64,000 bases of DNA from Rhodoferax sp. WC2427 (GTDB lineage Bacteria > Pseudomonadota > Gammaproteobacteria > Burkholderiales > Burkholderiaceae_C). Each line of letters begins with the position of its first letter. Within the stretch, counting starts at the first letter, position 1. The translations under genes were made by a program, and so were the position numbers. This document shows positions 1 to 64,000 of the stretch, piece after piece. Under the pieces are notes generated by a model that saw nothing but the letters and a program-made list of their open reading frames with translations, did not search any database and was not told where the DNA came from. The stretch spans positions 2,542,001 to 2,606,000 of the forward strand of contig NZ_CP162006.1 in the NCBI RefSeq assembly GCF_040822085.1, given 5' to 3'.

Positions 1-1
1 C

Positions 2-796
2 CCCGCCATTGCCGAAGTCCAGCGCGACTTCTGCTTTTTGCTCAATGCCTACGACATCAGCCCCGGCAGCACCACGCCCCGGCCCAACACCATGCTGGAC
101 CAGAACCTGTGGACCTGGAACAGCCGGGCCTTCCCCGGCATTGACACGCTCAACGTGCGCCAGGGCGACCGGGTGCGCATCCGCGTGGGCAACCTCACCA
201 TTACCAACCACCCGATCCACCTGCATGGGCACGAATTCGTGGTCACCGGCACCGACGGCGGCCCGGTCCCCATCAGCGCCCGCTGGCCCGAGGTCACCAC
301 CGACATCGCGGTGGGCCAGATGCGGCAGATCGAATTTGTGGCCGATGAACCCGGCGACTGGGCCCTGCACTGCCACAAAAGCCACCACACCATGAACCCC
401 ATGGGCCACAGCGTGCCCAACATGGTCGGCGTGGACCACCGCGGCCTGGTGCAAAAAATCCAGAAACTGGTGCCCGACTACATGCTGATGGGTGAGCGCG
501 GCATGGCCGACATGGGCGAGATGCAAATGCCCATCCCCGACCAGACCCTGCCCATGATGACCGGCACCGGCCCCTATGGCCCGGTCGAGATGGGCGGCAT
601 GTTCACCACCCTGAAGGTACGCAGGGACCAGCAGCCGGGCGACTACCGCGACCCCGGCGCCTACCCGCAACCACCGGGCACACGGGCGTTTGAATGGACC
701 GGCAGCCTGACCGAGCCCGAACGCCCCGCCGCCGCGGTGCCCGCCGAGGCCCTGCAAGTGCGCAAGCCGGGCGCTGACCCACACCATGGCCACTAA
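2..796 (+). CDS. Multicopper oxidase, C-terminal part (5' end outside window)
   Basis: The frame is open from the first bases, so the start and N-terminal cupredoxin domains lie upstream; 264 residues are visible. They are the last cupredoxin domain: HPIHLHGHEF (bases 209-238) carries copper histidines, and HCHKSHHTMNPM (368-403) fits the HCH-x3-H-x4-M signature with a Met axial ligand at the type 1 site. A Met-rich stretch (bases ~478-600) is typical of copper-resistance oxidases of the CopA/CueO kind, which oxidise Cu(I) in the periplasm using oxygen. The cupredoxin, CusF-like protein and copper ATPase downstream support a copper-detoxification role (inference). Which subfamily it belongs to cannot be decided without the N-terminus. 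Confidence 0.9.
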   Translation, partial: PAIAEVQRDFCFLLNAYDISPGSTTPRPNTMLDQNLWTWNSRAFPGIDTLNVRQGDRVRIRVGNLTITNHPIHLHGHEFVVTGTDGGPVPISARWPEVTTDIAVGQMRQIEFVADEPGDWALHCHKSHHTMNPMGHSVPNMVGVDHRGLVQKIQKLVPDYMLMGERGMADMGEMQMPIPDQTLPMMTGTGPYGPVEMGGMFTTLKVRRDQQPGDYRDPGAYPQPPGTRAFEWTGSLTEPERPAAAVPAEALQVRKPGADPHHGH

Positions 797-830
797 GGCC
801 ACTAAGGCCATCGAGGCCTATTACTCTCAA

Positions 831-876
831 ATTTATAGCTGCTCACGCCCATGGAATGGGCACGAGAGCCCGATTT
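831..876 (-). repeat. Dispersed palindromic repeat, copy 1
   Basis: Copy of a family found 11 times in this window. Read on the minus strand it runs GGGCTCTCGTGCCCATTCC, ATGGGCG, GAGCAGCTATAAATTT, matching the family pattern of a GGCC-like end, an imperfect GCGC..GCGC hairpin, then CAGCTA and an AT-rich tail. It lies between the multicopper oxidase and the cupredoxin gene, which point the same way. Confidence 0.7.
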
Positions 877-906
877 TCTTTAAATCTTGAACCCTGAACA
901 AACACC

Positions 907-1401
907 ATGCAAAAAACCACCCTGTCCCTGATCGCCGCCCTCCTTGCCACCACCAGCGCCCTGGCCTGGGCCCACGGAGATGCCACCCACGCCAAAGCCA
1001 GCGGGCCCGTCAAACTGGAACAAAAAGCCTGGGGCATCGCGGGCAACCCGAAAAAGGTCAACCGCACCATCACCTTCACCATGACCGATGCCATGCGCTT
1101 CGACCCCAGCCAGATCACGGTCAAGCAAGGCGAAACCATCCGCTTCGTCATCCAAAACGGCGGCGGCATGCTGCACGAAATGGTCATCGGCACCCCCCAG
1201 GACCTGGACGCGCACGCCGCGCTGATGCTCCAGTTTCCCACCATGGAGCACGACGAGCCCTACATGGCCCACGTGGGCGCAGGCAAAACCAGCGAGATCG
1301 TCTGGAACTTCAACCAGGCCGGCAGCTTTGACTATGCCTGCCTGATCGCCGGGCATTACCAGGCCGGCATGCGCGGCAAGATCACCGTCGCGGCCCAATA
1401 A
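907..1401 (+). CDS. Cupredoxin (plastocyanin-like copper protein)
   Basis: A 164-residue exported protein. Residues 1-22 form a signal peptide ending ALAWA. The C-terminal two thirds is one cupredoxin fold with a full type 1 copper set: His90 (LHEMV), Cys145 (YACLIAGHY), His150 and Met155. Such proteins bind a single blue-copper ion in the periplasm and carry electrons or buffer copper. It lies about 110 bp after the multicopper oxidase and 15 bp before a CusF-like gene, so it is probably an electron partner or copper carrier in the same detoxification set (inference). Close relatives are annotated simply as cupredoxin family protein; no finer function is claimed. Confidence 0.9.
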   Translation: MQKTTLSLIAALLATTSALAWAHGDATHAKASGPVKLEQKAWGIAGNPKKVNRTITFTMTDAMRFDPSQITVKQGETIRFVIQNGGGMLHEMVIGTPQDLDAHAALMLQFPTMEHDEPYMAHVGAGKTSEIVWNFNQAGSFDYACLIAGHYQAGMRGKITVAAQ

Positions 1402-1416
1402 ACCCCAGGAACCACC

Positions 1417-1716
1417 ATGCGCACCATCACCACCGCTCTCACAGCCCTCGCCATCGCCGCCATTGGCACAGCCGCCCTGGCCCAGGCCACCCTGCCCTAC
1501 ACCGACGGCGAAGTCCGCAAAGTCGACCTGTCGGCCCAGAAAATCACCCTGAAACACGGCGAAATCAAGAACCTGGACATGCCGCCCATGAGCATGGTGT
1601 TCCAGGTCAAAAGCCCGGCTCTGCTGGAGAAAGTCAAAGCCGGAGACAAGGTGAAGTTCACCGCCGAGCAGATCAACGGCGCGCTGGTCGTCACCGATCT
1701 GCTACCCGCGCCCTAG
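1417..1716 (+). CDS. CusF-like periplasmic copper-binding protein
   Basis: A 99-residue protein with a signal peptide (1-22, ending AALAQA) followed by a CusF/COG5569 domain. CusF binds Cu(I) through His36, Met47, Met49 and a cation-pi contact from Trp44. The equivalent stretch here is H47-GEIKNLD-M55-PP-M58-S-M60: the His and both Met ligands are present, but Met55 stands where CusF has Trp44. The gene starts 15 bp after the cupredoxin stop and is probably co-transcribed. A role as periplasmic copper chaperone or buffer is inferred from the family. The stop codon lies at the tail-to-tail junction with the MerR-type gene, which overlaps it by 4 bp on the other strand. Confidence 0.88.
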   Translation: MRTITTALTALAIAAIGTAALAQATLPYTDGEVRKVDLSAQKITLKHGEIKNLDMPPMSMVFQVKSPALLEKVKAGDKVKFTAEQINGALVVTDLLPAP

Positions 1717-2126
1717 TGCACATCCGCTGCCAGCGTCTCGATGATCGGGCACGGCAGCTCCTTGCCCGTGTGTTCGCAGCTGTCGATCAGATGCGACAGC
1801 GCCTGCTGCATGCGCTGCAGGTCGGCCAGCCGGGTGCGGATCTCTTCCAGCCGCTGGCTGGCGATCTGGCGGATCGACGGGCGGTCCAGACCGTCCTCCA
1901 GCGACAGCAGCTCGGCCACCTCGCCCAGCGAAAAGCCCAGCTCTTGCGCGCGCTTGATGAAGCGGATGCGCTGGCCCAGCGCCACCGGGTAGTACCGGTA
2001 GGCGCCGCGGGCCTCGGGTACCGGCAGCAGGCCGCGCTGCTGGTAGTAGCGGATGGTTTCCACGCCGACTCCGGCGGCTTGGGCCAGCTTGCCGATGGTC
2101 AGGCTGGTGCTGCGTGCAGTAGGCAT
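1713..2126 (-). CDS. MerR-family heavy-metal-responsive regulator
   Basis: A 137-residue MerR-type activator: winged helix-turn-helix in residues 9-75 ([20 protein letters not shown], then RYYP), a long dimerisation helix (~85-117), and a metal loop with two cysteines, Cys-x8-Cys ([14 protein letters not shown]). The Cys pair has MerR-like spacing (MerR C117/C126), but the third MerR ligand (C82) is absent: the position reads DRPSI. CueR uses Cys-x7-Cys. It is divergent from the copper ATPase gene, and the intergenic region holds a MerR-type promoter with a 19-20 bp spacer, so it almost certainly controls that gene. The metal (Cu+, or a divalent ion) is uncertain. Confidence 0.9.
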
Positions 2127-2149
2127 AAAAAAAACCTTTGTAAAAACGC

Positions 2150-2181
2150 TTGACTCTGGGGTCGACTACGGAGTTTATGCT
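2150..2181 (+). promoter_or_regulatory. MerR-type promoter/operator of the P1B-ATPase gene
   Basis: TTGACT (2150-2155) and TATGCT (2176-2181) are separated by 20 bp (19 bp if TTATGC is taken), the over-long spacer typical of MerR-family promoters. The spacer holds a dyad ACTCTG (2153-2158) / CGGAGT (2169-2174) around the palindrome GTCGAC (2161-2166). This resembles the ZntR/PbrR-type operator more than the CueR operator as I remember them. It lies between the divergent regulator and ATPase genes. Confidence 0.75.
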
Positions 2182-2211
2182 CGGTGTATTGCATTCGTAA
2201 AGGACCCCGCC

Positions 2212-4494
2212 ATGAAAGACCCCGTCTGCGGCATGACTGTGACCGAAAAGTCCGCCCACGCCCACACCCATTTGGGTCATAGCTATTACTTTTGTAGTGC
2301 AGGCTGCAAGACCAAGTTTGCGGCCAACCCGCAGAAATACCTCGCCCCGGCAGAGCCCAGCCCGGCCCCACCGGTGGCCGGGGCCATCTACACCTGCCCC
2401 ATGCACCCCGAGGTGCGGCAAGACCACCCGGGCAGTTGCCCGCACTGCGGCATGGCGCTGGAGCCGGAGCTGCCCAGCCTGGACGAGGCCGAAAACCCCG
2501 AGCTGGTGGACTTTCGCCGCCGCTTCTGGTGGACCCTGCCGCTGAGCATTACGGTGATGGTGCTGGCCATGCTGGGGCACCGCCTGCAATGGTTTGACAT
2601 GCAGGTGCAAAGCTGGATCGAGCTGGCCTTGAGCCTGCCGGTGGTGCTGTGGGCGGGCGCGCCGTTTTTTGTGCGCGGCTGGCAATCGCTGCGCCACCGC
2701 AGCCCAAACATGTGGACCCTGATCAGCCTGGGCACGGGCTCGGCCTTTGTCTACAGCCTGGTGGCCACGCTGGCACCACAGGTGTTTCCGGCATCGTTCC
2801 TATCCATGGGCCGGGTGGCGGTGTACTTCGAGGCGGCGGCGGTCATCATCTCGCTCACGCTGCTGGGCCAGTTGCTGGAGCTCAAGGCCCGCTCGCAAAC
2901 CTCGGCGGCCATCCGGTCGCTGCTGGGCCTGGCGCCCAAGACCGCCCGCCGCATCGCCGACGACGGCAGCGAGGCCGACATTCCATTGACCCACGTGCAC
3001 ATCGGCGACCGCCTGCGCGTGCGCCCCGGCGAGAAAGTGCCGGTAGACGGTGTGGTCCTGGACGGCAGCAGCGCGGTAGACGAGTCCATGCTCACCGGCG
3101 AGCCCATGCCGGTGAGCAAGCGCAGTGGCGACAAGCTGATCGGCGCCACCCTCAACACCAGCGGTGCGCTGACCATGCGGGCCGAGCGGGTGGGCTCCGG
3201 CACCCTGCTGGCGCAGATCGTGCAAATGGTGGCCCAGGCACAGCGCTCCAAAGCGCCCATGCAGCGCATGGCCGACACGGTGGCGGGCTACTTTGTGTTT
3301 GGCGTGGTGTCCATCGCCGTGCTGACCCTTTTTGCCTGGGGACTTTTCGGCCCTGCGCCCAGCTGGAGCTACGGGCTGATCAACGCGGTGGCGGTGCTCA
3401 TCATCGCCTGCCCTTGTGCGCTGGGGCTGGCCACGCCCATGTCCATCATGGTGGCCACCGGGCGCGGTGCTACCCAGGGTGTGCTGTTCCGCGACGCCGC
3501 CGCCATCGAGCACTTTCGCCAGATCGACACCCTGATCGTCGACAAAACCGGCACGCTCACCGAGGGCAAGCCGGTGTTCCACAGCGCGCTGCCGCTGCCC
3601 GGCTTCGATGCCGACGGCGTGCTGCGCCTGGCCGCCAGCCTGGACCAGGGCAGCGAACACCCGCTGGCCGATGCCATCGTGCGGGCCGCCCGCAGCCAGG
3701 GGCTGGCGCTGGCTGCCGTGACCGACTTTGCGTCGGCCAGCGGCATCGGCGTGCAGGGCAACGTGGAAGGCCAGGCGCTGGCCTTGGGCAACGCTACTTT
3801 GATGCAGCAAATGGGCCTGTCGGTGGCCGCACTGGCGGCCCAGGCCGACACCCTGCGCCGCGACGGGGCCAGCGTGGTGTACCTGGCGGCGGCGGGCCGC
3901 CTGGCCGGGCTGCTGGCCGTGGCCGACCCCATCAAAGCCAGCACCGCCGAAGCCCTGGCTGCATTGACGGCCGCGGGCATCCGCATCGTGATGGCCACCG
4001 GCGACGGCCTGGGCACCGCGCAAGCTGTCGCGCAAAGACTCGGCATCACCGAGGTGTTTGGCGAAGTGAAGCCCGCCGACAAGCTGGCCCTGGTGGTGCG
4101 CTTGCAAAAAGAAGGCCGCAAGGTGGCGATGGCGGGCGACGGCATCAACGATGCCCCGGCGCTGGCCCAGGCCGACGTGGGCATCGCCATGGGCACCGGC
4201 ACCGATGTGGCGATGCACAGCGCGCAGGTGACCTTGGTGAAGGGCGATTTGCGCGGCATTGCCACGGCGCGGGCCCTGTCCCAGGCCACCATGGCCAATA
4301 TGCGGCAGAACCTGGGCTTTGCCTTTGTCTACAACGCGCTGGGCGTGCCGCTGGCTGCGGGCGTGCTGTTTCCCTGGACCGGCTGGCTGCTGTCGCCCAT
4401 GGTGGCGGCCCTGGCCATGAGCCTGAGCTCGGCCTCGGTCATCACCAATGCCCTGCGCCTGCGCCACGCGCAACTTAAAACCGACACCCACTGA
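2212..4494 (+). CDS. copA: Cu(I)-translocating P1B-type ATPase with N-terminal YHS domain
   Basis: A 760-residue P-type ATPase. The ATG at 2212 is chosen because it opens a YHS domain (KDPVCGMTV, residues ~2-45) and follows the promoter; the frame is open further upstream but would overlap the regulator. Next come a heavy-metal-binding domain with YTCPMHPE and CPHCGM (~60-88), membrane helices, TGEP (~295), the transmembrane CPC ([11 protein letters not shown], ~400), phosphorylated DKTGT (Asp444), the HP motif (SEHPLAD) and GDGIND (~642). The last helix has [11 protein letters not shown], the MxxSSx5N pattern of Cu(I) transporters (P1B-1). It should export Cu(I) from the cytoplasm. There is no classical GMTCxxC N-terminal domain; one is encoded by the next gene. 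Confidence 0.95.
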
Positions 4495-4500
4495 AAGACG

Positions 4501-5202
4501 ATGAAGACCATGAGCACCTTTGAAATTACCGGCATGACCTGCGGCGGCTGCGTCAAGCGCGTGCAGGCCAAACTGGAAGCCGTCGCCCCCGGCGTGCAAG
4601 TGCAGCTGAAGCCGCCCCAGGCCACGGTGCCGGGCCCTGCCGACCTTGCCACCCTGCAAGCCGCGCTGGCGGGCAGCCACTACAGCCTGGTCGCACCCGC
4701 CGTGGTCGAATCGCCGCCTGCTGCGGCCCCGGGCTGGTTCGCTACCTACCGCCCGCTGCTGCTGATCGTGGCCTACATCCTGGGGGCCAGCCTGCTGGTG
4801 CAGGGCGCGCAGGTCAGCGCCATGGGCACCATGCACTACTTCATGGCCGGGTTCTTTTTGGTGTTTTCGTTCTTCAAGCTGCTGGACGTGGCCGCGTTTG
4901 CCGACGCGTATGCGGGCTACGACCTGCTGGCGCGGCGCTGGCGGCCGTGGGGCTTTATCTACCCGTTTGTGGAGCTGGCGCTGGGCATGGCCTATCTGGC
5001 CCACGTCCAGCCGGTGCTGACCAACGCGGTGACGCTGGTGGTGATGGGCTTTTCGGCCATTGGCGTGATTGGCGCGGTGCTGGACAAGCGCAGCATCCGC
5101 TGTGCCTGCCTGGGCACGGTGTTCCAGCTGCCCATGTCCACCGTGACCATCATCGAAGATGTGGGCATGGTGCTGATGGCCGCCATGGCGTTGGCAATTT
5201 AG
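4501..5202 (+). CDS. HMA metal-binding domain fused to a MauE/DoxX-like membrane protein
   Basis: A 233-residue protein (230 if the second ATG at 4510 is used). Residues ~7-70 are a heavy-metal-associated domain with the motif GMTCGGC. After a Pro/Ala linker come about four transmembrane helices (~80-100, 107-127, 150-170, 175-192, with a last one near the C-terminus) resembling MauE/DoxX-type redox-associated membrane proteins. Cytoplasmic-looking cysteines sit in CACLG (~residue 200). It starts 6 bp after the ATPase stop and is surely co-transcribed. It may accept copper for, or pass it from, the ATPase, whose own N-terminus lacks an HMA domain (inference). Proteins of this build are known but poorly characterised. 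Confidence 0.8.
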   Translation: MKTMSTFEITGMTCGGCVKRVQAKLEAVAPGVQVQLKPPQATVPGPADLATLQAALAGSHYSLVAPAVVESPPAAAPGWFATYRPLLLIVAYILGASLLVQGAQVSAMGTMHYFMAGFFLVFSFFKLLDVAAFADAYAGYDLLARRWRPWGFIYPFVELALGMAYLAHVQPVLTNAVTLVVMGFSAIGVIGAVLDKRSIRCACLGTVFQLPMSTVTIIEDVGMVLMAAMALAI

Positions 5203-5862
5203 CTACCAGGTCCCTTTAGGCTTGCGCGCCCGCACGGCGGCGGAGACCATTTCCACCGTGGCCGGGCGGTTGGCGTTCTGGGCGAAGTCGATGGCGGTGA
5301 GGTTCTTCTGGTTTTTCAGCAGCGGGTCGGCACCTTCGTCCAGCAGCAGCCGGACGGCCTCGTCGGTGCCGTATTGGGCGGCCATCATCAGTGGCGTGCT
5401 GCCGTTGGGCGAGGCCGCGTCGATGTAGGCAAAGTTCTCCAGCAGCAGGCGTATCACCGCCAGGTGGCCCCGGGTGGCAGCGTAGTGCAGCGGGGCCCAG
5501 CCGGTCTTGTTGACATCGGCGCCCTTGGCGATGAGCTGGGTGCAGATGTCCAGCTCGCCTTCCAGCGCGGCGATCATCAGCGGGCTTTCGTCCTGGGCGG
5601 TGCGGGTTTCGGTCTTGATCTTGGGCCAGGCCAGCAAGGCGTTGGCGGCTTTGAAATTCTCGCCTTTCAGCGCCAGGTACAGGCCTGAGCGGCCCTGTGC
5701 ATCGGTGGTGTTGCCGTCAAAGCCACGCCGCAGCAAGGTCTGGATCTCGCCCGCATTGTCGCGCTGGATGGCGGTAAAGAAGTCGTCGAACGAACCTGCC
5801 TGAGCAACATTAAACCCCATTAGAACAACAAGATAGGCAACTTTCTTGAAGTGCTTTATCAC
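5203..5862 (-). CDS. Exported ankyrin-repeat protein
   Basis: A 219-residue protein. The GTG at 5862 is chosen because it overlaps the TatD stop as GTGA and opens a signal peptide (IKHFKKVAYLVVLMG, cleavage after VAQA). The mature part holds about five ankyrin repeats (for example GWAPLHYAATRGHLAVIRLL and GSTPLMMAAQYGTDEAVRLL). Ankyrin repeats bind proteins; the signal peptide places it in the periplasm. It is the last gene of the mltG-tmk-holB-pilZ-tatD operon and is translationally coupled to tatD. Its partner is unknown. Its 3' end abuts the HMA/MauE gene, tail to tail. Confidence 0.85.
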   Translation of the reverse strand: MIKHFKKVAYLVVLMGFNVAQAGSFDDFFTAIQRDNAGEIQTLLRRGFDGNTTDAQGRSGLYLALKGENFKAANALLAWPKIKTETRTAQDESPLMIAALEGELDICTQLIAKGADVNKTGWAPLHYAATRGHLAVIRLLLENFAYIDAASPNGSTPLMMAAQYGTDEAVRLLLDEGADPLLKNQKNLTAIDFAQNANRPATVEMVSAAVRARKPKGTW

Positions 5863-6653
5863 GACAGAACTCCGCGGAACAGGCGGTCGAAGTTCGCGCT
5901 GGTGGTGTGCGCCACCTCTTCCACCGACAGCTTCTTGATGTCCGCCACCTGCTTGGCCACGTAGGGCACGTAGGCAGGCGTGTTGGTCTTGCCGCGGAAT
6001 GGCATGGGCGCCAGGTAGGGGCTGTCGGTCTCGATCAGCAGGCGGTCCATGGGCACAAAGGCGGCCACGTCGCGGATGTCCTGGGCGGTCTTGAAGGTCA
6101 GGATGCCCGAGAAGGAAATGTAGAAACCCAGGTCCAGCGCGGCACGGGCCACGGCCTGGGTTTCGGTGAAGCAGTGGAACACGCCGCCCGCGCTGCCCGC
6201 GGAGCCGTCCTCGCCCTCCTCGCGCAGGATGGCAATGGTGTCGTCGGAGGCACTGCGGGTGTGGATCACCAGCGGCTTGGCCACCTGGCGGGCGGCGCGG
6301 ATGTGGGTGCGAAAGCGTGTGCGCTGCCATTCCATGTCGGCCACGTTGCGCTCGCCCAGGCGGTAGTAGTCCAGCCCGGTTTCGCCAATCGCCACCACGC
6401 GGGGCAAGGCCGAGCGCTGCAGCAAATCTTCCAGCGTGGGCTCTTGCACATCGTCGTTGTCGGGGTGCACACCCACGGTGGCCCAGAAGTTGTCATACGC
6501 CGTGGCCAGGGCATGCACGTCGGCAAATTCCTCCAGCGTGGTGCAGATGCACAGGGCGCGGGTGACCTGCGCCTCGGCCATGGCGGCACGGATGGCGGGG
6601 AGCTGCACGACCAGATTGGGCATGCTGAGATGGCAGTGGGAATCAGTGAACAT
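5859..6653 (-). CDS. TatD-family metal-dependent hydrolase
   Basis: A 264-residue TIM-barrel hydrolase, the usual family length. Metal ligands of the TatD family are visible: DSHCHL (His6, His8), GETGLDYY (Glu), VIHTR and FHCFTE (His), and ETDSPYLAPMPFRGK (Asp plus the family signature). TatD enzymes are cytoplasmic 3'-5' exonucleases/deoxyribonucleases implicated in DNA repair. It sits 38 bp downstream of pilZ and overlaps the ankyrin start by 4 bp, a standard position in beta- and gamma-proteobacterial mltG-tmk-holB operons. Confidence 0.93.
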   Translation of the reverse strand: MFTDSHCHLSMPNLVVQLPAIRAAMAEAQVTRALCICTTLEEFADVHALATAYDNFWATVGVHPDNDDVQEPTLEDLLQRSALPRVVAIGETGLDYYRLGERNVADMEWQRTRFRTHIRAARQVAKPLVIHTRSASDDTIAILREEGEDGSAGSAGGVFHCFTETQAVARAALDLGFYISFSGILTFKTAQDIRDVAAFVPMDRLLIETDSPYLAPMPFRGKTNTPAYVPYVAKQVADIKKLSVEEVAHTTSANFDRLFRGVLS

Positions 6654-6691
6654 CGGGTAAACATGGCCGCGCGCCGCAGCGCGCAGAAAGG

Positions 6692-7051
6692 CTAAATCGT
6701 TTGCGTGGGGCGGTCGGATGCCAGGTGCGGCCCGAGAATCTCTTCAATCTTGATCTTCAGCACGCGGGCCTTTTCCTCTTTGGGAAACTGGATGCCCACG
6801 CCCTGGGTGCGGTTGCCTGCGGCACGCGCAGGCGTGACCCAGGCCACACGCCCGGCGATGGGGTAGCGCTGCGGGTCGTCCGGCAACGAGAGCAGCACAT
6901 ACACATCGTCGCCCAGCTGGTAGTCACGGGCAGTGGCGATGAACAGGCCGCCCTCGGTGAACATCGGAATGTAGGCCGCGTGCAGCGCGCCTTTTTCCTT
7001 GATGGCCAGTTGGATGACGCTGGGGCGGGGCGAGGAATGGTTGCTGCTCAT
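6692..7051 (-). CDS. pilZ: PilZ-domain protein (type IV pilus assembly PilZ)
   Basis: A 119-residue, single-domain PilZ protein. The ATG at 7051 is chosen because it overlaps the holB stop as ATGA; upstream codons belong to holB. The segment YIPMFTEGGLFIATARDYQLGDDVYVLLSLPD is typical of the pilus-type PilZ protein. The c-di-GMP motifs RxxxR and DxSxxG are not obvious, as expected for the pilus-assembly class, which acts with PilB/FimX rather than by binding c-di-GMP. The position after holB is the classical one. No other pilus gene lies in the window. Confidence 0.9.
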   Translation of the reverse strand: MSSNHSSPRPSVIQLAIKEKGALHAAYIPMFTEGGLFIATARDYQLGDDVYVLLSLPDDPQRYPIAGRVAWVTPARAAGNRTQGVGIQFPKEEKARVLKIKIEEILGPHLASDRPTQTI

Positions 7052-8049
7052 GGCCGCGAGTTTAGGACGTTTTGGGCCCGGCCCACCAGCGATTCCAGCA
7101 GCAGCCCCGCATTGAAGGGGTGCTCGACCACGCGGGCGGTGGCATTCAGGTCTTTGGACCACTGGGTCAGGGCTGCCACCGAGGGGGAAGCTGGCAGGTC
7201 GCTGGCCGCAAAAAACCGCGGTGCGGCCCCCACGCGGGCCAGCAGCAGGTCGTGGCAAAGCTTTTGCAGGGCATCGACCACCTGGGCCGGAGCCCAGTCG
7301 GCAAACACGGTCAACAACCCCTGCCCCACGGCGCGGGGAATGGCCGACCAGCTGTGCGCGGTGCGCCCGGCGCGGGCCCATTGCAGGGCGTCTTCCGGGC
7401 GGCTCCCGGCAGCGGCCAGCAGCACGCCGGCATCGGCCGCGGGCACGCCCTCGGCCTGCAGCCAGGCGGTGGACACGTCTTTTTCGGGCCAGACCATGTT
7501 GTGCCCCATGCAGCGGCTGCGGATGGTGGGAAGCAGCTGGTGGGCGGCTCCGGTGGCCAGCACAAACTTCACGTCGCCCGGCGGCTCTTCCAGGGTTTTG
7601 AGCAGGGCGTTGGCCGTAATGTGGTTCATGCGCTCGGCCGGGTACACCAGCACCGCCTTGCCCCGGCCCCGGCCGCTGGTGCGCTGCGCAAACTCAACGG
7701 CATCGCGCATGGCATCCACGCGGATTTCCTTGCTGGCCTTGCGCTTTTTGTCGTCAATGTCGGACTGGGCCTTTTCGCTCAGCGGCCAGCCCCGCTCAAC
7801 CATCATGGCCTCGGGCATCAGCAGGCACAGGTCGGCGTGGGCGTGCACCTCAATGGCGTGGCAGCTGGCGCACTGGCCGCAGGCACCCTGGGCGGTGGGC
7901 ACGTCGCACAGCCAGGCACGCACCAGCTCCATGGCCAGCGTGTACTGGCCCAGGCCGCTGGGGCCTTGCAGCAGCCAGGCGTGGCCGCGCTGGGCCAGCA
8001 GGCTGTCGCGTTGCTGTGCCACCCAGGGGGGCAAGACAGGGTTGCTCAT
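7048..8049 (-). CDS. holB: DNA polymerase III subunit delta'
   Basis: A 333-residue clamp-loader subunit. The start at 8049 overlaps the tmk stop as ATGA. The N-terminal AAA+ domain has a degenerate Walker A ([11 protein letters not shown], Gln in place of Lys), as usual for delta', which does not hydrolyse ATP. A zinc-binding cluster CGQCASCH follows around residue 65, and the SRC motif (IRSRC) is present in RSRCMGHNM. It works with DnaX and HolA to load the beta clamp. It is the third gene of the operon, overlapped at both ends by 4 bp. Confidence 0.93.
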
Positions 8050-8699
8050 AGGCTGCCCAACCAGCCGCGTTGCACCAGTACGGCATGGATCTGCTGCCAC
8101 ACCGCGTCGCGTTCCCCATCCGCGTCGATGCGCGCAATCCGCTGCGGAGCCTGGGCGGCACGCTGGGCGTAGCCCTGGGCCACACGGGCAAAGAAAGCGG
8201 CGGGTTGGGATTCAAAACGGTCGGGCACGCGGGCCCCAGCCAGCCGCTCGGCGGCGACAACGGGCGGCAGATCGAACCACAGCGTGAGGTCAGGGTTGCG
8301 AATGAAATCGGCCCCCAGCGCTGGTACTGCCTGCACAAACAGCTCTAAATTAGATAGCACGCCCCAATCGAAGCCGCGCCCACCGCCCTGGTAGGCGAAG
8401 GTGGCATCGGTGAAGCGGTCGCAGACCAGCACTTCGCCCCGCGCCAGGGCCGGTTCGATCACCTGCTGCAGATGGTCGCGCCGGGCGGCGAAGACCAGCA
8501 AGGCCTCGGTCAGCGGGTCCATGGCGTCGTTGAGCACCAGGGCCCGCAGCTTCTCGGCCAGTGGCGTGCCGCCAGGTTCGCGGGTCAGCGTGACCACCCG
8601 GCCCTGGGCCCGGAAGGCATCGGCCACGGCAGCGATGTGGCTGGATTTGCCCGCGCCATCGATGCCTTCAAAACTGATAAAGATGCCGGGTGGGTTCAT
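8046..8699 (-). CDS. tmk: Thymidylate kinase
   Basis: A 217-residue enzyme that phosphorylates dTMP to dTDP. The Walker A motif [11 protein letters not shown] lies at residues ~9-19, the DRx motif in [17 protein letters not shown] near 93-110, and the TREPGG substrate loop at ~40. The length is normal. It overlaps mltG upstream and holB downstream by ATGA junctions, so translation of the three is probably coupled. Confidence 0.96.
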
Positions 8700-9679
8700 T
8701 TTTTGCGTTGGAACTTGTTGACGGCCGTGTTGTGCTCGTCCAGGCTGCTGCTGAACTGGCTGCTGCCGTCGCCGCGCGCCACAAAGTACAGGGCGGTGGT
8801 GCTGGCGGGCTGCACGGCGGCCAGGAGCGATTGCTTGCCGGGCATGGCGATAGGCGTGGGTGGCAGGCCCCGGCGCAGGTAGGTGTTGTAGGGCGTGTCG
8901 TTCAGCAGATCGCGCTTGCGCAGATTGCCGTCAAAGTCGGCGCCCAGGCCGTAGATCACGGTCGGGTCGGTCTGCAACGGCATGCCGATGCGCAACCGGT
9001 TGTTGAACACACCCGCCACCAGGCTGCGGTCGCCCGACTGGCCGGTTTCCTTTTCGATGATGCTGGCCAGGGTCAGGGCCTGCTCGGGCGTTTTGGCCTG
9101 TGTGGTGGGCTGGCGCAAATCCCAGGCAGCGGCCAGATGTTTGTCCATGGCGTGCATGGCCCGCTTGAGCACCGCAAGGTCGCTGCTGCCTTTGGAATAG
9201 GTATAGGTGTCGGGGAAGAAGCGGCCCTCGGGATGGACACCCGGGCGGCCCAGCGCGGCCATGATGGAATCATTGCCCAGCGCTTGACTGTCGGGCTTGA
9301 GCTGCTCTGCTTTGGATAGCGCGGCACGAACCTGGGTGAAGTTCCAGCCCTCCACCAGCGTCACGGCCCGCAGCGCCTCGTCGCCGCGCACCAGCTTGTC
9401 CAGCAGGCTGATGGGCGTGGCACCGGCGGTGATCTCATAGCTGCCCGCCTTGATCTGGCGGCCGTTGCCCGAAGCGCGGAACCAGGCGTAGAGCAGCACT
9501 GGCGAGGTCTGCACCCCTGCGTCCACCGCCGCCTGCGCCACGCCGCGCGCGCCGGTGCCGGACTCGATAGCCAAATCCAGCGACGGCGCGGCCAGGGCCA
9601 GCGGCTGGTGTAACCACCACCATGCTGCGCCGCCGCCCACACCCGCTACCAAGAGCAAAACCAATATCAGACGACGCAC
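8696..9679 (-). CDS. mltG: Endolytic transglycosylase MltG
   Basis: A 327-residue membrane-anchored lytic transglycosylase (YceG family). One N-terminal helix ([21 protein letters not shown]) anchors it to the inner membrane; the periplasmic part contains [26 protein letters not shown] with the catalytic Glu, and the [12 protein letters not shown] and [18 protein letters not shown] segments typical of the family. It is thought to terminate growing glycan strands. First gene of the six-gene operon; ygfZ starts divergently 47 bp away. Confidence 0.95.
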
Positions 9680-9726
9680 AGCCTTACAAGCCTTATAGAT
9701 AACAAGGGGGGATGATAATTCACGCT

Positions 9727-10614
9727 ATGAACCTTTTACCCAACGGCTCCGCCCCCCTCACCCACCTGGGCATCATCCGCGCCGAAGGTGCCGATGCTGC
9801 TAAATTTCTACACGGCCAGCTGACACAGGACTTCGCGCTGCTGGGCCAGACCGAAGCCCGCCTGGCCGCGTTTTGCAATGCCAAGGGCCGCATGCAGGCC
9901 AGTTTTATTGGCTTCAAACGCAGCGCGACCGAGATCTTGCTCGTCTGCCACCGCGATCTGCTGGCCACCACCCTGAAGCGCCTGGGCATGTTTGTGATGC
10001 GCGCCCAGGCCAAATTGACGGATGCCACCGCCGACTTCGACCTGTACGGCACCATCGGCGGCCCGGCCCAGCCCGCCTGGACCACCACCACGGTGGACGG
10101 CACCACCACCGTCGCCCTCTACCCCGCCGACGGCCAGCCCCGCGCGATGGTCATCGCCCCCACCGGCAGCCCCGCGCCCGCAGGCCCGGTGCTGGGCCTG
10201 GACCTGTGGCTGTGGAGCGAGGTGCGCAGCGGCATTGCCACCGTGTCCACACCGATTTTTGAGGCCCTGGTGCCGCAGATGCTGAACTACGAGTCGGTCG
10301 GCGGCGTGAACTTCAAAAAAGGCTGCTACCCCGGCCAGGAAATTGTGGCCCGCAGCCAGTTCCGCGGCACCCTGAAACGCCGCGCCGCCATCGCGCATGC
10401 GGCAGTGCCGATGGCCGCGGGGCAAGAAGTCTTCCACTCCGCCGATGCCGAGCAACCCTGCGGCATCGTGGTGCAGGCCGCGGCCTCGCCCGAGGGTGGG
10501 TGGGACGCGATTGTGTCCTTGCAGATTGCGGCGATGCAGGACGGGGCTTTGACGGTGGATGGAGCGGCTTTGACCCTGCTGCCCCTGCCCTACGAACTAC
10601 TGGCGGATATCTAA
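9727..10614 (+). CDS. ygfZ: YgfZ/GcvT-like folate-binding Fe-S cluster maintenance protein
   Basis: A 295-residue protein with the YgfZ signature KGCYPGQE (in FKKGCYPGQEIVARSQ), whose Cys is essential in E. coli YgfZ. YgfZ binds tetrahydrofolate and helps maintain certain iron-sulfur enzymes. Two starts are possible: ATG 9712 sits directly against the G-rich stretch at 9706-9711, too close for a ribosome site, while ATG 9727 gives the usual N-terminus (MNLLPNGSAPLTHLG) but leaves that stretch 15 nt away. I prefer 9727 on homology. Divergent from mltG; its last 18 bp overlap the GNAT gene on the other strand. Confidence 0.92.
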   Translation: MNLLPNGSAPLTHLGIIRAEGADAAKFLHGQLTQDFALLGQTEARLAAFCNAKGRMQASFIGFKRSATEILLVCHRDLLATTLKRLGMFVMRAQAKLTDATADFDLYGTIGGPAQPAWTTTTVDGTTTVALYPADGQPRAMVIAPTGSPAPAGPVLGLDLWLWSEVRSGIATVSTPIFEALVPQMLNYESVGGVNFKKGCYPGQEIVARSQFRGTLKRRAAIAHAAVPMAAGQEVFHSADAEQPCGIVVQAAASPEGGWDAIVSLQIAAMQDGALTVDGAALTLLPLPYELLADI

Positions 10615-11034
10615 AAACATCTCGATGTGCGGAATCCCCACTTCCGCGTACACCTCGCCCCGTGGCGTGAAGCCCAGCCGCTGGTAAAAGCCCTGCGCGC
10701 TGGTCTGGGCGTGCAGGCACACCTCCACATCGCCCCGCTCCCGCGCGGCCTGCACCAGGGCTTCCAGCACCTGCTGGCCCAGGCCGCTGCCGCGCAGGCG
10801 GGACAACACAGCCATGCGCCCGATGCGCCCCACGGCCGGTGCGTGCACCAGCAAGCGGCCGGTAGCCACGGGTTCACCCTGGGCATCGCAGATCACGGCA
10901 TGCACGGCGGTCTGGTCGGCCACGTCCCATTCCATCTCGGCGGGGATGTTTTGTTCGTGGACGAACACGGCGGTGCGTACCTGGGAGGCCGGGGTGCCAA
11001 GCTGGCTCCAGGGGCCGATGGTCAAAGTATTCAT
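10597..11034 (-). CDS. GNAT-family N-acetyltransferase
   Basis: A 145-residue single-domain acetyltransferase. The acetyl-CoA loop is RGSGLGQQVL (R/Q-x-x-G-x-G/A form) around residue 80, and the C-terminal QGFYQRLGF segment matches motif B of the family. The N-terminal VRTAVFVHEQNIPAEMEWD is the pattern of small GNATs acting on free metabolites or peptides. Its substrate cannot be told. It overlaps the upstream alpha/beta hydrolase by an ATGA junction, so the two are probably one transcription unit. Confidence 0.9.
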   Translation of the reverse strand: MNTLTIGPWSQLGTPASQVRTAVFVHEQNIPAEMEWDVADQTAVHAVICDAQGEPVATGRLLVHAPAVGRIGRMAVLSRLRGSGLGQQVLEALVQAARERGDVEVCLHAQTSAQGFYQRLGFTPRGEVYAEVGIPHIEMFLDIRQ

Positions 11035-11966
11035 AAATCAAACGCCTTACGAAGGGCCTGCGCAGCAGCCTGGTGGGCCAGTTTGGCCTCGGGAATGGCG
11101 CGGCCCATTTTGATGAATTCGTGGGTCACGCCACGGTAGATATCCAGATCCACCGGCACCCCGGCCAGGCGCAGCTTGTCGGCGTAGAGCACGCCCTCGT
11201 CCACCAACGGGTCGCATTCGGCCAGGCCGAACCAGGCCGGTGCCACGCCGTCGACGTCGGGGGCGTTCAAAGGGGCGAAGCGCCAGTCGGTGTAGTCGGC
11301 AGCGTGCGGCAGATAGTGGCTGAAGAAGAACTGGATTTGCGCCTGGTCCAGCAAGAAACCGCTGCCAAAGCGGCTGTGCGAAGGCGTATCGGCATGGGCT
11401 GCGCAGCCAGGGTAGAACAGCAGTTGCAGGGCCAGGGGCATCCGCGCATCGCGGGCCTGGATGGCGCATACCGCCGCCAACGTGCCGCCAGCGCTGTCGC
11501 CGCCCACGGCCACTCCGGCGGAATCGGGCTGGGTGGCCAGCCAGGCCAGCGCGTCCCAGGCGTCCTCCACGGCAGTGGGAAAGCGGTGCTCGGGCGACAT
11601 GCGGTAGCCCAGCGACACCACGGCGCAGCCGCTGAGGCGGCTGAGTTCGCGGCACAGGATGTCGTGGGTGTTGACGCTGCCGATCATGAAGCCGCCACCG
11701 TGGAAGAAAAGCAAGGTGGGCAACGGCCCGTTAGTCGGTGCGTAGCGCCGGGCGGGAATGGCAACGCCGTCGCGGGCGGCTATGGTGAAGTCCTCCACCC
11801 GCGCCAGGTGGGCCTTGGGCACTTCCAGCATGGCCGCGCCGATTTCATAGGCATCGCGGGCTTGCTGGGGCGTGAGCAGGTGCATGGGCGTGCGGCGGGC
11901 GCGGGCCATGCGGTGCAGGACACCGGCCATGGCGGGCGTAAGGGGGGCGTGGGACAAAGAATGCAT
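11031..11966 (-). CDS. Alpha/beta hydrolase (hormone-sensitive-lipase-type esterase)
   Basis: A 311-residue serine esterase of the HSL family. The oxyanion-hole motif HGGGF is in LLFFHGGGFMIGS, the nucleophile elbow GDSAGG in VAVGGDSAGGTLAA, followed by the catalytic Asp (ECDPLVDEG) and His (GVTHEFI). No signal peptide, so cytoplasmic. Such enzymes cleave short-chain carboxylic esters. The downstream GNAT gene overlaps it by 4 bp. The physiological substrate is unknown. Confidence 0.92.
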   Translation of the reverse strand: MHSLSHAPLTPAMAGVLHRMARARRTPMHLLTPQQARDAYEIGAAMLEVPKAHLARVEDFTIAARDGVAIPARRYAPTNGPLPTLLFFHGGGFMIGSVNTHDILCRELSRLSGCAVVSLGYRMSPEHRFPTAVEDAWDALAWLATQPDSAGVAVGGDSAGGTLAAVCAIQARDARMPLALQLLFYPGCAAHADTPSHSRFGSGFLLDQAQIQFFFSHYLPHAADYTDWRFAPLNAPDVDGVAPAWFGLAECDPLVDEGVLYADKLRLAGVPVDLDIYRGVTHEFIKMGRAIPEAKLAHQAAAQALRKAFDL

Positions 11967-12047
11967 GGGGCCTGATCGTAACGGCCCGGTGTCACGGTTT
12001 TGCCACCGAAACCCTTTCTACTTGGTGGTTTACCCAAGGCCGCTCCC

Positions 12048-12674
12048 ATGCAAAGACCTGAGCGCTCCCAAACCCGGGGCGAAGAAATCGCCAACACCCT
12101 GAGCCACGGCCTTGCGCTGGCGGCGGTGCTGGTGGGCGTGCTGTTTCTGGTGCTGGCGGCCGGCCCGCTGCGGCCTGGCACCAGCGTATTCGTGGCGACG
12201 ATGCTGCTGCTGTTCTTGTCGTCCACCCTGTACCACGCGCTGCCTGCGGGGCGGGCCAAACAGCTGTGGCTGCGGGTGGACTACGGGGCGATCTACTTCT
12301 TTATTGCCGGTAGCTACACGCCGTTTGCCCTGGGCGCGATGGTGGGCATCTGGGGTTGGACGCTGTTTGTGCTGGTCTGGCTGCTGGCCCTGGTGGGCAC
12401 CGCGCTGAAGGTGACGGGCCGTCTGTCGCACCCTTGGCTGTCTACCGGCTTGTATGTGGCCATGGGCTGGCTGGTGCTGGTGGCAGCGGTGCCGCTGGTG
12501 GAGCAGTTGTCGCCATCAGGTCGGGCGTGGCTGGTGGCGGGGGGTGTGGCCTACACGGCGGGGGTGGTGTTTTTTGCACTGGACGGGCGCTGGCGGTACG
12601 CGCATGCGGTGTGGCACGGCTTTGTGGTGCTGGGCAGCGCCTGCCATGCCTGTGCGGTACTGTCACACTTTTGA
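12048..12674 (+). CDS. TrhA/hemolysin III-family membrane protein
   Basis: A 208-residue, seven-helix membrane protein of the PAQR/hemolysin III family. The start at 12048 gives the usual N-terminus (RSQTRGEEIANTLSHGLAL). Family motifs: E-x2-N-x3-H in the first helix (EEIANTLSHG), S-x3-H (SSTLYHAL), and the last-helix HAVWHGFVVLGSACHACAV with metal-binding His residues. Members are inner-membrane proteins linked to membrane-fluidity homeostasis; the hemolysin name is historical. Monocistronic by layout. Confidence 0.9.
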   Translation: MQRPERSQTRGEEIANTLSHGLALAAVLVGVLFLVLAAGPLRPGTSVFVATMLLLFLSSTLYHALPAGRAKQLWLRVDYGAIYFFIAGSYTPFALGAMVGIWGWTLFVLVWLLALVGTALKVTGRLSHPWLSTGLYVAMGWLVLVAAVPLVEQLSPSGRAWLVAGGVAYTAGVVFFALDGRWRYAHAVWHGFVVLGSACHACAVLSHF

Positions 12675-12749
12675 AACCAAACCGTCATGCTTTAGGGGCC
12701 TCATTAGGGTTCAATACGGGTATTCCATCCCCACCCCGAGGACTGCCCC

Positions 12750-13034
12750 ATGAATGCCATCAAAGAAGCCCAGAAATTTATCGCCAAACACCCCGAGTCG
12801 GACGATGCCCGCACGCTGGCCCAACTGGTGCTGACGCTGGAGTCCAACGAGCCGTTTTCGCTGGAAAAGCTGTACGCGCTGGACCTGGACCGGTTTGACC
12901 TGGCGCTGGATATCTTGAAGGAATGGCGGCTGGACCGCTACATCGCGGGCAAATCCAAGCTGTACGACCTGTCGCTGCAAATCCAGGAACAAGGCCCGCA
13001 AGACCGCACCTCGCATTTCGGCGAGCTGAACTGA
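12750..13034 (+). CDS. Small conserved protein of unknown function
   Basis: A 94-residue, cytoplasmic, highly charged, mostly helical protein without signal peptide or membrane segment. The sequence (AIKEAQKFIAKHP, SDDARTLAQLVLTLE, SLEKLYALDLDRFDLALDIL, EWRLDRYIAGKSKLYDL) is internally coherent with a good start region (CGAGGAC upstream of ATG 12750), so it is a real gene. I recall similar short proteins in other Burkholderiales but do not know a function. It faces the patatin gene tail to tail with 10 bp between them. Confidence 0.75.
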   Translation: MNAIKEAQKFIAKHPESDDARTLAQLVLTLESNEPFSLEKLYALDLDRFDLALDILKEWRLDRYIAGKSKLYDLSLQIQEQGPQDRTSHFGELN

Positions 13035-13044
13035 ACCGACGTCT

Positions 13045-14202
13045 TTACAGCGGGTGGACCTGCCCCATGTCGGGCCGCTGCAGCCACTGGGCAAATTCAT
13101 CCGCCAGTTGCTGGCTGGCGGCGATGGCGCCGGTCCAGGCCTTGGCACGGGCGGGCAGGTCCAGGCCGTAGTGGCGAAAGTCGGCGCGGTCGGGCAGTTT
13201 GCCGTTGGGCAGGGTTGTGACCCATTCAGGGTTCGGGGCCAGCACCAGCATGTTGTCCAGGAAGCTGGACGACTTGTGCCGCCAGGTCAGCCGCTTGTCC
13301 AGCCAGCCGGGCACCACCGCTTTCTGGAAATGCGGGTACAGCACCAGCCCGGCTGTGGCTGCAGCCGGATTTTTAGCACCATTTAGGCCCTCTACGCTTA
13401 TTCCATCGGCGTGAGAAGCTATTTTTTGCATAGCAATCTTGGGGCGCAGGTACTGCAGGTGCAGGTGGTAGTCGGTGAGGCCGCCGTCCCAGTAGGCCCC
13501 CGGCGGCGCGCCGGGAATGTCGTGTACCGCGCGCAACACAAACGGAATGGAGCAACTGGCCAGCAGCGCAGGCACCAGGTTTTGCGCCGTCAGGTCGACC
13601 TGGCGGGTCGGGTAGTCGCGGCTGCGAAACGGCAAACGCGCGTGCTGGCTGGAGAACACCACCCGCTCCAGCCAGGCCCCCATGGTTTTGCGGCGCAGCG
13701 CATTTGCCACGTAGGCCCCCAAAAAGCCCAGCGGCGTGCGCAAAGCCTGGTCGCGGGCCAGCAGATGGCGGCCGCGCGAGGTGATGATGTGCAGCTTGAA
13801 ACAGGGGTGCTGCAGCACCTCGTCCTCCCGCCCGGCGTAAAACGCCCGCAGGTTGCCGCCAAATACCGCGCTGATGGTGTCGGGCGTGGGCATCTTGCGG
13901 CCCGGTGGCAGGTCGTAATGCTGAAAAATATATTCCTGCTCCAGCCGGTCAAAGCCCTGCAGCGGGTCTTTCAGGCACGCGGTGGCCATGCGCCAGGCCC
14001 CGATGGACGCGCCCACCAGGTGGATGGTGTGGGCGCTGGTGCGCAGCCAGTCGCCAAACAGAAAACGGTCCATCCGGCCCAGGATCAGGCCCTTGGGGCC
14101 GCCTGCTGCCGCCGGAATCACCCGCACATCGCGGGGCTGCAAACCGTGCTGCTGCAGGTGTTGGAAGGCCGTGGGCCCGGCATACAGACGCAGCGCCCGC
14201 AT
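13045..14202 (-). CDS. Patatin-like phospholipase
   Basis: A 385-residue patatin-family protein. The nucleophile elbow is GASIG (LVGASIGAWRMA, ~residue 65), the catalytic Asp lies in YWDGGLTDYH, and an oxyanion-type glycine stretch (PAAAGGPKGLILG) precedes it: a Ser-Asp dyad acyl hydrolase. Residues ~257-275 (KIASHADGISVEGLNG) are encoded by a copy of the dispersed repeat that keeps the frame. It starts 2 bp after the HDOD gene stop, so the two are co-transcribed. Substrate unknown; lipid acyl hydrolase by family. Confidence 0.88.
   Translation of the reverse strand: MRALRLYAGPTAFQHLQQHGLQPRDVRVIPAAAGGPKGLILGRMDRFLFGDWLRTSAHTIHLVGASIGAWRMATACLKDPLQGFDRLEQEYIFQHYDLPPGRKMPTPDTISAVFGGNLRAFYAGREDEVLQHPCFKLHIITSRGRHLLARDQALRTPLGFLGAYVANALRRKTMGAWLERVVFSSQHARLPFRSRDYPTRQVDLTAQNLVPALLASCSIPFVLRAVHDIPGAPPGAYWDGGLTDYHLHLQYLRPKIAMQKIASHADGISVEGLNGAKNPAAATAGLVLYPHFQKAVVPGWLDKRLTWRHKSSSFLDNMLVLAPNPEWVTTLPNGKLPDRADFRHYGLDLPARAKAWTGAIAASQQLADEFAQWLQRPDMGQVHPL
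13379..13435 (+). repeat. Dispersed palindromic repeat, copy 2 (inside the patatin gene)
   Basis: Reads TTTAGGCCCTCTACGCTTAT, CCATCGGCGTGAGAAGCTAT, then an AT tail and GCATAGCAA, matching the family from GGCC to AGCTAT and the trailing ATAGCA. It lies wholly inside the patatin reading frame and is translated without a stop, adding about 18 residues between LRPKIA and NPAAATAGL. Confidence 0.75.
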
Positions 14203-14204
14203 GT

Positions 14205-15029
14205 TTATACGAAGGCCCCCAGGTCGGTCTTGGCCGACCAGTCGATGGGGTCCTGCTGTAGCACCATGTCGATGTCCAGCCCCAGCGCCAGCCCCACCTC
14301 GCCGGGGTAGCTGCCCGCCAGCGCGCTCTCGTCAAACTCCACCTCTTTGGCGCGGGCGCGCCAGGCGGCCAGGTGCACCACACCCGCCAGCGGCTCGTAC
14401 ACGCCGTCGTCAAACGGAGCTATCTGCGACTGCAGGGCATCCACGATGCGGTCGGGAAACTGCCATTTGCGGGCAAAACCCGCGCCCACGTCGGCGTAGC
14501 AAAAGCCCAGGCGCTTGGTTTCCATGCGGGCGCGGCGCAGGTCGAGTGGCAACACCTGCTGGTTCAGGGCCGCCATCTCCTGCGGCATGCCCATGTGCAT
14601 CACCAATTCGCCCACGGCGTGCACCAGGCCGGCGGTGAAGGCGGTGGCCGGGTTGTGCCGCACCGCGCCTGCCAGGGCCCGGGAGAGCTTGGCCACGTTC
14701 AGGCTGTAGCGCCAGAACTGCTGCAAATTGATCCCCGGCACAGACCGAAAGCTCAGGCCCAGCGCCGCGGCCTGGGCCAGGCTGCGCAGGTGGTCGATGC
14801 CCAAAATCGCCAGCGCCTCGGGGATGCTGCTGACCTTGCGCGACAGGTTAAACATGGCCGAATTGGCCAGCGTCAGCAGCCGGGTGGTCAGGGCTGGGTC
14901 GGTGCCGATCAGCTGGCCCAGCCGGCGCAGGTCGGGTTCGGGGCGCCCCAGCTCGCTGAGGAGCAACGCCACCGCCTTGGGGATGCTGGGCAGGGCCGCT
15001 TCGCAGGCTAGCAGTTCATTTAACTCCAT
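14205..15029 (-). CDS. HDOD-domain protein
   Basis: A 274-residue protein made of one HDOD domain (residues ~10-210), an HD-like fold without full phosphohydrolase residues; LTLANSAMFNLSRKVSSIPEAL and FRYSLNVAKLSRALA-like segments are typical. HDOD proteins act in signalling networks with c-di-GMP or kinases. The ATG at 15029 is preferred because AGGA lies 9 nt upstream; an in-frame ATG at 15062 would add 11 residues but has no ribosome site. Probably co-transcribed with the patatin gene 2 bp downstream. Confidence 0.87.
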   Translation of the reverse strand: MELNELLACEAALPSIPKAVALLLSELGRPEPDLRRLGQLIGTDPALTTRLLTLANSAMFNLSRKVSSIPEALAILGIDHLRSLAQAAALGLSFRSVPGINLQQFWRYSLNVAKLSRALAGAVRHNPATAFTAGLVHAVGELVMHMGMPQEMAALNQQVLPLDLRRARMETKRLGFCYADVGAGFARKWQFPDRIVDALQSQIAPFDDGVYEPLAGVVHLAAWRARAKEVEFDESALAGSYPGEVGLALGLDIDMVLQQDPIDWSAKTDLGAFV

Positions 15030-15122
15030 GGGGGCGGATTCCTGGCGGATGGGATGCTGCATGGTAAGGCAGAAAACCGCCCCAGCCCCTGCCCTGCCCC
15101 GCAGGGGGAGGGAGAAAATACC

Positions 15123-17480
<2,358 letters not shown>

Positions 17481-17548
17481 GAACGGGAGCGGTTGAGAGA
17501 CAAGGGCGAGAGTTTGCCACAGCCCTTTGGCAGGCAAATTTAGGCATG

Positions 17549-17605
17549 AAATTGGCCTCTAGCGCTTATGCCATCAGCGTGAGAAGCTACTGATTCAATA
17601 GCATT
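17549..17605 (+). repeat. Dispersed palindromic repeat, copy 3 (modC 3' end)
   Basis: Reads AATTGGCCTCTAGCGCTTAT, CCATCAGCGTGAGAAGCTAC, then TGATTCAATAGCAT. The AGCTA element supplies the modC stop codon (TAG on the minus strand), and the AT tail encodes the last modC residues MLLNQ. It separates modC from tex. Confidence 0.8.
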
Positions 17606-18357
17606 TGCCGGAGTTTGGTTTGCAACGGGGTGTGCACTGCCCCGCCCATCGCCACCCGCGCCTGGCTGCGCGCCGTGGCGTCCGCCAGGTGGACCTCTTG
17701 CACCACCTGCCCGGCATCGAACACAAAGGCCACGTCGGCCAGGGCCAGCACATCGTCCACGTCGTGGGTGATCATCAGCGCCGGAATGCCCCACTGGCGG
17801 CGCACCAGGGCCAGCTCGTCGCGCAGGCTCTGGCGCAGGGCCGGGTGCAAAGCGGCAAACGGCTCGTCCAGCAGCAGCACCTGGGGCTTGCAGGCCAGCG
17901 CGCGCGCCAAGGCCACCCGCTGCTGCTGCCCGCCCGACAGCGTGGCCGGGCGGCTGTGGGCCAGGGCCGTGAGGCCAAAGCTGTCCAGCAGGGTCTGGAT
18001 ATGGCCGCTTTCAGAGGGCGACAGGCTGCGCTTGCGCCAGCTCTTCAGGCCAAAGGCAATGTTCTCCTGCACCGACAAATGCGGAAACAGCGCGTAGTTT
18101 TGCGGCAAATAGCCCACGCGGCGCTGGGGCGTGGGAATGTTGATCTTTTGGGCCGCGTCGAACAGCGTGCGCCCGTCCAGCCGGATGTGGCCGCGTGTGG
18201 GCCGCAGCAGCCCGGCAATGGCCTGCAAGGTCAGGGTTTTGCCCGCACCCGAGGGGCCGTACAGCGCGGCAAACGGCACCTCGCTGGCAAAGCGCACGGC
18301 CAGGTCGAAGCGCCTGCGGCCATCTGAGACCGTCAATTGAATATCTACATCGATCAT
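17587..18357 (-). CDS. modC: Molybdate ABC transporter, ATP-binding protein
   Basis: A 256-residue ABC ATPase: Walker A GPSGAGKTLTL (~residue 33), Q-loop LPQNYALFPHLS, signature LSGGQQQRVALARAL, Walker B VLLLDEPFAAL, and switch His in ITHDVDD. The start at 18357 (MIDVDIQLTV) is the usual ModC opening. The C-terminal TOBE/MOP domain of full-length ModC (about 350 residues) is missing; the protein ends soon after the ABC domain with a tail contributed by a dispersed repeat. It powers ModB together with ModA, encoded just upstream. Confidence 0.9.
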   Translation of the reverse strand: MIDVDIQLTVSDGRRRFDLAVRFASEVPFAALYGPSGAGKTLTLQAIAGLLRPTRGHIRLDGRTLFDAAQKINIPTPQRRVGYLPQNYALFPHLSVQENIAFGLKSWRKRSLSPSESGHIQTLLDSFGLTALAHSRPATLSGGQQQRVALARALACKPQVLLLDEPFAALHPALRQSLRDELALVRRQWGIPALMITHDVDDVLALADVAFVFDAGQVVQEVHLADATARSQARVAMGGAVHTPLQTKLRQMLLNQ

Positions 18358-18504
18358 CACAGGTGGGTGGTCCAGAGCAGGTGCATTAGCGCCCCCTTCC
18401 AGAAACACCGCAGAACTGGCTTTGCCAGGCTGCTGGTGTTGCCCCCTGCAAGGGGGTTGGAGGCCACACGAAGTGGGCAAGCCTGGGGGTGTGCCATAAG
18501 CCCA

Positions 18505-19239
18505 TCAAGGTTTGCCGAAGCCGTATTTGGCCAAGATTTGCTGCGCGGAATCGGTCAACAGGAAGTTGACGAAATGCTGCGCCAGCGCCTTTTGTGGGCT
18601 GTCGCCGACCACCGCCACCGGGTACGACACGGGCGCGTGGCCGGGTGGTGTCAGCACGATCTTCACCTTGTCGCCAAACAAAATGGCATCGGTGCGGTAG
18701 ACGAAACCGGCCTCCACCTCGCCCCGGCCCACGTAGTCCAGCACCTGGCGCACGTTATCGGCCTGCACCAACTTGGGCTCCAGCACCGTCCACAGGTTGG
18801 CACTGGTGAGGGTTTGCTGGGTGTAGCGGCCCGCGGGCACGGTGGCGGGCTTGCCGATGGCGATTTTGCGCACCGCAGGCCAGGCCAGGTCCTGCAAGGT
18901 CTTGAGGCCGGGGCCGCCCTGGCCGGGCTCCACCAGCACCAGGCTGTTGGTGGCGAAGTTCTTGCGGCTGGCGGGCGCCACCAGCTTTTGCGCCACCGCC
19001 CGGTCCATGGTGTCCTGGTCGGCACTGGCAAACACGTCCACCGGCGCGCCCTGGGCAATTTGCTGCAGCAGCACGCCAGAGGCCGCAAAATTGAAGCGCA
19101 CCGTGGCGCCGGGCTGGCTGGCCTCGAACTTCGGGCCGATTTCCTTGAACGCATCGGTCAGGCTGGCGGCGGTGGACACGGTAATCTGCTGTGCGGATAC
19201 CGCCCACGGCAGAAGCAGGAAAAGGCTGAAAAGTCGCAT
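18505..19239 (-). CDS. modA: Molybdate ABC transporter, substrate-binding protein
   Basis: A 244-residue periplasmic binding protein. Signal peptide residues 1-17 (MRLFSLFLLLPWAVSA); the mature start QQITVSTAASLTDAFKEIG is the ModA hallmark, followed by FNFAASGVLLQQIAQGAPVDVFASADQ. Conserved Ser and Tyr/Val segments of the oxyanion pocket (SLVLV, YRTDA) are present. It binds molybdate or tungstate and delivers it to ModB. It starts 8 bp after modB; 147 bp separate it from modC, including a GC-rich palindrome (CCCCCT-GCA-AGGGGG near 18446) that could lower downstream expression. Confidence 0.93.
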   Translation of the reverse strand: MRLFSLFLLLPWAVSAQQITVSTAASLTDAFKEIGPKFEASQPGATVRFNFAASGVLLQQIAQGAPVDVFASADQDTMDRAVAQKLVAPASRKNFATNSLVLVEPGQGGPGLKTLQDLAWPAVRKIAIGKPATVPAGRYTQQTLTSANLWTVLEPKLVQADNVRQVLDYVGRGEVEAGFVYRTDAILFGDKVKIVLTPPGHAPVSYPVAVVGDSPQKALAQHFVNFLLTDSAQQILAKYGFGKP

Positions 19240-19247
19240 GGTCGTGC

Positions 19248-19931
19248 TCAACGGAGTGAAAAAAAGCGGTTCGACAGCACCAGCACCGTGATCGACAGCA
19301 GCGAGGTGATGGCCACCAGCAGCAAGGCCAGATCGCCCTGCCCGGCCTGGACGGCGTCGTAAATCGCCATCGACAGGGTTTGGGTCTGCTGCGGAATGGA
19401 GCCGGCCACCATCAGCGACGCACCGAATTCGCCCATGGCGCGGGCAAAGGCCAGCAGCGTGCCCGCCAGAATACCGGGCCAGGCCAGCGGCAGCGTGACG
19501 CGCAGAAACACCGACAGCGGGCTTTGCCGCAGCGTGCTGGCCGCCGCCTCCAAAGAGCGATCCACCCCGGCAAACGCGGCGCTGGCGGATTTGAGCACCA
19601 GCGGCAAGGCGACGATGCTGGACGCGACCACCGCGCCGTGCCAGCTGAAAATAATCGTGTAGTCCAGGTGCTCCCGCAGCCAGCCGCCCAGCGGACTGCG
19701 CCGCCCGGCCGCCACCAAAATCGCGTAGCCAATCACCGTGGGCGGCAGCACCAGCGGCAGCATGCATACCGCTTCCAGCACGCCGCTGCCGGGGAAGGTC
19801 TTGCGGGCAAACACCCAGCCCAGGCCAATGCCCACCAGGGTGGCCAGCAGCGTCGCCACCGCCGCCACCTTGAGTGACAGGATGAGCGGAAACCAGTCCA
19901 TGGTGGCGAGCAGTGCAGGCATGGCCCGCAT
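19248..19931 (-). CDS. modB: Molybdate ABC transporter, permease
   Basis: A 227-residue permease with five to six helices and the cytoplasmic EAA loop (LEAAASTLRQSPLSVFLRVTLP). The start may be ATG 19931, 19922 or 19901; MDWFPLILSLKVAAV from 19901 resembles known ModB N-termini most, and no clear ribosome site decides. The longest is given. It lies 8 bp before modA and about 20 bp after the ModE-like gene, so the order of transcription is regulator-B-A-C rather than the common A-B-C. Confidence 0.92.
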   Translation of the reverse strand: MRAMPALLATMDWFPLILSLKVAAVATLLATLVGIGLGWVFARKTFPGSGVLEAVCMLPLVLPPTVIGYAILVAAGRRSPLGGWLREHLDYTIIFSWHGAVVASSIVALPLVLKSASAAFAGVDRSLEAAASTLRQSPLSVFLRVTLPLAWPGILAGTLLAFARAMGEFGASLMVAGSIPQQTQTLSMAIYDAVQAGQGDLALLLVAITSLLSITVLVLSNRFFSLR

Positions 19932-19952
19932 TGTATCGGGCCGGATATAGCG

Positions 19953-20306
19953 CTATGGCGCCAGCAGCCCTTGCAGGACCGCAATGTCCGCCGCAGCCGC
20001 CGTTCGCGCGGCCTCTTCCACCGCGCGGTAATGCCGTACCAGCGTCTCGCCCAGCGGCGTCAGCGCCGTGCCCCCGCCTTGCACGCCCCCGGCGGCGGTG
20101 CTGACGGCGGGCGATACCAGGGACCGGTTCATTTCGTCCACCAGCACCCAGGCGCGCCGGTACGACATGCCAAGCTGGCGCGCCGCGGCAGAGATGGAGC
20201 CGGTCTGCGCAATCGCCTCCAGCAAATCGACCTTGCCCGGACCGATGGCAACGCTGGCATCGCGGTAGATGCGCAGGCGGAACTGGGCTTTGGCGCTGGC
20301 CGTCAC
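19953..20306 (-). CDS. ModE-like winged-helix regulator (N-terminal domain only)
   Basis: A 117-residue LysR-type winged helix of the ModE class: LLEAIAQTGSISAAARQLGMSYRRAWVLVDEMN is the ModE DNA-binding signature, and GGVQGGGTALTPLGETLVRHYRAVE follows. The two MOP/TOBE molybdate-binding domains of full ModE (about 260 residues) are absent, so how it senses the metal is not evident. The GTG at 20306 overlaps the TauE-like stop as GTGA. Immediately upstream of modBAC, it probably regulates molybdate uptake or molybdoenzymes. Confidence 0.88.
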   Translation of the reverse strand: MTASAKAQFRLRIYRDASVAIGPGKVDLLEAIAQTGSISAAARQLGMSYRRAWVLVDEMNRSLVSPAVSTAAGGVQGGGTALTPLGETLVRHYRAVEEAARTAAAADIAVLQGLLAP

Positions 20307-21040
20307 AGCGGTTTCAGAAACAGGCCGATGGTCAGGCACACGCCGATGCCCACAATGGCGATGCGCAGGTAGCGCTCGTTCACCCGGTGCAGCGCCCACG
20401 AGCCGATGAGGCCGCCGACGATGGCGCCCGCGCCCAGCACCAGGGCGGGCTGCCACTGCACTTGCGGCGAGGTGATGAACAAGGCCACGGCAGAGGCGTT
20501 CATCACCCCGGCCAGCGCGTTCTTGGTGGCCCCGGCATTGCGGGTGGGCAAACCGGCCATGGTCAGCGCCGCCATCATCAAAAAGCCGATACCGCCGCCA
20601 AAGTAGCCGCCGTAAATGGCAATGAAAAACTGCGCCACCGCCGCACCCGCAGGGCCGATATGCACTGCGGCCTCCCCCGCTTTGCGGAAAAAGCTGCCCC
20701 ACGCAAACACCACCGTGGCAAACAGCACCAGCCAGGGCACCAGCCGGGTGAAGATGTCCGACGGGGTGTGCAGCAGCAGCAGGCCGCCCAGCGCCCCGCC
20801 CAGCACGCTGACCAGCAGCAGCGCCCAAAACGGCAACGCGCCCGCGCCGGTGACCAGCTTGCGCCCCGCAAAGCCGGCGGTCAGCTGGCCCGGAAACAAG
20901 GCCACGGTCGAGGTGATGTTGGCCGCCAGCGGCGACATGCCCGTCAACATCAGCGCGGGCAAGGTGACGAACGAGCCGCCACCGGCCAGAGAGTTCTGTA
21001 ACCCTGCCCACAGCCCCGCCACCAGAATCAATGCAAGCAC
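20303..21040 (-). CDS. TauE/SafE-family anion transporter
   Basis: A 245-residue membrane protein with about seven to eight helices, of the TauE/SafE (UPF0721) family: AGLQNSLAGGGSFVTLPALM and GYFGGGIGFLMMAAL are the repeated family motifs. GTG 21040 is chosen because GAGGAAA lies 6 nt upstream; an earlier TTG would fall inside that ribosome site. Family members export sulfite or sulfonate-derived anions. Here it is translationally coupled to a ModE-like regulator and the molybdate genes, so a role with an oxyanion such as molybdate or sulfate is possible (inference). Confidence 0.87.
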   Translation of the reverse strand: MLALILVAGLWAGLQNSLAGGGSFVTLPALMLTGMSPLAANITSTVALFPGQLTAGFAGRKLVTGAGALPFWALLLVSVLGGALGGLLLLHTPSDIFTRLVPWLVLFATVVFAWGSFFRKAGEAAVHIGPAGAAVAQFFIAIYGGYFGGGIGFLMMAALTMAGLPTRNAGATKNALAGVMNASAVALFITSPQVQWQPALVLGAGAIVGGLIGSWALHRVNERYLRIAIVGIGVCLTIGLFLKPL

Positions 21041-21067
21041 GTGGGCTTTCCTCAAAAAAAACAGATA

Positions 21068-21122
21068 AAAACAGCCGCTAGCGCTTAACTGATAGGCGCA
21101 AGCAGCTATTTAATGCATAGCA
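21068..21122 (+). repeat. Dispersed palindromic repeat, copy 4
   Basis: Reads AACAGCCGCTAGCGCTTAAC, GATAGGCGCAAGCAGCTATT, then TAATGCATAGCA. It sits between pgm and the TauE-like gene, both on the minus strand. On that strand the imperfect hairpin is followed by GTTTTTATCTGTTTTT, so it could act as the pgm terminator. Confidence 0.8.
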
Positions 21123-21125
21123 GAA

Positions 21126-22778
21126 TCAGGCCAGGGCCAGGTCCACAATGCCTTGCGCTTCCTTGGCGATGCGGCGCAGGTGCTCTTCGCCGTGGAAACT
21201 TTCGCAGTAGATCTTGTAGATGTTCTCGGTGCCCGAGGGGCGCGCGGCGAACCAGCCGTTTTCGGTCATTACCTTCAGGCCGCCCAGGCTGGCACCGTTG
21301 CCGGGGGCGCTGGTCAGCACCTTGGTGATGGGCTCGCCCGCCAGTTCGGCGCTGGTGACCTGCTGCGGGGTGAGCTTGCCGAGCTTTTTTTTCTGCTCGG
21401 GCGTGGCGGGTGCGTCGATACGGTCGTAGGCGGGGGCACCAAAGGCATCGGTGAGCAGCTTGTAGGCTTCGCCGGGGTCGCGGCCGGTGCGGGCGATGAT
21501 TTCGGCGGACAGCAAGGCAGGCACCAGGCCGTCTTTGTCGGTGGTCCAGACGCTGCCGTCGCGCCGCAGAAAGGACGCGCCCGCGCTCTCCTCGCCCACA
21601 AAGCCCAGGCTGCCGTCGCACAGGCCGCCCGCAAACCACTTGAAGCCAACAGGCACCTCGTACAAATTGCGGCCCAAACGGGCGGCTACGCGGTCGATCA
21701 TGTTGCTGCTGACCAGGGTTTTGCCGATGCCTGCGTCTTTGCTCCAGCCAGGGCGGTTCTGGAACAGGTAGTCGATACACACGGCCAGGTAGTGGTTGGG
21801 CTGCATCAGGCCGACGCTGCGGGTGACGATGCCGTGGCGGTCGTGGTCGGTGTCGCAGGCGAAGGCAATGTCGTATTTGTCCTTCAGGCCGATGAGCGAA
21901 GCCATGGCGTTCTTGCTGGACGGGTCCATGCGGATGCGGCCATCCCAGTCCACCGACATGAAGCGGAAGGTGGCATCCACCTGCTCGCTCACCACGCTGA
22001 GGTTCAGCGCGTATTTCTCGGCAATGCGGGCCCAGTAGTGCACGCCTGCGCCGCCCAGCGGGTCTACGCCCATGCGCACGCCCGACGCGCGGATGGCATC
22101 CATGTCGATCACGTTGGCCAGGTCGGCCACGTAATGCGTGACGTAGTCGTGGCGGTGGGTGGTGTCGGCGCGCAGGGCCTGGGCGTAGGGCATGCGCTTG
22201 ACGTCTTTGAGGCCGGTTTCCAGGTGCACGTTGGCGGCTTTTTCGATCCAGCCGGTGATGTCGCTGTCGGCCGGGCCGCCGTTGGTGGGGTTGTACTTGT
22301 AGCCGCCGTCTTCGGGCGGGTTGTGCGACGGGGTCATCAGGATGCCGTCGGCCAGGCCCGAGGTGCGGCCCTGGTTGTAGACCAGGATGGCGTGCGACAC
22401 GGCGGGCGTGGGGGTGTATTCGTCGCCCTCGGCCAGCATGACGTGCACGCCGTTGGCGGCCAGCACTTCCAGCGCGGTGGCCCCGGCGGGCTCGGACAGG
22501 GCATGGGTGTCGATGCCCAGAAACACCGGGCCGGTGATGTTGTTGAGCGCGCGGTACTGGCAGATGGCCTGGGTGATGGCCAGCACGTGCTGTTCGTTGA
22601 AGCTGCTGTTAAAAGAGCTGCCCCGGTGGCCGGAGGTGCCAAACGCCACGCGCTGGGTGCTCATGCCCGGGTCGGGGCGCAGGCTGTAGTAGGCCGTCAC
22701 CAGGCGTGGCAAATTGACCAGCATGGAAAGCGGTGCGGTATGACCGGCTAGAGGGCTGTGGGACATGGAGGGGTCCAT
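21126..22778 (-). CDS. pgm: Phosphoglucomutase (alpha-D-glucose phosphate-specific)
   Basis: A 550-residue phosphohexomutase interconverting glucose-1-phosphate and glucose-6-phosphate. The phosphoserine loop is TPSHNP ([16 protein letters not shown]), the Mg site [10 protein letters not shown], the sugar-recognition loop GEESAGASF, and the phosphate-binding loop [12 protein letters not shown]. The length fits the E. coli Pgm class. ATG 22778 is preferred; ATG 22766 is an alternative 4 codons in. It stands alone; a copy of the dispersed repeat follows its stop within 3 bp. Confidence 0.95.
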
Positions 22779-23000
22779 TTCTTGTGTGGGGTTTGTCTCG
22801 CTGGAGCCTGCACGGCGGGCGCGCAAGCAGCAACATTGAACCACACCCGCCCTCCACTTTGGACCTGTTACAACGCCTTACCCTGATAAATTTAAAGCGC
22901 TTTGGAGGTTGGCCAAGCCGCGGACCGGCTCACCTTGTAAGTTCTGCCGCCCTGCCCCGACGAATGGCCATCGACCACCCATTTTTTTCCAGGAGCCACC

Positions 23001-23738
23001 ATGGCAAATGCTATTCAATATATAGCTTCTATCGCCCTATCCATCAGCACAGGAGCCGTATTTTCTTCGGAAAGCATGTGCACCCAAGCGTCAGGAAAAA
23101 ACCGTCTGCCGGTGGTGGAGCTGTACACCTCGGAAGGCTGCAGCTCCTGCCCGCCCGCCGACCAGTGGCTCAGCCAGCTCAAGGGCCAGGCGGCCGTGGT
23201 GCAGGCCTTCCACGTGGGGTACTGGGACCAGTTGGGCTGGGTCGACCGCTTCGCCACACCGGCCCACACGGTACGGCAGCGCCAGGTGGGCGCATGGAAC
23301 CAGCAGGCCAGCATTTACACCCCGCAGGCGGTGTTGAACGGCCAGGAATGGAAACGCTGGGGCGGCACCGTCGCGGACAAGGATGGCGGGCCCGCACTGG
23401 CCCAGATCAGCCTGCACCAGGTGGGTACGGACCAGTTCGAGGCGATGGTCACGCCGGGGCCCAGTGCGCCAGGCCACTGGTCGGCCTACTGGACCGTGAC
23501 CGAGAACGGCCACAACTCCAAAGTCCGGGCCGGTGAAAACGCCGGGGAGTTCTTGCAGCACGACTTTGTGGTGCGCCAGTATGTGGTGGCGGGCGTGTAC
23601 ACCAGCGATGCGCGCACGCCGCAAAAGCTCGCCTTTCGCAGCATTGCCAGTAGCCCCGGCCACCCCCGGCAGGTGAATCTGGTGGTGTTTGACCCGCAAA
23701 CAGGCAAGACGCTGCAGGCTCTTGCCGCCCCCTGTTAA
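23001..23738 (+). CDS. DUF1223 thioredoxin-fold protein
   Basis: A 245-residue protein with a probable signal peptide (IQYIASIALSISTGAVFS) and a DUF1223 domain whose opening VVELYTSEGCSSCPPADQWL carries a CxxC motif in a thioredoxin-like fold, followed by FHVGYWDQLGWVDRFA and YTPQAVLNG. DUF1223 proteins are exported and widespread in proteobacteria; a redox role is suggested by the motif but not established. A good ribosome site (CAGGAGCC) precedes ATG 23001. It overlaps the GST gene by 4 bp tail to tail. Confidence 0.88.
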   Translation: MANAIQYIASIALSISTGAVFSSESMCTQASGKNRLPVVELYTSEGCSSCPPADQWLSQLKGQAAVVQAFHVGYWDQLGWVDRFATPAHTVRQRQVGAWNQQASIYTPQAVLNGQEWKRWGGTVADKDGGPALAQISLHQVGTDQFEAMVTPGPSAPGHWSAYWTVTENGHNSKVRAGENAGEFLQHDFVVRQYVVAGVYTSDARTPQKLAFRSIASSPGHPRQVNLVVFDPQTGKTLQALAAPC

Positions 23739-24664
23739 AGCGCCCGCAGCACGTAGCCGATGCGCGGAAAGTGCACATGCACCGTGCCGGCCCGGGCATC
23801 TACCCGGCGCAGCGTCATGTGCATGCGGGTGGCGGCCACCAGCTCGCCCTCGGTCGCCTCCAGGCCAAAACTCTCGGCGTGCACCCGGACCTGGCTGCCC
23901 AGGGGGATGCCGTGGTCGTCCTGGAACACCTCGTCGGCCAGGTCCAGCGGCGTGGCGGCTGCCGCCACGGCAATGGCGTCTGCCGACTTCATCCGCCCGG
24001 CCTCCTGTTGGGAAAACGCTGCCATGCGGTCCATCCAGGACAGCACGCCGGAGGTGGCATCCAGAATGCCTGCGATGTTGGACACGTTCACCCGGGTGAA
24101 CCACAGCGGCGCGTAGGCCGCAAAGTCGGCCAGGCAGGCGGTATTGCCGACCAGAAATGCCTGGTCTTCCAGCATGGTGGCCAGGCGGCGCAGATAGGAT
24201 TTGTAGGCCGTGGTGGCGTCACTGAACCGCAGGCGCGGGGCGGTGCCGGTCATGTGGGAGCGGTCGTCGGCAAAGGCCTGCGCGAAGCCGGGGGGTGCAC
24301 TGCCAAACATCTGCTCGCGCCCCAGGGGCTGGAAGTTGTAGGCCATGGCGGTGGTGAACAAGGTGGTGTCGGCCCACTGCGCCAGCACCCGCGCCAGACC
24401 CTTGTGGCTGGCGGGCGAGAGCGACGGCGTTGGCTGGCGGTGCTCCAGCACGTCGCAAATCAGCGCGGTGTCGCAGTAGATGTCGGCCCCGATTTGCAGG
24501 ATGGGCGTCTTGCGGTAGCCGCCAGTGAGCGCCTCCACGTCGGGCTTGGGTGCGATGGATGGAATGTTGACCGACTGCCAGGCCAGTTGCTTGAAGGCCA
24601 GCACGCGCCGGATTTTTTCGGCGAAAGGCGAGCTTTTGTAGTGGTGCAGGATCAGGTCGGCCAT
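23735..24664 (-). CDS. Glutathione S-transferase-family protein
   Basis: A 309-residue protein with an N-terminal thioredoxin-like GST domain (LILHHYKSSPFAEKIRRVLAFKQL; substrate loop GGYRKTPILQIGADIYCDTALI) and a C-terminal helical domain (AFLVGNTACLADFAAY), plus an extra ~80-residue C-terminal part beyond the standard GST length. SPFAEKIR places Ser/Ala where catalytic Ser or Cys usually sits. Substrate unknown. It is probably co-transcribed with the small membrane-protein gene 14 bp upstream. Confidence 0.9.
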   Translation of the reverse strand: MADLILHHYKSSPFAEKIRRVLAFKQLAWQSVNIPSIAPKPDVEALTGGYRKTPILQIGADIYCDTALICDVLEHRQPTPSLSPASHKGLARVLAQWADTTLFTTAMAYNFQPLGREQMFGSAPPGFAQAFADDRSHMTGTAPRLRFSDATTAYKSYLRRLATMLEDQAFLVGNTACLADFAAYAPLWFTRVNVSNIAGILDATSGVLSWMDRMAAFSQQEAGRMKSADAIAVAAAATPLDLADEVFQDDHGIPLGSQVRVHAESFGLEATEGELVAATRMHMTLRRVDARAGTVHVHFPRIGYVLRAL

Positions 24665-24678
24665 GGTCTGTGCCTCGG

Positions 24679-24885
24679 TTAGGGTTGCTTCGAGTTCATC
24701 CGTGAACGCAGGTAGATCAACACCGCCCCCAGCGCCGCCGCGATGCCGCCGCCCACCACCAGGGTCAGGCCCAGGTCATCGTCGGCGCGCTGGGTGAACA
24801 GGCCCAGCACCAGCGTCAGCAGGCCGCCGTACAGCAGGATCCAAATGGTGTTTTCGACCCGGGCAATGGTTTTATCGGTGAACAT
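24679..24885 (-). CDS. Small two-helix membrane protein
   Basis: A 68-residue protein with two predicted transmembrane segments (WILLYGGLLTLVLGLF, ~14-30; LTLVVGGGIAAALGAVLIYL, ~39-59) and a short basic tail RSRMNSKQP. It starts with ATG 24885 and ends 14 bp before the GST start, so they probably form one transcript. I know of similar short proteins in related bacteria but no function. Confidence 0.7.
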   Translation of the reverse strand: MFTDKTIARVENTIWILLYGGLLTLVLGLFTQRADDDLGLTLVVGGGIAAALGAVLIYLRSRMNSKQP

Positions 24886-24929
24886 GGGCGCACTGTAACC
24901 CCGTGTGTCACCGTGCGCCAGATTTACAA

Positions 24930-24985
24930 GAAAAAGGCCGCCAGCGCTTATGGAATGGGCGAGAGCAGCTCCTATTTTTATAACA
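24930..24985 (+). repeat. Dispersed palindromic repeat, copy 5
   Basis: Reads AAAAAGGCCGCCAGCGCTTA, GGAATGGGCGAGAGCAGCTC, then CTATTTTTATAACA. The AT tail contains the stop codon of the thiolase gene (TAA on the minus strand, 24978-24980). On the minus strand the hairpin is followed by CCTTTTTC, terminator-like for the thiolase transcript. Confidence 0.8.
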
Positions 24986-26153
24986 CTTCAAACACCCCTG
25001 CTGCGCCCATGCCGCCGCCGATGCACATGGTGACGCACACGCGCTTGGCGCCGCGGCGTTTGCCTTCGATCAGCGCGTGGCCGGTGAGGCGCTGGCCGCT
25101 CACGCCGTAGGGGTGGCCCACGGCAATGGCGCCGCCGTTCACGTTCAGCCGGTCTGCGGGGATGCCCAGCTTGTCGCGGCAGTAGATCACCTGCACCGCG
25201 AAGGCTTCGTTCAGCTCCCACAGGTCGATGTCGCTGATCTTCAAACCCAGGCGTTTCAGCACCTTGGGGATGGCAAATACCGGGCCGATGCCCATCTCAT
25301 CGGGCTCGCAGCCCGCCACCGCAAAGCCCAAAAAGCGGCCTAGCGGCTGCAGGCCGCGCTGGCTGGCCAGAGCCTCGTTCATGACCACCACCGCGCCGCC
25401 GCCGTCGGAGAACTGGCTGGCGTTACCGGCAGAGATCAAGCCGCCCGGCATGGCCGAACGCAGCCCGGCAATGCCTTCCGCCGTGGTGCCTTCGCGGATG
25501 CCTTCGTCCTGGCTCACAGTGACTTCCTTGGTCATCAAACCGCGGACCTTGTCGGCCACGCCCATGGTGACGGTGATGGGGGCAATCTCGGCGGTAAACC
25601 GCCCGGCGGCCAGGGCGGCGTTGGCTTTTTGCTGGCTGGCCGCGCCATATTCGTCCATCTGTGCACGGCTGATGCCGTAGCGCTGGGCCACCAATTCGGC
25701 GGTTTGCAGCATGTTCCAGTAGATCTCGGGCTTGTTTTTCACCAGCCAGGGGTCGGTGAGCATGTGGGTGTTCATCTCTTGCTGCACGCAGGAGATGCTC
25801 TCCACCCCACCCGCCACAACCACATCGCACTCGTTGGCGATGATGCGCTGCGCGGCCATGGCGATGGTTTGCAGGCCGGACGCGCAAAAGCGGTTCACGG
25901 TGACACCCGAAGTGGTCACCGGGCAGCCCGCGCGCAGGGCGATCTGGCGGGCGATGTTGGCCCCGGTGGCGCCCTCGGGCGTGGCGCAGCCCATGATCAC
26001 GTCATCGACTTCGGCGGCTTCAATGCCTGCGCGGGCGATGGCGTGCTGCACCGCGTGGCCGCCCAGCGTGGCGCCGTGGGTCATGTTGAAAGAACCCTTC
26101 CAGCTTTTGGCCAGGGGGGTGCGGGCGGTGGAAACAATTACAGCGGCGGTCAT
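24978..26153 (-). CDS. Acetyl-CoA C-acyltransferase (thiolase)
   Basis: A 391-residue thiolase, the normal length. Catalytic residues are clear: the nucleophile Cys in [12 protein letters not shown] (~residue 91), His in [12 protein letters not shown], and the second Cys in [12 protein letters not shown]. It cleaves 3-ketoacyl-CoA to acetyl-CoA plus a shortened acyl-CoA. It lies 12 bp downstream of the FadB-like gene and must form the last step of that beta-oxidation pair. FadA-type and AtoB-type use cannot be told apart from sequence alone; the pairing favours degradation. Confidence 0.95.
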
Positions 26154-26165
26154 GTTCTGTGTTCC

Positions 26166-28274
26166 TTAGTTGAAGGTTTGGCCGTCAGCGGCCAGCTTGG
26201 CCAGCAGGGGCGCGGGGGTCCAGAAGGCGGCATCGTCCAGCGGGTTCTGGGCAAAGCGCTGCATGGCCTGCACCACGTTGAACAGCCCGATCTCATTCGC
26301 GTAGTGCATGGGGCCACCGCGGTAGATGGGGAAGCCGTAGCCGGTGAGGTACACCATGTCGATGTCGCCGGATTTGGAGGCAATACCCTCCTCCAGGATG
26401 TGCGCGGCCTCGTTCACCATGGCAAACACCAGGCGCTGTACGATTTCTTCGTCGCCAATCTTGCGCGGCGTGATGCCCAGCGACACACGGTGGTCTGCCA
26501 CCATCTTCTCCACCAGCTCGCTGGGTATCGCGTCACGCTTGCCCGCCTGGTAGTCGTACCAGCCCGCACCGGTCTTCTGGCCAAAGCGGCCCAGCTCGCA
26601 CAGCAGATCGGCTGTCTTGCTGTACTTCACGCCGGGTTGTTCCACATATTTGCGCTTGCGGATGGCCCAGCCGATGTCGTTGCCCGCCAGGTCGCCCATA
26701 CGGAACGGCCCCATGGCCATGCCAAACTTCTCCAGGGCCTTGTCTACCTGCGCCGGGGTGCAGCCTTCATCGAGCAAAAAGCCCGCCTGGCGGCCATATT
26801 GCTCGATCATGCGGTTGCCGATAAAGCCGTCGCACACGCCAGACACCACCGAGGTTTTCTTGATCTTTTTTCCCAGCGCCATCACCGTGGCCAGCACGTC
26901 CTTGGCGGTGGCCTTGCCGCGCACCACTTCCAGCAGCTTCATCACATTGGCCGGGCTGAAAAAATGCGTGCCCACCACGTCTTGCGGGCGCTGGGTGAAG
27001 CTGGCGATTTGGTCCAGGTCCAGCGTGGAGGTGTTGCTGGCCAGGATCGCGCCGGGTTTCATCACACGGTCGAGTTCCTGGAAAACCGCTTTTTTCACGC
27101 CCATGTCTTCAAACACGGCCTCGATCACCATGTCGGCGTCTTTCAGGTCGTCATAGCTCAGCGTGATGCTCAGCAGGGCCATGCGCTGCTCGAACTTGTC
27201 TTGCTTGAGCTTGCCCTTGCTGACCTGCGCTTCGTAGTTCTTGCGGATGGTGGCCACGCCGCGCTCCAGCGCTTCGGGCTTGGCTTCCAGCATCTTCACG
27301 GGAATGCCCGCGTTCAGGAAGTTCATGGCAATGCCGCCGCCCATGGTGCCCGCACCGATAACCGCTATGCTGTTGATAGCACGTTGTGCTGTATCTGCGG
27401 GCACATCGGGTATTTTGGATGCTGCACGTTCGGACGCAAAAATGTGCCGCAGCGCCCGGCTCTCGGGTGTCCACATCAGGTTCAAAAAGGTGCTGAGCTC
27501 AAACGCCATGCCGGCTTCGAACTTCTGCTTGGTAGCGGCCTCCACCGCGTCCACGCACTTCAGCGGGGCCGGGTAGTTCTTGGCCATGCCTTTGACCATG
27601 TTGCGGGCGAACTGGAAGTAGGCGTCGCCTTGCGGGTGCTTGCATTTGAGGTTGCGCACCAGCGGCAAGGGGCGCACGTCGGCAATCAACTGGGCAAACG
27701 CCACGGCTTCTTCCATCAGCGACTCTGCCGATGCGGCCAGCTTGTCAAACAGCTTCTGGCCCGGCAGCGATGCCAACAGCTCGCTCTTGACCGGCTCGCC
27801 GCTGACGATCATGTTCAGCGCCGCTTCCACCCCCAACACCCGGGGCAGCCGCTGGGTGCCGCCCGCGCCAGGGATCAGGCCCAGCTTGACCTCAGGCAGC
27901 GCCACGTTGCAGCCGGGCGCGGCCACGCGGTAGTGGCAGCCCAAGGCGGTTTCCAGCCCGCCGCCCATGCACACCGAATGGATAGCGGCCACCACCGGCT
28001 TGGCCGAGTGTTCGATGGCCAAAATCATGCTCAGCAGGTTCGGCTCCTGCATGGCCTGCGGCGTGTCAAATTCCTTGATGTCCGCCCCGCCCGAAAACGC
28101 CTTGCCCGCACCGGTCAGCACAATCGCCACCACCGCCGCATCGGCATTCGCCTGCGCCAACCCGGCCGTGACCGCCCGGCGCGTCGCCAGGCCCAGGCCG
28201 TTGACCGGCGGGTTGTTCAGCGTGATCACGGCGATGTTGCCGTGGACTTGGTAATCGGGATGGGGAGCCGCCAT
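26166..28274 (-). CDS. Fused enoyl-CoA hydratase/3-hydroxyacyl-CoA dehydrogenase
   Basis: A 702-residue bifunctional beta-oxidation enzyme (FadB/FadJ type). Residues ~1-190 are a crotonase domain with the oxyanion-hole segment GAGKAFSGGADIKEF and GVEAALNMIVSGE; ~295 on is the NAD-binding Rossmann domain (IAVIGAGTMGGGIAMN) and the two dehydrogenase C-terminal repeats (VGTHFFSPANVMKLLEVV, catalytic His). It hydrates enoyl-CoA and oxidises the product with NAD. The ATG at 28274 follows GAGGT. A perfect 12 bp palindrome lies 24 bp upstream and may be the operator of a TetR-type regulator located elsewhere. Confidence 0.95.
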   Translation of the reverse strand: MAAPHPDYQVHGNIAVITLNNPPVNGLGLATRRAVTAGLAQANADAAVVAIVLTGAGKAFSGGADIKEFDTPQAMQEPNLLSMILAIEHSAKPVVAAIHSVCMGGGLETALGCHYRVAAPGCNVALPEVKLGLIPGAGGTQRLPRVLGVEAALNMIVSGEPVKSELLASLPGQKLFDKLAASAESLMEEAVAFAQLIADVRPLPLVRNLKCKHPQGDAYFQFARNMVKGMAKNYPAPLKCVDAVEAATKQKFEAGMAFELSTFLNLMWTPESRALRHIFASERAASKIPDVPADTAQRAINSIAVIGAGTMGGGIAMNFLNAGIPVKMLEAKPEALERGVATIRKNYEAQVSKGKLKQDKFEQRMALLSITLSYDDLKDADMVIEAVFEDMGVKKAVFQELDRVMKPGAILASNTSTLDLDQIASFTQRPQDVVGTHFFSPANVMKLLEVVRGKATAKDVLATVMALGKKIKKTSVVSGVCDGFIGNRMIEQYGRQAGFLLDEGCTPAQVDKALEKFGMAMGPFRMGDLAGNDIGWAIRKRKYVEQPGVKYSKTADLLCELGRFGQKTGAGWYDYQAGKRDAIPSELVEKMVADHRVSLGITPRKIGDEEIVQRLVFAMVNEAAHILEEGIASKSGDIDMVYLTGYGFPIYRGGPMHYANEIGLFNVVQAMQRFAQNPLDDAAFWTPAPLLAKLAADGQTFN

Positions 28275-28297
28275 GTTTGCACCTCAAAGTTGAAATA

Positions 28298-28309
28298 GAA
28301 CGATCGTTC
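28298..28309. promoter_or_regulatory. Palindromic operator candidate upstream of the beta-oxidation pair
   Basis: GAACGATCGTTC is a perfect 12 bp palindrome, 24 bp before the FadB-like ATG and embedded in an AT-rich stretch that would fit a promoter. Operators of this form are common for TetR-family repressors of fatty-acid and aromatic degradation. No such regulator lies next to it here. Confidence 0.55.
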
Positions 28310-28353
28310 GATTTTTATTCTAGGGGCTCACGGCAGGATCATGTCTGCTGGTT

Positions 28354-28369
28354 TGTCCCAGTTGGGACA
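28354..28369. promoter_or_regulatory. Inverted repeat between livF and the FadB-like gene
   Basis: TGTCCCA-GT-TGGGACA: perfect 7 bp arms with a 2 bp centre, 5 bp after the livF stop. There is no following T run, so it is more likely an operator or mRNA hairpin than an intrinsic terminator. Confidence 0.45.
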
Positions 28370-28373
28370 GAAT

Positions 28374-29060
28374 TTAGAGCCCCAACCACTCGGCGCAAAG
28401 CGCCGTGTCCGCACGCAGGTTTTCGGGCGCACCGTCCCACACCACCTGCCCCCGCCCCATCACCAGCACCCGGTCGGCCACCTCCAGCGCCAGGGCCTGT
28501 TTCTGCTCCACCAGCAGCACGGCCACGCCCTGGGTTTTCAGCAGGCGCAGCACGGTGGCCACCTGGGCCACCACCTGCGGGGCCAGGCCTTCGGTGGGTT
28601 CGTCGATGACCAAAAGCTGGGGGTTGCCCATCAGCGCGCGGGCCAGGGCCAGCATTTGCTGTTCGCCGCCGGACAGCACGCCGCCGGGGGTGTGCTGGCG
28701 GGCCTGCAGGTGGGGAAACAGCGCGTAGACGGCATCGAAGGTCCACGGGCCGCTGCCTTTTTGGCCCAGCAGCAGGTTGTGGTGGACGCTCAGGCGCGGG
28801 AAGATGTCGCGGGCTTCGGCCACGTAGGCGATGCCTTGCTGGGCGATGGCAAACGGGGGTTGGCCCACCAGCTGCTGGCCGCGCCACAGGATGGAGCCCT
28901 GGCAGTGCACCAGCCCCATCAGCGCTTTGGCGGTGGTGGAGCGGCCCGCGCCGTTGCGCCCCAGCAGGGCCACGGTTTCACCGGGCTGGATGGCGAACGA
29001 CACACCGTGCAGCACGGGCGTGGGGCCGTAGAAGGCGCGCAGGTTCTGGACGTGCAGCAT
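28374..29060 (-). CDS. livF: Branched-chain amino acid-type ABC transporter ATPase LivF
   Basis: A 228-residue ABC ATPase of the LivF class (LHVQNLRAFYGPTPVLHGVSF). Signature LSGGEQQMLALARAL and Walker B LLVIDEPTEGL are intact, but Walker A reads GRNGAGRSTT: Arg (codon at 28941-28943) replaces the Lys that contacts ATP phosphates. The switch region LLVEQKQALAL has Gln where His usually stands, which is normal for LivF. The start overlaps the livG stop as TGATG. Whether the Arg form hydrolyses ATP, or LivG does the main work, is open. Confidence 0.92.
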   Translation of the reverse strand: MLHVQNLRAFYGPTPVLHGVSFAIQPGETVALLGRNGAGRSTTAKALMGLVHCQGSILWRGQQLVGQPPFAIAQQGIAYVAEARDIFPRLSVHHNLLLGQKGSGPWTFDAVYALFPHLQARQHTPGGVLSGGEQQMLALARALMGNPQLLVIDEPTEGLAPQVVAQVATVLRLLKTQGVAVLLVEQKQALALEVADRVLVMGRGQVVWDGAPENLRADTALCAEWLGL

Positions 29061-29806
29061 CAGGCTACCTGCCCCAGGTAGGCGGTTTGTACCCGCGGGT
29101 TGGCGCGCACTGCCTCGGGGGTATCGAAGGCGATGACTTCGCCCGCCACCAACACAGCGATTTTGGCTGCCAGCGCTGATACCACCTGCATATCGTGCTC
29201 TATTATCAGTAGCGTTTTGCCTTGGGTCACCTCGCGGATGAGCTGCACGAAACGGGCCGCCTCGTGCACACCCATGCCCGCCGTGGGCTCGTCCAGCAGG
29301 ACCACGCTGGCGTCGCCTGCGATGGTGACACCCAGCTCCAGTGCGCGCTGCTCGGCGTAGGTGAGGTGGGCGGCCAGCACGTCGCGTTTGGCCGCAAGCT
29401 GTACCTGGGCCATGACCTGCTCGGCCCGTTCGCGCACGTCCTTGAGGCCACCCAGCAACCGCCAGAAGGTATAGCCATGGCCCCGGCTCCACAGCAGGCT
29501 GCAGCGCAGGTTCTCGAACACGCTGAGCTGGGCAAACAGGTTGCTGGTCTGGAAGCTGCGCGCCAGGCCTGCGCGGTAGATCTCGAACGGCTTTTTGCCG
29601 TGGATGGCCTGGCCGTGCAGCAAAATCTCGCCGCTGCTGGGCGCGGTGCGGCCACTGATGAGATGGAACAGTGTGGATTTGCCCGCGCCGTTAGGTCCGA
29701 TCAGGGCCACGCGCTCACCGGCGGCCACTGTCAAATTCGCGCCTTGGATGATCTGCGTCGGACCGAAATTCTTGCGCACGGCGATGAGTTGCAGCGCGGC
29801 TGTCAT
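29060..29806 (-). CDS. livG: Branched-chain amino acid-type ABC transporter ATPase LivG
   Basis: A 248-residue ABC ATPase of the LivG class with canonical Walker A (GPNGAGKSTLFHLISG), signature-region LTYAEQRALELGVTIA in place of LSGGQ (as commonly seen in LivG), Walker B VVLLDEPTAGM and switch His in IIEHDMQVV. Its start overlaps the livM stop by 4 bp (ATGA), and its stop overlaps livF. It energises uptake through LivH/LivM. Confidence 0.94.
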   Translation of the reverse strand: MTAALQLIAVRKNFGPTQIIQGANLTVAAGERVALIGPNGAGKSTLFHLISGRTAPSSGEILLHGQAIHGKKPFEIYRAGLARSFQTSNLFAQLSVFENLRCSLLWSRGHGYTFWRLLGGLKDVRERAEQVMAQVQLAAKRDVLAAHLTYAEQRALELGVTIAGDASVVLLDEPTAGMGVHEAARFVQLIREVTQGKTLLIIEHDMQVVSALAAKIAVLVAGEVIAFDTPEAVRANPRVQTAYLGQVA

Positions 29807-30933
29807 TTGCGCATCCCCAAAATGGCACCTACCACCAGGACTGCCGTGGCCCCGGCCCAGCTCCAGCCACTGGTCGCGTCCAGCGCCAGGCCCATAAAGC
29901 GCAGCTCTGGCCCCAGCGCGGCCCGCAGCTGCAGTTGGTACACCATCTCCACCATGGCCGCCAACCCGGCAAACGCCAGCACCCAGGCCGCGTACCGGGG
30001 CACACTGCGCCAGCGCAGCCGCCCGGCCAGGCTGACCACGCCGCCCGGCACCCAGACCACCATGGCGATGAACACCAGGCCCACGTACAGCAGCCAGGCC
30101 TTGGTGATGCCGCTGAGCAGCACGTTGGCCAGCACCATCAGCACAGCACCCACCACCGGGCCGAAAAAGTGGCCCGAGCCGCCCAGAAAGGTAAACAGCA
30201 GGTACGCCCCCGAGCGCTGGCTGCCCAGCACCTCGGCGGTGACGGTTTCGAAGTTCAGGGCGGCCAGGCCACCGCCAATGCCCGCAAAAAACCCGGCAAT
30301 CACCACCGCCATGAAGCGGATGCGCCGCGCGTCATAGCCCACAAACTCCACCCGCTCGGGGTTGTCGCGCACCGCATTCAGCATGCGGCCCAACGGGGTC
30401 AGGGTGAAGGCGTACATCAGCGCGGTGCAGACCAAGGTGTAGGCGGCGACCAGGTAGTACACCTGCAGCTGCGGGCCGAAAGTGATGCCCCAGGGCGCAG
30501 CACCCGCCACCCGGTTGCCCGACACCCCCGCCTCGCCGCCAAACACCTGCGGCACCAGCCAGGCCAGGGCGGCCACCAGCTCGCCCAGGCCCAGCGTGAC
30601 CATGGCGAAGGTGGTGGCCGACTTTTGCGCGGTCAGCCAGCCCAGCAGCAGCGCCACCCCGGCCCCGGCCAGCCCGCCCGCCAAGGGCACCAGGCTGACC
30701 GGCAGCACCACCGCGTTGAGCACATGGATGGCGGCAAACGCACCCAGGCCGGAATAGATGGCGTGGCCAAAACTCAGCATGCCCCCCTGCCCCAGCAGGA
30801 TGTTGTAGCTCAGGCAGACGATGGCGGCGATGGCCATCTGCGTCAGCAGGTTCAGGCCCAGGCTGCTGCTGAACACCCATGGCGCGGCCAGCAGCACCAG
30901 CACAAACGCGGCCCCCGCCGCCTCAGTCCTCAC
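29803..30933 (-). CDS. livM: Branched-chain amino acid-type ABC transporter permease LivM
   Basis: A 376-residue permease with nine or more helices; the hallmark GLNLLTQMAIAAIVCLSYNILLGQGGMLSFGHAIYSGLGAF is near the N-terminus and the cytoplasmic coupling loop NAVRDNPERVEFVGYDARRIRF is present. Two GTG starts are possible: 30933, immediately before the livH stop region, or 30945, which would overlap livH by 11 bp but has GGGGG 4-5 nt upstream. The two starts lie in a 12 bp direct duplication (GTGCGGACTAAC/GTGAGGACTGAG). The C-terminal ~50 residues with two extra helices are longer than in E. coli LivM. Confidence 0.92.
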   Translation of the reverse strand: MRTEAAGAAFVLVLLAAPWVFSSSLGLNLLTQMAIAAIVCLSYNILLGQGGMLSFGHAIYSGLGAFAAIHVLNAVVLPVSLVPLAGGLAGAGVALLLGWLTAQKSATTFAMVTLGLGELVAALAWLVPQVFGGEAGVSGNRVAGAAPWGITFGPQLQVYYLVAAYTLVCTALMYAFTLTPLGRMLNAVRDNPERVEFVGYDARRIRFMAVVIAGFFAGIGGGLAALNFETVTAEVLGSQRSGAYLLFTFLGGSGHFFGPVVGAVLMVLANVLLSGITKAWLLYVGLVFIAMVVWVPGGVVSLAGRLRWRSVPRYAAWVLAFAGLAAMVEMVYQLQLRAALGPELRFMGLALDATSGWSWAGATAVLVVGAILGMRK

Positions 30934-30934
30934 G

Positions 30935-31813
30935 TTAGTCCGCACGCCGCCCCCACAGCCCTTGCGGGCGCAGCACCAGCACCAAAACCAGCAGCAGGTA
31001 CGGCAGCAGCGGCGCAAACCGGCTGATGGCGTCCAGCCCCACCGCAAAGGTTTGCAGCACGCCCACCAGCAAAGACGCACCCAGCGCTCCGGCCAGCGAC
31101 CCCATGCCGCCCACCACCACCACCACAAACACGACCGAGCCCACGGTGGCCGCCATGCCCGGCTCGGTGACAAAAGCGTTGCCGCCCACCACGCCCGCCA
31201 GCCCGGCCAGCGCCGCGCCGCCGCCAAACACCCACATGCAGATGCGCGGCACGTTGTGGCCCAGGGCCTGCACCGCCTCGGGGTGGGTCAGCGCGGCCTG
31301 CACCACCAGGCCGGTGCGGGTGCGGGTGAACAGCAGCCACAGCGCCAGCCACATGCCCAGCGCCACCAGCACCATGAAGGCCCGGTAGGCAGGGAAAGGC
31401 GTACCCCACAGCGTGAACAGCGGCCCGGCCAGGGCCTCGGGAATGCGGTAGTCCACCGGGCCGCGCCCCCACACCACTTGCACCAGCTCACCCAGCACGG
31501 TGGCCAGGCCAAAGGTGACCAGCATCTCGGCCTTGTGCCGTTGCGCTCCGTGGGCGTGCACGCGGCGCAACACGTAGCGTTCAAACGCCACGCCCCCCAG
31601 CCCCACCAGCAGCGGGGCCAGCAGCAGCGCGGGCCAGAAGCCCAGCACCAGCGTCAGGCTGTAGGCCACGTAGGCCCCCAGCATGTAGAAGCTGGCGTGG
31701 GCCAGATTCAACACGCCCAGCAGGCTGAAGACCAGCGTCAGCCCCGCGCTCAGCATGAACAGCACCAAGCCGTAGCTGAGGCCATTCAGGAGCGAGAGGG
31801 TGAAGAATTCCAT
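30935..31813 (-). CDS. livH: Branched-chain amino acid-type ABC transporter permease LivH
   Basis: A 292-residue permease of the LivH class, eight helices, opening MEFFTLSLLNGLSYGLVLFM from ATG 31813. The family motif LNLAHASFYMLGAY and the coupling loop AALTHPEAVQALGHNVPRI are clear. First gene of livHMGF; a copy of the dispersed repeat separates it from the acyl-CoA ligase gene upstream. No substrate-binding protein gene accompanies the cluster, so specificity (amino acid or an organic or aromatic acid) is undetermined. Confidence 0.93.
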   Translation of the reverse strand: MEFFTLSLLNGLSYGLVLFMLSAGLTLVFSLLGVLNLAHASFYMLGAYVAYSLTLVLGFWPALLLAPLLVGLGGVAFERYVLRRVHAHGAQRHKAEMLVTFGLATVLGELVQVVWGRGPVDYRIPEALAGPLFTLWGTPFPAYRAFMVLVALGMWLALWLLFTRTRTGLVVQAALTHPEAVQALGHNVPRICMWVFGGGAALAGLAGVVGGNAFVTEPGMAATVGSVVFVVVVVGGMGSLAGALGASLLVGVLQTFAVGLDAISRFAPLLPYLLLVLVLVLRPQGLWGRRAD

Positions 31814-31857
31814 GCGGGCGGGCGTATCCAGAGGTTGCAGCGGCAAATTTACAAGCC

Positions 31858-31915
31858 GTTTAGGCCTCCAGCGCCCTATCAATGAGCGTGGGCAGCTATT
31901 GTAATCGTAGCAATT
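31858..31915 (+). repeat. Dispersed palindromic repeat, copy 6
   Basis: Reads GTTTAGGCCTCCAGCGCCCT, CAATGAGCGTGGGCAGCTAT, then TGTAATCGTAGCAA. It occupies most of the gap between the acyl-CoA ligase stop (31925) and the livH start (31813). Confidence 0.8.
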
Positions 31916-31924
31916 CCAGCAGGA

Positions 31925-33550
<1,626 letters not shown>

Positions 33551-33689
33551 CGGCGGTCTCCTTGGATTGAACGGCCAGTATTGCCCAATGCAAGGGGCCT
33601 GCACCCCGGTGTTGACCCGCAGGCTGTCGCCCAGGCGGCAAGGCCCTGCATGCAGTACGCCCTATGGATCTGCGGGACAATCCGTGCCT

Positions 33690-35180
33690 ATGACTATTGC
33701 CGCAGAGACCGCCACCGCACTCGACCTGGGCCTGGCCTGGCGCAACCGCTTCGCCACCCTGGGGAGCAGCTTCTACACCGCCCTCCCTCCCACGCCCCTG
33801 CCTGCGCCCTACTGGGTGGGCCACAGCCTGGCGGTGGCGCGCGAACTGGGGCTGGACCCGGCCTGGTTGACCTCCGAAGATGGTGCACAGGCCTTCACCG
33901 GCAACACCGCCATCGGTGGCACCCAAACCCTGGCCAGCGTCTACAGCGGCCACCAGTTTGGCCAATGGGCCGGGCAGCTGGGCGACGGGCGGGCGATTTT
34001 GCTGGGCGAAGTGGTGGCACCCAACGGCCAGGGGCTGGAAGTGCAGTTCAAAGGCGCAGGCCGCACGCCCTACTCGCGCATGGGCGACGGCCGGGCGGTA
34101 CTGCGCTCCAGCATCCGCGAATTCTTGTGCAGCGAGGCCATGTACGGCCTGGGGATTGCGACCTCGCGGGCGCTGTGCGTGACCGGGTCGGACGCGCCGA
34201 TTCGCCGCGAAACCATAGAGACCGCCGCCGTGGTGACCCGCGTGGCGCCCAGCTTCATCCGCTTTGGGCACTTTGAACACTTTGCGGCGCGCAACCAGAT
34301 CGAGCCGCTGCGGCAACTGGCCGACTTTGTGATCGAGCACTACTACCCCGCCTGCCGCGATGCCGCCAACCCCTACGCCGCCCTGCTGCAGGCGGTGACC
34401 GAACGCACCGCCGAGCTGATCGCCCAGTGGCAGGCTGTGGGCTTTTGCCACGGGGTGATGAACACCGACAACATGAGCATCCTGGGCCTGACGCTGGACT
34501 ACGGCCCGTTCCAGTTTCTGGACGGCTATGACCCCGGCCACATCTGCAACCACAGCGACGACCATGGCCGCTACGCCTATGACCAGCAGCCCAACATCGG
34601 CAACTGGAACCTGTTTTGCCTGGGCCAGGCCCTGCTGCCGCTGATCGGCGCGCAAGAGCCCGCCCTGGCCGCGCTGGAAACCTACAAAACCGTCTTCCCC
34701 GCCGCTCTGGCCCGCCGCATGCGCGCCAAGCTGGGGCTGGTGGATGCCCAGCCGGGCGACGAGGCGCTGGCCAACGGCATTTTGGCGCTGCTGGCCCAGG
34801 AACATGTGGACTTCACCATCTTCTGGCGCACCCTGAGCCACTGGGTCGCCCAAACGCCGGGCCACCCGCCCAGCGCCGTGCGCGACCTGTGGGTAGACCG
34901 CGATGCCGCCGACGCATGGCTACTACAATATTCAGAGCGGCTTGCGCCGGTGGATAGAGCGCAGGCGGCCGATTTGATGCTCAAGACCAACCCCAAGTTT
35001 GTGCTGCGCAACCACCTGGGCGAAGAAGCCATCCGCCGCGCGAACCAAAAGGACTATTCCGGAGTCCACACCTTGTTGGCCCTGCTGGAAACCCCGTTTG
35101 ACGAACATCCGGGGCATGAACACTACGCCGACTTCCCGCCCGACTGGGCTTCTTCTATTGCGATCAGCTGCTCATCATGA
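33690..35180 (+). CDS. selO: Protein adenylyltransferase SelO (YdiU)
   Basis: A 496-residue pseudokinase-fold AMPylator. Typical SelO segments: [44 protein letters not shown], and the active-site block [27 protein letters not shown] with catalytic and metal Asp/Asn residues. The protein ends SCSS; in selenoprotein homologues this Cys is selenocysteine, and here it is Cys as in E. coli. The ATG at 33690 gives the normal N-terminus. SelO AMPylates redox proteins. It overlaps msrB by ATGA, linking it to oxidative-damage repair. Confidence 0.95.
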
Positions 35181-35587
35181 CCCACAAAATTGAAAAAACC
35201 GACGCCGAATGGAAAGCCCTGCTGGCCGAGAAAGGTGCGGAGCCCGTAGCCTTCCAGGTCACCCGCCATGCGGCCACCGAGCGCCCCCACACCGGCAAGT
35301 ACGACCAGAACTGGGCCGCGGGCGAGTACCGCTGCATCTGCTGCGGCAACAAGTTGTTCGACTCGGCTACCAAGTTCGACGCAGGCTGCGGCTGGCCCAG
35401 CTTCTCGCAAGAGGCCGCGCCGGGCGCGATCGAAGAGATCACCGACGTCAGCCACGGCATGCGCCGCGTGGAAACCGTGTGTGCCGACTGCGGCGCGCAC
35501 CTGGGCCATGTGTTCGACGACGGCCCCTCGCCTACCGGGCTGCGATACTGCATGAATTCCGCATCGTTGGATTTCAAACCCAAGTAA
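35177..35587 (+). CDS. msrB: Peptide-methionine (R)-S-oxide reductase
   Basis: A 136-residue MsrB. Zinc cysteines are in [11 protein letters not shown] and [13 protein letters not shown]; the catalytic Cys lies in [12 protein letters not shown] near the C-terminus, and CGWPSF is the substrate-site motif. It reduces Met-R-sulfoxide in proteins. Its ATG overlaps the selO stop, and yciB follows 12 bp downstream. A separate msrA lies near 56 kb. Confidence 0.96.
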
Positions 35588-35599
35588 CCGTTTCTGTTC

Positions 35600-36175
35600 A
35601 TGAAAATTCTGCTCGACTTTTTACCCATCCTGCTGTTTGTCGCCGCGTACAAATTCACCAGCATCTACATCGCCACCGGCGTGCTGATGGTGGCCACCGT
35701 GGCGCAGATGGGGGTGACCTACGCCATCGACAAAAAGCTCACCACCATGCACAAGATGACCTTGGGCATGGTGCTGGGCTTTGGTGCGCTCACGCTGGTG
35801 TTGCAGGACGAAAACTTCATCAAATGGAAGCCCACCGTGCTCTACATTGCCATGGCGCTGGCCATGTGCGTGGCCATGTGGGTGATGAAGAAGAACTACC
35901 TCAAGCTGATGCTGGGCAGCCAGCTGGACCTGCCCGACCCGGTGTGGATGCGCCTGAACGTGGCCTGGATGCTGTACTGCCTGTTCATGGCGGCGGTCAA
36001 CGGCTACGTGGCCGCCTACTACACGACCGACCAGTGGATCAATTTCAAGATCTGGGGCTATGTGTTTCCGCTGGTCTTCATGGGCGGGCAAGGCTGGTAC
36101 ATCTCGCGCTACCTGGGGCCGGAGGAGCCCGAGGTAGCCACGACCGACGCGGCCGAAACCGACAAGACCATATGA
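35600..36175 (+). CDS. yciB: Inner-membrane-spanning septation protein YciB
   Basis: A 191-residue membrane protein with about five helices. [19 protein letters not shown] at the start and [40 protein letters not shown] near the end are the conserved YciB/IspZ segments. Known to influence cell-envelope synthesis and septation. A short acidic tail ([15 protein letters not shown]) ends in an ATGA overlap with the BolA-family gene, a common arrangement in Burkholderiales. Confidence 0.94.
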
Positions 36176-36432
36176 ACATCACCGCCGACAACCTCGCGCT
36201 GCGCCTGCGTGAAAAGCTGGGCCCCACCGAGCTCGAAGTGCTGGACGAAAGCGCCGACCATGCCGGCCACGCCGGCTCCAACGGCAGCGCGTTTGGCACG
36301 CATTTTCGGGTGCGGATTGCTTCACCTTTGTTTACGGGCAAGCCCCGCGTGGCGCGCCATCGCCTTGTGTATGATGCGCTGCAAGAATTCATTGACCAGG
36401 GCGTTCACGCCATCGCGATTGAAGTCCTCTAG
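36172..36432 (+). CDS. BolA-family protein
   Basis: An 86-residue BolA domain: [22 protein letters not shown] with the conserved His, then [26 protein letters not shown] and a C-terminal HAIAIEVL. BolA-like proteins work with monothiol glutaredoxins in iron-sulfur trafficking and can affect envelope gene expression. Overlaps yciB by 4 bp; the parvulin gene follows 59 bp downstream with its own ribosome site (AGGAA). Confidence 0.93.
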
Positions 36433-36491
36433 CCGTCTTATTTTCTGAGCCGACCCCTCCCGGCCGCTCGCAACCCCCTCCTAGGAATCGC

Positions 36492-37277
36492 ATGAAAAAA
36501 ACACTGTTATCCACTATGGTCGCCGCTGCTTTGCTGGGTAGCCTGGCCCTGTCGGCCTCCGCGCAAAACATCGCCATCGTCAACGGCAAGGCCGTGCCCA
36601 AGACGCGCATCGACGCCCTGGTGCAGCAAGTCACGCAGTCCGGTCGCCCGGTCACGCCGGAAATTGAAGGCCAGATCAAGGAAGAAGTCATTGCCCGCGA
36701 AATCTTCATGCAGGAAGCGCAAAAGCGCGGCCTGGAAGCCAGCGACAGTTTCAAGCTGCAAATGGACCTGGCCCGCCAGACCCTGCTGATCCGCGAACTG
36801 TTTGCCGACTACCAAAAGGCCAACCCGGTCACCGATGCCGACATGCAAGCCGAGTACGACAAGTTCGTGGCAGCCAACGGCGGCAAGGAATACAAGGCCA
36901 GCCACATCCTGGTGGCCACCGAAGCCGAAGCCAAGGCCATCATTGCCCAGCTCAAGAAAGGCGGCAACTTCGCGGCCATCGCCAAGAAATCCAGCACCGA
37001 CAAGGGTTCGGGCGCCAAGGGCGGTGACCTGGACTGGGCCAACCCCAGCAGCTACGTGAAAGAGTTCACCGAAGGCCTGCTGAAGCTGAAAAAAGGCCAG
37101 ACCACCGACACCGCCGTGAAGAGCCAGTTCGGCTACCACATCATCCGCCTGGACGACGAGCGCCAAGCCCAGTTGCCCAAGTTTGAAGAAGTGAAGCCCG
37201 AAATCGCCAAGCAGATGTCGCAGCAAAAGCTGGTGGAATTCCAGCAAAGCCTGCGCGCCGCCGCCAAGGTGGAATAA
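36492..37277 (+). CDS. Periplasmic parvulin-type peptidyl-prolyl isomerase
   Basis: A 261-residue exported foldase. Signal peptide residues 1-25 (KKTLLSTMVAAALLGSLALSASA), a SurA/PpiC-like N-terminal chaperone part, and one parvulin domain (~135-225): ASHILVATEAEAKAIIAQL, KGGDLDWANPSSYVKEF, QFGYHIIRLDD. It catalyses prolyl isomerisation during folding of exported proteins. A strong intrinsic terminator begins 17 bp after its stop. Confidence 0.94.
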   Translation: MKKTLLSTMVAAALLGSLALSASAQNIAIVNGKAVPKTRIDALVQQVTQSGRPVTPEIEGQIKEEVIAREIFMQEAQKRGLEASDSFKLQMDLARQTLLIRELFADYQKANPVTDADMQAEYDKFVAANGGKEYKASHILVATEAEAKAIIAQLKKGGNFAAIAKKSSTDKGSGAKGGDLDWANPSSYVKEFTEGLLKLKKGQTTDTAVKSQFGYHIIRLDDERQAQLPKFEEVKPEIAKQMSQQKLVEFQQSLRAAAKVE

Positions 37278-37293
37278 GCCTCTGCGCACCTCT

Positions 37294-37318
37294 AAAAGCG
37301 GCTTCGGCCGCTTTTTTT
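37294..37318. terminator. Intrinsic terminator (bidirectional) between parvulin and acyltransferase-like genes
   Basis: AAAAGCGGC-TTCG-GCCGCTTTT: nine-base perfect stem with a UUCG tetraloop followed by TTT. The A run on the other side makes it work in both directions. The convergent gene's stop codon (TAA, 37317-37319) lies in its T tract. Confidence 0.92.
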
Positions 37319-38051
37319 ACGCCCGGGCCCAGGCGAAGGCGCTTACCAGACCGATCAGCACCGGCTGGTGCAGCAGGTAGTACGGCAGACTCCAGCGGCC
37401 CAGCCAGGCCAGCGGGCGCGGCGCCGCGCCTTGCAGGCACTGCGGATAGCGCTGGAGCAGCCAGAACCCGGCGGCCATGCCCCACCACAGCACGCCCAGC
37501 CAGGGGAAGATGGGCACGTAGTCTTCGGTGATGGGTTTCTGGGTGATCCAGCCCAGCCAATTGACGTATTTCTGGTTAAAAAAAGTGGCACTGGCGCTCA
37601 TGGATAGAGCGTAAGCAGCTATAAATTTAGAAGCAATGGCCAAGGCGCCCATGGGCCACAGCCAGCCACCGCAGCGGGCGGTGAGCCGGGCCACCAGCAG
37701 CATCGCCGCCATGCCATGCAGCACGCCAAAGTAGATCCAGCTGTTCGGGAACATGAAGGCCGACCCGGCCGACACCAGCAGCGCGGCCCCCGCCACCTGC
37801 GCCCAGCGCCGCCAAAACCGTGGCCAGCCCACCGCCTGCCGGGCCGCCACCGCCTGGCCCAGCCCGGCGCAGAACAGGAACAGGCTGACGATGGCCACCC
37901 GCTGCCAGGTCCAGAACGGATCGGCGTAGAAGTTTTGCGCCCACAAGCCCGCGTGGGCCAGGTCGAAGCTGAAGTGGAAGGCCGTCATCCACACCACGGC
38001 CACGCCCCGCAGGGCGTCGACGCGGTCGAACCGGGCCTTCAAGTCTTTCAA
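37317..38051 (-). CDS. DUF1624/heparan-alpha-glucosaminide acetyltransferase-like membrane protein
   Basis: A 244-residue membrane protein with about seven helices. [25 protein letters not shown] is the DUF1624/acyltransferase-3-like opening with the conserved R and H. The only suitable start is TTG 38051, overlapping the leuA stop as TTGA. Residues ~140-155 ([15 protein letters not shown]) are encoded by a degenerate copy of the dispersed repeat. Role unknown; family members transfer acyl groups to membrane-proximal sugars. Confidence 0.8.
37585..37633 (+). repeat. Dispersed palindromic repeat, copy 7 (partial, inside a gene)
   Basis: Reads GTGGCACTGGCGCTCATGGA, TAGAGCGTAAGCAGCTATAA, ATTTAGAAGC. 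The GCGC..GCG hairpin and GCAGCTATAA half match the family; the GGCC end is eroded. It is read through in frame in the DUF1624-type gene. Confidence 0.6.
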
Positions 38052-39586
38052 CCTTGCGCGGCGACCCGGTCGGCCTTGCTTTGCAGCTTGTTCAGCGCGC
38101 TCAGGTAGGCCTTGGCCGAGGCGACCACGATATCGGGATCGGAGCCGGTGCCGTTGACCACCCGGCCGCTGTTTTGCAGCCGCACGGTGACTTCGCCCTG
38201 GCTCTCGGTGGAGCCGCTGATGGCGTTGACCGAGTACAGCACCATTTCGGCACCGCTTTGCACATGCATCTCAATGGCCTTGAGCGACGCATCCACCGGG
38301 CCGTTGCCGTCGGATTCGCCCTTGACCTCTTTGCCGTTGACGGTAAACACCACGCTGGCCTGCGGGCGTTCGCCGGTTTCGCTGTGCTGCGACAGCGACA
38401 CAAAACCGTACTGCTCGTTGTCGTGGGCCACGCTTTCGTCGCTGACCAGGGCCAGGATGTCTTCGTCAAAAATCTCGCTCTTGCGGTCGGCCAGCTCCTT
38501 GAAGCGGGCGAAGGCGGCGTTGATGTCGGACTCGCTCTCCATGCTCACGCCCAGGTCTTGCAGGCGCTGCTTGAAGGCGTTGCGACCACTGAGCTTGCCC
38601 AGCACGATCTTGTTGTGGCTCCAGCCCACGTCTTCGGCGCGCATGATTTCGTAGGTGTCGCGGGCCTTGAGCACGCCGTCCTGGTGGATGCCCGAAGCGT
38701 GGGCAAACGCGTTCGCGCCCACGACTGCCTTGTTGGGCTGCACCACAAAACCGGTGGTCTGGCTGACCATGCGGCTGGTGGCCAGGATGTGCTTGGTGTC
38801 GATGCCCAGGTCCAGGCCGAAGTAGTCGCGCCGGGTTTTCACCGCCATGACGATTTCTTCCAGCGAGCAGTTGCCCGCGCGTTCGCCCAGGCCGTTGATG
38901 GTGCACTCCACCTGGCGTGCGCCGCCGATCTTCACGCCGGCCAGCGAATTGGCCACCGCCATGCCGAGGTCGTTGTGGCAATGCACCGACCAGATGGCCT
39001 TGTCGCTGTTGGGCACGCGTTCGCGCAGGGTCTTGATGAAGTTGCCGTACAGCTCGGGGATGGCGTAGCCCACGGTGTCGGGCACATTGATGGTGGTGGC
39101 GCCCTCGGCAATCACGGCCTCGATGACGCGGCACAGAAAGTCCATGTCGCTGCGGTAGCCGTCTTCGGGGCTGAACTCCACGTCCGCCACCAGGTTACGG
39201 GCAAAGCGCACCGCCTGCTTGGCCTGCTCGAACACCTGGTCGGGTGTCATGCGCAGCTTTTTCTCCATGTGCAGCGGCGAGGTGGCGATGAAGGTGTGGA
39301 TACGGCCGTGGGCCGCGTCTTTCAGGGCTTCGGCAGCCCGGGAAATGTCGCGGTCATTGGCGCGCGACAGGCCACAGATGGTGGCGTCCTTGATGGCGCG
39401 GGCAATCGCCTGCACGCACTCAAAGTCTCCCACCGAGCTGGCCGGAAACCCTGCCTCGATCACGTCCACCTTAAGGCGCTCCAGCTGGCGGGCGATGCGC
39501 AGCTTTTCGTCGCGGGTCATGCTGGCGCCGGGCGACTGCTCGCCGTCACGCAAGGTGGTGTCAAAAATGATGAGTTTGTCGGTCAT
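38048..39586 (-). CDS. leuA: 2-isopropylmalate synthase (classical LeuA, type 1)
   Basis: A 512-residue enzyme condensing acetyl-CoA and 2-ketoisovalerate, the first step of leucine synthesis. The N-terminal TIM barrel begins [16 protein letters not shown], with [17 protein letters not shown] carrying metal His residues and [15 protein letters not shown] following; the C-terminal LeuA dimer/regulatory domain spans ~400-512. It starts 25 bp after the second leuA and so shares its transcript. Homocitrate or citramalate synthase is an alternative for such homologues, but the motifs and length fit IPMS. Confidence 0.93.
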
Positions 39587-39611
39587 GGGGTGCTCCTGTG
39601 GGAATTATTTT

Positions 39612-41234
39612 TCAGACGGTGGCCGCTTCGGCACGGGTGGTATTTTCACGGTTTTTGGCACGCTGCAAGCCGCTGAGGATGGCTTTGAGCGAGGCGGACA
39701 CGATGTTCGCGTCCATGCCCACGCCAAACACGGTGTGCTGCTCGTCAATGCGCAGTTCCAGATAGGCCACGGCCTGGGCGTTGGCCCCGGCACCCAAGGC
39801 ATGCTCGTGGTAGTCCAGCACGCGGACCTGGGTGGTGCCGGTGGCGTTGAGGTGGTTCACAAAGGCATCGATGGGGCCCACGCCGTGCCCGGCGGCCGGA
39901 ACTGCCGGTGCGGCGATGGTCGCGGTGCCGTATTCGCGCTCGAACAGGGTCCACAAATTCTGGGCGGTGAGTTCCTTGCCGTCGGTGTCCATCACGGCCT
40001 GCACGATCTGGCTGAACTCGATCTGCAAGCGGCGCGGCAACTCCAGGCCGTATTCGCTCTCCAGCAAATAGGCAATACCGCCCTTGCCCGACTGGCTGTT
40101 GACGCGGATCACGGCCTCATAGCTGCGGCCCAGATCCTTGGGGTCGATGGGCAGGTAGGGAATGGCCCAGACCGCGTTGTCGTCGCTGCGGATGGCAAAG
40201 GCCTTCTTGATCGCGTCCTGGTGCGTGCCCGAGAACGAGGTGTAGACCAGCTCGCCCACATACGGGTGGCGCGGGTGCACCGGCAACTGGTTGCAGTGCT
40301 CCACCATGCTGCGGATGTCGTCGATCTGCGAGAAATCCAGCCCCGGCGACACGCCCTGGGTGTAGAGGTTCAGCGCAATGTTGACGATATCCACATTTCC
40401 GGTGCGCTCGCCGTTGCCAAACAGGCAGCCTTCCACGCGCTGGGCTCCGGCCATCATGGCCAATTCGGCCGCCGCCACGCCCGTGCCCCGGTCGTTGTGC
40501 GGGTGCACCGACAGCACGATGCTGCCCCGCCGTGCCAAATTACGGTGCATCCACTCGATCATGTCGGCAAACACGTTGGGGGTGGAGTGCTCTACCGTGG
40601 TGGGCAGGTTGATGATGCAGGGCTGCGCCGGGGTGGGCTGCCAGACATCGGTGACCGCATCGATCACGCGCTTGGAAAATGCCAGTTCTGTGCCCGAAAA
40701 ATGCTCTGGCGAATACTGGAAGGTCCAGTGCGTGGCGGGTTGCTGGCGCGCCAAATCCTGGATCAGGCGGGCGTGGTGGGTAGCCAAACCTACGATCTGG
40801 TCTTCGTCCATGCCCAGCACCACTTCACGCATCAACCGCGAGGTGGCGTTGTACATGTGCACGATGGCTTTTTTGCTGCCGACCAGGGCCTGCATGGTGC
40901 GGCGGATCAGCGGCTCCTTGGCCGGGGTCATGACCTGGATGGTCACGTCGTCGGGCACCATGTGGTCGTCGATCAGGCGGCGCACAAAGTCGAATTCGAT
41001 CTGCGAAGCGGCCGGAAAGCCGACTTCAATTTCCTTGAAACCGATCTGCACCAGGTGCTTGAACATGCGCAGCTTGCGCTCCATGTCCATGGGCTCGATC
41101 AGCGCCTGGTTGCCGTCGCGCAGGTCGGTGCTGAGCCAGGTGGGCGCCTGGGCCAGCACGGCATCGGGCCAGGTGCGGTCGGTCAAGCGGATGGGGGCAA
41201 ACGCGGGGTACTTGCTGGCGGGGTGTTGCAACAT
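39612..41234 (-). CDS. leuA: 2-isopropylmalate synthase (type 2 LeuA)
   Basis: A 540-residue LeuA of the second class (opening [11 protein letters not shown], then [16 protein letters not shown]). Catalytic RDGNQ, the metal site [17 protein letters not shown] and [10 protein letters not shown] are present, with a C-terminal allosteric domain. ATG 41234 is chosen: it matches family starts and has GAAAG 8 nt upstream; ATG 41240 is possible. A leader peptide and attenuator precede it, so this gene and the downstream leuA are probably controlled by leucine supply through transcription attenuation. Confidence 0.94.
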
Positions 41235-41275
41235 GGTCATTTCTTTCAAGGTTTTCCAAAACCAGCAACCCCATG

Positions 41276-41309
41276 AAAAACGGCCCGTTGCTGGTGCATA
41301 CGGGCCGTT
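41276..41309 (-). terminator. leuA attenuator (intrinsic terminator in the leader)
   Basis: On the minus strand AACGGCCCGT (41309-41300), an 11-base loop, then ACGGGCCGTT (41288-41279) and a T run down to 41276: a perfect ten-base stem plus U tract, placed between the leader peptide stop and the leuA start 42 bp further on. It has the form and place of a transcription attenuator. Confidence 0.88.
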
Positions 41310-41341
41310 GTGACGGGTGATGACGCTTTAAGTCGCGTGCG

Positions 41342-41395
41342 CTACCGTCTCCGCCCGAAGGGGATCAGTAGTAGCGCTAGAGAAATAAAGTTCAT
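41342..41395 (-). CDS. leu leader peptide
   Basis: A 17-residue open frame, MNFISLALLLIPFGRRR, ending TAG at 41342. It contains four leucines within five codons (CTA GCG CTA CTA CTG), three of them the rare CTA, followed by Ile. It precedes a perfect terminator hairpin and then leuA, the arrangement of leu-operon attenuators, where ribosome stalling at Leu codons when charged tRNA-Leu is scarce prevents terminator formation. A -10-like TAGAAT lies 8 nt upstream of the ATG and no ribosome site is visible, so translation may be leaderless. Confidence 0.85.
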   Translation of the reverse strand: MNFISLALLLIPFGRRR

Positions 41396-41403
41396 AACCG
41401 TGG

Positions 41404-41409
41404 ATTCTA
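41404..41409 (-). promoter_or_regulatory. Putative -10 element of the leuA leader transcript
   Basis: TAGAAT on the minus strand, in the 24 bp gap between the pssA stop and the leader ATG. The -35 region would fall at the end of pssA (CCTGCA/CTGCAC, 16-17 bp upstream), a weak match. Transcription would begin at or within about 3 nt of the leader ATG. Confidence 0.55.
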
Positions 41410-41419
41410 GCCTTGTTTT

Positions 41420-42247
41420 TTATTTGTGCAGGCCGCGCTCATCGGGTTCGTCCTTTGAGGTGCTGATCACGCTGGTCTGCACGCCCTTGAACTTGCGCCA
41501 GGCGTACACGCCATAGCCGCTGAAGCCATACACCACAAACGCCGCAAACAGCACGATGGGTGGGTGGATGGTGATCACGGCCAGGCCCAGGGCGATCAGC
41601 ACGATCACCACAAACGGCACGCTCTTTTTCATCTGCACGTCCTTGAAGCTGTAGAACGGCGCGTTGGTCACCATGCTCAGGCCCGCGTACAGCGCCAGCG
41701 CAAACATCACCCACGACACATCGGTGGGCGGCACCTCCAGGTCGTTCATCAGCCAGATGAAGCCCGCAATCAGCGCTGCGGCAGCGGGCGAAGGCAGGCC
41801 CTGGAAGTAGCGTTTATCCACCACCGTGGTGTTCACATTGAAGCGCGCCAGCCGCAGGGCCGCGCAGGCGCAGTGCACAAAGGCGGCAATCCAGCCCCAG
41901 CGGCCCAGGCCCTTGAGGGTCCACATGTAGGCAATCAGCGCCGGGGCCGCGCCGAACGACACCATGTCGGACAGCGAATCCATCTGCTCGCCAAAGGCGC
42001 TCTGGGTGTTGGTCATGCGGGCCACGCGGCCATCCAGGCTGTCGAGCACCATGGCGCAAAACACGCCGATGGCGGCCTGGTCGAAGCGCCCGTTCACGGC
42101 CATCACGATGGCATAGAAGCCGCCAAACAAGGCCGCCAGGGTGAACAGGTTGGGCAGGATGTAGATGCCCTTGCGGCGCTTGCGCACCAGCACTTCGGGG
42201 TTGGCGCGGGTGCTGGAATGAAGGCTCGGATCGTTGCCGTGTTGCAT
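41420..42247 (-). CDS. pssA: CDP-diacylglycerol-serine O-phosphatidyltransferase
   Basis: A 275-residue membrane enzyme making phosphatidylserine. The CDP-alcohol phosphotransferase motif D-G-x2-A-R-x8-G-x3-D-x3-D is present in LDGRVARMTNTQSAFGEQMDSLSD (~residues 70-95). About eight helices. It belongs to the integral-membrane class used by Bacillus and many beta-proteobacteria, not the E. coli type. It lies directly upstream of the leuA leader on the same strand. Confidence 0.94.
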   Translation of the reverse strand: MQHGNDPSLHSSTRANPEVLVRKRRKGIYILPNLFTLAALFGGFYAIVMAVNGRFDQAAIGVFCAMVLDSLDGRVARMTNTQSAFGEQMDSLSDMVSFGAAPALIAYMWTLKGLGRWGWIAAFVHCACAALRLARFNVNTTVVDKRYFQGLPSPAAAALIAGFIWLMNDLEVPPTDVSWVMFALALYAGLSMVTNAPFYSFKDVQMKKSVPFVVIVLIALGLAVITIHPPIVLFAAFVVYGFSGYGVYAWRKFKGVQTSVISTSKDEPDERGLHK

Positions 42248-42397
42248 GGCGGTTGCCTGTCAAAAATAGAAAGTTGCGCGGTGCGCGCTGGGGGAGATGG
42301 GCCCGATAGGCCGGCGTCAAGCAAGTACTGCACGCCGGGCCCATGGCACCAGCGGAATGCGGCCAAGTGTAAGCCAGTCAACCCGCCCTGTCGGCCT

Positions 42398-44014
42398 TTA
42401 GCGCAGCACCACGGGCACCTGGGCTACGCCGGGTGTGTCGCGCGTGAGGCGGAAGGTGTGCACCATCTGCGTCAGTTTGCCCGCCTGGTCTTGCAGGCTG
42501 TCGGCGGCGGCCGCGCCCTCCTCCACCAGGGCCGCGTTTTGCTGGGTTACGGCATCCAGTTGCTCCATCGAGTAGCTCACCAGGCCGATGCGCTGGCTTT
42601 GTTCTTCCGATGCCGAGGTGATTTCGCCCATGATGTCGGACACCCGCTGCACCGACTGCACCAGCTCCTGGATGGTTTGGCCCGCATGGTTGGCCAGGCT
42701 GTTGCCCGCCTGCACCCGCTCCACGCTGCTGCCGATCAACGCCTTGATTTCCCGCGCCGCCGTGGCCGAGCGCACGGCCAGGTTGCGCACCTCACTGGCC
42801 ACCACCGCAAAGCCCCGCCCCTGCTCGCCCGCCCGCGCCGCTTCCACGGCCGCATTCAGCGCCAGGATGTTGGTCTGGAAAGCGATGCCGTCGATCACGC
42901 CGATGATGTCGGCGATCGTCTTCGAGCTGGCACTGATCTCGTCCATGGTGCGCGCCACCTGCAGCACCACCTCGCCGCCGCGCCGCGCCACTTCCGAGGC
43001 CGATGCGGCCAGGGTGTTGGCCTGGCGGGCCGCACCGGCGCTCTGGCTGACGGTGCCGGTCAGCTCGGACAGCGCGGTGGCCGCGCCTTGCAGATTGGTG
43101 GCGGCCTGCTCGGTGCGCTGGCTCAGGTCCAGGTTACCGGAAGCCACCTCGGCACTGGCCACCTGGATGGACTCTGCCGTCTGCCCGATCTCGCCCACGA
43201 TGGCGCGCAGCCGGTCCTGCATGGCGGCAATGGCCTCCAGCAGGCGGCCGGTTTCGTCATGGACACGCACCTCGACCTGCGACGTCAAGTCGCCCCGCGC
43301 AATGCGCTCGGCCACCACCACCGCCCGGCCCAGCGGCTGGGTGATGCCGGCCGTGATGCGCCAGGCAATCAGGCCCCCCAGGCCCAGCGCCAGCAGCACC
43401 AGCAGGCCGCCGGTAAAGCGCGCCTGGCTTTGGGTTTGCTCGGCCTGCGCCGTGGTGTCCTTGTTCAGGGTGTTCTGCAGCTCGATCAGCGCGGCCAGCT
43501 TGGCGCGCCAAAGCGTTTCGCCCGGGTCCACCCGGTTCATCAGGCCGATGGTGGCGGCCACGGTGTCGCCGTCGGTGGCGGACTGGATGGCACTGGTCAG
43601 CTCGGGCCGGGTTGCGCGGCCGATGTCGGCAATCTCCTGCAGCAGCTTGCGTTCGGCGGGGGTGGTGTCGGCGGCGGTGAACAGCGTGGTCAGAGCGGCT
43701 TCGCGCTCGCCGTACTGCACCAGGGTCTGCTGGAGCTGCTTGACCAGCTCGGCCGACCTTTTGGCATCGATTTCATTGAGCATGGCCGCCGACCGGCTCT
43801 GGATGCCCAGGGTGCTGACGCTTTCCAGCATGCTGTTGACCAGCCGGGTCTTGGTGGCGTTGGTGCCGGTGATCTGGCGCAGCTGCTCGTGCACCCGGCC
43901 CGCCGAGATCTGGCCCACTGCGGCGACAGCAATCACCAGGACCAGCATGCAGCCAAAACCCAGACCCAGGCGGCTGGAGATGGATAAAGAGGTGGGTCTA
44001 GAGGGGGTTTGCAT
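42398..44014 (-). CDS. Methyl-accepting chemotaxis protein
   Basis: A 538-residue chemoreceptor. TM1 (~residues 18-38, LGFGCMLVLVIAVAAVGQI), a helical periplasmic sensor (4HB type, ~40-190), TM2 (~195-215, GGLLVLLALGLGGLIAWRI), a HAMP domain (ITQPLGRAVVVAERIARGD), and the signalling helices with the hairpin tip IAFQTNILALNAAVEAARAGEQGRGFAVVASEVRNLA. No C-terminal NWETF-type CheR tether. The ligand is unknown. ATG 44014 opens a normal MCP N-terminus. The preceding 227 bp up to the esterase gene show nothing clear. Confidence 0.94.
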   Translation of the reverse strand: MQTPSRPTSLSISSRLGLGFGCMLVLVIAVAAVGQISAGRVHEQLRQITGTNATKTRLVNSMLESVSTLGIQSRSAAMLNEIDAKRSAELVKQLQQTLVQYGEREAALTTLFTAADTTPAERKLLQEIADIGRATRPELTSAIQSATDGDTVAATIGLMNRVDPGETLWRAKLAALIELQNTLNKDTTAQAEQTQSQARFTGGLLVLLALGLGGLIAWRITAGITQPLGRAVVVAERIARGDLTSQVEVRVHDETGRLLEAIAAMQDRLRAIVGEIGQTAESIQVASAEVASGNLDLSQRTEQAATNLQGAATALSELTGTVSQSAGAARQANTLAASASEVARRGGEVVLQVARTMDEISASSKTIADIIGVIDGIAFQTNILALNAAVEAARAGEQGRGFAVVASEVRNLAVRSATAAREIKALIGSSVERVQAGNSLANHAGQTIQELVQSVQRVSDIMGEITSASEEQSQRIGLVSYSMEQLDAVTQQNAALVEEGAAAADSLQDQAGKLTQMVHTFRLTRDTPGVAQVPVVLR

Positions 44015-44241
44015 GGGATTTTGCCCGTGGAAAAACTGTATCAAAAAGTGACAAGCATACGGGATACCGGTAAACCTTGAAGCAAGGACGTAGAAATGCC
44101 CCGCACACACTCCCATTCAAATAGACCGCAACAACGCCGTTCAGTCGAAACAGTCCGCTTCTCTTTTGATAGTCAAAAATAGGAGCAGCGTGTGCTCTTC
44201 TGGCAGGCACAAACTACCATTTTGAGCACCTAAAAATGGCC

Positions 44242-45153
44242 CTAATTTTCGGTAAGTAGCGGCTCCCCGTGCACGAAGGCCACCACGGTTTGCAGTACGG
44301 GGGCCAGCCAGTCCAAAGGCCGGGCCAGGGCGGCGATGGTGGTGACGTGGCCGATGTGGTCGAAGATACGCACGTCCACCGCGGTGCCCGCGGCGCGCAG
44401 CTTGGTGGCCAGGCCGAGGGTGTTGCGCTGGGTGTTGACCACCGAGTCGCTGCGCCCTGCCAGCAGCAAGGTGCGGGGGGCGGTGGTGCCGGCGTAAAAC
44501 AGGGGCTGGGAGTTGGCCGGGGTCTGCGGCCAGCCGAAGGCGACCTGCACCTCGGGGTCGCCAATGGGCAAAAAGTCGTAAGGCCCGGCCAGGCCGATCC
44601 AGCCCGCCAAACGGCTGGGTGCCAGGCCCAGAGGCGCCAGCCAGCGCGGGTCCAGCGCCAGCATGGCGGCGTTGTAGGCCCCGGCAGAGTGGCCCATCAC
44701 CAAGACGCGGGCCGGGTCGCCGCCCAGGCGCTCGGCGTGCAGCAAGGTCCACTGCAGGGCCAGCGCGCAATCGGCCAGCAGCCCGTCATAGCGCACCTGC
44801 GGGCTCAGCCGGTAGTCGGCCACCACGGCGATGATGCCGTTGGCGGCCAGGGCCTCGCCCACAAAGCGGTAGTCCGCCCGTTCGCCGCGCGTCCAGTTGC
44901 CGCCATAGAAGAACAGCACGACAGGGGCACCGCCGGGCACGCTGGCGGTGGCGGGCTGGTACACGTCCAGCAGATGCCGTGGGTCGGGGCCGTAGGCTAC
45001 GCCGGTGGGGCCGTGGTAGGTGTCGTGGGGGACCAGGCGGTCCAGCCAGTGGGCACCCGAGCAGCCGCAGACCATCGCGGCCACCGCGGAGCCCACGCCC
45101 AGGAGGCCGAGGCGGCGGGATATGGGACGAGAACCAGGGAAAAGATCAGGCAT
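44242..45153 (-). CDS. Exported alpha/beta hydrolase (esterase/BD-FAE-like)
   Basis: A 303-residue protein. A twin-Arg-containing, hydrophobic N-terminus (SRRLGLLGVGSAVAAMVCGC) ends in a lipobox-like VCGC, so it may be a lipoprotein or exported. The alpha/beta-hydrolase core has the oxyanion segment FFYGGNW, the nucleophile GHSAGA (VMGHSAGAYNAA), the Asp in LAGRSDSVV and the His in FDHIGHVTT. Carboxylesterases of this type act on short or aromatic esters. The DUF2127 gene ends 32 bp upstream of its start, so it may be the third gene of that unit. Confidence 0.87.
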   Translation of the reverse strand: MPDLFPGSRPISRRLGLLGVGSAVAAMVCGCSGAHWLDRLVPHDTYHGPTGVAYGPDPRHLLDVYQPATASVPGGAPVVLFFYGGNWTRGERADYRFVGEALAANGIIAVVADYRLSPQVRYDGLLADCALALQWTLLHAERLGGDPARVLVMGHSAGAYNAAMLALDPRWLAPLGLAPSRLAGWIGLAGPYDFLPIGDPEVQVAFGWPQTPANSQPLFYAGTTAPRTLLLAGRSDSVVNTQRNTLGLATKLRAAGTAVDVRIFDHIGHVTTIAALARPLDWLAPVLQTVVAFVHGEPLLTEN

Positions 45154-45185
45154 GCAGGCAGTACGCGACAAACCGGGATTTGGAT

Positions 45186-45659
45186 TCACCGGCCGGCAGC
45201 CGCGCGGCGCTGCCACAGGCGCACCACCAGGTAGCCCGTGAGCAACACATTGCTGGCCAGCACCAGGGCGGTCATGGCGGATGGGTGGTGCCACAGGTGC
45301 TCCAGCTCAAACGGGATATACAGGCCGCCCGACAGCGCCGCCAGCAGCTCGCCCCAGGTCTTGTCGAACCACAGGCCATAGGCCTCCACCAGCCGCAGCG
45401 CCACGTAGCACCCGCCCAGCAGCACCAAGGTTTGCAGGTCGGCGCCCGGCAGCAGCTCGGCGTAGTGCAGCAGCAGCGACGGGTAGTGCGCGTCCGGGTT
45501 CAGGCCAAAGCGGCCGATCAGCTCGATGGCCAGGTGCCGCACGTCGTGGTGCACCAGGTCCAGCAGGCCCAGCAGGGCGGCCAGGGCGGCAAAGCCTTTC
45601 AGGGCCTCGAACACCGCGATGGCGTGCAGGGCCTGGCGACCGCCGGGCTGGGTAGGCAT
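45186..45659 (-). CDS. DUF2127 membrane protein
   Basis: A 157-residue protein with four hydrophobic helices. ALHAIAVFEALKGFAALAALLGLLDL and LVEAYGLWFDKTWGELLAALSGGLYIPFEL are typical of DUF2127 proteins, whose function is unknown. The ATG at 45659 shares a base with the stop of the upstream PLP-enzyme gene (TGATG), indicating coupling. Earlier starts would lie within that gene. Confidence 0.85.
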   Translation of the reverse strand: MPTQPGGRQALHAIAVFEALKGFAALAALLGLLDLVHHDVRHLAIELIGRFGLNPDAHYPSLLLHYAELLPGADLQTLVLLGGCYVALRLVEAYGLWFDKTWGELLAALSGGLYIPFELEHLWHHPSAMTALVLASNVLLTGYLVVRLWQRRAAAGR

Positions 45660-46891
45660 CAGGCCAGGGCTTGCGCGAAGTCGGCCAGCAGGTCGGCGGC
45701 ATCTTCCAGGCCCACCGACAGGCGGATCAGCCCGTCGGCAATGCCCATTTGCGCACGCACCTCGGCCCCGGCCTCCCAGAAGATGGTGGGGGCCACGGGG
45801 ATGATCAGCGTGCGGGTGTCGGCCAGGCCGGTGGCCTTGACGGGAATCTGCAGGCGGTTGATGAAGGCCAGGCAGGCGTCCGTATCGGCCAGCTCGAACG
45901 ACAGCAGCCACGACCCGGCGCTGAAATGCGCCTTGGCCCGGGCGTGCTGCGGATGCGATTCGAGCATCGGGTAGTGCACCTTGACCACCGCCGGGTGGGC
46001 TTGCAGAAACTGCGCCAAGGCCATGGCGGTGGCGCTGCTATGCCCCACGCGCAGGGCCAGGGTTTCGGCACCCAGGGCGATCTGGTGGGCGTGCTCGCTC
46101 ATCATCGACGCGCCCATGTCGCGCAGGCCTTTTTTGCGGATCTGCTGCAGGCCCCACTGGCGCGGGTCGCCCTTGCGGTAGTTGGCAAAAATGGCCGGGT
46201 AGCTGCTCCAGTCGAACAGGCCGGTGTCGGTGACCGCCCCGCCCATGGCGCTGCCATGGCCCGCGATGGTCTTGGTCAAGGCGTTGACCACCAGGCTGGC
46301 GCCCACCGACTTGGGCTGGAACAGCACCGGCGAGGTGATGGTGTTGTCCACCACGTAGACCAGGCCGTGCAGCTTGCACACCGCGTCAATGCCCAGAAAG
46401 TCGGGGATCTGCGTGCCGGGGTTGGCAATGGTTTCCACAAACACCATGCGGGTGTTGGGCTGCACCGCGGCGGCCACGGCGGCGGCATCGGTGGCATCGA
46501 CCGTGGTGACTTCGATCCCCAGGCTGCGCAGGGTGCCGAAGACGCTGTTGGTGTTGCCAAAGACGTAGCGGCTGGCCACCAGGTGGTCGCCCGCACGCAG
46601 CAGGGTCAAGAAGATGCCGCAGATCGCGCCCATGCCGGTGGCAAAGCAGATGCTGCCCAGGCCGTCTTCCATCTTGGTGATCTTGGCTTCCAGCGCCGCC
46701 GTGGTGGGCGTGCCCTGGCGGGCGTAGTTGTAGGCGCCCTTGAGCGTGCCCTGGAACACGCCGATCAAATCTTCAACCTTGTCAAACCCGTACTGCACCG
46801 AGGTGTGCACGGGCATGTGCACCGCGCCGTGTTCGACCCCGAAGGCCCGGTCGCCGTGGATGATGGTGGTGGTAAATCCTTGCGTAGCCAT
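45659..46891 (-). CDS. Cys/Met-metabolism PLP enzyme (cystathionine gamma-synthase/O-acylhomoserine sulfhydrylase family)
   Basis: A 410-residue fold-type I PLP enzyme. YNYARQGTPTTAALEAKITKMED is the family opening; the PLP lysine is in VNALTKTIAGHGSAMGG and the Asp for the pyridine nitrogen in VVDNTITSP. Substrate loop and C-terminal SVGLEDAADLLADF are normal. It may be cystathionine gamma-synthase, beta/gamma-lyase or O-acetyl/succinylhomoserine sulfhydrylase; sequence alone does not decide. Divergent from the aldehyde dehydrogenase across 140 bp. Confidence 0.9.
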   Translation of the reverse strand: MATQGFTTTIIHGDRAFGVEHGAVHMPVHTSVQYGFDKVEDLIGVFQGTLKGAYNYARQGTPTTAALEAKITKMEDGLGSICFATGMGAICGIFLTLLRAGDHLVASRYVFGNTNSVFGTLRSLGIEVTTVDATDAAAVAAAVQPNTRMVFVETIANPGTQIPDFLGIDAVCKLHGLVYVVDNTITSPVLFQPKSVGASLVVNALTKTIAGHGSAMGGAVTDTGLFDWSSYPAIFANYRKGDPRQWGLQQIRKKGLRDMGASMMSEHAHQIALGAETLALRVGHSSATAMALAQFLQAHPAVVKVHYPMLESHPQHARAKAHFSAGSWLLSFELADTDACLAFINRLQIPVKATGLADTRTLIIPVAPTIFWEAGAEVRAQMGIADGLIRLSVGLEDAADLLADFAQALA

Positions 46892-47031
46892 GCTCTTCCC
46901 TAAAGTAACTTTGGCCCCAATTAGAGCATTCCATGCGCCCGCCATCCTGTCGCAACGGGATGTTACGATTTAGTGCTACGTCCGGCCTAAATCGGCCCGC
47001 ACCCTTTTCTCTACCAACCCGAGACACCCCC

Positions 47032-48501
47032 ATGTTGCAATCTATCGAAGCCCGTACCGGCAACGCCGTCGGCGCCCAATGGCCTGAATCCACCCAGGCC
47101 GACATCGACCGCGTAGTGGCCGCCGCCGCTGCCGCATCCGATGCCTTTGCCGCCACCTCGGCCGCCCAGCGCGCCAGCCTGTTGCGCGCCCTGTCCGCCG
47201 CCCTGGAGGCCGAGCGCGCCACCCTGGTGGCCCTGGCCGACCGCGAAACCGGCCTGGGCCTGCCCCGGCTGAATGGCGAACTCGACCGCACCACCTTCCA
47301 GCTGCGTGGCTTTGCCGACGTGCTGGACGCGGGCACGGTGCACGCCTATGTGGACGATGCCGCCGTGGCCGGCCCGCCGCCCGCAGGCCGCCCGCACCTG
47401 GCCCGCGTACGCGTGCCGGTCGGTCCGGTGGCGATGTTCTCGGCCAGCAACTTCCCGTTTGCCTTCTCGGTCCTCGGCGGCGATACCGCTGCCGCCCTGG
47501 CTGCCGGTTGCCCGGTGGTCGTCAAGGGCCACCCTGCGCACCCCGAGCTGTCGCGCCAGACCGCCGCATTGGCGCAACGCGTGGTGGCCGAACAGGGCCT
47601 GGATGCAGGGGTGTTCGGCTTTGTGCAAGGTGGCTCCATCGAAGTGGGCGTGCAGCTGGTGCAGGCCCCGGCCATCGCCGCCGTGGCCTTTACCGGCTCG
47701 TTCAAGGGCGGCACTGCGCTGGCCAAGATCGCCGGTGACCGCCCCCGCCCCATCCCGTTCTACGGCGAACTCGGCTCGGTCAACCCGCTGGTGGTCTTGC
47801 CCGCCGCCGCCGCCAAAAACGGCCCCGAGCTGGCCGCCACCCTGGCCGGGTCCATCTGCCAGGGCGCAGGCCAGTTCTGCACCAGCCCCGGCATCGTGCT
47901 GGTGCACAAGGATGCCGCTTCCGACGCGTTCATCGCCGCCTTTGCCGCCGCCCTGCAGGCCTTGCAGCCGCACGCCATGCTGTCATCCGCCATCCGCTCC
48001 ACCTTCGACAAGGGCGTGGCCCGCTGGCGCGCCGATGCGGCCCTGACGCCGCTGGTGGCCGACGTGTCCGAAGCCGTCACTCCCCGCCCCTTCCTGGCCG
48101 AGGTGCAGGCCGCCGACTTCATCGCCAGCCACGCGCTGCACGAAGAGGTGTTTGGCTCCGCCGCCCTGGTGGTGCGCGTGGCCTCGGTAGAAGAAACCAT
48201 CGCCGTGCTGCGCGCCATCGGCGGCACGCTGACCGTCACGCTGTGGGGGGCCGAGGTGGAAGACGCGTCCACCCGCAGCCTGGTCCGCGCCGCCACCCAG
48301 GTGGCCGGCCGCGTGCTGTTTGCGGGCGTGCCCACCGGCGTGGCCGTGACCGGTGCGCAGCACCACGGCGGCCCGTTCCCGGCCTCCACCCAGCCCTTCA
48401 CCACCTCGGTGGGGTATGCGGCGGTAGACCGCTTTCTGCGTCCCGTGGCTTTGCAGGACGCACCGGCCTGGCTGGTGGAGCGCAAGGGCGTACCCTGCTG
48501 A
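47032..48501 (+). CDS. NADP-dependent aldehyde dehydrogenase (2,5-dioxovalerate-type)
   Basis: A 489-residue aldehyde dehydrogenase. FSASNFPFAFSVLGGDTAAALAAGCPVVVKGH is the cofactor site of the alpha-ketoglutaric semialdehyde/2,5-dioxopentanoate class; the general base Glu is in FYGELGSVNPLVV and the nucleophile Cys in GQFCTSPG. Such enzymes end sugar-acid and hydroxyproline catabolism by oxidising 2,5-dioxovalerate. No sugar-acid genes lie next to it, so the substrate is only a family-based guess. ATG 47032 fits the family N-terminus. Confidence 0.9.
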   Translation: MLQSIEARTGNAVGAQWPESTQADIDRVVAAAAAASDAFAATSAAQRASLLRALSAALEAERATLVALADRETGLGLPRLNGELDRTTFQLRGFADVLDAGTVHAYVDDAAVAGPPPAGRPHLARVRVPVGPVAMFSASNFPFAFSVLGGDTAAALAAGCPVVVKGHPAHPELSRQTAALAQRVVAEQGLDAGVFGFVQGGSIEVGVQLVQAPAIAAVAFTGSFKGGTALAKIAGDRPRPIPFYGELGSVNPLVVLPAAAAKNGPELAATLAGSICQGAGQFCTSPGIVLVHKDAASDAFIAAFAAALQALQPHAMLSSAIRSTFDKGVARWRADAALTPLVADVSEAVTPRPFLAEVQAADFIASHALHEEVFGSAALVVRVASVEETIAVLRAIGGTLTVTLWGAEVEDASTRSLVRAATQVAGRVLFAGVPTGVAVTGAQHHGGPFPASTQPFTTSVGYAAVDRFLRPVALQDAPAWLVERKGVPC

Positions 48502-48508
48502 GCCCTTC

Positions 48509-48566
48509 GCTATTGAGTTTATAGCTGTTCATGCTGATGGCATAAGCGCTAGCGGCCTGAAAAGCA
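48509..48566 (-). repeat. Dispersed palindromic repeat, copy 8 (left flank of the TIR cassette)
   Basis: On the plus strand: GCTATTGAGTTTATAGCTGT, TCATGCTGATGGCATAAGCG, CTAGCGGCCTGAAAA. Minus orientation, so its GGCC end points toward the TIR gene. It lies just after the aldehyde dehydrogenase stop. Confidence 0.8.
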
Positions 48567-48629
48567 TGTAAACCGAAGATGTAAACAAACTGCCTGACGT
48601 TCCGGCCTGGGGGTAAGATATTTGCCGCA

Positions 48630-48660
48630 CCCGGCCTGCCGGGTGGCATGCATTGCCACG
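48630..48660 (+). promoter_or_regulatory. Two overlapping hairpins in the 5' leader of the TIR cassette
   Basis: ACCCGGC-CT-GCCGGGT (48630-48645) and GTGGCA-TGCAT-TGCCAC (48644-48660) share two bases, so they are tandem or mutually exclusive. The second ends directly against GGGAA (48661-48665), the likely ribosome site of ATG 48670. Control of translation initiation is a possibility. Confidence 0.5.
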
Positions 48661-48669
48661 GGGAACGTC

Positions 48670-49515
48670 ATGGCCGACATCTTCCTGAGCTACAACGAAA
48701 AGGACCGCCCACGGGTGCGCCAACTGGCGCAGGCCCTGGAACGCGCGGGCTGGTCCGTCTGGTGGGACCGCCGCGTGCCTGCGGGCCTGACCTGGCGCAG
48801 CCTGCTGGAGCAGGAGCTGCAAAACATGCGCTGCATGCTGGTGCTGTGGTCGAACAACTCCGTTAAAAGCGAATGGGTCTGCGAAGAAGCCACCGAAGGG
48901 CGGCTGCTGGGGCGGCTGATCCCGGTATTCCTGGAGCGCGTGCGCCCGCCCGCCGGGTTCCGCGAGGTGCAGGCCGCCGACCTGGTGGACTGGGACGGCA
49001 CCAGCGACACCATTGGCCTGCAGCAACTGCTGGACGACATTGCCCACAAGTTGGGCAACCCCGCCGTGCAGCCGCCAGACCCGGCGCTCCGCGTGGCGGC
49101 GCAAGCGCCCCCGCCACCCCAGCCCACGCCCACCCTCTGGAATCCGTGGAAACAGGGGGCATGGATGGCCGCACTGCTGCTGGTGGCCGTGGGCATCTAC
49201 CTGGGCGTGGGTGCCGTGAAGCACCGCGAGGCCGTTGTCCCGATGGCAGACCCGCCCGCCGCCAGCACGCCCAGTGCCGCCGTGGTGGCCGAGCCGCCCA
49301 CCTTTGGCATGCCCACCACCCTCCCCAACATGGCCCCCGCCACACCCGCGCCGGTGGTCATCGCCGCCACACCCCCCGCAAAACTACCGCCTGTAACGGC
49401 TGCCGCTCCGGCCAAACGCACGCTGCCGGCCCGCTGCAACGCCATCCACGATCGCCAGGGTCTGGGCGAAACCCCGTCGGCGGCAGACCAGGCCTTTTTG
49501 AACAAGGAGTGCTAG
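48670..49515 (+). CDS. TIR-domain transmembrane protein
   Basis: A 281-residue protein. Residues 1-~135 form a TIR domain: box 1 ADIFLSYNEKD, then GWSVWWDRRVPAG, VLWSNNSVKSEWVCEEATEG, with Trp69 and Glu73 in the W-x3-E spacing of the catalytic Glu of NAD-cleaving TIR domains (SARM1, bacterial TIRs). One transmembrane helix (~167-187, MAALLLVAVGIYLGVGAV) follows a Pro-rich linker; then a Pro/Ala-rich presumably periplasmic stretch ends with a small motif having two Cys (ARCNAIHDRQGLGE ... LNKEC). The TIR would face the cytoplasm. First of three tightly packed genes. Immunity or signalling is inferred. Confidence 0.87.
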   Translation: MADIFLSYNEKDRPRVRQLAQALERAGWSVWWDRRVPAGLTWRSLLEQELQNMRCMLVLWSNNSVKSEWVCEEATEGRLLGRLIPVFLERVRPPAGFREVQAADLVDWDGTSDTIGLQQLLDDIAHKLGNPAVQPPDPALRVAAQAPPPPQPTPTLWNPWKQGAWMAALLLVAVGIYLGVGAVKHREAVVPMADPPAASTPSAAVVAEPPTFGMPTTLPNMAPATPAPVVIAATPPAKLPPVTAAAPAKRTLPARCNAIHDRQGLGETPSAADQAFLNKEC

Positions 49516-49517
49516 CC

Positions 49518-50750
49518 ATGCCACGCCTCACCCTCTGCGCATTGCTGACCGTGCTCGCCGCCTGCACCCGGCTGCCGCTGCCCGGCCCGGCAACACCCCC
49601 GACCCCCGTAGCCGCCGCGCCTGCGCCCCCACCGGCCGCAGCGCCCGCGGCCCCGCCACCGCCCACCCTGCCCTTTGACGAGGCGGTCACCAGCGCCGCC
49701 ACCGCGCTGCTGAACAACGCCCGCCTGCCCGGCCCGCCGCGCTACACCGTGGTGATCGACCCGCTGGTGGACGGCATGACCGGGGCCCAGTCCAACGCCA
49801 CCCGCTCCATGGGCCAGCGGCTGGAGGCCATGATCCGCGCCCAGTACCCGCAGTACGACCTGCAGCCGTTTACCGCCGCCAACGTGGCGCGCAGCCCGCT
49901 GGTGCTGATCGGCACCTTCACCGGCGTGAACGCGGCACGGCAGACGGCAGGCGTGCGCGAGGCCTTCCGCATCTGCTTTGCGCTGGCCGACCTGAAGACC
50001 GGCAAACTGGTCAGCAAGGGGCTGGCCTTCTCGAAGCCCGAGGGCGTGGACAGCACGCCCCTGGCCAGCTTCCGCGACGCGCCCGCCTGGACCGAAGACC
50101 CGGCCACGCAGGGCTACATCCGCACCTGCCAGGGCACGCGCGCGGGCGACCCGATCAACGCGCTCTACACCGAGCGCATCGTCGCCGCCGCCCAGGTGGC
50201 CGAGGCCATGGAAGCCTACGACGCGGGCCGCTACCAGGAGGCGCTGGACCTGTACACCAGCGCCCAGCGCACCGCAGCCGGCGACCAGTTCCGCGTCTAC
50301 AACGGCATCTACCTGGCGCAGTGGAAGCTGGGGCGACGCGACCGGGCCGAGGCCGCCTTTGGCAAGATCGTGGACTTTGGCCTGGCGCAAAAACGCCTGG
50401 CGGTGAAGTTCTTGTTCCGCCCTGGCTCCACCGCCTTTGGCACGGACAACCGCCAGACCGAGGCCTACCCGCTGTGGCTCAAGTCCATCGCCACCCAGAC
50501 CGCCAGCAGCCCCGCCTGCCTGGAGATTACCGGCCACACCAGCGCCACCGGCCCCGAGCCGCTGAACGAACGCCTGTCGCAGCTGCGCGCCGAATACGTC
50601 AAAACCCGCCTCGAAGCCAGCAACCCGACCCTGGCCAAGCGCAGCATCGCCAACGGGATGGGTTCGCGCCAAACCCTGGTGGGCAATGGGCGCGACGACG
50701 CCTCGGATGCGCTGGACCGCCGGGTGGAGTTCAAAGTGATTGGGTGCTGA
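49518..50750 (+). CDS. OmpA-family lipoprotein of the TIR cassette
   Basis: A 410-residue lipoprotein: signal peptide with lipobox LAAC (Cys16), a Pro/Ala linker (~20-55), a conserved domain (YTVVIDPLVDGMTGAQS, LVLIGTFTGVN) resembling FlgO/CsgG-type outer-membrane lipoproteins, a TPR-like stretch (EAYDAGRYQEALDLY), and a C-terminal OmpA-like domain (FLFRPGSTAF, GHTSATGPEPLNERLSQLRAEYV). The peptidoglycan-binding Asp of GHTD is Ser here, while the Arg of LSxxRA is kept. It starts 2 bp after the TIR stop and abuts the next gene without a gap. It may couple the outer membrane or cell wall to the TIR protein (inference). Confidence 0.83.
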   Translation: MPRLTLCALLTVLAACTRLPLPGPATPPTPVAAAPAPPPAAAPAAPPPPTLPFDEAVTSAATALLNNARLPGPPRYTVVIDPLVDGMTGAQSNATRSMGQRLEAMIRAQYPQYDLQPFTAANVARSPLVLIGTFTGVNAARQTAGVREAFRICFALADLKTGKLVSKGLAFSKPEGVDSTPLASFRDAPAWTEDPATQGYIRTCQGTRAGDPINALYTERIVAAAQVAEAMEAYDAGRYQEALDLYTSAQRTAAGDQFRVYNGIYLAQWKLGRRDRAEAAFGKIVDFGLAQKRLAVKFLFRPGSTAFGTDNRQTEAYPLWLKSIATQTASSPACLEITGHTSATGPEPLNERLSQLRAEYVKTRLEASNPTLAKRSIANGMGSRQTLVGNGRDDASDALDRRVEFKVIGC

Positions 50751-51242
50751 ATGGCCACCGCTCTTGATCTGCTGCGCCAGGCCAAAGCCGCTTACGGCGC
50801 CGAGTACGAAAAGCACCTGTTCGAGCAGTACAAGCTCTACGTGGACATGGCCGACCGCATCAGCGCCCGGCGCATGCTGGCCAACTCGTTCTTTGTGGGC
50901 GTGCACACCGCGCTGATCACCGCCTTTACCGTGATGCTGAAAGAGAAAGTGCTGCAGCCCACCCTGACCGGGCTGGCGCCATTCCTGGCGGTGGTGTTGC
51001 TGTGCTTCATCTGGTGGCGGGTGGTGTACTCGTACCGCCAGCTCAATTCCGCCAAGTTCAAGGTCATCCACGCGCTGGAGCAACTGCTGCCCGCCGCGCC
51101 GTTTGATGCGGAATGGACCGCCCTGGGCCGCGGCACCGATGCCCGCCGGTACCTGCCGCTGACCCATGTGGAAAACTGGGTGCCGGTGTGCTTTGGCCTG
51201 CTGTATGTGCTGCTGGGGCTGACGCTGTACACGGTTAGATGA
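50751..51242 (+). CDS. RipA-like small integral membrane protein
   Basis: A 163-residue protein starting directly after the lipoprotein stop. The cytoplasmic N-terminus YGAEYEKHLFEQYKLYVDMADRISARR is followed by three hydrophobic segments (~45-64, 76-96, 141-161). It resembles proteins called RipA-family octameric membrane proteins, named after Francisella RipA; this recognition is from memory of the N-terminal pattern. The packing with the TIR and OmpA-type genes implies a joint function. A copy of the dispersed repeat starts at its stop codon. Confidence 0.75.
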   Translation: MATALDLLRQAKAAYGAEYEKHLFEQYKLYVDMADRISARRMLANSFFVGVHTALITAFTVMLKEKVLQPTLTGLAPFLAVVLLCFIWWRVVYSYRQLNSAKFKVIHALEQLLPAAPFDAEWTALGRGTDARRYLPLTHVENWVPVCFGLLYVLLGLTLYTVR

Positions 51243-51300
51243 AAAATAGGCCGCTAGCGCTTATGGAATGGGCGTAGGCAGCTACTTTTTAGATAGCATA
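51243..51300 (+). repeat. Dispersed palindromic repeat, copy 9 (right flank of the TIR cassette)
   Basis: Reads AAAAATAGGCCGCTAGCGCT, TATGGAATGGGCGTAGGCAG, CTACTTTTTAGATAGCAT. Plus orientation with its GGCC end toward the cassette, opposite to copy 8. It lies between the RipA-like stop and the zur stop, tail to tail, and both flanks carry T runs. Confidence 0.85.
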
Positions 51301-51358
51301 GCCCACAGGCCCGGTGGCAGCAACCATGCGCAGCTTTAAAGCACTTGTGCAGTGCTGA

Positions 51359-51859
51359 TCAACGCTGGAATCCCTTGCCGGGCGCGCAGTCGCCGCAGAT
51401 GCCGCGCAACGCCAGGTCCACGCTGACGTTTTGCTGGCCCAGGGTCTTCAGGGCCTGGATGGCGGCAATGGCGGCCTGTGCCAGCTCGGCGTTGGTTTTG
51501 TCCATCTGGCCTTCCAACGGCAGGTCGCGGTGGCAGGCGTTGCATTCGAAATGCGGCGCGGCAGGGGCGTCGTCGTTGACCGCCTGGTAGTGGCGCACGC
51601 GCTCGGCGTCCACCTTGCAGCGCAACAGGCCCACCTCCGACAGGCGGTCCAGCAGGCGGTAGAGCGTGACGCGGTCCAGGGTGATGCTGGATTCACGGGC
51701 CAGGGCTTCCTGCAGCTGCGCGTGGGTCCAGCGCGTGTCGGCGTGGGCGCGCAGCCAGTCCACCACCATGCGGGCGGCATTGGTGCGGCGCAGTCCGTGG
51801 GCGACCAGCAGGTCGTCGGAGGAGCTTGCGGAGGAAGTGGAAGGTAAAGATGCAGCCAT
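51359..51859 (-). CDS. zur: Fur-family regulator (Zur type)
   Basis: A 166-residue Fur-family protein: winged helix (VAHGLRRTNAARMVVDWLR, ESSITLDRVTLYRLLDRLSEVGLL) and a C-terminal dimerisation/metal domain with HFECNACHRDLPLEG and GICGDCAPG, the two CxxC pairs of the structural zinc site. The gene is divergent from the zinc ABC transporter with a palindromic operator between them, which identifies it as the zinc uptake regulator. ATG 51859 is preferred; upstream codons run into the operator. Confidence 0.88.
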   Translation of the reverse strand: MAASLPSTSSASSSDDLLVAHGLRRTNAARMVVDWLRAHADTRWTHAQLQEALARESSITLDRVTLYRLLDRLSEVGLLRCKVDAERVRHYQAVNDDAPAAPHFECNACHRDLPLEGQMDKTNAELAQAAIAAIQALKTLGQQNVSVDLALRGICGDCAPGKGFQR

Positions 51860-51885
51860 GGGGTTCTCGCAATCCTGAAACCAGC

Positions 51886-51910
51886 AATATCGCAACCATG
51901 TTGCGATATA
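51886..51910. promoter_or_regulatory. Zur-type operator between zur and the zinc transporter genes
   Basis: ATATCGCAAC-CAT-GTTGCGATAT: perfect 10 bp arms with a 3 bp centre. Further GTTGC half-sites follow at 51915-51930 (TTGTTGCAATTGGGTTGCAT). Its place between the divergent regulator and transporter genes supports control of both. Confidence 0.75.
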
Positions 51911-51975
51911 CTTTGTTGCAATTGGGTTGCATTATCGCGCCGATTCCGCAACCCGTACCGACTTTACCCCGCCCC

Positions 51976-52095
51976 ATGACAACTCTCTCCCGCCCCCGTT
52001 TTCTGGCACTGTCGGCAACCGCCCGCCTGCTGCGCGTGGTCCCCGCCCTGGTGGCCTTGTGGTTGGCCGTGGCCTGGGCGTCCGGGCCATGGTGA
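51976..52095 (+). CDS. Small membrane peptide preceding znuC
   Basis: A 39-codon frame from ATG 51976 that overlaps the znuC start by 7 bp. After a basic start (TTLSRPRFLALSATARLLR) it has one hydrophobic helix (VVPALVALWLAVAWA). It is the first ATG after the Zur operator, and its stop is coupled to znuC, so a real small protein or a translational lead-in for znuC is plausible. No family is known to me. Confidence 0.5.
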   Translation: MTTLSRPRFLALSATARLLRVVPALVALWLAVAWASGPW

Positions 52096-52805
52096 CACTG
52101 GACGGGCTGACCGTCACCTACCGCGACCGCCCCACCCTGCACGGGGTCAGTGGCCGTTTTGCGCCGGGCTCGCTTACCGCGGTGGTGGGGCCCAACGGCG
52201 CGGGCAAAAGCACCTTGTTGAAAAGCATTTTGTCGCTGCTGCCGATTGCCCAAGGCCACCTGCAGGTCCACGCGCCACGCGGGCGCATTGCCTATTTGCC
52301 GCAGCAGTCGGCCATCGACCGCAGCTTTCCCATCACCGTGCATGACTGCGTGCTGCTGGGGGCGTGGCAGTCGGCGGGCGCGTTGGGCGGGCTGGGCAGT
52401 GCGGTGCTGGATGCGGCGGATGCTGCCTTGCACACCGTGGGCCTGTGCGGCTTTGCGCAGCGGCCCATCAGCGCCTTGTCGGCCGGGCAATTCCAGCGGG
52501 TGCTGTTTGCCCGGCTGCTGCTGCAAGACGCAGATCTGATCCTGCTGGACGAGCCTTTCAACGCCATCGACAGCAAAACCACCGCCGAGCTGCTGGCCCT
52601 GGTGGCCGACTGGCATGCCCGCCAGCGTACCGTGATTGCGGTGCTGCACGACCACAGCCAGGTACACCAGCACTTCCCGCAGACCCTGCTGCTGGCGCGC
52701 GGCGTGGTGGCCTGGGGCGACACCGCCGAGGTGCTGACGCCGCAGCACCTGGCACAGGCCCGGCTGCTCGGCGAAAGCTGGGACGACCACCGCCATGCCG
52801 CTTGA
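52089..52805 (+). CDS. znuC: Zinc/manganese ABC transporter, ATP-binding protein
   Basis: A 238-residue ABC ATPase: Walker A GPNGAGKSTLLKSIL (~residue 36), Q-loop LPQQSAIDRSFPITV, signature LSAGQFQRVLFARLL, Walker B LILLDEPFNAID and switch His in VLHDHSQV. The QSAIDRSFPITV pattern is typical of metal-type (ZnuC/MntB) ATPases. It overlaps znuB by 11 bp. Regulated by the divergent Zur-type protein (inference from operator). Confidence 0.92.
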   Translation: MVTLDGLTVTYRDRPTLHGVSGRFAPGSLTAVVGPNGAGKSTLLKSILSLLPIAQGHLQVHAPRGRIAYLPQQSAIDRSFPITVHDCVLLGAWQSAGALGGLGSAVLDAADAALHTVGLCGFAQRPISALSAGQFQRVLFARLLLQDADLILLDEPFNAIDSKTTAELLALVADWHARQRTVIAVLHDHSQVHQHFPQTLLLARGVVAWGDTAEVLTPQHLAQARLLGESWDDHRHAA

Positions 52806-53661
52806 CGCCATGCAGCACCTGTACGACCTGGCGATTGCGCCCTTTGCCGACTTCCTGTTCATGCGCCGCGCACTCGTCTCTGCCCTGGCGCTGGCCCTGG
52901 GCGCGGCCCCGCTGGGGGTGCTGTTGACGCTGCGCCGCATGAGCCTGTTTGGCGAGGCGCTCAGCCACGCCATCCTGCCCGGCGTGGCGCTGGGCTTCAT
53001 GTTCTTTGGCCTGTCGGCCATTGCCATGACGCTGGGCGGGCTGCTGGCGGGCATGCTGGTGGCGGCGGTGTCGGGCCTGGTGAGCCGCGCCACGGTGCTG
53101 CGCGAGGACGCGAGCCTGGCCGCCCTGTACCTGGTGTCGCTGGCGCTGGGGGTGATGCTGGTGTCGCGCCGCGGCTCGCAGCTGGACCTGCTGCACATCC
53201 TGTTTGGCAGCGCGCTGGGCGTGGATGCCAGCGGGCTGGTGCTGGTGGCCGGGGTGGCTACGGTCACGGTGGGCGCGTTGGCCGTGTTTTACCGGGCGTT
53301 TTTGCTGGAGAGCTTTGACCCGGCCTACCTGCAAAGCGCCAGTGGCCGCAAGGCCGCCGTGGTGCAGCAGGGCTTTTTGCTGCTGGTGGTGTTGAACCTG
53401 GTGGCGGGCTTCCAGACCCTGGGCACGCTGATGGCCGTGGGCATCATGATGCTGCCCGCCGTGTCGGCCCGGCTGTGGCACGACACCCTGCCCGCGCAAA
53501 TGCTCAACGCCGTGGCGCAGGCCGCCACGGCCAGCTTCCTGGGCCTGCTGATTTCCTACCACCAGGACACCGCCAGCGGCCCCACCGTGATCGTCTGCGC
53601 CGGAAGCCTGTACGCCCTGTCGCTCTTGCTGGCCCCACGCGGCTGGCTGCGCACCCACTGA
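52795..53661 (+). CDS. znuB: Zinc/manganese ABC transporter, permease
   Basis: A 288-residue permease of the ABC-3 family with eight or nine helices: FMRRALVSALALALGAAPLGVLLTLRRMSLFGEALSHAILPG is the family opening (SHA motif), and GTLMAVGIMMLPAVSARLW the conserved late helix. Overlaps znuC; followed by an intercistronic hairpin and znuA. Confidence 0.93.
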   Translation: MPLDAMQHLYDLAIAPFADFLFMRRALVSALALALGAAPLGVLLTLRRMSLFGEALSHAILPGVALGFMFFGLSAIAMTLGGLLAGMLVAAVSGLVSRATVLREDASLAALYLVSLALGVMLVSRRGSQLDLLHILFGSALGVDASGLVLVAGVATVTVGALAVFYRAFLLESFDPAYLQSASGRKAAVVQQGFLLLVVLNLVAGFQTLGTLMAVGIMMLPAVSARLWHDTLPAQMLNAVAQAATASFLGLLISYHQDTASGPTVIVCAGSLYALSLLLAPRGWLRTH

Positions 53662-53662
53662 A

Positions 53663-53724
53663 AGGACTTCCGCAGCGCGCTCTGTATCGCCCTTCGGGCA
53701 CACAGATCGACTTGCGTAAGTCCT
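53663..53724 (+). promoter_or_regulatory. Structured RNA between znuB and znuA
   Basis: The 89 bp gap holds a nested hairpin: outer arms AGGACTT-c-CGCA (53663-53674) and TGCG-t-AAGTCCT (53713-53724); inner TCTGT..GCCC-TTCG-GGC..ACAGA. No T run follows directly, though ATTTTTAT comes 5 bp later. It could stabilise the znuA mRNA or partly terminate, balancing binding protein against permease. Confidence 0.55.
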
Positions 53725-53750
53725 GCCGATTTTTATAAAGGAGCTTCCTC

Positions 53751-54629
53751 ATGCTTTTCAAACGCGTTCTCGCCGTGCTGGCCGTAGCCATGTCCTTTGG
53801 TGCGTCGGCCCAAATCCCGGTCACCACCAGCTTCAGCATCCTGGCCGATCTGGTGCAAGTGGTGGGTGGTGACCGGGTGGCCGTGACGGCGCTGGTCGGC
53901 CCCAACGAGGATGCCCACGTGTTCGAGCCCAAACCCGCCGATGCCAAGGCCATCCTTGCATCGAAACTGGTGGTCAGCAACGGCCTGGGCTTCGAGCCGT
54001 GGATGGGCAAGCTGGTGCAATCCGCAGGGTACAAGGGGGCCAGCGTGATCGCGTCCACCGGCGTGCAGCCGCGCAAGATGGAGGATGAGGGCCGCACCGT
54101 CACCGACCCGCATGCCTGGCAAAACCCCGCCAACGTCATTTATTACGTGAACAACATCCGCAAGGCGCTGGAACAGCTCGACCCCGCCGGGGCCGCAAGC
54201 TACCAGGCCCGCACCAGCGCCTATGTAGCCGAGCTACAGGCGCTGGATGCCTGGGGCACCGCCCAGTTTGCCGCCGTGCCCGCTGCCAAGCGCAAGGTGA
54301 TCACCTCGCACGACGCGTTTGGCTACTTTGCCGCCCATTACCAGCTGAAGTTTCTGGCCCCGCAAGGCGTGTCCACCGACGGTGAAGCCAGCGCCAGGCA
54401 GGTCGCCAGCCTGATCCGCCAGATCCAGCGCGAGAAGATCAAGGCGGTGTTCATTGAAAACATGGCCAACCCCAAGCTGCTGGCGCAGCTGTCGAAAGAA
54501 GCCAACGTCGTCCCCGGTGACACCTTGTACGCCGACGCACTATCGGCCCCCGACCAGCCGGGTGCCAGCTATCTGAAGATGGCGCGCCACAACATCACGG
54601 CGCTGGTGGCGGGTTTGCAGAAAAACTAA
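53751..54629 (+). CDS. znuA: Zinc/manganese ABC transporter, substrate-binding protein
   Basis: A 292-residue periplasmic metal-binding protein. Signal peptide residues 1-20 (LFKRVLAVLAVAMSFGASA). Metal ligands of cluster A-I: His in EDAHVFEP, His in DPHAWQNP, His in ITSHDAFGYFA and Asp in GDTLYADAL. The long His-rich loop of many ZnuA proteins is absent, so Mn specificity cannot be excluded; the Zur context favours zinc. Preceded by AAAGGAG. The last 35 bp overlap a methyltransferase gene on the other strand. Confidence 0.93.
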   Translation: MLFKRVLAVLAVAMSFGASAQIPVTTSFSILADLVQVVGGDRVAVTALVGPNEDAHVFEPKPADAKAILASKLVVSNGLGFEPWMGKLVQSAGYKGASVIASTGVQPRKMEDEGRTVTDPHAWQNPANVIYYVNNIRKALEQLDPAGAASYQARTSAYVAELQALDAWGTAQFAAVPAAKRKVITSHDAFGYFAAHYQLKFLAPQGVSTDGEASARQVASLIRQIQREKIKAVFIENMANPKLLAQLSKEANVVPGDTLYADALSAPDQPGASYLKMARHNITALVAGLQKN

Positions 54630-55215
54630 AGGTAAGCAGCAAGTTGTTGGCCGGCATGGCTACCCGCTCGCGCAGCGCCAGGCCCGCCAGCGCGGCCTGT
54701 TGCACCACGTCGTCGAGTTGGCGGATGCCCCAGGCGGGGTCGCGCTGGCGCAGGTCGGCATCAAAGTCCAGGTTGCCCGCCGACGTGGGCACGCCGCGTT
54801 CCAGGTAGGGGCCGTAGGTGATGAGCACGCCGCCGGGGGCCAGGTGGGCCGCCGCCCCGCGCATCAGCGCCGCGCAGGTGGCCCAGGGGGAGATGTGCAG
54901 CATGTTGGCGCAGTAGATGGCATCGAATTTTTCTACCAGCGGCCACGGGGCCAGCACGTCCAGCCGCAGCGGCGGCAGCACATTGGCCACCCCGGCTTGC
55001 GTACACCAGTAGGCGATGGAGCCGAAGGCATCTTCCTGCGCATCGCTGGGTTGCCAGGTCCAGCCGGGCAGGCCGTGGGCAAAACCGGCCACATGCTGGC
55101 CGGTGCCACTGGCGATTTCCAGCGCCCTGCCCTGGGCGGGCAGGACGCGCTGCAACACTTTCAGGATGGGCGGCAGGTTGCGCTCCGCGGCGGGGCTGTG
55201 TTGGGGAATGTTCAT
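54595..55215 (-). CDS. DUF938 SAM-dependent methyltransferase
   Basis: A 206-residue class I methyltransferase: SAERNLPPILKVLQRVLP-type opening, motif I LEIASGTGQHVAGFA, then YCANMLHISPW and APGGVLITYGPYLERG. It matches the DUF938 family (small proteobacterial methyltransferases of unknown substrate). ATG 55215 fits. It overlaps znuA 3' ends antiparallel by 35 bp and lies 10 bp after the DUF2007 gene, likely one transcript. Confidence 0.88.
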   Translation of the reverse strand: MNIPQHSPAAERNLPPILKVLQRVLPAQGRALEIASGTGQHVAGFAHGLPGWTWQPSDAQEDAFGSIAYWCTQAGVANVLPPLRLDVLAPWPLVEKFDAIYCANMLHISPWATCAALMRGAAAHLAPGGVLITYGPYLERGVPTSAGNLDFDADLRQRDPAWGIRQLDDVVQQAALAGLALRERVAMPANNLLLTFSFSANPPPAP

Positions 55216-55225
55216 ACGCCTATTT

Positions 55226-55528
55226 TCAGGCAGGCATCCAGGCCGCGCAGTGCCAGCACTGCTCAAATCCGCCCTCCACCAGCTCACCACAGACGCACAG
55301 CCAGCGGTGTTGGGGCAGGTTTTGCAGGTGGTGCAAGAGCGTGCGGGCGCGGGTTTCCTGGGTGGGGTGGTGGATCCAGACCTCGGGCAGGCACTGGTCG
55401 GGGGGTAAATCGCCAGCAATGCCGCTGAGGTACTGGCGCTGCACGCTGGCGGTGATGCCTTCAAACTGCAACGCGTCCACCCACAGCGTGGCGATGGCGA
55501 GGTTCGGGGCTTGGGTCAGGCGCAGCAT
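55226..55528 (-). CDS. DUF2007-type protein with zinc-ribbon tail
   Basis: A 100-residue cytoplasmic protein. LRLTQAPNLAIATLWVDALQFEGI resembles the DUF2007 (putative signal-transducing) domain, followed by a C-terminal Cys cluster CVCGELVEGGFEQCWHC that should bind zinc. The start ATG 55528 lies only 6 bp from the inverted-repeat element, so its native promoter region has been replaced or separated by that element. Function unknown. Confidence 0.78.
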   Translation of the reverse strand: MLRLTQAPNLAIATLWVDALQFEGITASVQRQYLSGIAGDLPPDQCLPEVWIHHPTQETRARTLLHHLQNLPQHRWLCVCGELVEGGFEQCWHCAAWMPA

Positions 55529-55532
55529 GCGT

Positions 55533-55804
55533 TAGAACGTGTTTATGATCTCTTTGGGGTCGCGCAGGTGCCTGTTCGGGATGCGCAGTTAGGCGCAAAA
55601 CCCAAGCCCAGGCGTCCGCCTGGGCTGGTTTTGTAACGACACTGAGCGCCCGAAAAGGCACCTGCCCTTCGGGTTGGGGTGAAATCGGGCGATTTGTCTG
55701 CCCCAGCCCTTGCATGGGCAGGGAGCCCATGCTGCGGTCTGCGACAACCAACTCATCCCGATTGCACCCCAACGCGATCCCAAAGAGATCATAAACACGT
55801 TCTA
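55533..55804. mobile_element. MITE-like element with 31-32 bp terminal inverted repeats and TA flanks
   Basis: Left end AGAACGTGTTTATGATCTCT... (55534-55564) and right end (55773-55803) are inverted copies, 30 of 31 bases matching. Both ends carry TA (55533-55534 and 55803-55804), consistent with a TA target duplication as made by IS630/Tc1-mariner elements. Inside are two strong hairpins: AAAACC..AGCCCAGGCG/CGCCTGGGCT..GGTTTT (55597-55632) and GCATGGGC-AGGGA-GCCCATGC (55712-55732). No transposase gene fits in 270 bp. Together with dispersed-repeat copy 10 it fills the gene-free stretch 55529-55889. Confidence 0.75.
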
Positions 55805-55835
55805 TGGCATACGCCGCTGCACCGGCAAAAACTAC

Positions 55836-55884
55836 ACTTTTTATAGCTGCTTGTGCTGATGGAATAAGCACGGGAGGCCTAAAA
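55836..55884 (-). repeat. Dispersed palindromic repeat, copy 10
   Basis: On the plus strand: CACTTTTTATAGCTGCTTGT, GCTGATGGAATAAGCACGGG, AGGCCTAAAAC. Minus orientation, between the inverted-repeat element and msrA. The msrA stop (55890) follows within 6 bp. Confidence 0.8.
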
Positions 55885-55889
55885 CACTC

Positions 55890-56462
55890 TCAATGTTTCA
55901 CCAGGTTGGCAAAGGTCTTGCGAAACTTCTCCACCTTGGGGGCGGCCACCATCAGGCAGTAGCCGTGGCCGGGGTGGTTCTCGAAATAGTCCTGGTGGTA
56001 GGGCTCGGCGGGCCAGTAGTTGCGCAGCGGTTGCACTTCGGTCACGACCGGCTTGCGGTAGCTGCCGCTGACCGCCAACTCGGCCAGGAAGGTGTCGACC
56101 ACCGCCAATTGCTCGGGCGTGCTGGTGTAGATGCCGCTGCGGTACTGCGTGCCCACGTCGTGGCCCTGCTGGTTCAACGTGGTGGGGTCGTGGATGACAA
56201 AGAAGACTTCCAGGATCTCGCGCAGGCTGATCTGTGCCGGGTCAAACTCCAACCGCACCACCTCGTTGTGGCCGGTTTCACCGCTGCACACCTCTTCGTA
56301 GCTGGGGTTGTCGGTGTGGCCATTGCAGTAGCCGTTTTCCACGTCGGTAATGCCCTGCACCTTCACGAACACGGCCTCGGTACACCAAAAACACCCCCCT
56401 CCTAGGGTAATTACTTGGCGTGCGGCGGGTTCGGAGGGAGTAAAGGAGGACGTGTTTTGCAT
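55890..56462 (-). CDS. msrA: Peptide-methionine (S)-S-oxide reductase
   Basis: A 190-residue MsrA: catalytic Cys in LGGGCFWCTEAVF, Glu/Tyr substrate residues in GYCNGHTDNPSYEEVCSGETGHNEVV and the DPTTLNQQGHDVGTQYRS motif, with YHQDYFENHPGHGYC near the end. It reduces Met-S-sulfoxide, complementing MsrB encoded at 35 kb. The number of C-terminal Cys suggests thioredoxin recycling. Divergent from the YdcF-like gene. Confidence 0.95.
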   Translation of the reverse strand: MQNTSSFTPSEPAARQVITLGGGCFWCTEAVFVKVQGITDVENGYCNGHTDNPSYEEVCSGETGHNEVVRLEFDPAQISLREILEVFFVIHDPTTLNQQGHDVGTQYRSGIYTSTPEQLAVVDTFLAELAVSGSYRKPVVTEVQPLRNYWPAEPYHQDYFENHPGHGYCLMVAAPKVEKFRKTFANLVKH

Positions 56463-56550
56463 AGCCTGCTTTGTACTCCTTTTTTAGGAGTACGCACTTG
56501 TACACTTCGATTGTCTTCAACTTTACTGAATTAAAAGTTTGGGGCCAAAA

Positions 56551-56595
56551 CGGGTTCTAACGCCCATCTATTGAGCGCAAGCAGCTATTAAAAAG
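56551..56595 (+). repeat. Dispersed palindromic repeat, copy 11 (partial)
   Basis: Reads CGGGTTCTAACGCCCATCTA, TTGAGCGCAAGCAGCTATTA, AAAAG. The AGCGCAAGCAGCTATT half is typical; the GGCC end is degenerate. It lies in the divergent gap between msrA and the YdcF-like gene, close before the latter's start. Confidence 0.65.
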
Positions 56596-56602
56596 TGAGC
56601 AT

Positions 56603-57382
56603 ATGGAATTGGGCGAATTAAAACCCTTGTTGACCGCACTCGTCTTGCCGCCCGCAGCACCGCTGTTGCTGGCGTTTGGGGGGCTGCTCATGGTCTGGCG
56701 CAACAAGCGCCTGGGGAGCGTGCTCTGCGTAGCGGGTCTGGGCGGGCTGTGGCTGCTGGGCTGCAACGCGGTGGCCGTCTGGCTGGCGCTGCATATCCTG
56801 CCGCAAGTCCCCGCCCTGCCGCCGTCTACCGCCGCTGCGCTGCTGCAGGCGCGCCAGGTGCAGGCGGTGGTGGTGTTGGGCGGCGGCGTGCAGGCATTTG
56901 CGCCTGAATACGGCGCGGCGCAGCCCACGGCGGATACAGCCACCCGGCTGCGCTACGGTGTGTGGCTGGCCCGCCAGTCGCAATTGCCGCTGGCCTTTGC
57001 GGGCGGGGTGGGCTGGGCCAACAGCGGCACGGCCGCGCCGTCCGAAGGGGCTGCCGCCCGCGCCGCCGTGGCCCAGGACTACGGCCTGGCCCTGCGCTGG
57101 GTGGACGACCAGTCCCGCGACACCGCCGAGAACGCGGCCCGCCTGCAGGCCCTGCTGGCAGCCGACGGCGTGCAACGCATCGCGCTGGTCACCCAGGCCT
57201 GGCACATGCCGCGTGCGCAGCTGGCGTTCGAGCGGGCCGGGTTTACCGTAACCCCCGCACCCACCGGCTTCACCCTGCCGCAGCAACGCAGCCTGCTGGA
57301 ATGGCTGCCCACCGGCCACGGCCTGCAGTCGTCCCGCGAGGTGCTGCGCGAGTGGCTAGGGCTGTGGGTGGCGAGGCGTTGA
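56603..57382 (+). CDS. ElyC/SanA/YdcF-family (DUF218) membrane protein
   Basis: A 259-residue protein with two N-terminal helices (LTALVLPPAAPLLLAFGGLLMVW and VLCVAGLGGLWLLGCNAVAVWLAL) and a periplasmic DUF218 domain: VQAVVVLGGGVQAF, DTATRLRYGVWLAR, DDQSRDTAENAARLQALL and VTQAWHMPRAQLAFERAGF. E. coli ElyC affects envelope integrity and peptidoglycan/ECA lipid carrier balance. It stands alone; a TetR gene follows on the same strand with its own promoter. Confidence 0.9.
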   Translation: MELGELKPLLTALVLPPAAPLLLAFGGLLMVWRNKRLGSVLCVAGLGGLWLLGCNAVAVWLALHILPQVPALPPSTAAALLQARQVQAVVVLGGGVQAFAPEYGAAQPTADTATRLRYGVWLARQSQLPLAFAGGVGWANSGTAAPSEGAAARAAVAQDYGLALRWVDDQSRDTAENAARLQALLAADGVQRIALVTQAWHMPRAQLAFERAGFTVTPAPTGFTLPQQRSLLEWLPTGHGLQSSREVLREWLGLWVARR

Positions 57383-57400
57383 CGCGTCCATACCCCTGCA

Positions 57401-57430
57401 TTGACGCTTGCCGGGCGCAAGGGCTACATT
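57401..57430 (+). promoter_or_regulatory. Putative promoter of the TetR-RND efflux operon
   Basis: TTGACG (57401-57406), 18 bp spacer, TACATT (57425-57430), then AATAACCAGCCAGTCAGTAG just before ATG 57454. The CCAGCCAGTCAGT stretch right after the -10 box is a possible TetR operator of the type that allows autoregulation, but its symmetry is imperfect. Confidence 0.55.
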
Positions 57431-57453
57431 AATAACCAGCCAGTCAGTAGCCC

Positions 57454-58137
57454 ATGCCCACCACACCCTCCTCCAACCCGGCCGAACCCCAGGCCAAGCG
57501 CGCGCGCCGCAAGGAGGCGCGGCCCGGCGAGCTGCTGGCCGCGGCCCTGGACCTGTTTGTGGAAAAAGGCTTTGCCGCCACCCGGGTGGAAGAGGTGGCC
57601 CAGCGCGCCGGGGTGTCCAAAGGCACGCTGTTCCTGTACTTTCACAGCAAGGAAGAGCTGTTCAAGGCGGTGGTGCGGCAAAGCCTGTCGGCGCGCTTTT
57701 TTGAGTGGAGCGCCGAGGTGGACGATTTCACCGGCAGCAGCGCCGACCTGCTGCGCCACGGCATGCTGAGCTGGTGGGAGCGCGTGGGCAACACCCAGGC
57801 ATCGGGCATGACCAAGCTGATGCTGACCGAGGCGCACAACTTTCCCGAAATGGCCGCCTTCTACCAAACCGAAGTCGCACAGCCCTACCAGGCGCTGGTA
57901 CGGCGCATCCTGCAGCGCGGCATCGACAGCGGGGAATTCGCCCCGATGGACCCGGAAATGGCCATCTACAGCGTGACCGCGCCACTGATTTTTCTGGCCA
58001 TGTGGAAGCACTCCATGGGCAACCACCCCTGTGCCCCGGCGGCGCTGGACCCGCAGGAATACCTGGCCTCGCAACTCCATATTCTTTTGAACGGGCTGCG
58101 CGTGCGGCCCCCACAGACCCGTCTGCCCCCCCTATGA
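57454..58137 (+). CDS. TetR-family transcriptional regulator
   Basis: A 227-residue repressor: helix-turn-helix ATRVEEVAQRAGVSKGTLFLYFHSKEELF (~residues 40-70) after a basic tail rich in Arg/Lys, and a helical ligand domain with a conserved HNFPEMAAFYQTEV segment. It lies directly upstream of the efflux adaptor gene with an ATGA overlap and probably represses the operon and itself. Ligand unknown, likely a substrate of the pump. Confidence 0.94.
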   Translation: MPTTPSSNPAEPQAKRARRKEARPGELLAAALDLFVEKGFAATRVEEVAQRAGVSKGTLFLYFHSKEELFKAVVRQSLSARFFEWSAEVDDFTGSSADLLRHGMLSWWERVGNTQASGMTKLMLTEAHNFPEMAAFYQTEVAQPYQALVRRILQRGIDSGEFAPMDPEMAIYSVTAPLIFLAMWKHSMGNHPCAPAALDPQEYLASQLHILLNGLRVRPPQTRLPPL

Positions 58138-59294
58138 AACCCTGGACAAAGTGGGCCACCGTGGCCGTGGTTGCGGTAGTGCTGGCTGGCGGCATCGCCC
58201 GTGCCGTACAAACCCGCCAGCAGCAACAGGCCGCCGTGGCCGCCGCCGCGGTGGCCAAACTCGCCAATGCCATCGAACTGGCCCGCAGCGACATGGTGCT
58301 GGCGCAAACCCGCACACTGGTCCAGGGCCTGCCGATCTCCGGGGCCCTGAAAGCGGCCGACTCCGCCGTGGTCAAGGCCCGGGTGGCCGGGGAACTGCAA
58401 GGCCTGGCGGTGCGCGAAGGCGACAGCGTGCAGGCCGGGCAGGTGCTGGCCCGCATTGCGCCCACCGAAGTCCAGGCCCGCCTGCAGCAGGCGGTGGAGC
58501 AGGCCGGTGCGGCCCAGGCGCAGATCGACATTGCCCAGCGGCAGTTTGCCAACAACCAGGCGCTGGTCGACCAGGGCTTTATTTCCAAAACCGCCCTGGA
58601 TGCCTCGCAGGCCACGCTCAATGCCGCCCAGTCCACCCACCGCGCGGCGCTGGCCGCCGCCGCCGTGGCGCGCCAGACGGTGGCCGACGCGGTGCTGCGC
58701 GCGCCCATCTCGGGGGTGGTGTCCCAGCGCCTGGCCCAACCGGGCGAGCGGGTGGCGCTGGACACCCGGGTGCTGGAGATTGTGGACATCCGCCGCATGG
58801 AGCTGGAGGCCTCGGTCAGCGCCGCCGACGCGGTGGCCCTGCGGGTCGGCCAAACGGCGCAGCTGCACATCGAAGGCAGCGCGTCGGACGCCCAGATTAC
58901 CGCCACCGTGGCGCGCATCAACCCCAGCACCCAGGCGGGCAGCCGCAGCGTGCTCGTGTACCTGGCCGTGGCGCCCGCGCCCGGCCTGCGCCAGGGCTTG
59001 TTTGCCGAGGGCACGTTGGGTACGGCACAAGTCGCCACCCTGGCCGTGCCAGTGAGCGCACTGCGCACCGACAAGCCTCTGCCCTATGTGCAGGTGGTCG
59101 CCAACGGCAAGGTAGTGCACCAGACCGTGGTGCCTGGCCTGCGCGGCCAAACCATGGTGCCTGGCCTGCACGGCCAGGTGGGCACCGAGGCGATGGTGGC
59201 CGTGACCGGGCTGGCCGACGGCGCGCAGGTGGTCCAGGGCAGCCTGGGCACGCTGGCCGAAGGCACGCCCGTCACCTTTACTAAAGCGCGGTAG
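58134..59294 (+). CDS. RND efflux periplasmic adaptor (MFP)
   Basis: A 386-residue membrane-fusion protein. N-terminal anchor (WATVAVVAVVLAGGIARAV), a lipoyl/barrel-sandwich part (VVKARVAGELQGLAVREGDSVQAGQVLARI ... RAPISGVVSQRLAQPGERV), a coiled-coil hairpin (LQQAVEQAGAAQAQIDIAQRQ, ~120-190) and beta-barrel. It bridges the RND pump to an outer-membrane channel. Near residue 330 a 27 bp unit is tandemly duplicated (TVVPGLRGQ/TMVPGLHGQ). The RND gene follows after 6 bp. Confidence 0.93.
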   Translation: MKPWTKWATVAVVAVVLAGGIARAVQTRQQQQAAVAAAAVAKLANAIELARSDMVLAQTRTLVQGLPISGALKAADSAVVKARVAGELQGLAVREGDSVQAGQVLARIAPTEVQARLQQAVEQAGAAQAQIDIAQRQFANNQALVDQGFISKTALDASQATLNAAQSTHRAALAAAAVARQTVADAVLRAPISGVVSQRLAQPGERVALDTRVLEIVDIRRMELEASVSAADAVALRVGQTAQLHIEGSASDAQITATVARINPSTQAGSRSVLVYLAVAPAPGLRQGLFAEGTLGTAQVATLAVPVSALRTDKPLPYVQVVANGKVVHQTVVPGLRGQTMVPGLHGQVGTEAMVAVTGLADGAQVVQGSLGTLAEGTPVTFTKAR

Positions 59295-59300
59295 CGGCCT

Positions 59301-62300
59301 ATGTGGTTCACCCAGGTCAGCCTGAAAAACCCGGTTTTCGCCACCATGGTGATGCTGGCCCTGGTGGTGCTGGGCGCGTTTTCGTACCAGCGCCTGCAGG
59401 TGGACCAGTTCCCCAACATCGACTTTCCGGTGGTGGTGGTCACGGCGGAATACCCCGGCGCATCGCCCGACATCGTGGAGAGCGAAGTCACCAAAAAGAT
59501 CGAAGAAGGCGTGAACGCGATTGCCGGTGTCAACACCCTCACCTCGCGCAGCTACGAGGGCCAGTCGGTCGTCATCATCGAGTTCCAGCTCTCGGTGGAT
59601 GGCCGCAAGGCCGCCGAAGATGTGCGCGAGAAAGTGGCCGCCGTGCGCCCGCTGCTGCGCGACGAGGTGAAAGAGCCGCGGGTGCTGCGCTTCGACCCCA
59701 GCAGCCGTGCGGTGTGGTCGCTGGCCGTCCTGCCCGATGCCAGCAAAACTAAGGCCCTGAGCGCCATCGAGCTCACCAACTGGGCCGACCAGGTGCTGAA
59801 AAAACGCCTGCAGAACGTGCGCGGCGCGGGCTCGGTCACGCTGGTGGGCGGCACCCAGCGCCAGATCAACATCTACCTGCACCCCGGCGCCATGGAAGCC
59901 CTGGGCGTGACAGCAGACCAGGTGGTCAACGCGGTGCGCGGCGAAAACCAGAACCTGCCGCTGGGGGCGATCCGCAACCTGGCGCAAGAGCGGGTGGTGC
60001 AGATCGACGCGCGCATGCAGCGCCCGGAAGACTTTGGCCAGATCATCGTGGCCCGCAAGAACGGCCTGGTGCGCGTGGACCAGGTGGCCAGTGTGGTGGA
60101 CGGCGCGCAGGAAATCGACTCGCTGGCGCTCTACAACGGCCAGCGCACCCTGCTGCTGAGCGTGCAGAAGTCGCAGGATGAAAACACCATCGAAGTGGTA
60201 GATGGCCTGAACGCCGCCATTGCCGAACTCACCCCCCAGCTACCGCCCGGCCTGCGGCTGGAACCCATCACCGACGCGGCCCGGCCGATCCGCGTGGCGG
60301 TAGACAACGTGCGCAAGTCGCTGTTTGAAGGCGCGGCGCTGACCATCCTGATCGTGTTTTTGTTCCTGAATTCCTGGCGCTCCACGGTGATCACCGGGCT
60401 GACCCTGCCGATTGCGCTGATCGGCACCTTTTTGTTCATGAACATCTTTGGCTTCACCATCAACATGATCACGCTGATGGCGCTGAGCCTGTGCGTGGGC
60501 CTGTTGATCGACGATGCCATCGTGGTGCGCGAAAACATCGTGCGCCACGTGCAAATGGGCAAAACGCCCTACCAGGCCGCGCTGGAGGGCACGCAAGAGA
60601 TCGGCCTGGCGGTGCTGGCCACCACGTTTTCGATCGTGGCGGTGTTTTTGCCGATCGGCTTCATGGGCGGCATCATCGGCAAGTTTTTCCATGAATTTGG
60701 CATCACCATCGTGGCGGCGGTGCTGATTTCGATGTTTGTCAGCTTCACGCTGGACCCGATGCTGTCCAGCATCTGGCACGACCCGGCGGTCGAAGCCCAT
60801 GGCCAGCACCACCCGCCGGTGGGCATGTACGACAAGACCATTGGCCGCGTGACCCAGTGGTTCGAGCGCGCCACCGACCGGCTGGCCGATGGTTACCAAA
60901 CCATTCTGCGCTGGGCGTTGGGGCACAAGCTGACGACCCTGGCCGGAGCGCTGGCTATTTTTGTTACCAGCCTGTTCATGGTGCCGCTGCTGGGCACCGA
61001 GTTTGTGCCCAAGGCCGACTTCTCGGAAACCACGCTCAATTTCTACACCCCGGTGGGTTCGTCGCTGGAGGTGACCGAGGCCAAGGCCCGCCAGGTCGAG
61101 TCCATCGTGCGCGAATTTCCCGAGGTGCGCTACACCCTGGCCACCCTCAACACCGGCAACGCGGCGGGCAAGATGTATGCGTCGCTGTACATCCGGCTGG
61201 TAGACCGCAAGGCCCGCAGCCGCAGTGTGGACCAGATGGCCAGCATCCTGCGTGAGCGCCTGCGCAGCGTGCCGGGCATCACCGTGACCCACGTGGGCCT
61301 GCTGGACTCGGTGGGCGGCAACAAGCAGGTGGAATTCTCGCTGCAGGGGCCGGACCTGCAGGTGCTGGAGCGGCTGTCGCGCCAGGTCAGCGACAAGATC
61401 CGCGGCATCCCCGGCCTGGTCGATCTGGACTCCAGCGTCAAGCCCGACAAGCCCACCGTGCACGTGGAAGTGCGCCCCGAGGCCGCCAGCGACCTGGGCC
61501 TGGGCGTGGCCAGCATCGCCAGCCAGCTGCGCACCCTGGTCGCCGGGCAGACAGTGGGCAACTGGCGCGCCCCCGACGACCAGACCTACGACGTCAACGT
61601 GCGCCTGGCCCCCAGCGCCCGCAGCACCGCCGAAGACCTGCAGCGCCTGCCCTTCATCACCGCCACCAACGCCGATGGCAGCCCACGCGTGGTCCGCCTG
61701 AACCAGGTGGCCCGCATCACCGATGCCACCGGCCCGAACCAGATCAACCGGCGCAACATGGCCCGCGAGGTGGCGGTCAACGCGAACGTCTACCAGCGCT
61801 CGGCGGGCGAGGTATCCAACGACATCCGCACGGTGCTGGACGGCATGGCCCTGCCGCCCGGCTACCGCTACCAGTTCAGCGGCTCCACCAAGAACATGGC
61901 CGAGGCTTTTGGCTACGCGATTTCGGCCCTGGTGCTGGCGGTGCTGTTCATCTACATGATTTTGGCCAGCCAGTTCAAGAGCTTCTTACAGCCACTGGCC
62001 CTGATGACCGCCCTGCCCCTGACGCTGATCGGCGTGGTGCTGGCGCTGCTGCTGTTCCAGTCCACGCTGTCGATGTTCTCGGTGATCGGCGTGGTGATGC
62101 TGATGGGCCTGGTGACCAAGAACGCAATCTTGCTGGTGGACTTTGCCATCCGCGCACGGGACGACGGCATGGAACGCAGCGAAGCCCTGCTGCTGGCCGC
62201 CAAGGTGCGGCTACGCCCCATCCTGATGACCACGCTGGCCATGATTTTTGGCATGGTGCCACTGGCCTTTGCGCTCAGCGAAGGCTCGGAGCAGCGCGCC

Positions 62301-62462
62301 CCCATGGGCCAGGCGGTGATGGGCGGCGTCATCACCTCGTCGCTGCTGACGCTGGTGGTGGTGCCGGTGGTGTATTGCTACATGGACGACCTGGCTATGT
62401 GGCTGCAACGTAAATGGACGGCAAAACGCCGGGTCATGGCACTTTCCCCCCCTAAAATCTAA
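59301..62462 (+). CDS. RND-family efflux transporter (AcrB/MdtB-like)
   Basis: A 1053-residue inner-membrane pump, normal length for the HAE1/AcrB superfamily: 12 helices and two large periplasmic loops. [27 protein letters not shown] opens it; [17 protein letters not shown] carries the proton-relay Asp pair in TM4; [21 protein letters not shown] is the equivalent in TM10-11. With the adaptor upstream and a TolC-type channel, it expels drugs, solvents or metabolites by proton motive force. The TolC-type gene at the window end is separated by two unrelated genes. Confidence 0.95.
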
Positions 62463-62494
62463 CGTTAACCTCGCACTTGAACCCAAAGACCACC

Positions 62495-63160
62495 ATGACC
62501 ACCACCGCCCAGCTCGAACAGACCCGCTTCAACATGATCGAACAGCAAATCCGCCCCTGGGACGTGCTGGAGCCGTCGGTGCTGGCGCTGCTGAACACCG
62601 TCAAACGCGAGCAGTTTTTGCCCGCCGAGAGCCAGGCCTTTGCCTTTGTGGACATGGAAGCCCCACTGCCCGGCGGCCAGTGCATGCTGTCGCCCAAGGT
62701 GGAAGCCCGCGCCCTGCAAGACCTGAAGATCCAGAAGCACGAGAAAGTGCTGGAAATCGGCACCGGCTCGGGCTACATGGCCGCCCTGCTGGCCGCCAGT
62801 GCCCACAGCGTGCTGTCGCTCGAAATCCTGCCCGAACTGGCCACCCTGGCGCGCAACAACCTGCGCAATGCCGGTGTGCGCAACGTCGAAGTGCGCCAGG
62901 CCGACGGTGCCCTGGGTGCCCCGGCCGACGGCCCGTTCGACGTCATTGTGCTCAGCGGCTCGGTGGCCAAGGTCCCCGACGCCATCAAGTCCCAGCTCAA
63001 GGTGGGTGGCCGCCTGTTTGCGGTGGTGGGCCAGGAGCCCATGATGTGCGCCAACTTCGTCACCCGCACCGGCGAAACCACCTACACCACCACCCAGCCT
63101 TGGGACACCGTGGCCCCGCGCCTGGTGCACTTTCCCGAGCCTTCGAAGTTCTCGTTCTAA
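62495..63160 (+). CDS. Protein-L-isoaspartate O-methyltransferase-family protein
   Basis: A 221-residue PCMT-fold methyltransferase: TRFNMIEQQIRPWDVLEP at the start, motif I VLEIGTGSGYMAALLA, LSLEILPELATLARNNL and FDVIVLSGSVAKVP. In true Pcm the post-I region reads with a Ser/Thr acceptor-site segment (GDG..G) that is only partly matched (QADGALG), so the substrate may differ. ATG 62495 fits the Burkholderiales family start. In relatives it precedes a rhodanese and a TolC-type gene, as here. Confidence 0.88.
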   Translation: MTTTAQLEQTRFNMIEQQIRPWDVLEPSVLALLNTVKREQFLPAESQAFAFVDMEAPLPGGQCMLSPKVEARALQDLKIQKHEKVLEIGTGSGYMAALLAASAHSVLSLEILPELATLARNNLRNAGVRNVEVRQADGALGAPADGPFDVIVLSGSVAKVPDAIKSQLKVGGRLFAVVGQEPMMCANFVTRTGETTYTTTQPWDTVAPRLVHFPEPSKFSF

Positions 63161-63185
63161 TCCACGCTTAATCCACGTTGCATCC

Positions 63186-63518
63186 ATGATTTCCCAAATC
63201 CCTCCCGCCGACCTGTCCCAGTGGCTGCAAGGCCAGACCGCCCCGGTGGTGCTGGATGTACGCGAGCCCGGTGAATGGCAGGCCGCCAGCGTGCAGGCCG
63301 ACGGCTTCACCCTGGTCAAGCTTTCGATGGGCGACATCCCCGCCCGGCTGGCCGAGCTGGACCCGCACCAGCCGATCGCCTGCCTGTGCCACCACGGTGC
63401 GCGCAGCCAGCGCGTGGCCCAGTTTCTAGTGCAAAACGGTTTTGAAAATGTGGTCAATATCGCCGGTGGTATCGATGCCTGGTCGCAGCAACGCGATGCC
63501 GGTGTGCCCCGCTACTAA
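63186..63518 (+). CDS. Rhodanese-like domain protein
   Basis: A 110-residue single rhodanese domain: VVLDVREPGEWQAASV, active-site loop CLCHHGARSQRVA with the catalytic Cys in CHHGARS, and VVNIAGGIDAWS. Cytoplasmic. Such proteins carry sulfane sulfur; the partner is unknown. It is probably co-transcribed with the methyltransferase (25 bp upstream) and the TolC-type gene (31 bp downstream). Confidence 0.92.
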   Translation: MISQIPPADLSQWLQGQTAPVVLDVREPGEWQAASVQADGFTLVKLSMGDIPARLAELDPHQPIACLCHHGARSQRVAQFLVQNGFENVVNIAGGIDAWSQQRDAGVPRY

Positions 63519-63549
63519 ACGCCTGAAATTGGAAATGACAAGGATGACC

Positions 63550-64000
63550 ATGCCCCGCTTCCCGCTCGCCTCTTGCACTTTGGCCCTGCTGGCCGCTTTC
63601 TCTGGCGCGGCCCATGCGCAAAGCCTGGTGGAGCTGTATGACGCGGCACGGGCCACCGATTCCACCTACCAGTCGGCCAAGGCGCTGTATGACGCAAACC
63701 TGGCCAAGGCCGACCAGGCCAAGGCGGGTATCTTGCCCAGCGTCGGGCTGGCAGCCGGCCTCAACCGCAATCTGCTCGAAGGCCGCAATCCGACATTTGA
63801 CAAAGACTACACCACCCAGTCCGCCACGCTCAGCGCTTCGCAGCCCCTGTACCGGCCTGCCAACCGTATCAACTACCAACAGGGTCTGAAGCTGGTCGAC
63901 GTGGCCCAGGCGCAGCTGGCGGCCGCCGAGCAAGACCTGGTGGTGCGCGTGGCCCAGGCCTACTTTGACGTGCTGGGCGCGGGCGACACCCTGAATTTTG
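63550..64000 (+). CDS. TolC-family outer-membrane channel (3' end outside window)
   Basis: The first 150 codons of a TolC-type protein; the frame is open to the window end. A signal peptide (PRFPLASCTLALLAAFSGAAHA) precedes SLVELYDAARATDSTYQSAKALYDANLAKADQAKAGILPSVG, the first TolC repeat, and later VAQAQLAAAEQDLVVRVAQAYFDVLGA, the coiled-coil helix pattern. ATG 63550 is chosen since AAGG lies 6 nt upstream; ATG 63544 is an alternative. It could serve the RND pump 1 kb upstream and type I secretion systems. Confidence 0.9.
   Translation, partial: MPRFPLASCTLALLAAFSGAAHAQSLVELYDAARATDSTYQSAKALYDANLAKADQAKAGILPSVGLAAGLNRNLLEGRNPTFDKDYTTQSATLSASQPLYRPANRINYQQGLKLVDVAQAQLAAAEQDLVVRVAQAYFDVLGAGDTLNF

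What the first reader, a model, noticed from the sequence alone, without database searches (positions are those of the whole stretch)
48670..51242. Three-gene TIR / OmpA-type lipoprotein / RipA-like membrane cassette: candidate envelope-spanning immune or signalling system
Three genes packed with gaps of 2 and 0 bp encode a TIR protein with one transmembrane helix, an outer-membrane lipoprotein with an OmpA-like domain, and a small multi-helix membrane protein. TIR domains of bacterial defence systems cleave or cyclise NAD, and the catalytic Glu pattern (Trp69-x3-Glu73) is kept. A cytoplasmic TIR tethered through the membrane, with a cell-wall lipoprotein and an oligomer-type membrane protein, would suit sensing at the envelope (phage adsorption or wall damage). 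I know no named defence system with this exact trio; I have only a vague memory of similar lipoproteins next to TIR genes elsewhere.
Basis: partly seen in the sequence, partly recalled or inferred. Interest (0 to 1): 0.87.

Follow-up and report, generated by a model that had tools for sequence, protein, structure and literature searches.

The report
TIR enzyme paired with envelope lipoprotein
Three neighbouring genes look like a signalling unit spanning the bacterial envelope: an immune-type TIR enzyme inside the cell ends in a short tail that related bacteria also put on kinases and ATPases, always next to the gene of the same kind of wall-anchored lipoprotein, and a third membrane protein that is often found beside TIR genes completes the set.

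Summary
Observation confirmed: a TIR protein, an OmpA lipoprotein and an 8xMP (RipA-type) membrane protein lie packed with gaps of 2 and 0 bp. Of 8 genus genomes, 5 have all three, 2 have TIR plus lipoprotein, 1 has none. A search of 250 whole family genomes gave 35 strong tail matches, all 35 directly upstream of a homologue of this lipoprotein gene. The tail also ends Ser/Thr kinases, AAA_22 ATPases and proteins without known domain; a model of TIR tails alone recovers these. In the lipoprotein tree the TIR clade is nested beside kinase-linked rows. 8xMP is a separable add-on: TIR-adjacent in 17 of 25 loci read, but in only 2 of 10 genomes of an unbiased class sample. Best reading: a modular trans-envelope receptor whose cytoplasmic enzyme here is a probably active TIR, with 8xMP its likely membrane partner. 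Immunity is plausible, not shown: no defence genes were recognised among 10 flanking genes, and envelope homeostasis remains a rival.

The parts
48670..49515 (+). TIR protein (281 aa): TIR domain, one TM, Pro/Ala-rich linker, two-Cys C-terminal tail
48679..49032 (+). TIR_2 domain (residues 4-121)
   Evidence: PF13676 E 1.3e-24
48886..48888 (+). Glu73 codon, aligned with the Glu of the AbTIR W-x3-E motif
49162..49218 (+). single transmembrane segment (residues 165-183)
   Evidence: hydropathy
49429..49512 (+). conserved C-terminal tail (residues 254-281) with Cys256 and Cys281
49518..50750 (+). lipoprotein (410 aa): lipobox, alpha/beta domain, TPR-like helices, OmpA domain
49563..49565 (+). lipobox Cys16 (LAAC; Thr at +2 suggests outer membrane by the Lol rule, recalled)
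   Evidence: read; Cys16 nearly invariant in the 34-row alignment
49650..50042 (+). N-terminal alpha/beta domain (about residues 45-175) resembling PelC and LpoB
   Evidence: pLDDT blocks 72-89 over 41-170 except 55 at 81-90, then 66 at 171-180; Foldseek PelC 5t11/5t10 and LpoB 4q6l, E 0.008-0.016, prob 0.99-1.00
50154..50405 (+). TPR-like helices (residues 213-296)
50478..50747 (+). OmpA domain (Pfam match residues 321-394, drawn to the C-terminus)
   Evidence: PF00691 E 9e-10
50751..51242 (+). 8xMP / RipA-family membrane protein (163 aa); model helices 19-64, 73-110, 138-161
   Evidence: PF24838 E 1.4e-42; model pLDDT 85.5

Best explanation
A modular trans-envelope signalling unit. The TIR enzyme faces the cytoplasm, is anchored by one TM and reaches into the periplasm by a Pro/Ala-rich linker ending in a two-cysteine tail. 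The tail docks on the lipoprotein encoded next to it, which is held in the outer membrane by its lipid and on peptidoglycan by its OmpA domain. A change in outer membrane or wall alters that contact and switches TIR NAD processing on. The 8xMP protein, which elsewhere often sits beside ThsB-type TIR genes, is the inner-membrane partner that responds to or localises the TIR output. Shown by sequence: gene linkage, the tail-lipoprotein gene pairing, exchange of the cytoplasmic domain (TIR, kinase, AAA ATPase), conserved W-x3-E residues, recurrence of 8xMP beside TIR genes. Inferred: topology, tail-lipoprotein binding, NAD turnover, the stimulus, the role of 8xMP, and the outcome (growth arrest or death, or an envelope response).
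For: Pairing: the tail model searched in 250 whole family genomes gave 35 matches at E <= 1.6e-10, all 35 directly upstream of a lipoprotein homologue, and 5 more only at E 0.0015-0.0097 (positions compared one by one). Held-out test: a model of 117 TIR-protein tails, in 3350 ORFs, gave 30 hits at E < 0.01, all directly upstream of the lipoprotein gene; 26 of them are kinase, AAA or other proteins not in the model, 4 are TIR proteins; a model of 21 kinase tails found 117 of 120 TIR proteins at E <= 0.01. Swap: TIR clade 100/100, joined with three kinase-linked rows and one partnerless row at 100/95. Shared layout of domain, TM, Pro/Ala-rich linker and tail in most of the nine partners checked. 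A caspase-domain lipoprotein with a tail-like end, seen by eye, lies directly upstream of a lipoprotein homologue in another family. W69/E73 in 120 of 120 rows. 8xMP beside TIR genes in 17 of 25 loci read. PelC/LpoB-like N-domain.
Against: No interaction or activity is shown. 16 of 51 lipoprotein ORFs lack a recognised tail upstream: 5 have a WD40-caspase gene downstream, 4 a kinase upstream, 7 neither (one of these at a contig end). Of four lipoprotein loci in two other families, one has no partner in view, one is cut by the contig end, one has a kinase two genes away, and no tail there reached the model threshold. 8xMP is missing in 2 of 7 genus genomes with the pair, and in an unbiased class sample only 2 of 10 genomes with 8xMP have a TIR gene beside it in the about 1.5 kb seen. 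The lipoprotein model is poor overall (pLDDT 66.1) and no fold match reaches E 0.001.
Confidence: 0.5

Rival explanations
1. Anti-phage abortive-infection system: the lipoprotein senses phage adsorption or wall damage, the TIR depletes NAD or makes a signal, and 8xMP forms a pore.
For: TIR with conserved NADase-type residues; 8xMP beside ThsB_TIR genes in several lineages, once on a plasmid with a type I restriction gene next to it; TIR genes with SLATT proteins predicted to be nucleotide-responsive pores (PMC7159879, passages).
Against: No defence gene recognised among 10 flanking genes; shared chromosomal flanks in several trio genomes; kinase and ATPase versions of the unit do not point to phage defence as such.
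Confidence: 0.3
2. Envelope homeostasis rather than immunity: the unit monitors outer membrane or wall synthesis and adjusts it through TIR-made nucleotides; 8xMP tunes lipid A synthesis, as proposed for RipA with LpxA.
For: N-domain resembling LpoB and PelC; the same unit with Ser/Thr kinases; RipA reported to affect LpxA abundance (PMC4322802, abstract); purifying selection.
Against: TIR domains are rare in envelope control (recalled); 8xMP relatives of 67-81% identity adjoin TIR genes in loci where I saw no lipoprotein homologue of this kind.
Confidence: 0.3
3. 8xMP is a hitchhiking gene without functional link to the pair.
For: Absent in 2 of 7 genus genomes with the pair; close 8xMP relatives occur with another TIR family.
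Against: Gap 0 bp; kept in 5 genomes with two different flanks at dN/dS 0.055-0.30; recurs beside TIR genes in 12 loci outside the genus.
Confidence: 0.15
4. The TIR is only a protein-protein adaptor without NAD activity.
For: TIR domains can be scaffolds (recalled).
Against: W69 and E73 unchanged in 120 of 120 rows.
Confidence: 0.12

Closest known systems
Thoeris (ThsB TIR plus effector)
   Same: TIR gene next to a partner gene; ThsB_TIR is the Pfam name of the 8xMP neighbour in 7 of 8 outside loci scanned
   Different: The window TIR is TIR_2, with ThsB_TIR below cut-off (18.9 versus 21.2 bits) and ThcB4 far below (22.2 versus 220); it is membrane-anchored beside a lipoprotein; no ThsA match in the genes tested
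TIR plus SLATT conflict systems (PMC7159879, passages)
   Same: A TIR with a small helical membrane protein, predicted there as a nucleotide-responsive pore
   Different: 8xMP is not SLATT by NCBIfam (12.3 bits versus cut-off 41); no lipoprotein or tail in the passages read
iSTAND systems with TM plus PEGA/OmpA/PASTA domains (PMC7159879, passages)
   Same: Conflict-type proteins joined to peptidoglycan-associating domains
   Different: There the wall-binding domain follows a TM in the effector; here it is on a separate lipoprotein
RipA of Francisella (PMC4322802 outline and abstract; PMC2767360 listing)
   Same: The 8xMP family is what NCBI names RipA family octameric membrane protein (name seen)
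   Different: Three RipA-like loci of one family showed no TIR gene in the about 1.5 kb seen
PelC and LpoB outer-membrane lipoproteins
   Same: Fold resemblance of the N-domain
   Different: OmpA domain and TPR-like helices added; other gene partners
Zorya ZorB
   Same: OmpA-type C-terminal domain (E 4.4e-6)
   Different: Match confined to the OmpA part; no ZorA match in the genes tested

Membership tests
8xMP (PF24838) | Profile match above gathering score | tested here: met
   145.2 bits versus 30
8xMP (PF24838) | Octameric assembly | not testable with these tools
   no complex modelled
TIR NADases | TIR domain with conserved W-x3-E | tested here: met
TIR NADases | NAD cleavage or cyclisation | not testable with these tools
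   needs an assay
Thoeris | ThsB_TIR profile above cut-off | tested here: not met
   18.9 versus 21.2 bits; PADLOC ThsB models match only the TIR part, best E 7.7e-5
Thoeris | Adjacent ThsA-type effector | tested here: not met
   no ThsA match in the cassette or 10 flanking genes
SLATT | Profile match above cut-off | tested here: not met
   12.3 versus 41 bits
Zorya | ZorA and ZorB core | tested here: not met
   only an OmpA-part match to ZorB and no ZorA match
PelC/LpoB fold | Structural match of the N-domain | tested here: inconclusive
   five PelC or LpoB chains among Foldseek's top eight, E 0.008-0.016, none at E <= 0.001
Tail plus lipoprotein unit (defined here) | Two-Cys tail gene directly upstream of the lipoprotein homologue | tested here: met

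The most novel reading that the evidence does not exclude
A new class of bacterial envelope receptor: a two-Cys periplasmic tail and its cognate LpoB-like/OmpA lipoprotein act as a common plug, into which evolution has inserted TIR, Ser/Thr kinase, AAA ATPase and perhaps caspase domains, so that one envelope sensor drives immune or regulatory outputs; with TIR, a TIR-responsive 8xMP membrane effector is recruited.
Probability: 0.4. Interest if true: 0.9.

Novelty: new variant of a known kind. Interest (0 to 1): 0.77.

Why it matters
Bacterial TIR systems with known triggers mostly sense events in the cytoplasm (recalled). A TIR wired to the outer membrane and wall would be, by analogy only, a bacterial counterpart of membrane Toll-type signalling. 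Because the same tail and lipoprotein are linked to kinases, ATPases and TIR in different genomes, what the sensor part detects can be tested in several settings. It also gives the little-studied 8xMP family a concrete hypothesis as a TIR partner.

Tried and rejected

Limits of the counts. Six tree labels (L062, L064, two rows each of L063 and L071) were set by hand; L084 was dropped as too short. Kinase, AAA and WD40-caspase labels rest on Pfam for 8, 4 and 2 loci and on similarity to these for the others. The 117 TIR tails of the held-out model were cut out with the joint model, and the 4 TIR hits are not held out. In the dN/dS script the window's lipoprotein row carried about 180 codons upstream of its start, so its four pairs are less exact. 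L102-L104 (two not found by the core 8xMP profile, one at E 3.1e-4) are outside the 25 loci; L086 and L088 repeat G039 and G243 and were not counted twice. Most of the 25 loci were found by likeness to the window protein. The two tail-like ends were noted by eye only.

Literature: searches and 101 of an open-access library listed no paper that I recognised as describing this trio, the tail, or 8xMP in defence; one search was swamped by unrelated papers, and subscription papers and preprints are not held, so this is no proof of absence. Seen: PMC7159879 passages; PMC4322802 outline and abstract; all others as listings.

Full report
Observation. The window lies in a 4.78-Mb single-contig genome; names of close homologues point to Rhodoferax/Albidiferax. 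Pfam gives TIR_2 (1.3e-24), OmpA (9e-10) and 8xMP (1.4e-42), each above its cut-off. The TIR protein has one hydrophobic segment (165-183); the lipoprotein has the lipobox LAAC (read). Trp69 and Glu73 align with Trp and Glu of AbTIR. Over P0001 and its 119 best listed homologues (528 were found), Trp69, Val70, Glu72, Glu73 and Trp108 are the same in 120 of 120 rows, and 117 of 120 have the C-terminal tail described below.

Conservation of the trio. In the 8 genomes of the genus held, own included, the TIR protein and the lipoprotein match in 7 and 8xMP in 5. The three are contiguous in G000, G039, G243, G569 and G571; G162 and G570 have TIR plus lipoprotein without 8xMP; G568 has none. G039, G243 and G569 share znu-type transport genes downstream with the window, with extra genes in between; G571 has other flanks. 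Over the 10 genome pairs dN/dS is 0.20-0.39 (TIR), 0.09-0.31 (lipoprotein) and 0.055-0.30 (8xMP) by a Nei-Gojobori script.

The shared tail. In 250 genomes of the family, 8xMP was found in 5 and the lipoprotein in 39. In the fetched neighbourhoods plus the window there are 51 lipoprotein ORFs. Proteins encoded directly upstream differ in their cytoplasmic part but end alike, roughly R-C-x3-[IL]-x-[RK]-x2-LGE-x-L and a last Cys about 25 residues after the first. Pfam shows Ser/Thr kinase, AAA_22, TIR_2 or nothing. Labels on the 50 tree rows: kinase 26, AAA 5, WD40-caspase 5 (gene downstream), TIR 4, TM-only 2, short ORF without known domain 2, none 6. Of the 51 ORFs, 35 have a recognised tail ORF upstream; of the other 16, 5 have a WD40-caspase gene downstream, 4 a kinase upstream (two of these with degenerate tail-like ends by eye), 7 neither, one of them at a contig end.

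Specificity and circularity. A search of the same 250 whole genomes with the tail model (31 rows from the fetched loci) gave 35 matches at E <= 1.6e-10; I compared each with the lipoprotein positions, and all 35 lie directly upstream. Five more matches have E 0.0015-0.0097; one of them (G223:C55) falls in the degenerate end of the L049 kinase. Because most training rows came from these loci I made split models. A model of 117 TIR-protein tails, searched in 3350 ORFs, gave 30 hits at E < 0.01, 4 TIR and 26 other proteins, all directly upstream of the lipoprotein gene; five weaker hits followed, four adjacent and one not. A model of 21 kinase tails found 117 of 120 TIR proteins.

Reach. In 321 genomes of the class the lipoprotein model matched 4: the window's own and three in two other families. 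Their four loci show: a kinase with a tail-like end two genes upstream (L168); a caspase-domain lipoprotein (PF00656, 1.9e-34) with a tail-like end directly upstream (L171); one cut by the contig end (L170); one without partner in view (L172). Neither tail-like end reached the model threshold. The caspase protein starts with a lipobox-like signal (read), so its end should lie outside the inner membrane; with the lipoprotein partner this is my argument for a periplasmic tail. G570 holds three versions of the unit: TIR, AAA and WD40-caspase.

Domain exchange. In the lipoprotein tree the four TIR-linked rows form one clade (100/100). With three kinase-linked rows and one partnerless row they form an eight-row clade (100/95), and with the five WD40-caspase rows a larger one (98/96). 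So one lipoprotein lineage changed partner between kinase and TIR; the direction is not settled.

8xMP. The model has helices at 19-64, 73-110 and 138-161 (pLDDT 85.5); no solved relative was found. In 25 core 8xMP loci a TIR gene is immediately adjacent in 17 (5 in this genus, 12 outside); in one an annotated TIR gene lies about 2.5 kb away (L107), in one the TIR_2 match is below cut-off (L109), in 6 none was seen. Pfam calls the neighbour ThsB_TIR above cut-off in 7 of 8 outside loci scanned. Against this: in the unbiased class sample 10 of 321 genomes have 8xMP and only 2 of the 10 have a TIR gene beside it in the about 1.5 kb seen.

Mechanism. I favour a receptor in which tail and lipoprotein form the periplasmic sensor and the cytoplasmic domain the output; with TIR the output would be NAD turnover, and 8xMP the membrane partner, by analogy with SLATT proteins predicted to be nucleotide-responsive pores (PMC7159879, passages). 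RipA's reported tie to LpxA (PMC4322802, abstract) keeps an envelope-homeostasis reading alive. Nothing here separates immunity from homeostasis, and the lack of recognised defence neighbours does not favour immunity.

Verdict. Real, conserved, and more interesting than the finding said, because the cassette is one version of an exchangeable trans-envelope unit. No Pfam or NCBIfam model covered the tail in the proteins scanned, and the literature searches named under Tried and rejected listed no description. I score it a new variant of TIR-type signalling, with a fair chance that the tail-lipoprotein unit is a new receptor class.

Noticed in passing
L045, L046, L047, L056, L069, L130: WD40 plus caspase (Peptidase_C14) genes directly downstream of lipoprotein homologues that lack the upstream tail gene (Pfam run on L045 and L046, the others by similarity).
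   Followed up: partly
L092:4520-7218: Ideonella locus with several TIR or TIR-like genes around an 8xMP gene.
   Followed up: no
L038:7259-8290: Low-GC3 (0.38-0.45) ThsB-like TIR plus 8xMP pair beside a recombinase-like ORF in a high-GC genome, suggesting horizontal arrival.
   Followed up: no
L132:5323-6954: Second TIR protein of G162 (543 aa) beside a 1842-aa ORF; the tail model does not match it.
   Followed up: no
L129, L130, L131: One genome (G570) carries TIR, WD40-caspase and AAA versions of the lipoprotein unit.
   Followed up: partly
L050, L051, L053: Kinase-lipoprotein pairs lie near genes that look like MoxR and VWA/Bat types (labels recalled from the sequence, not searched).
   Followed up: no
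L053:4328-7069: Kinase domain and tail of this partner lie in different reading frames; described only.
   Followed up: no
L102, L104: Distant PF24838 members without TIR neighbours that may form a separate subfamily.
   Followed up: no
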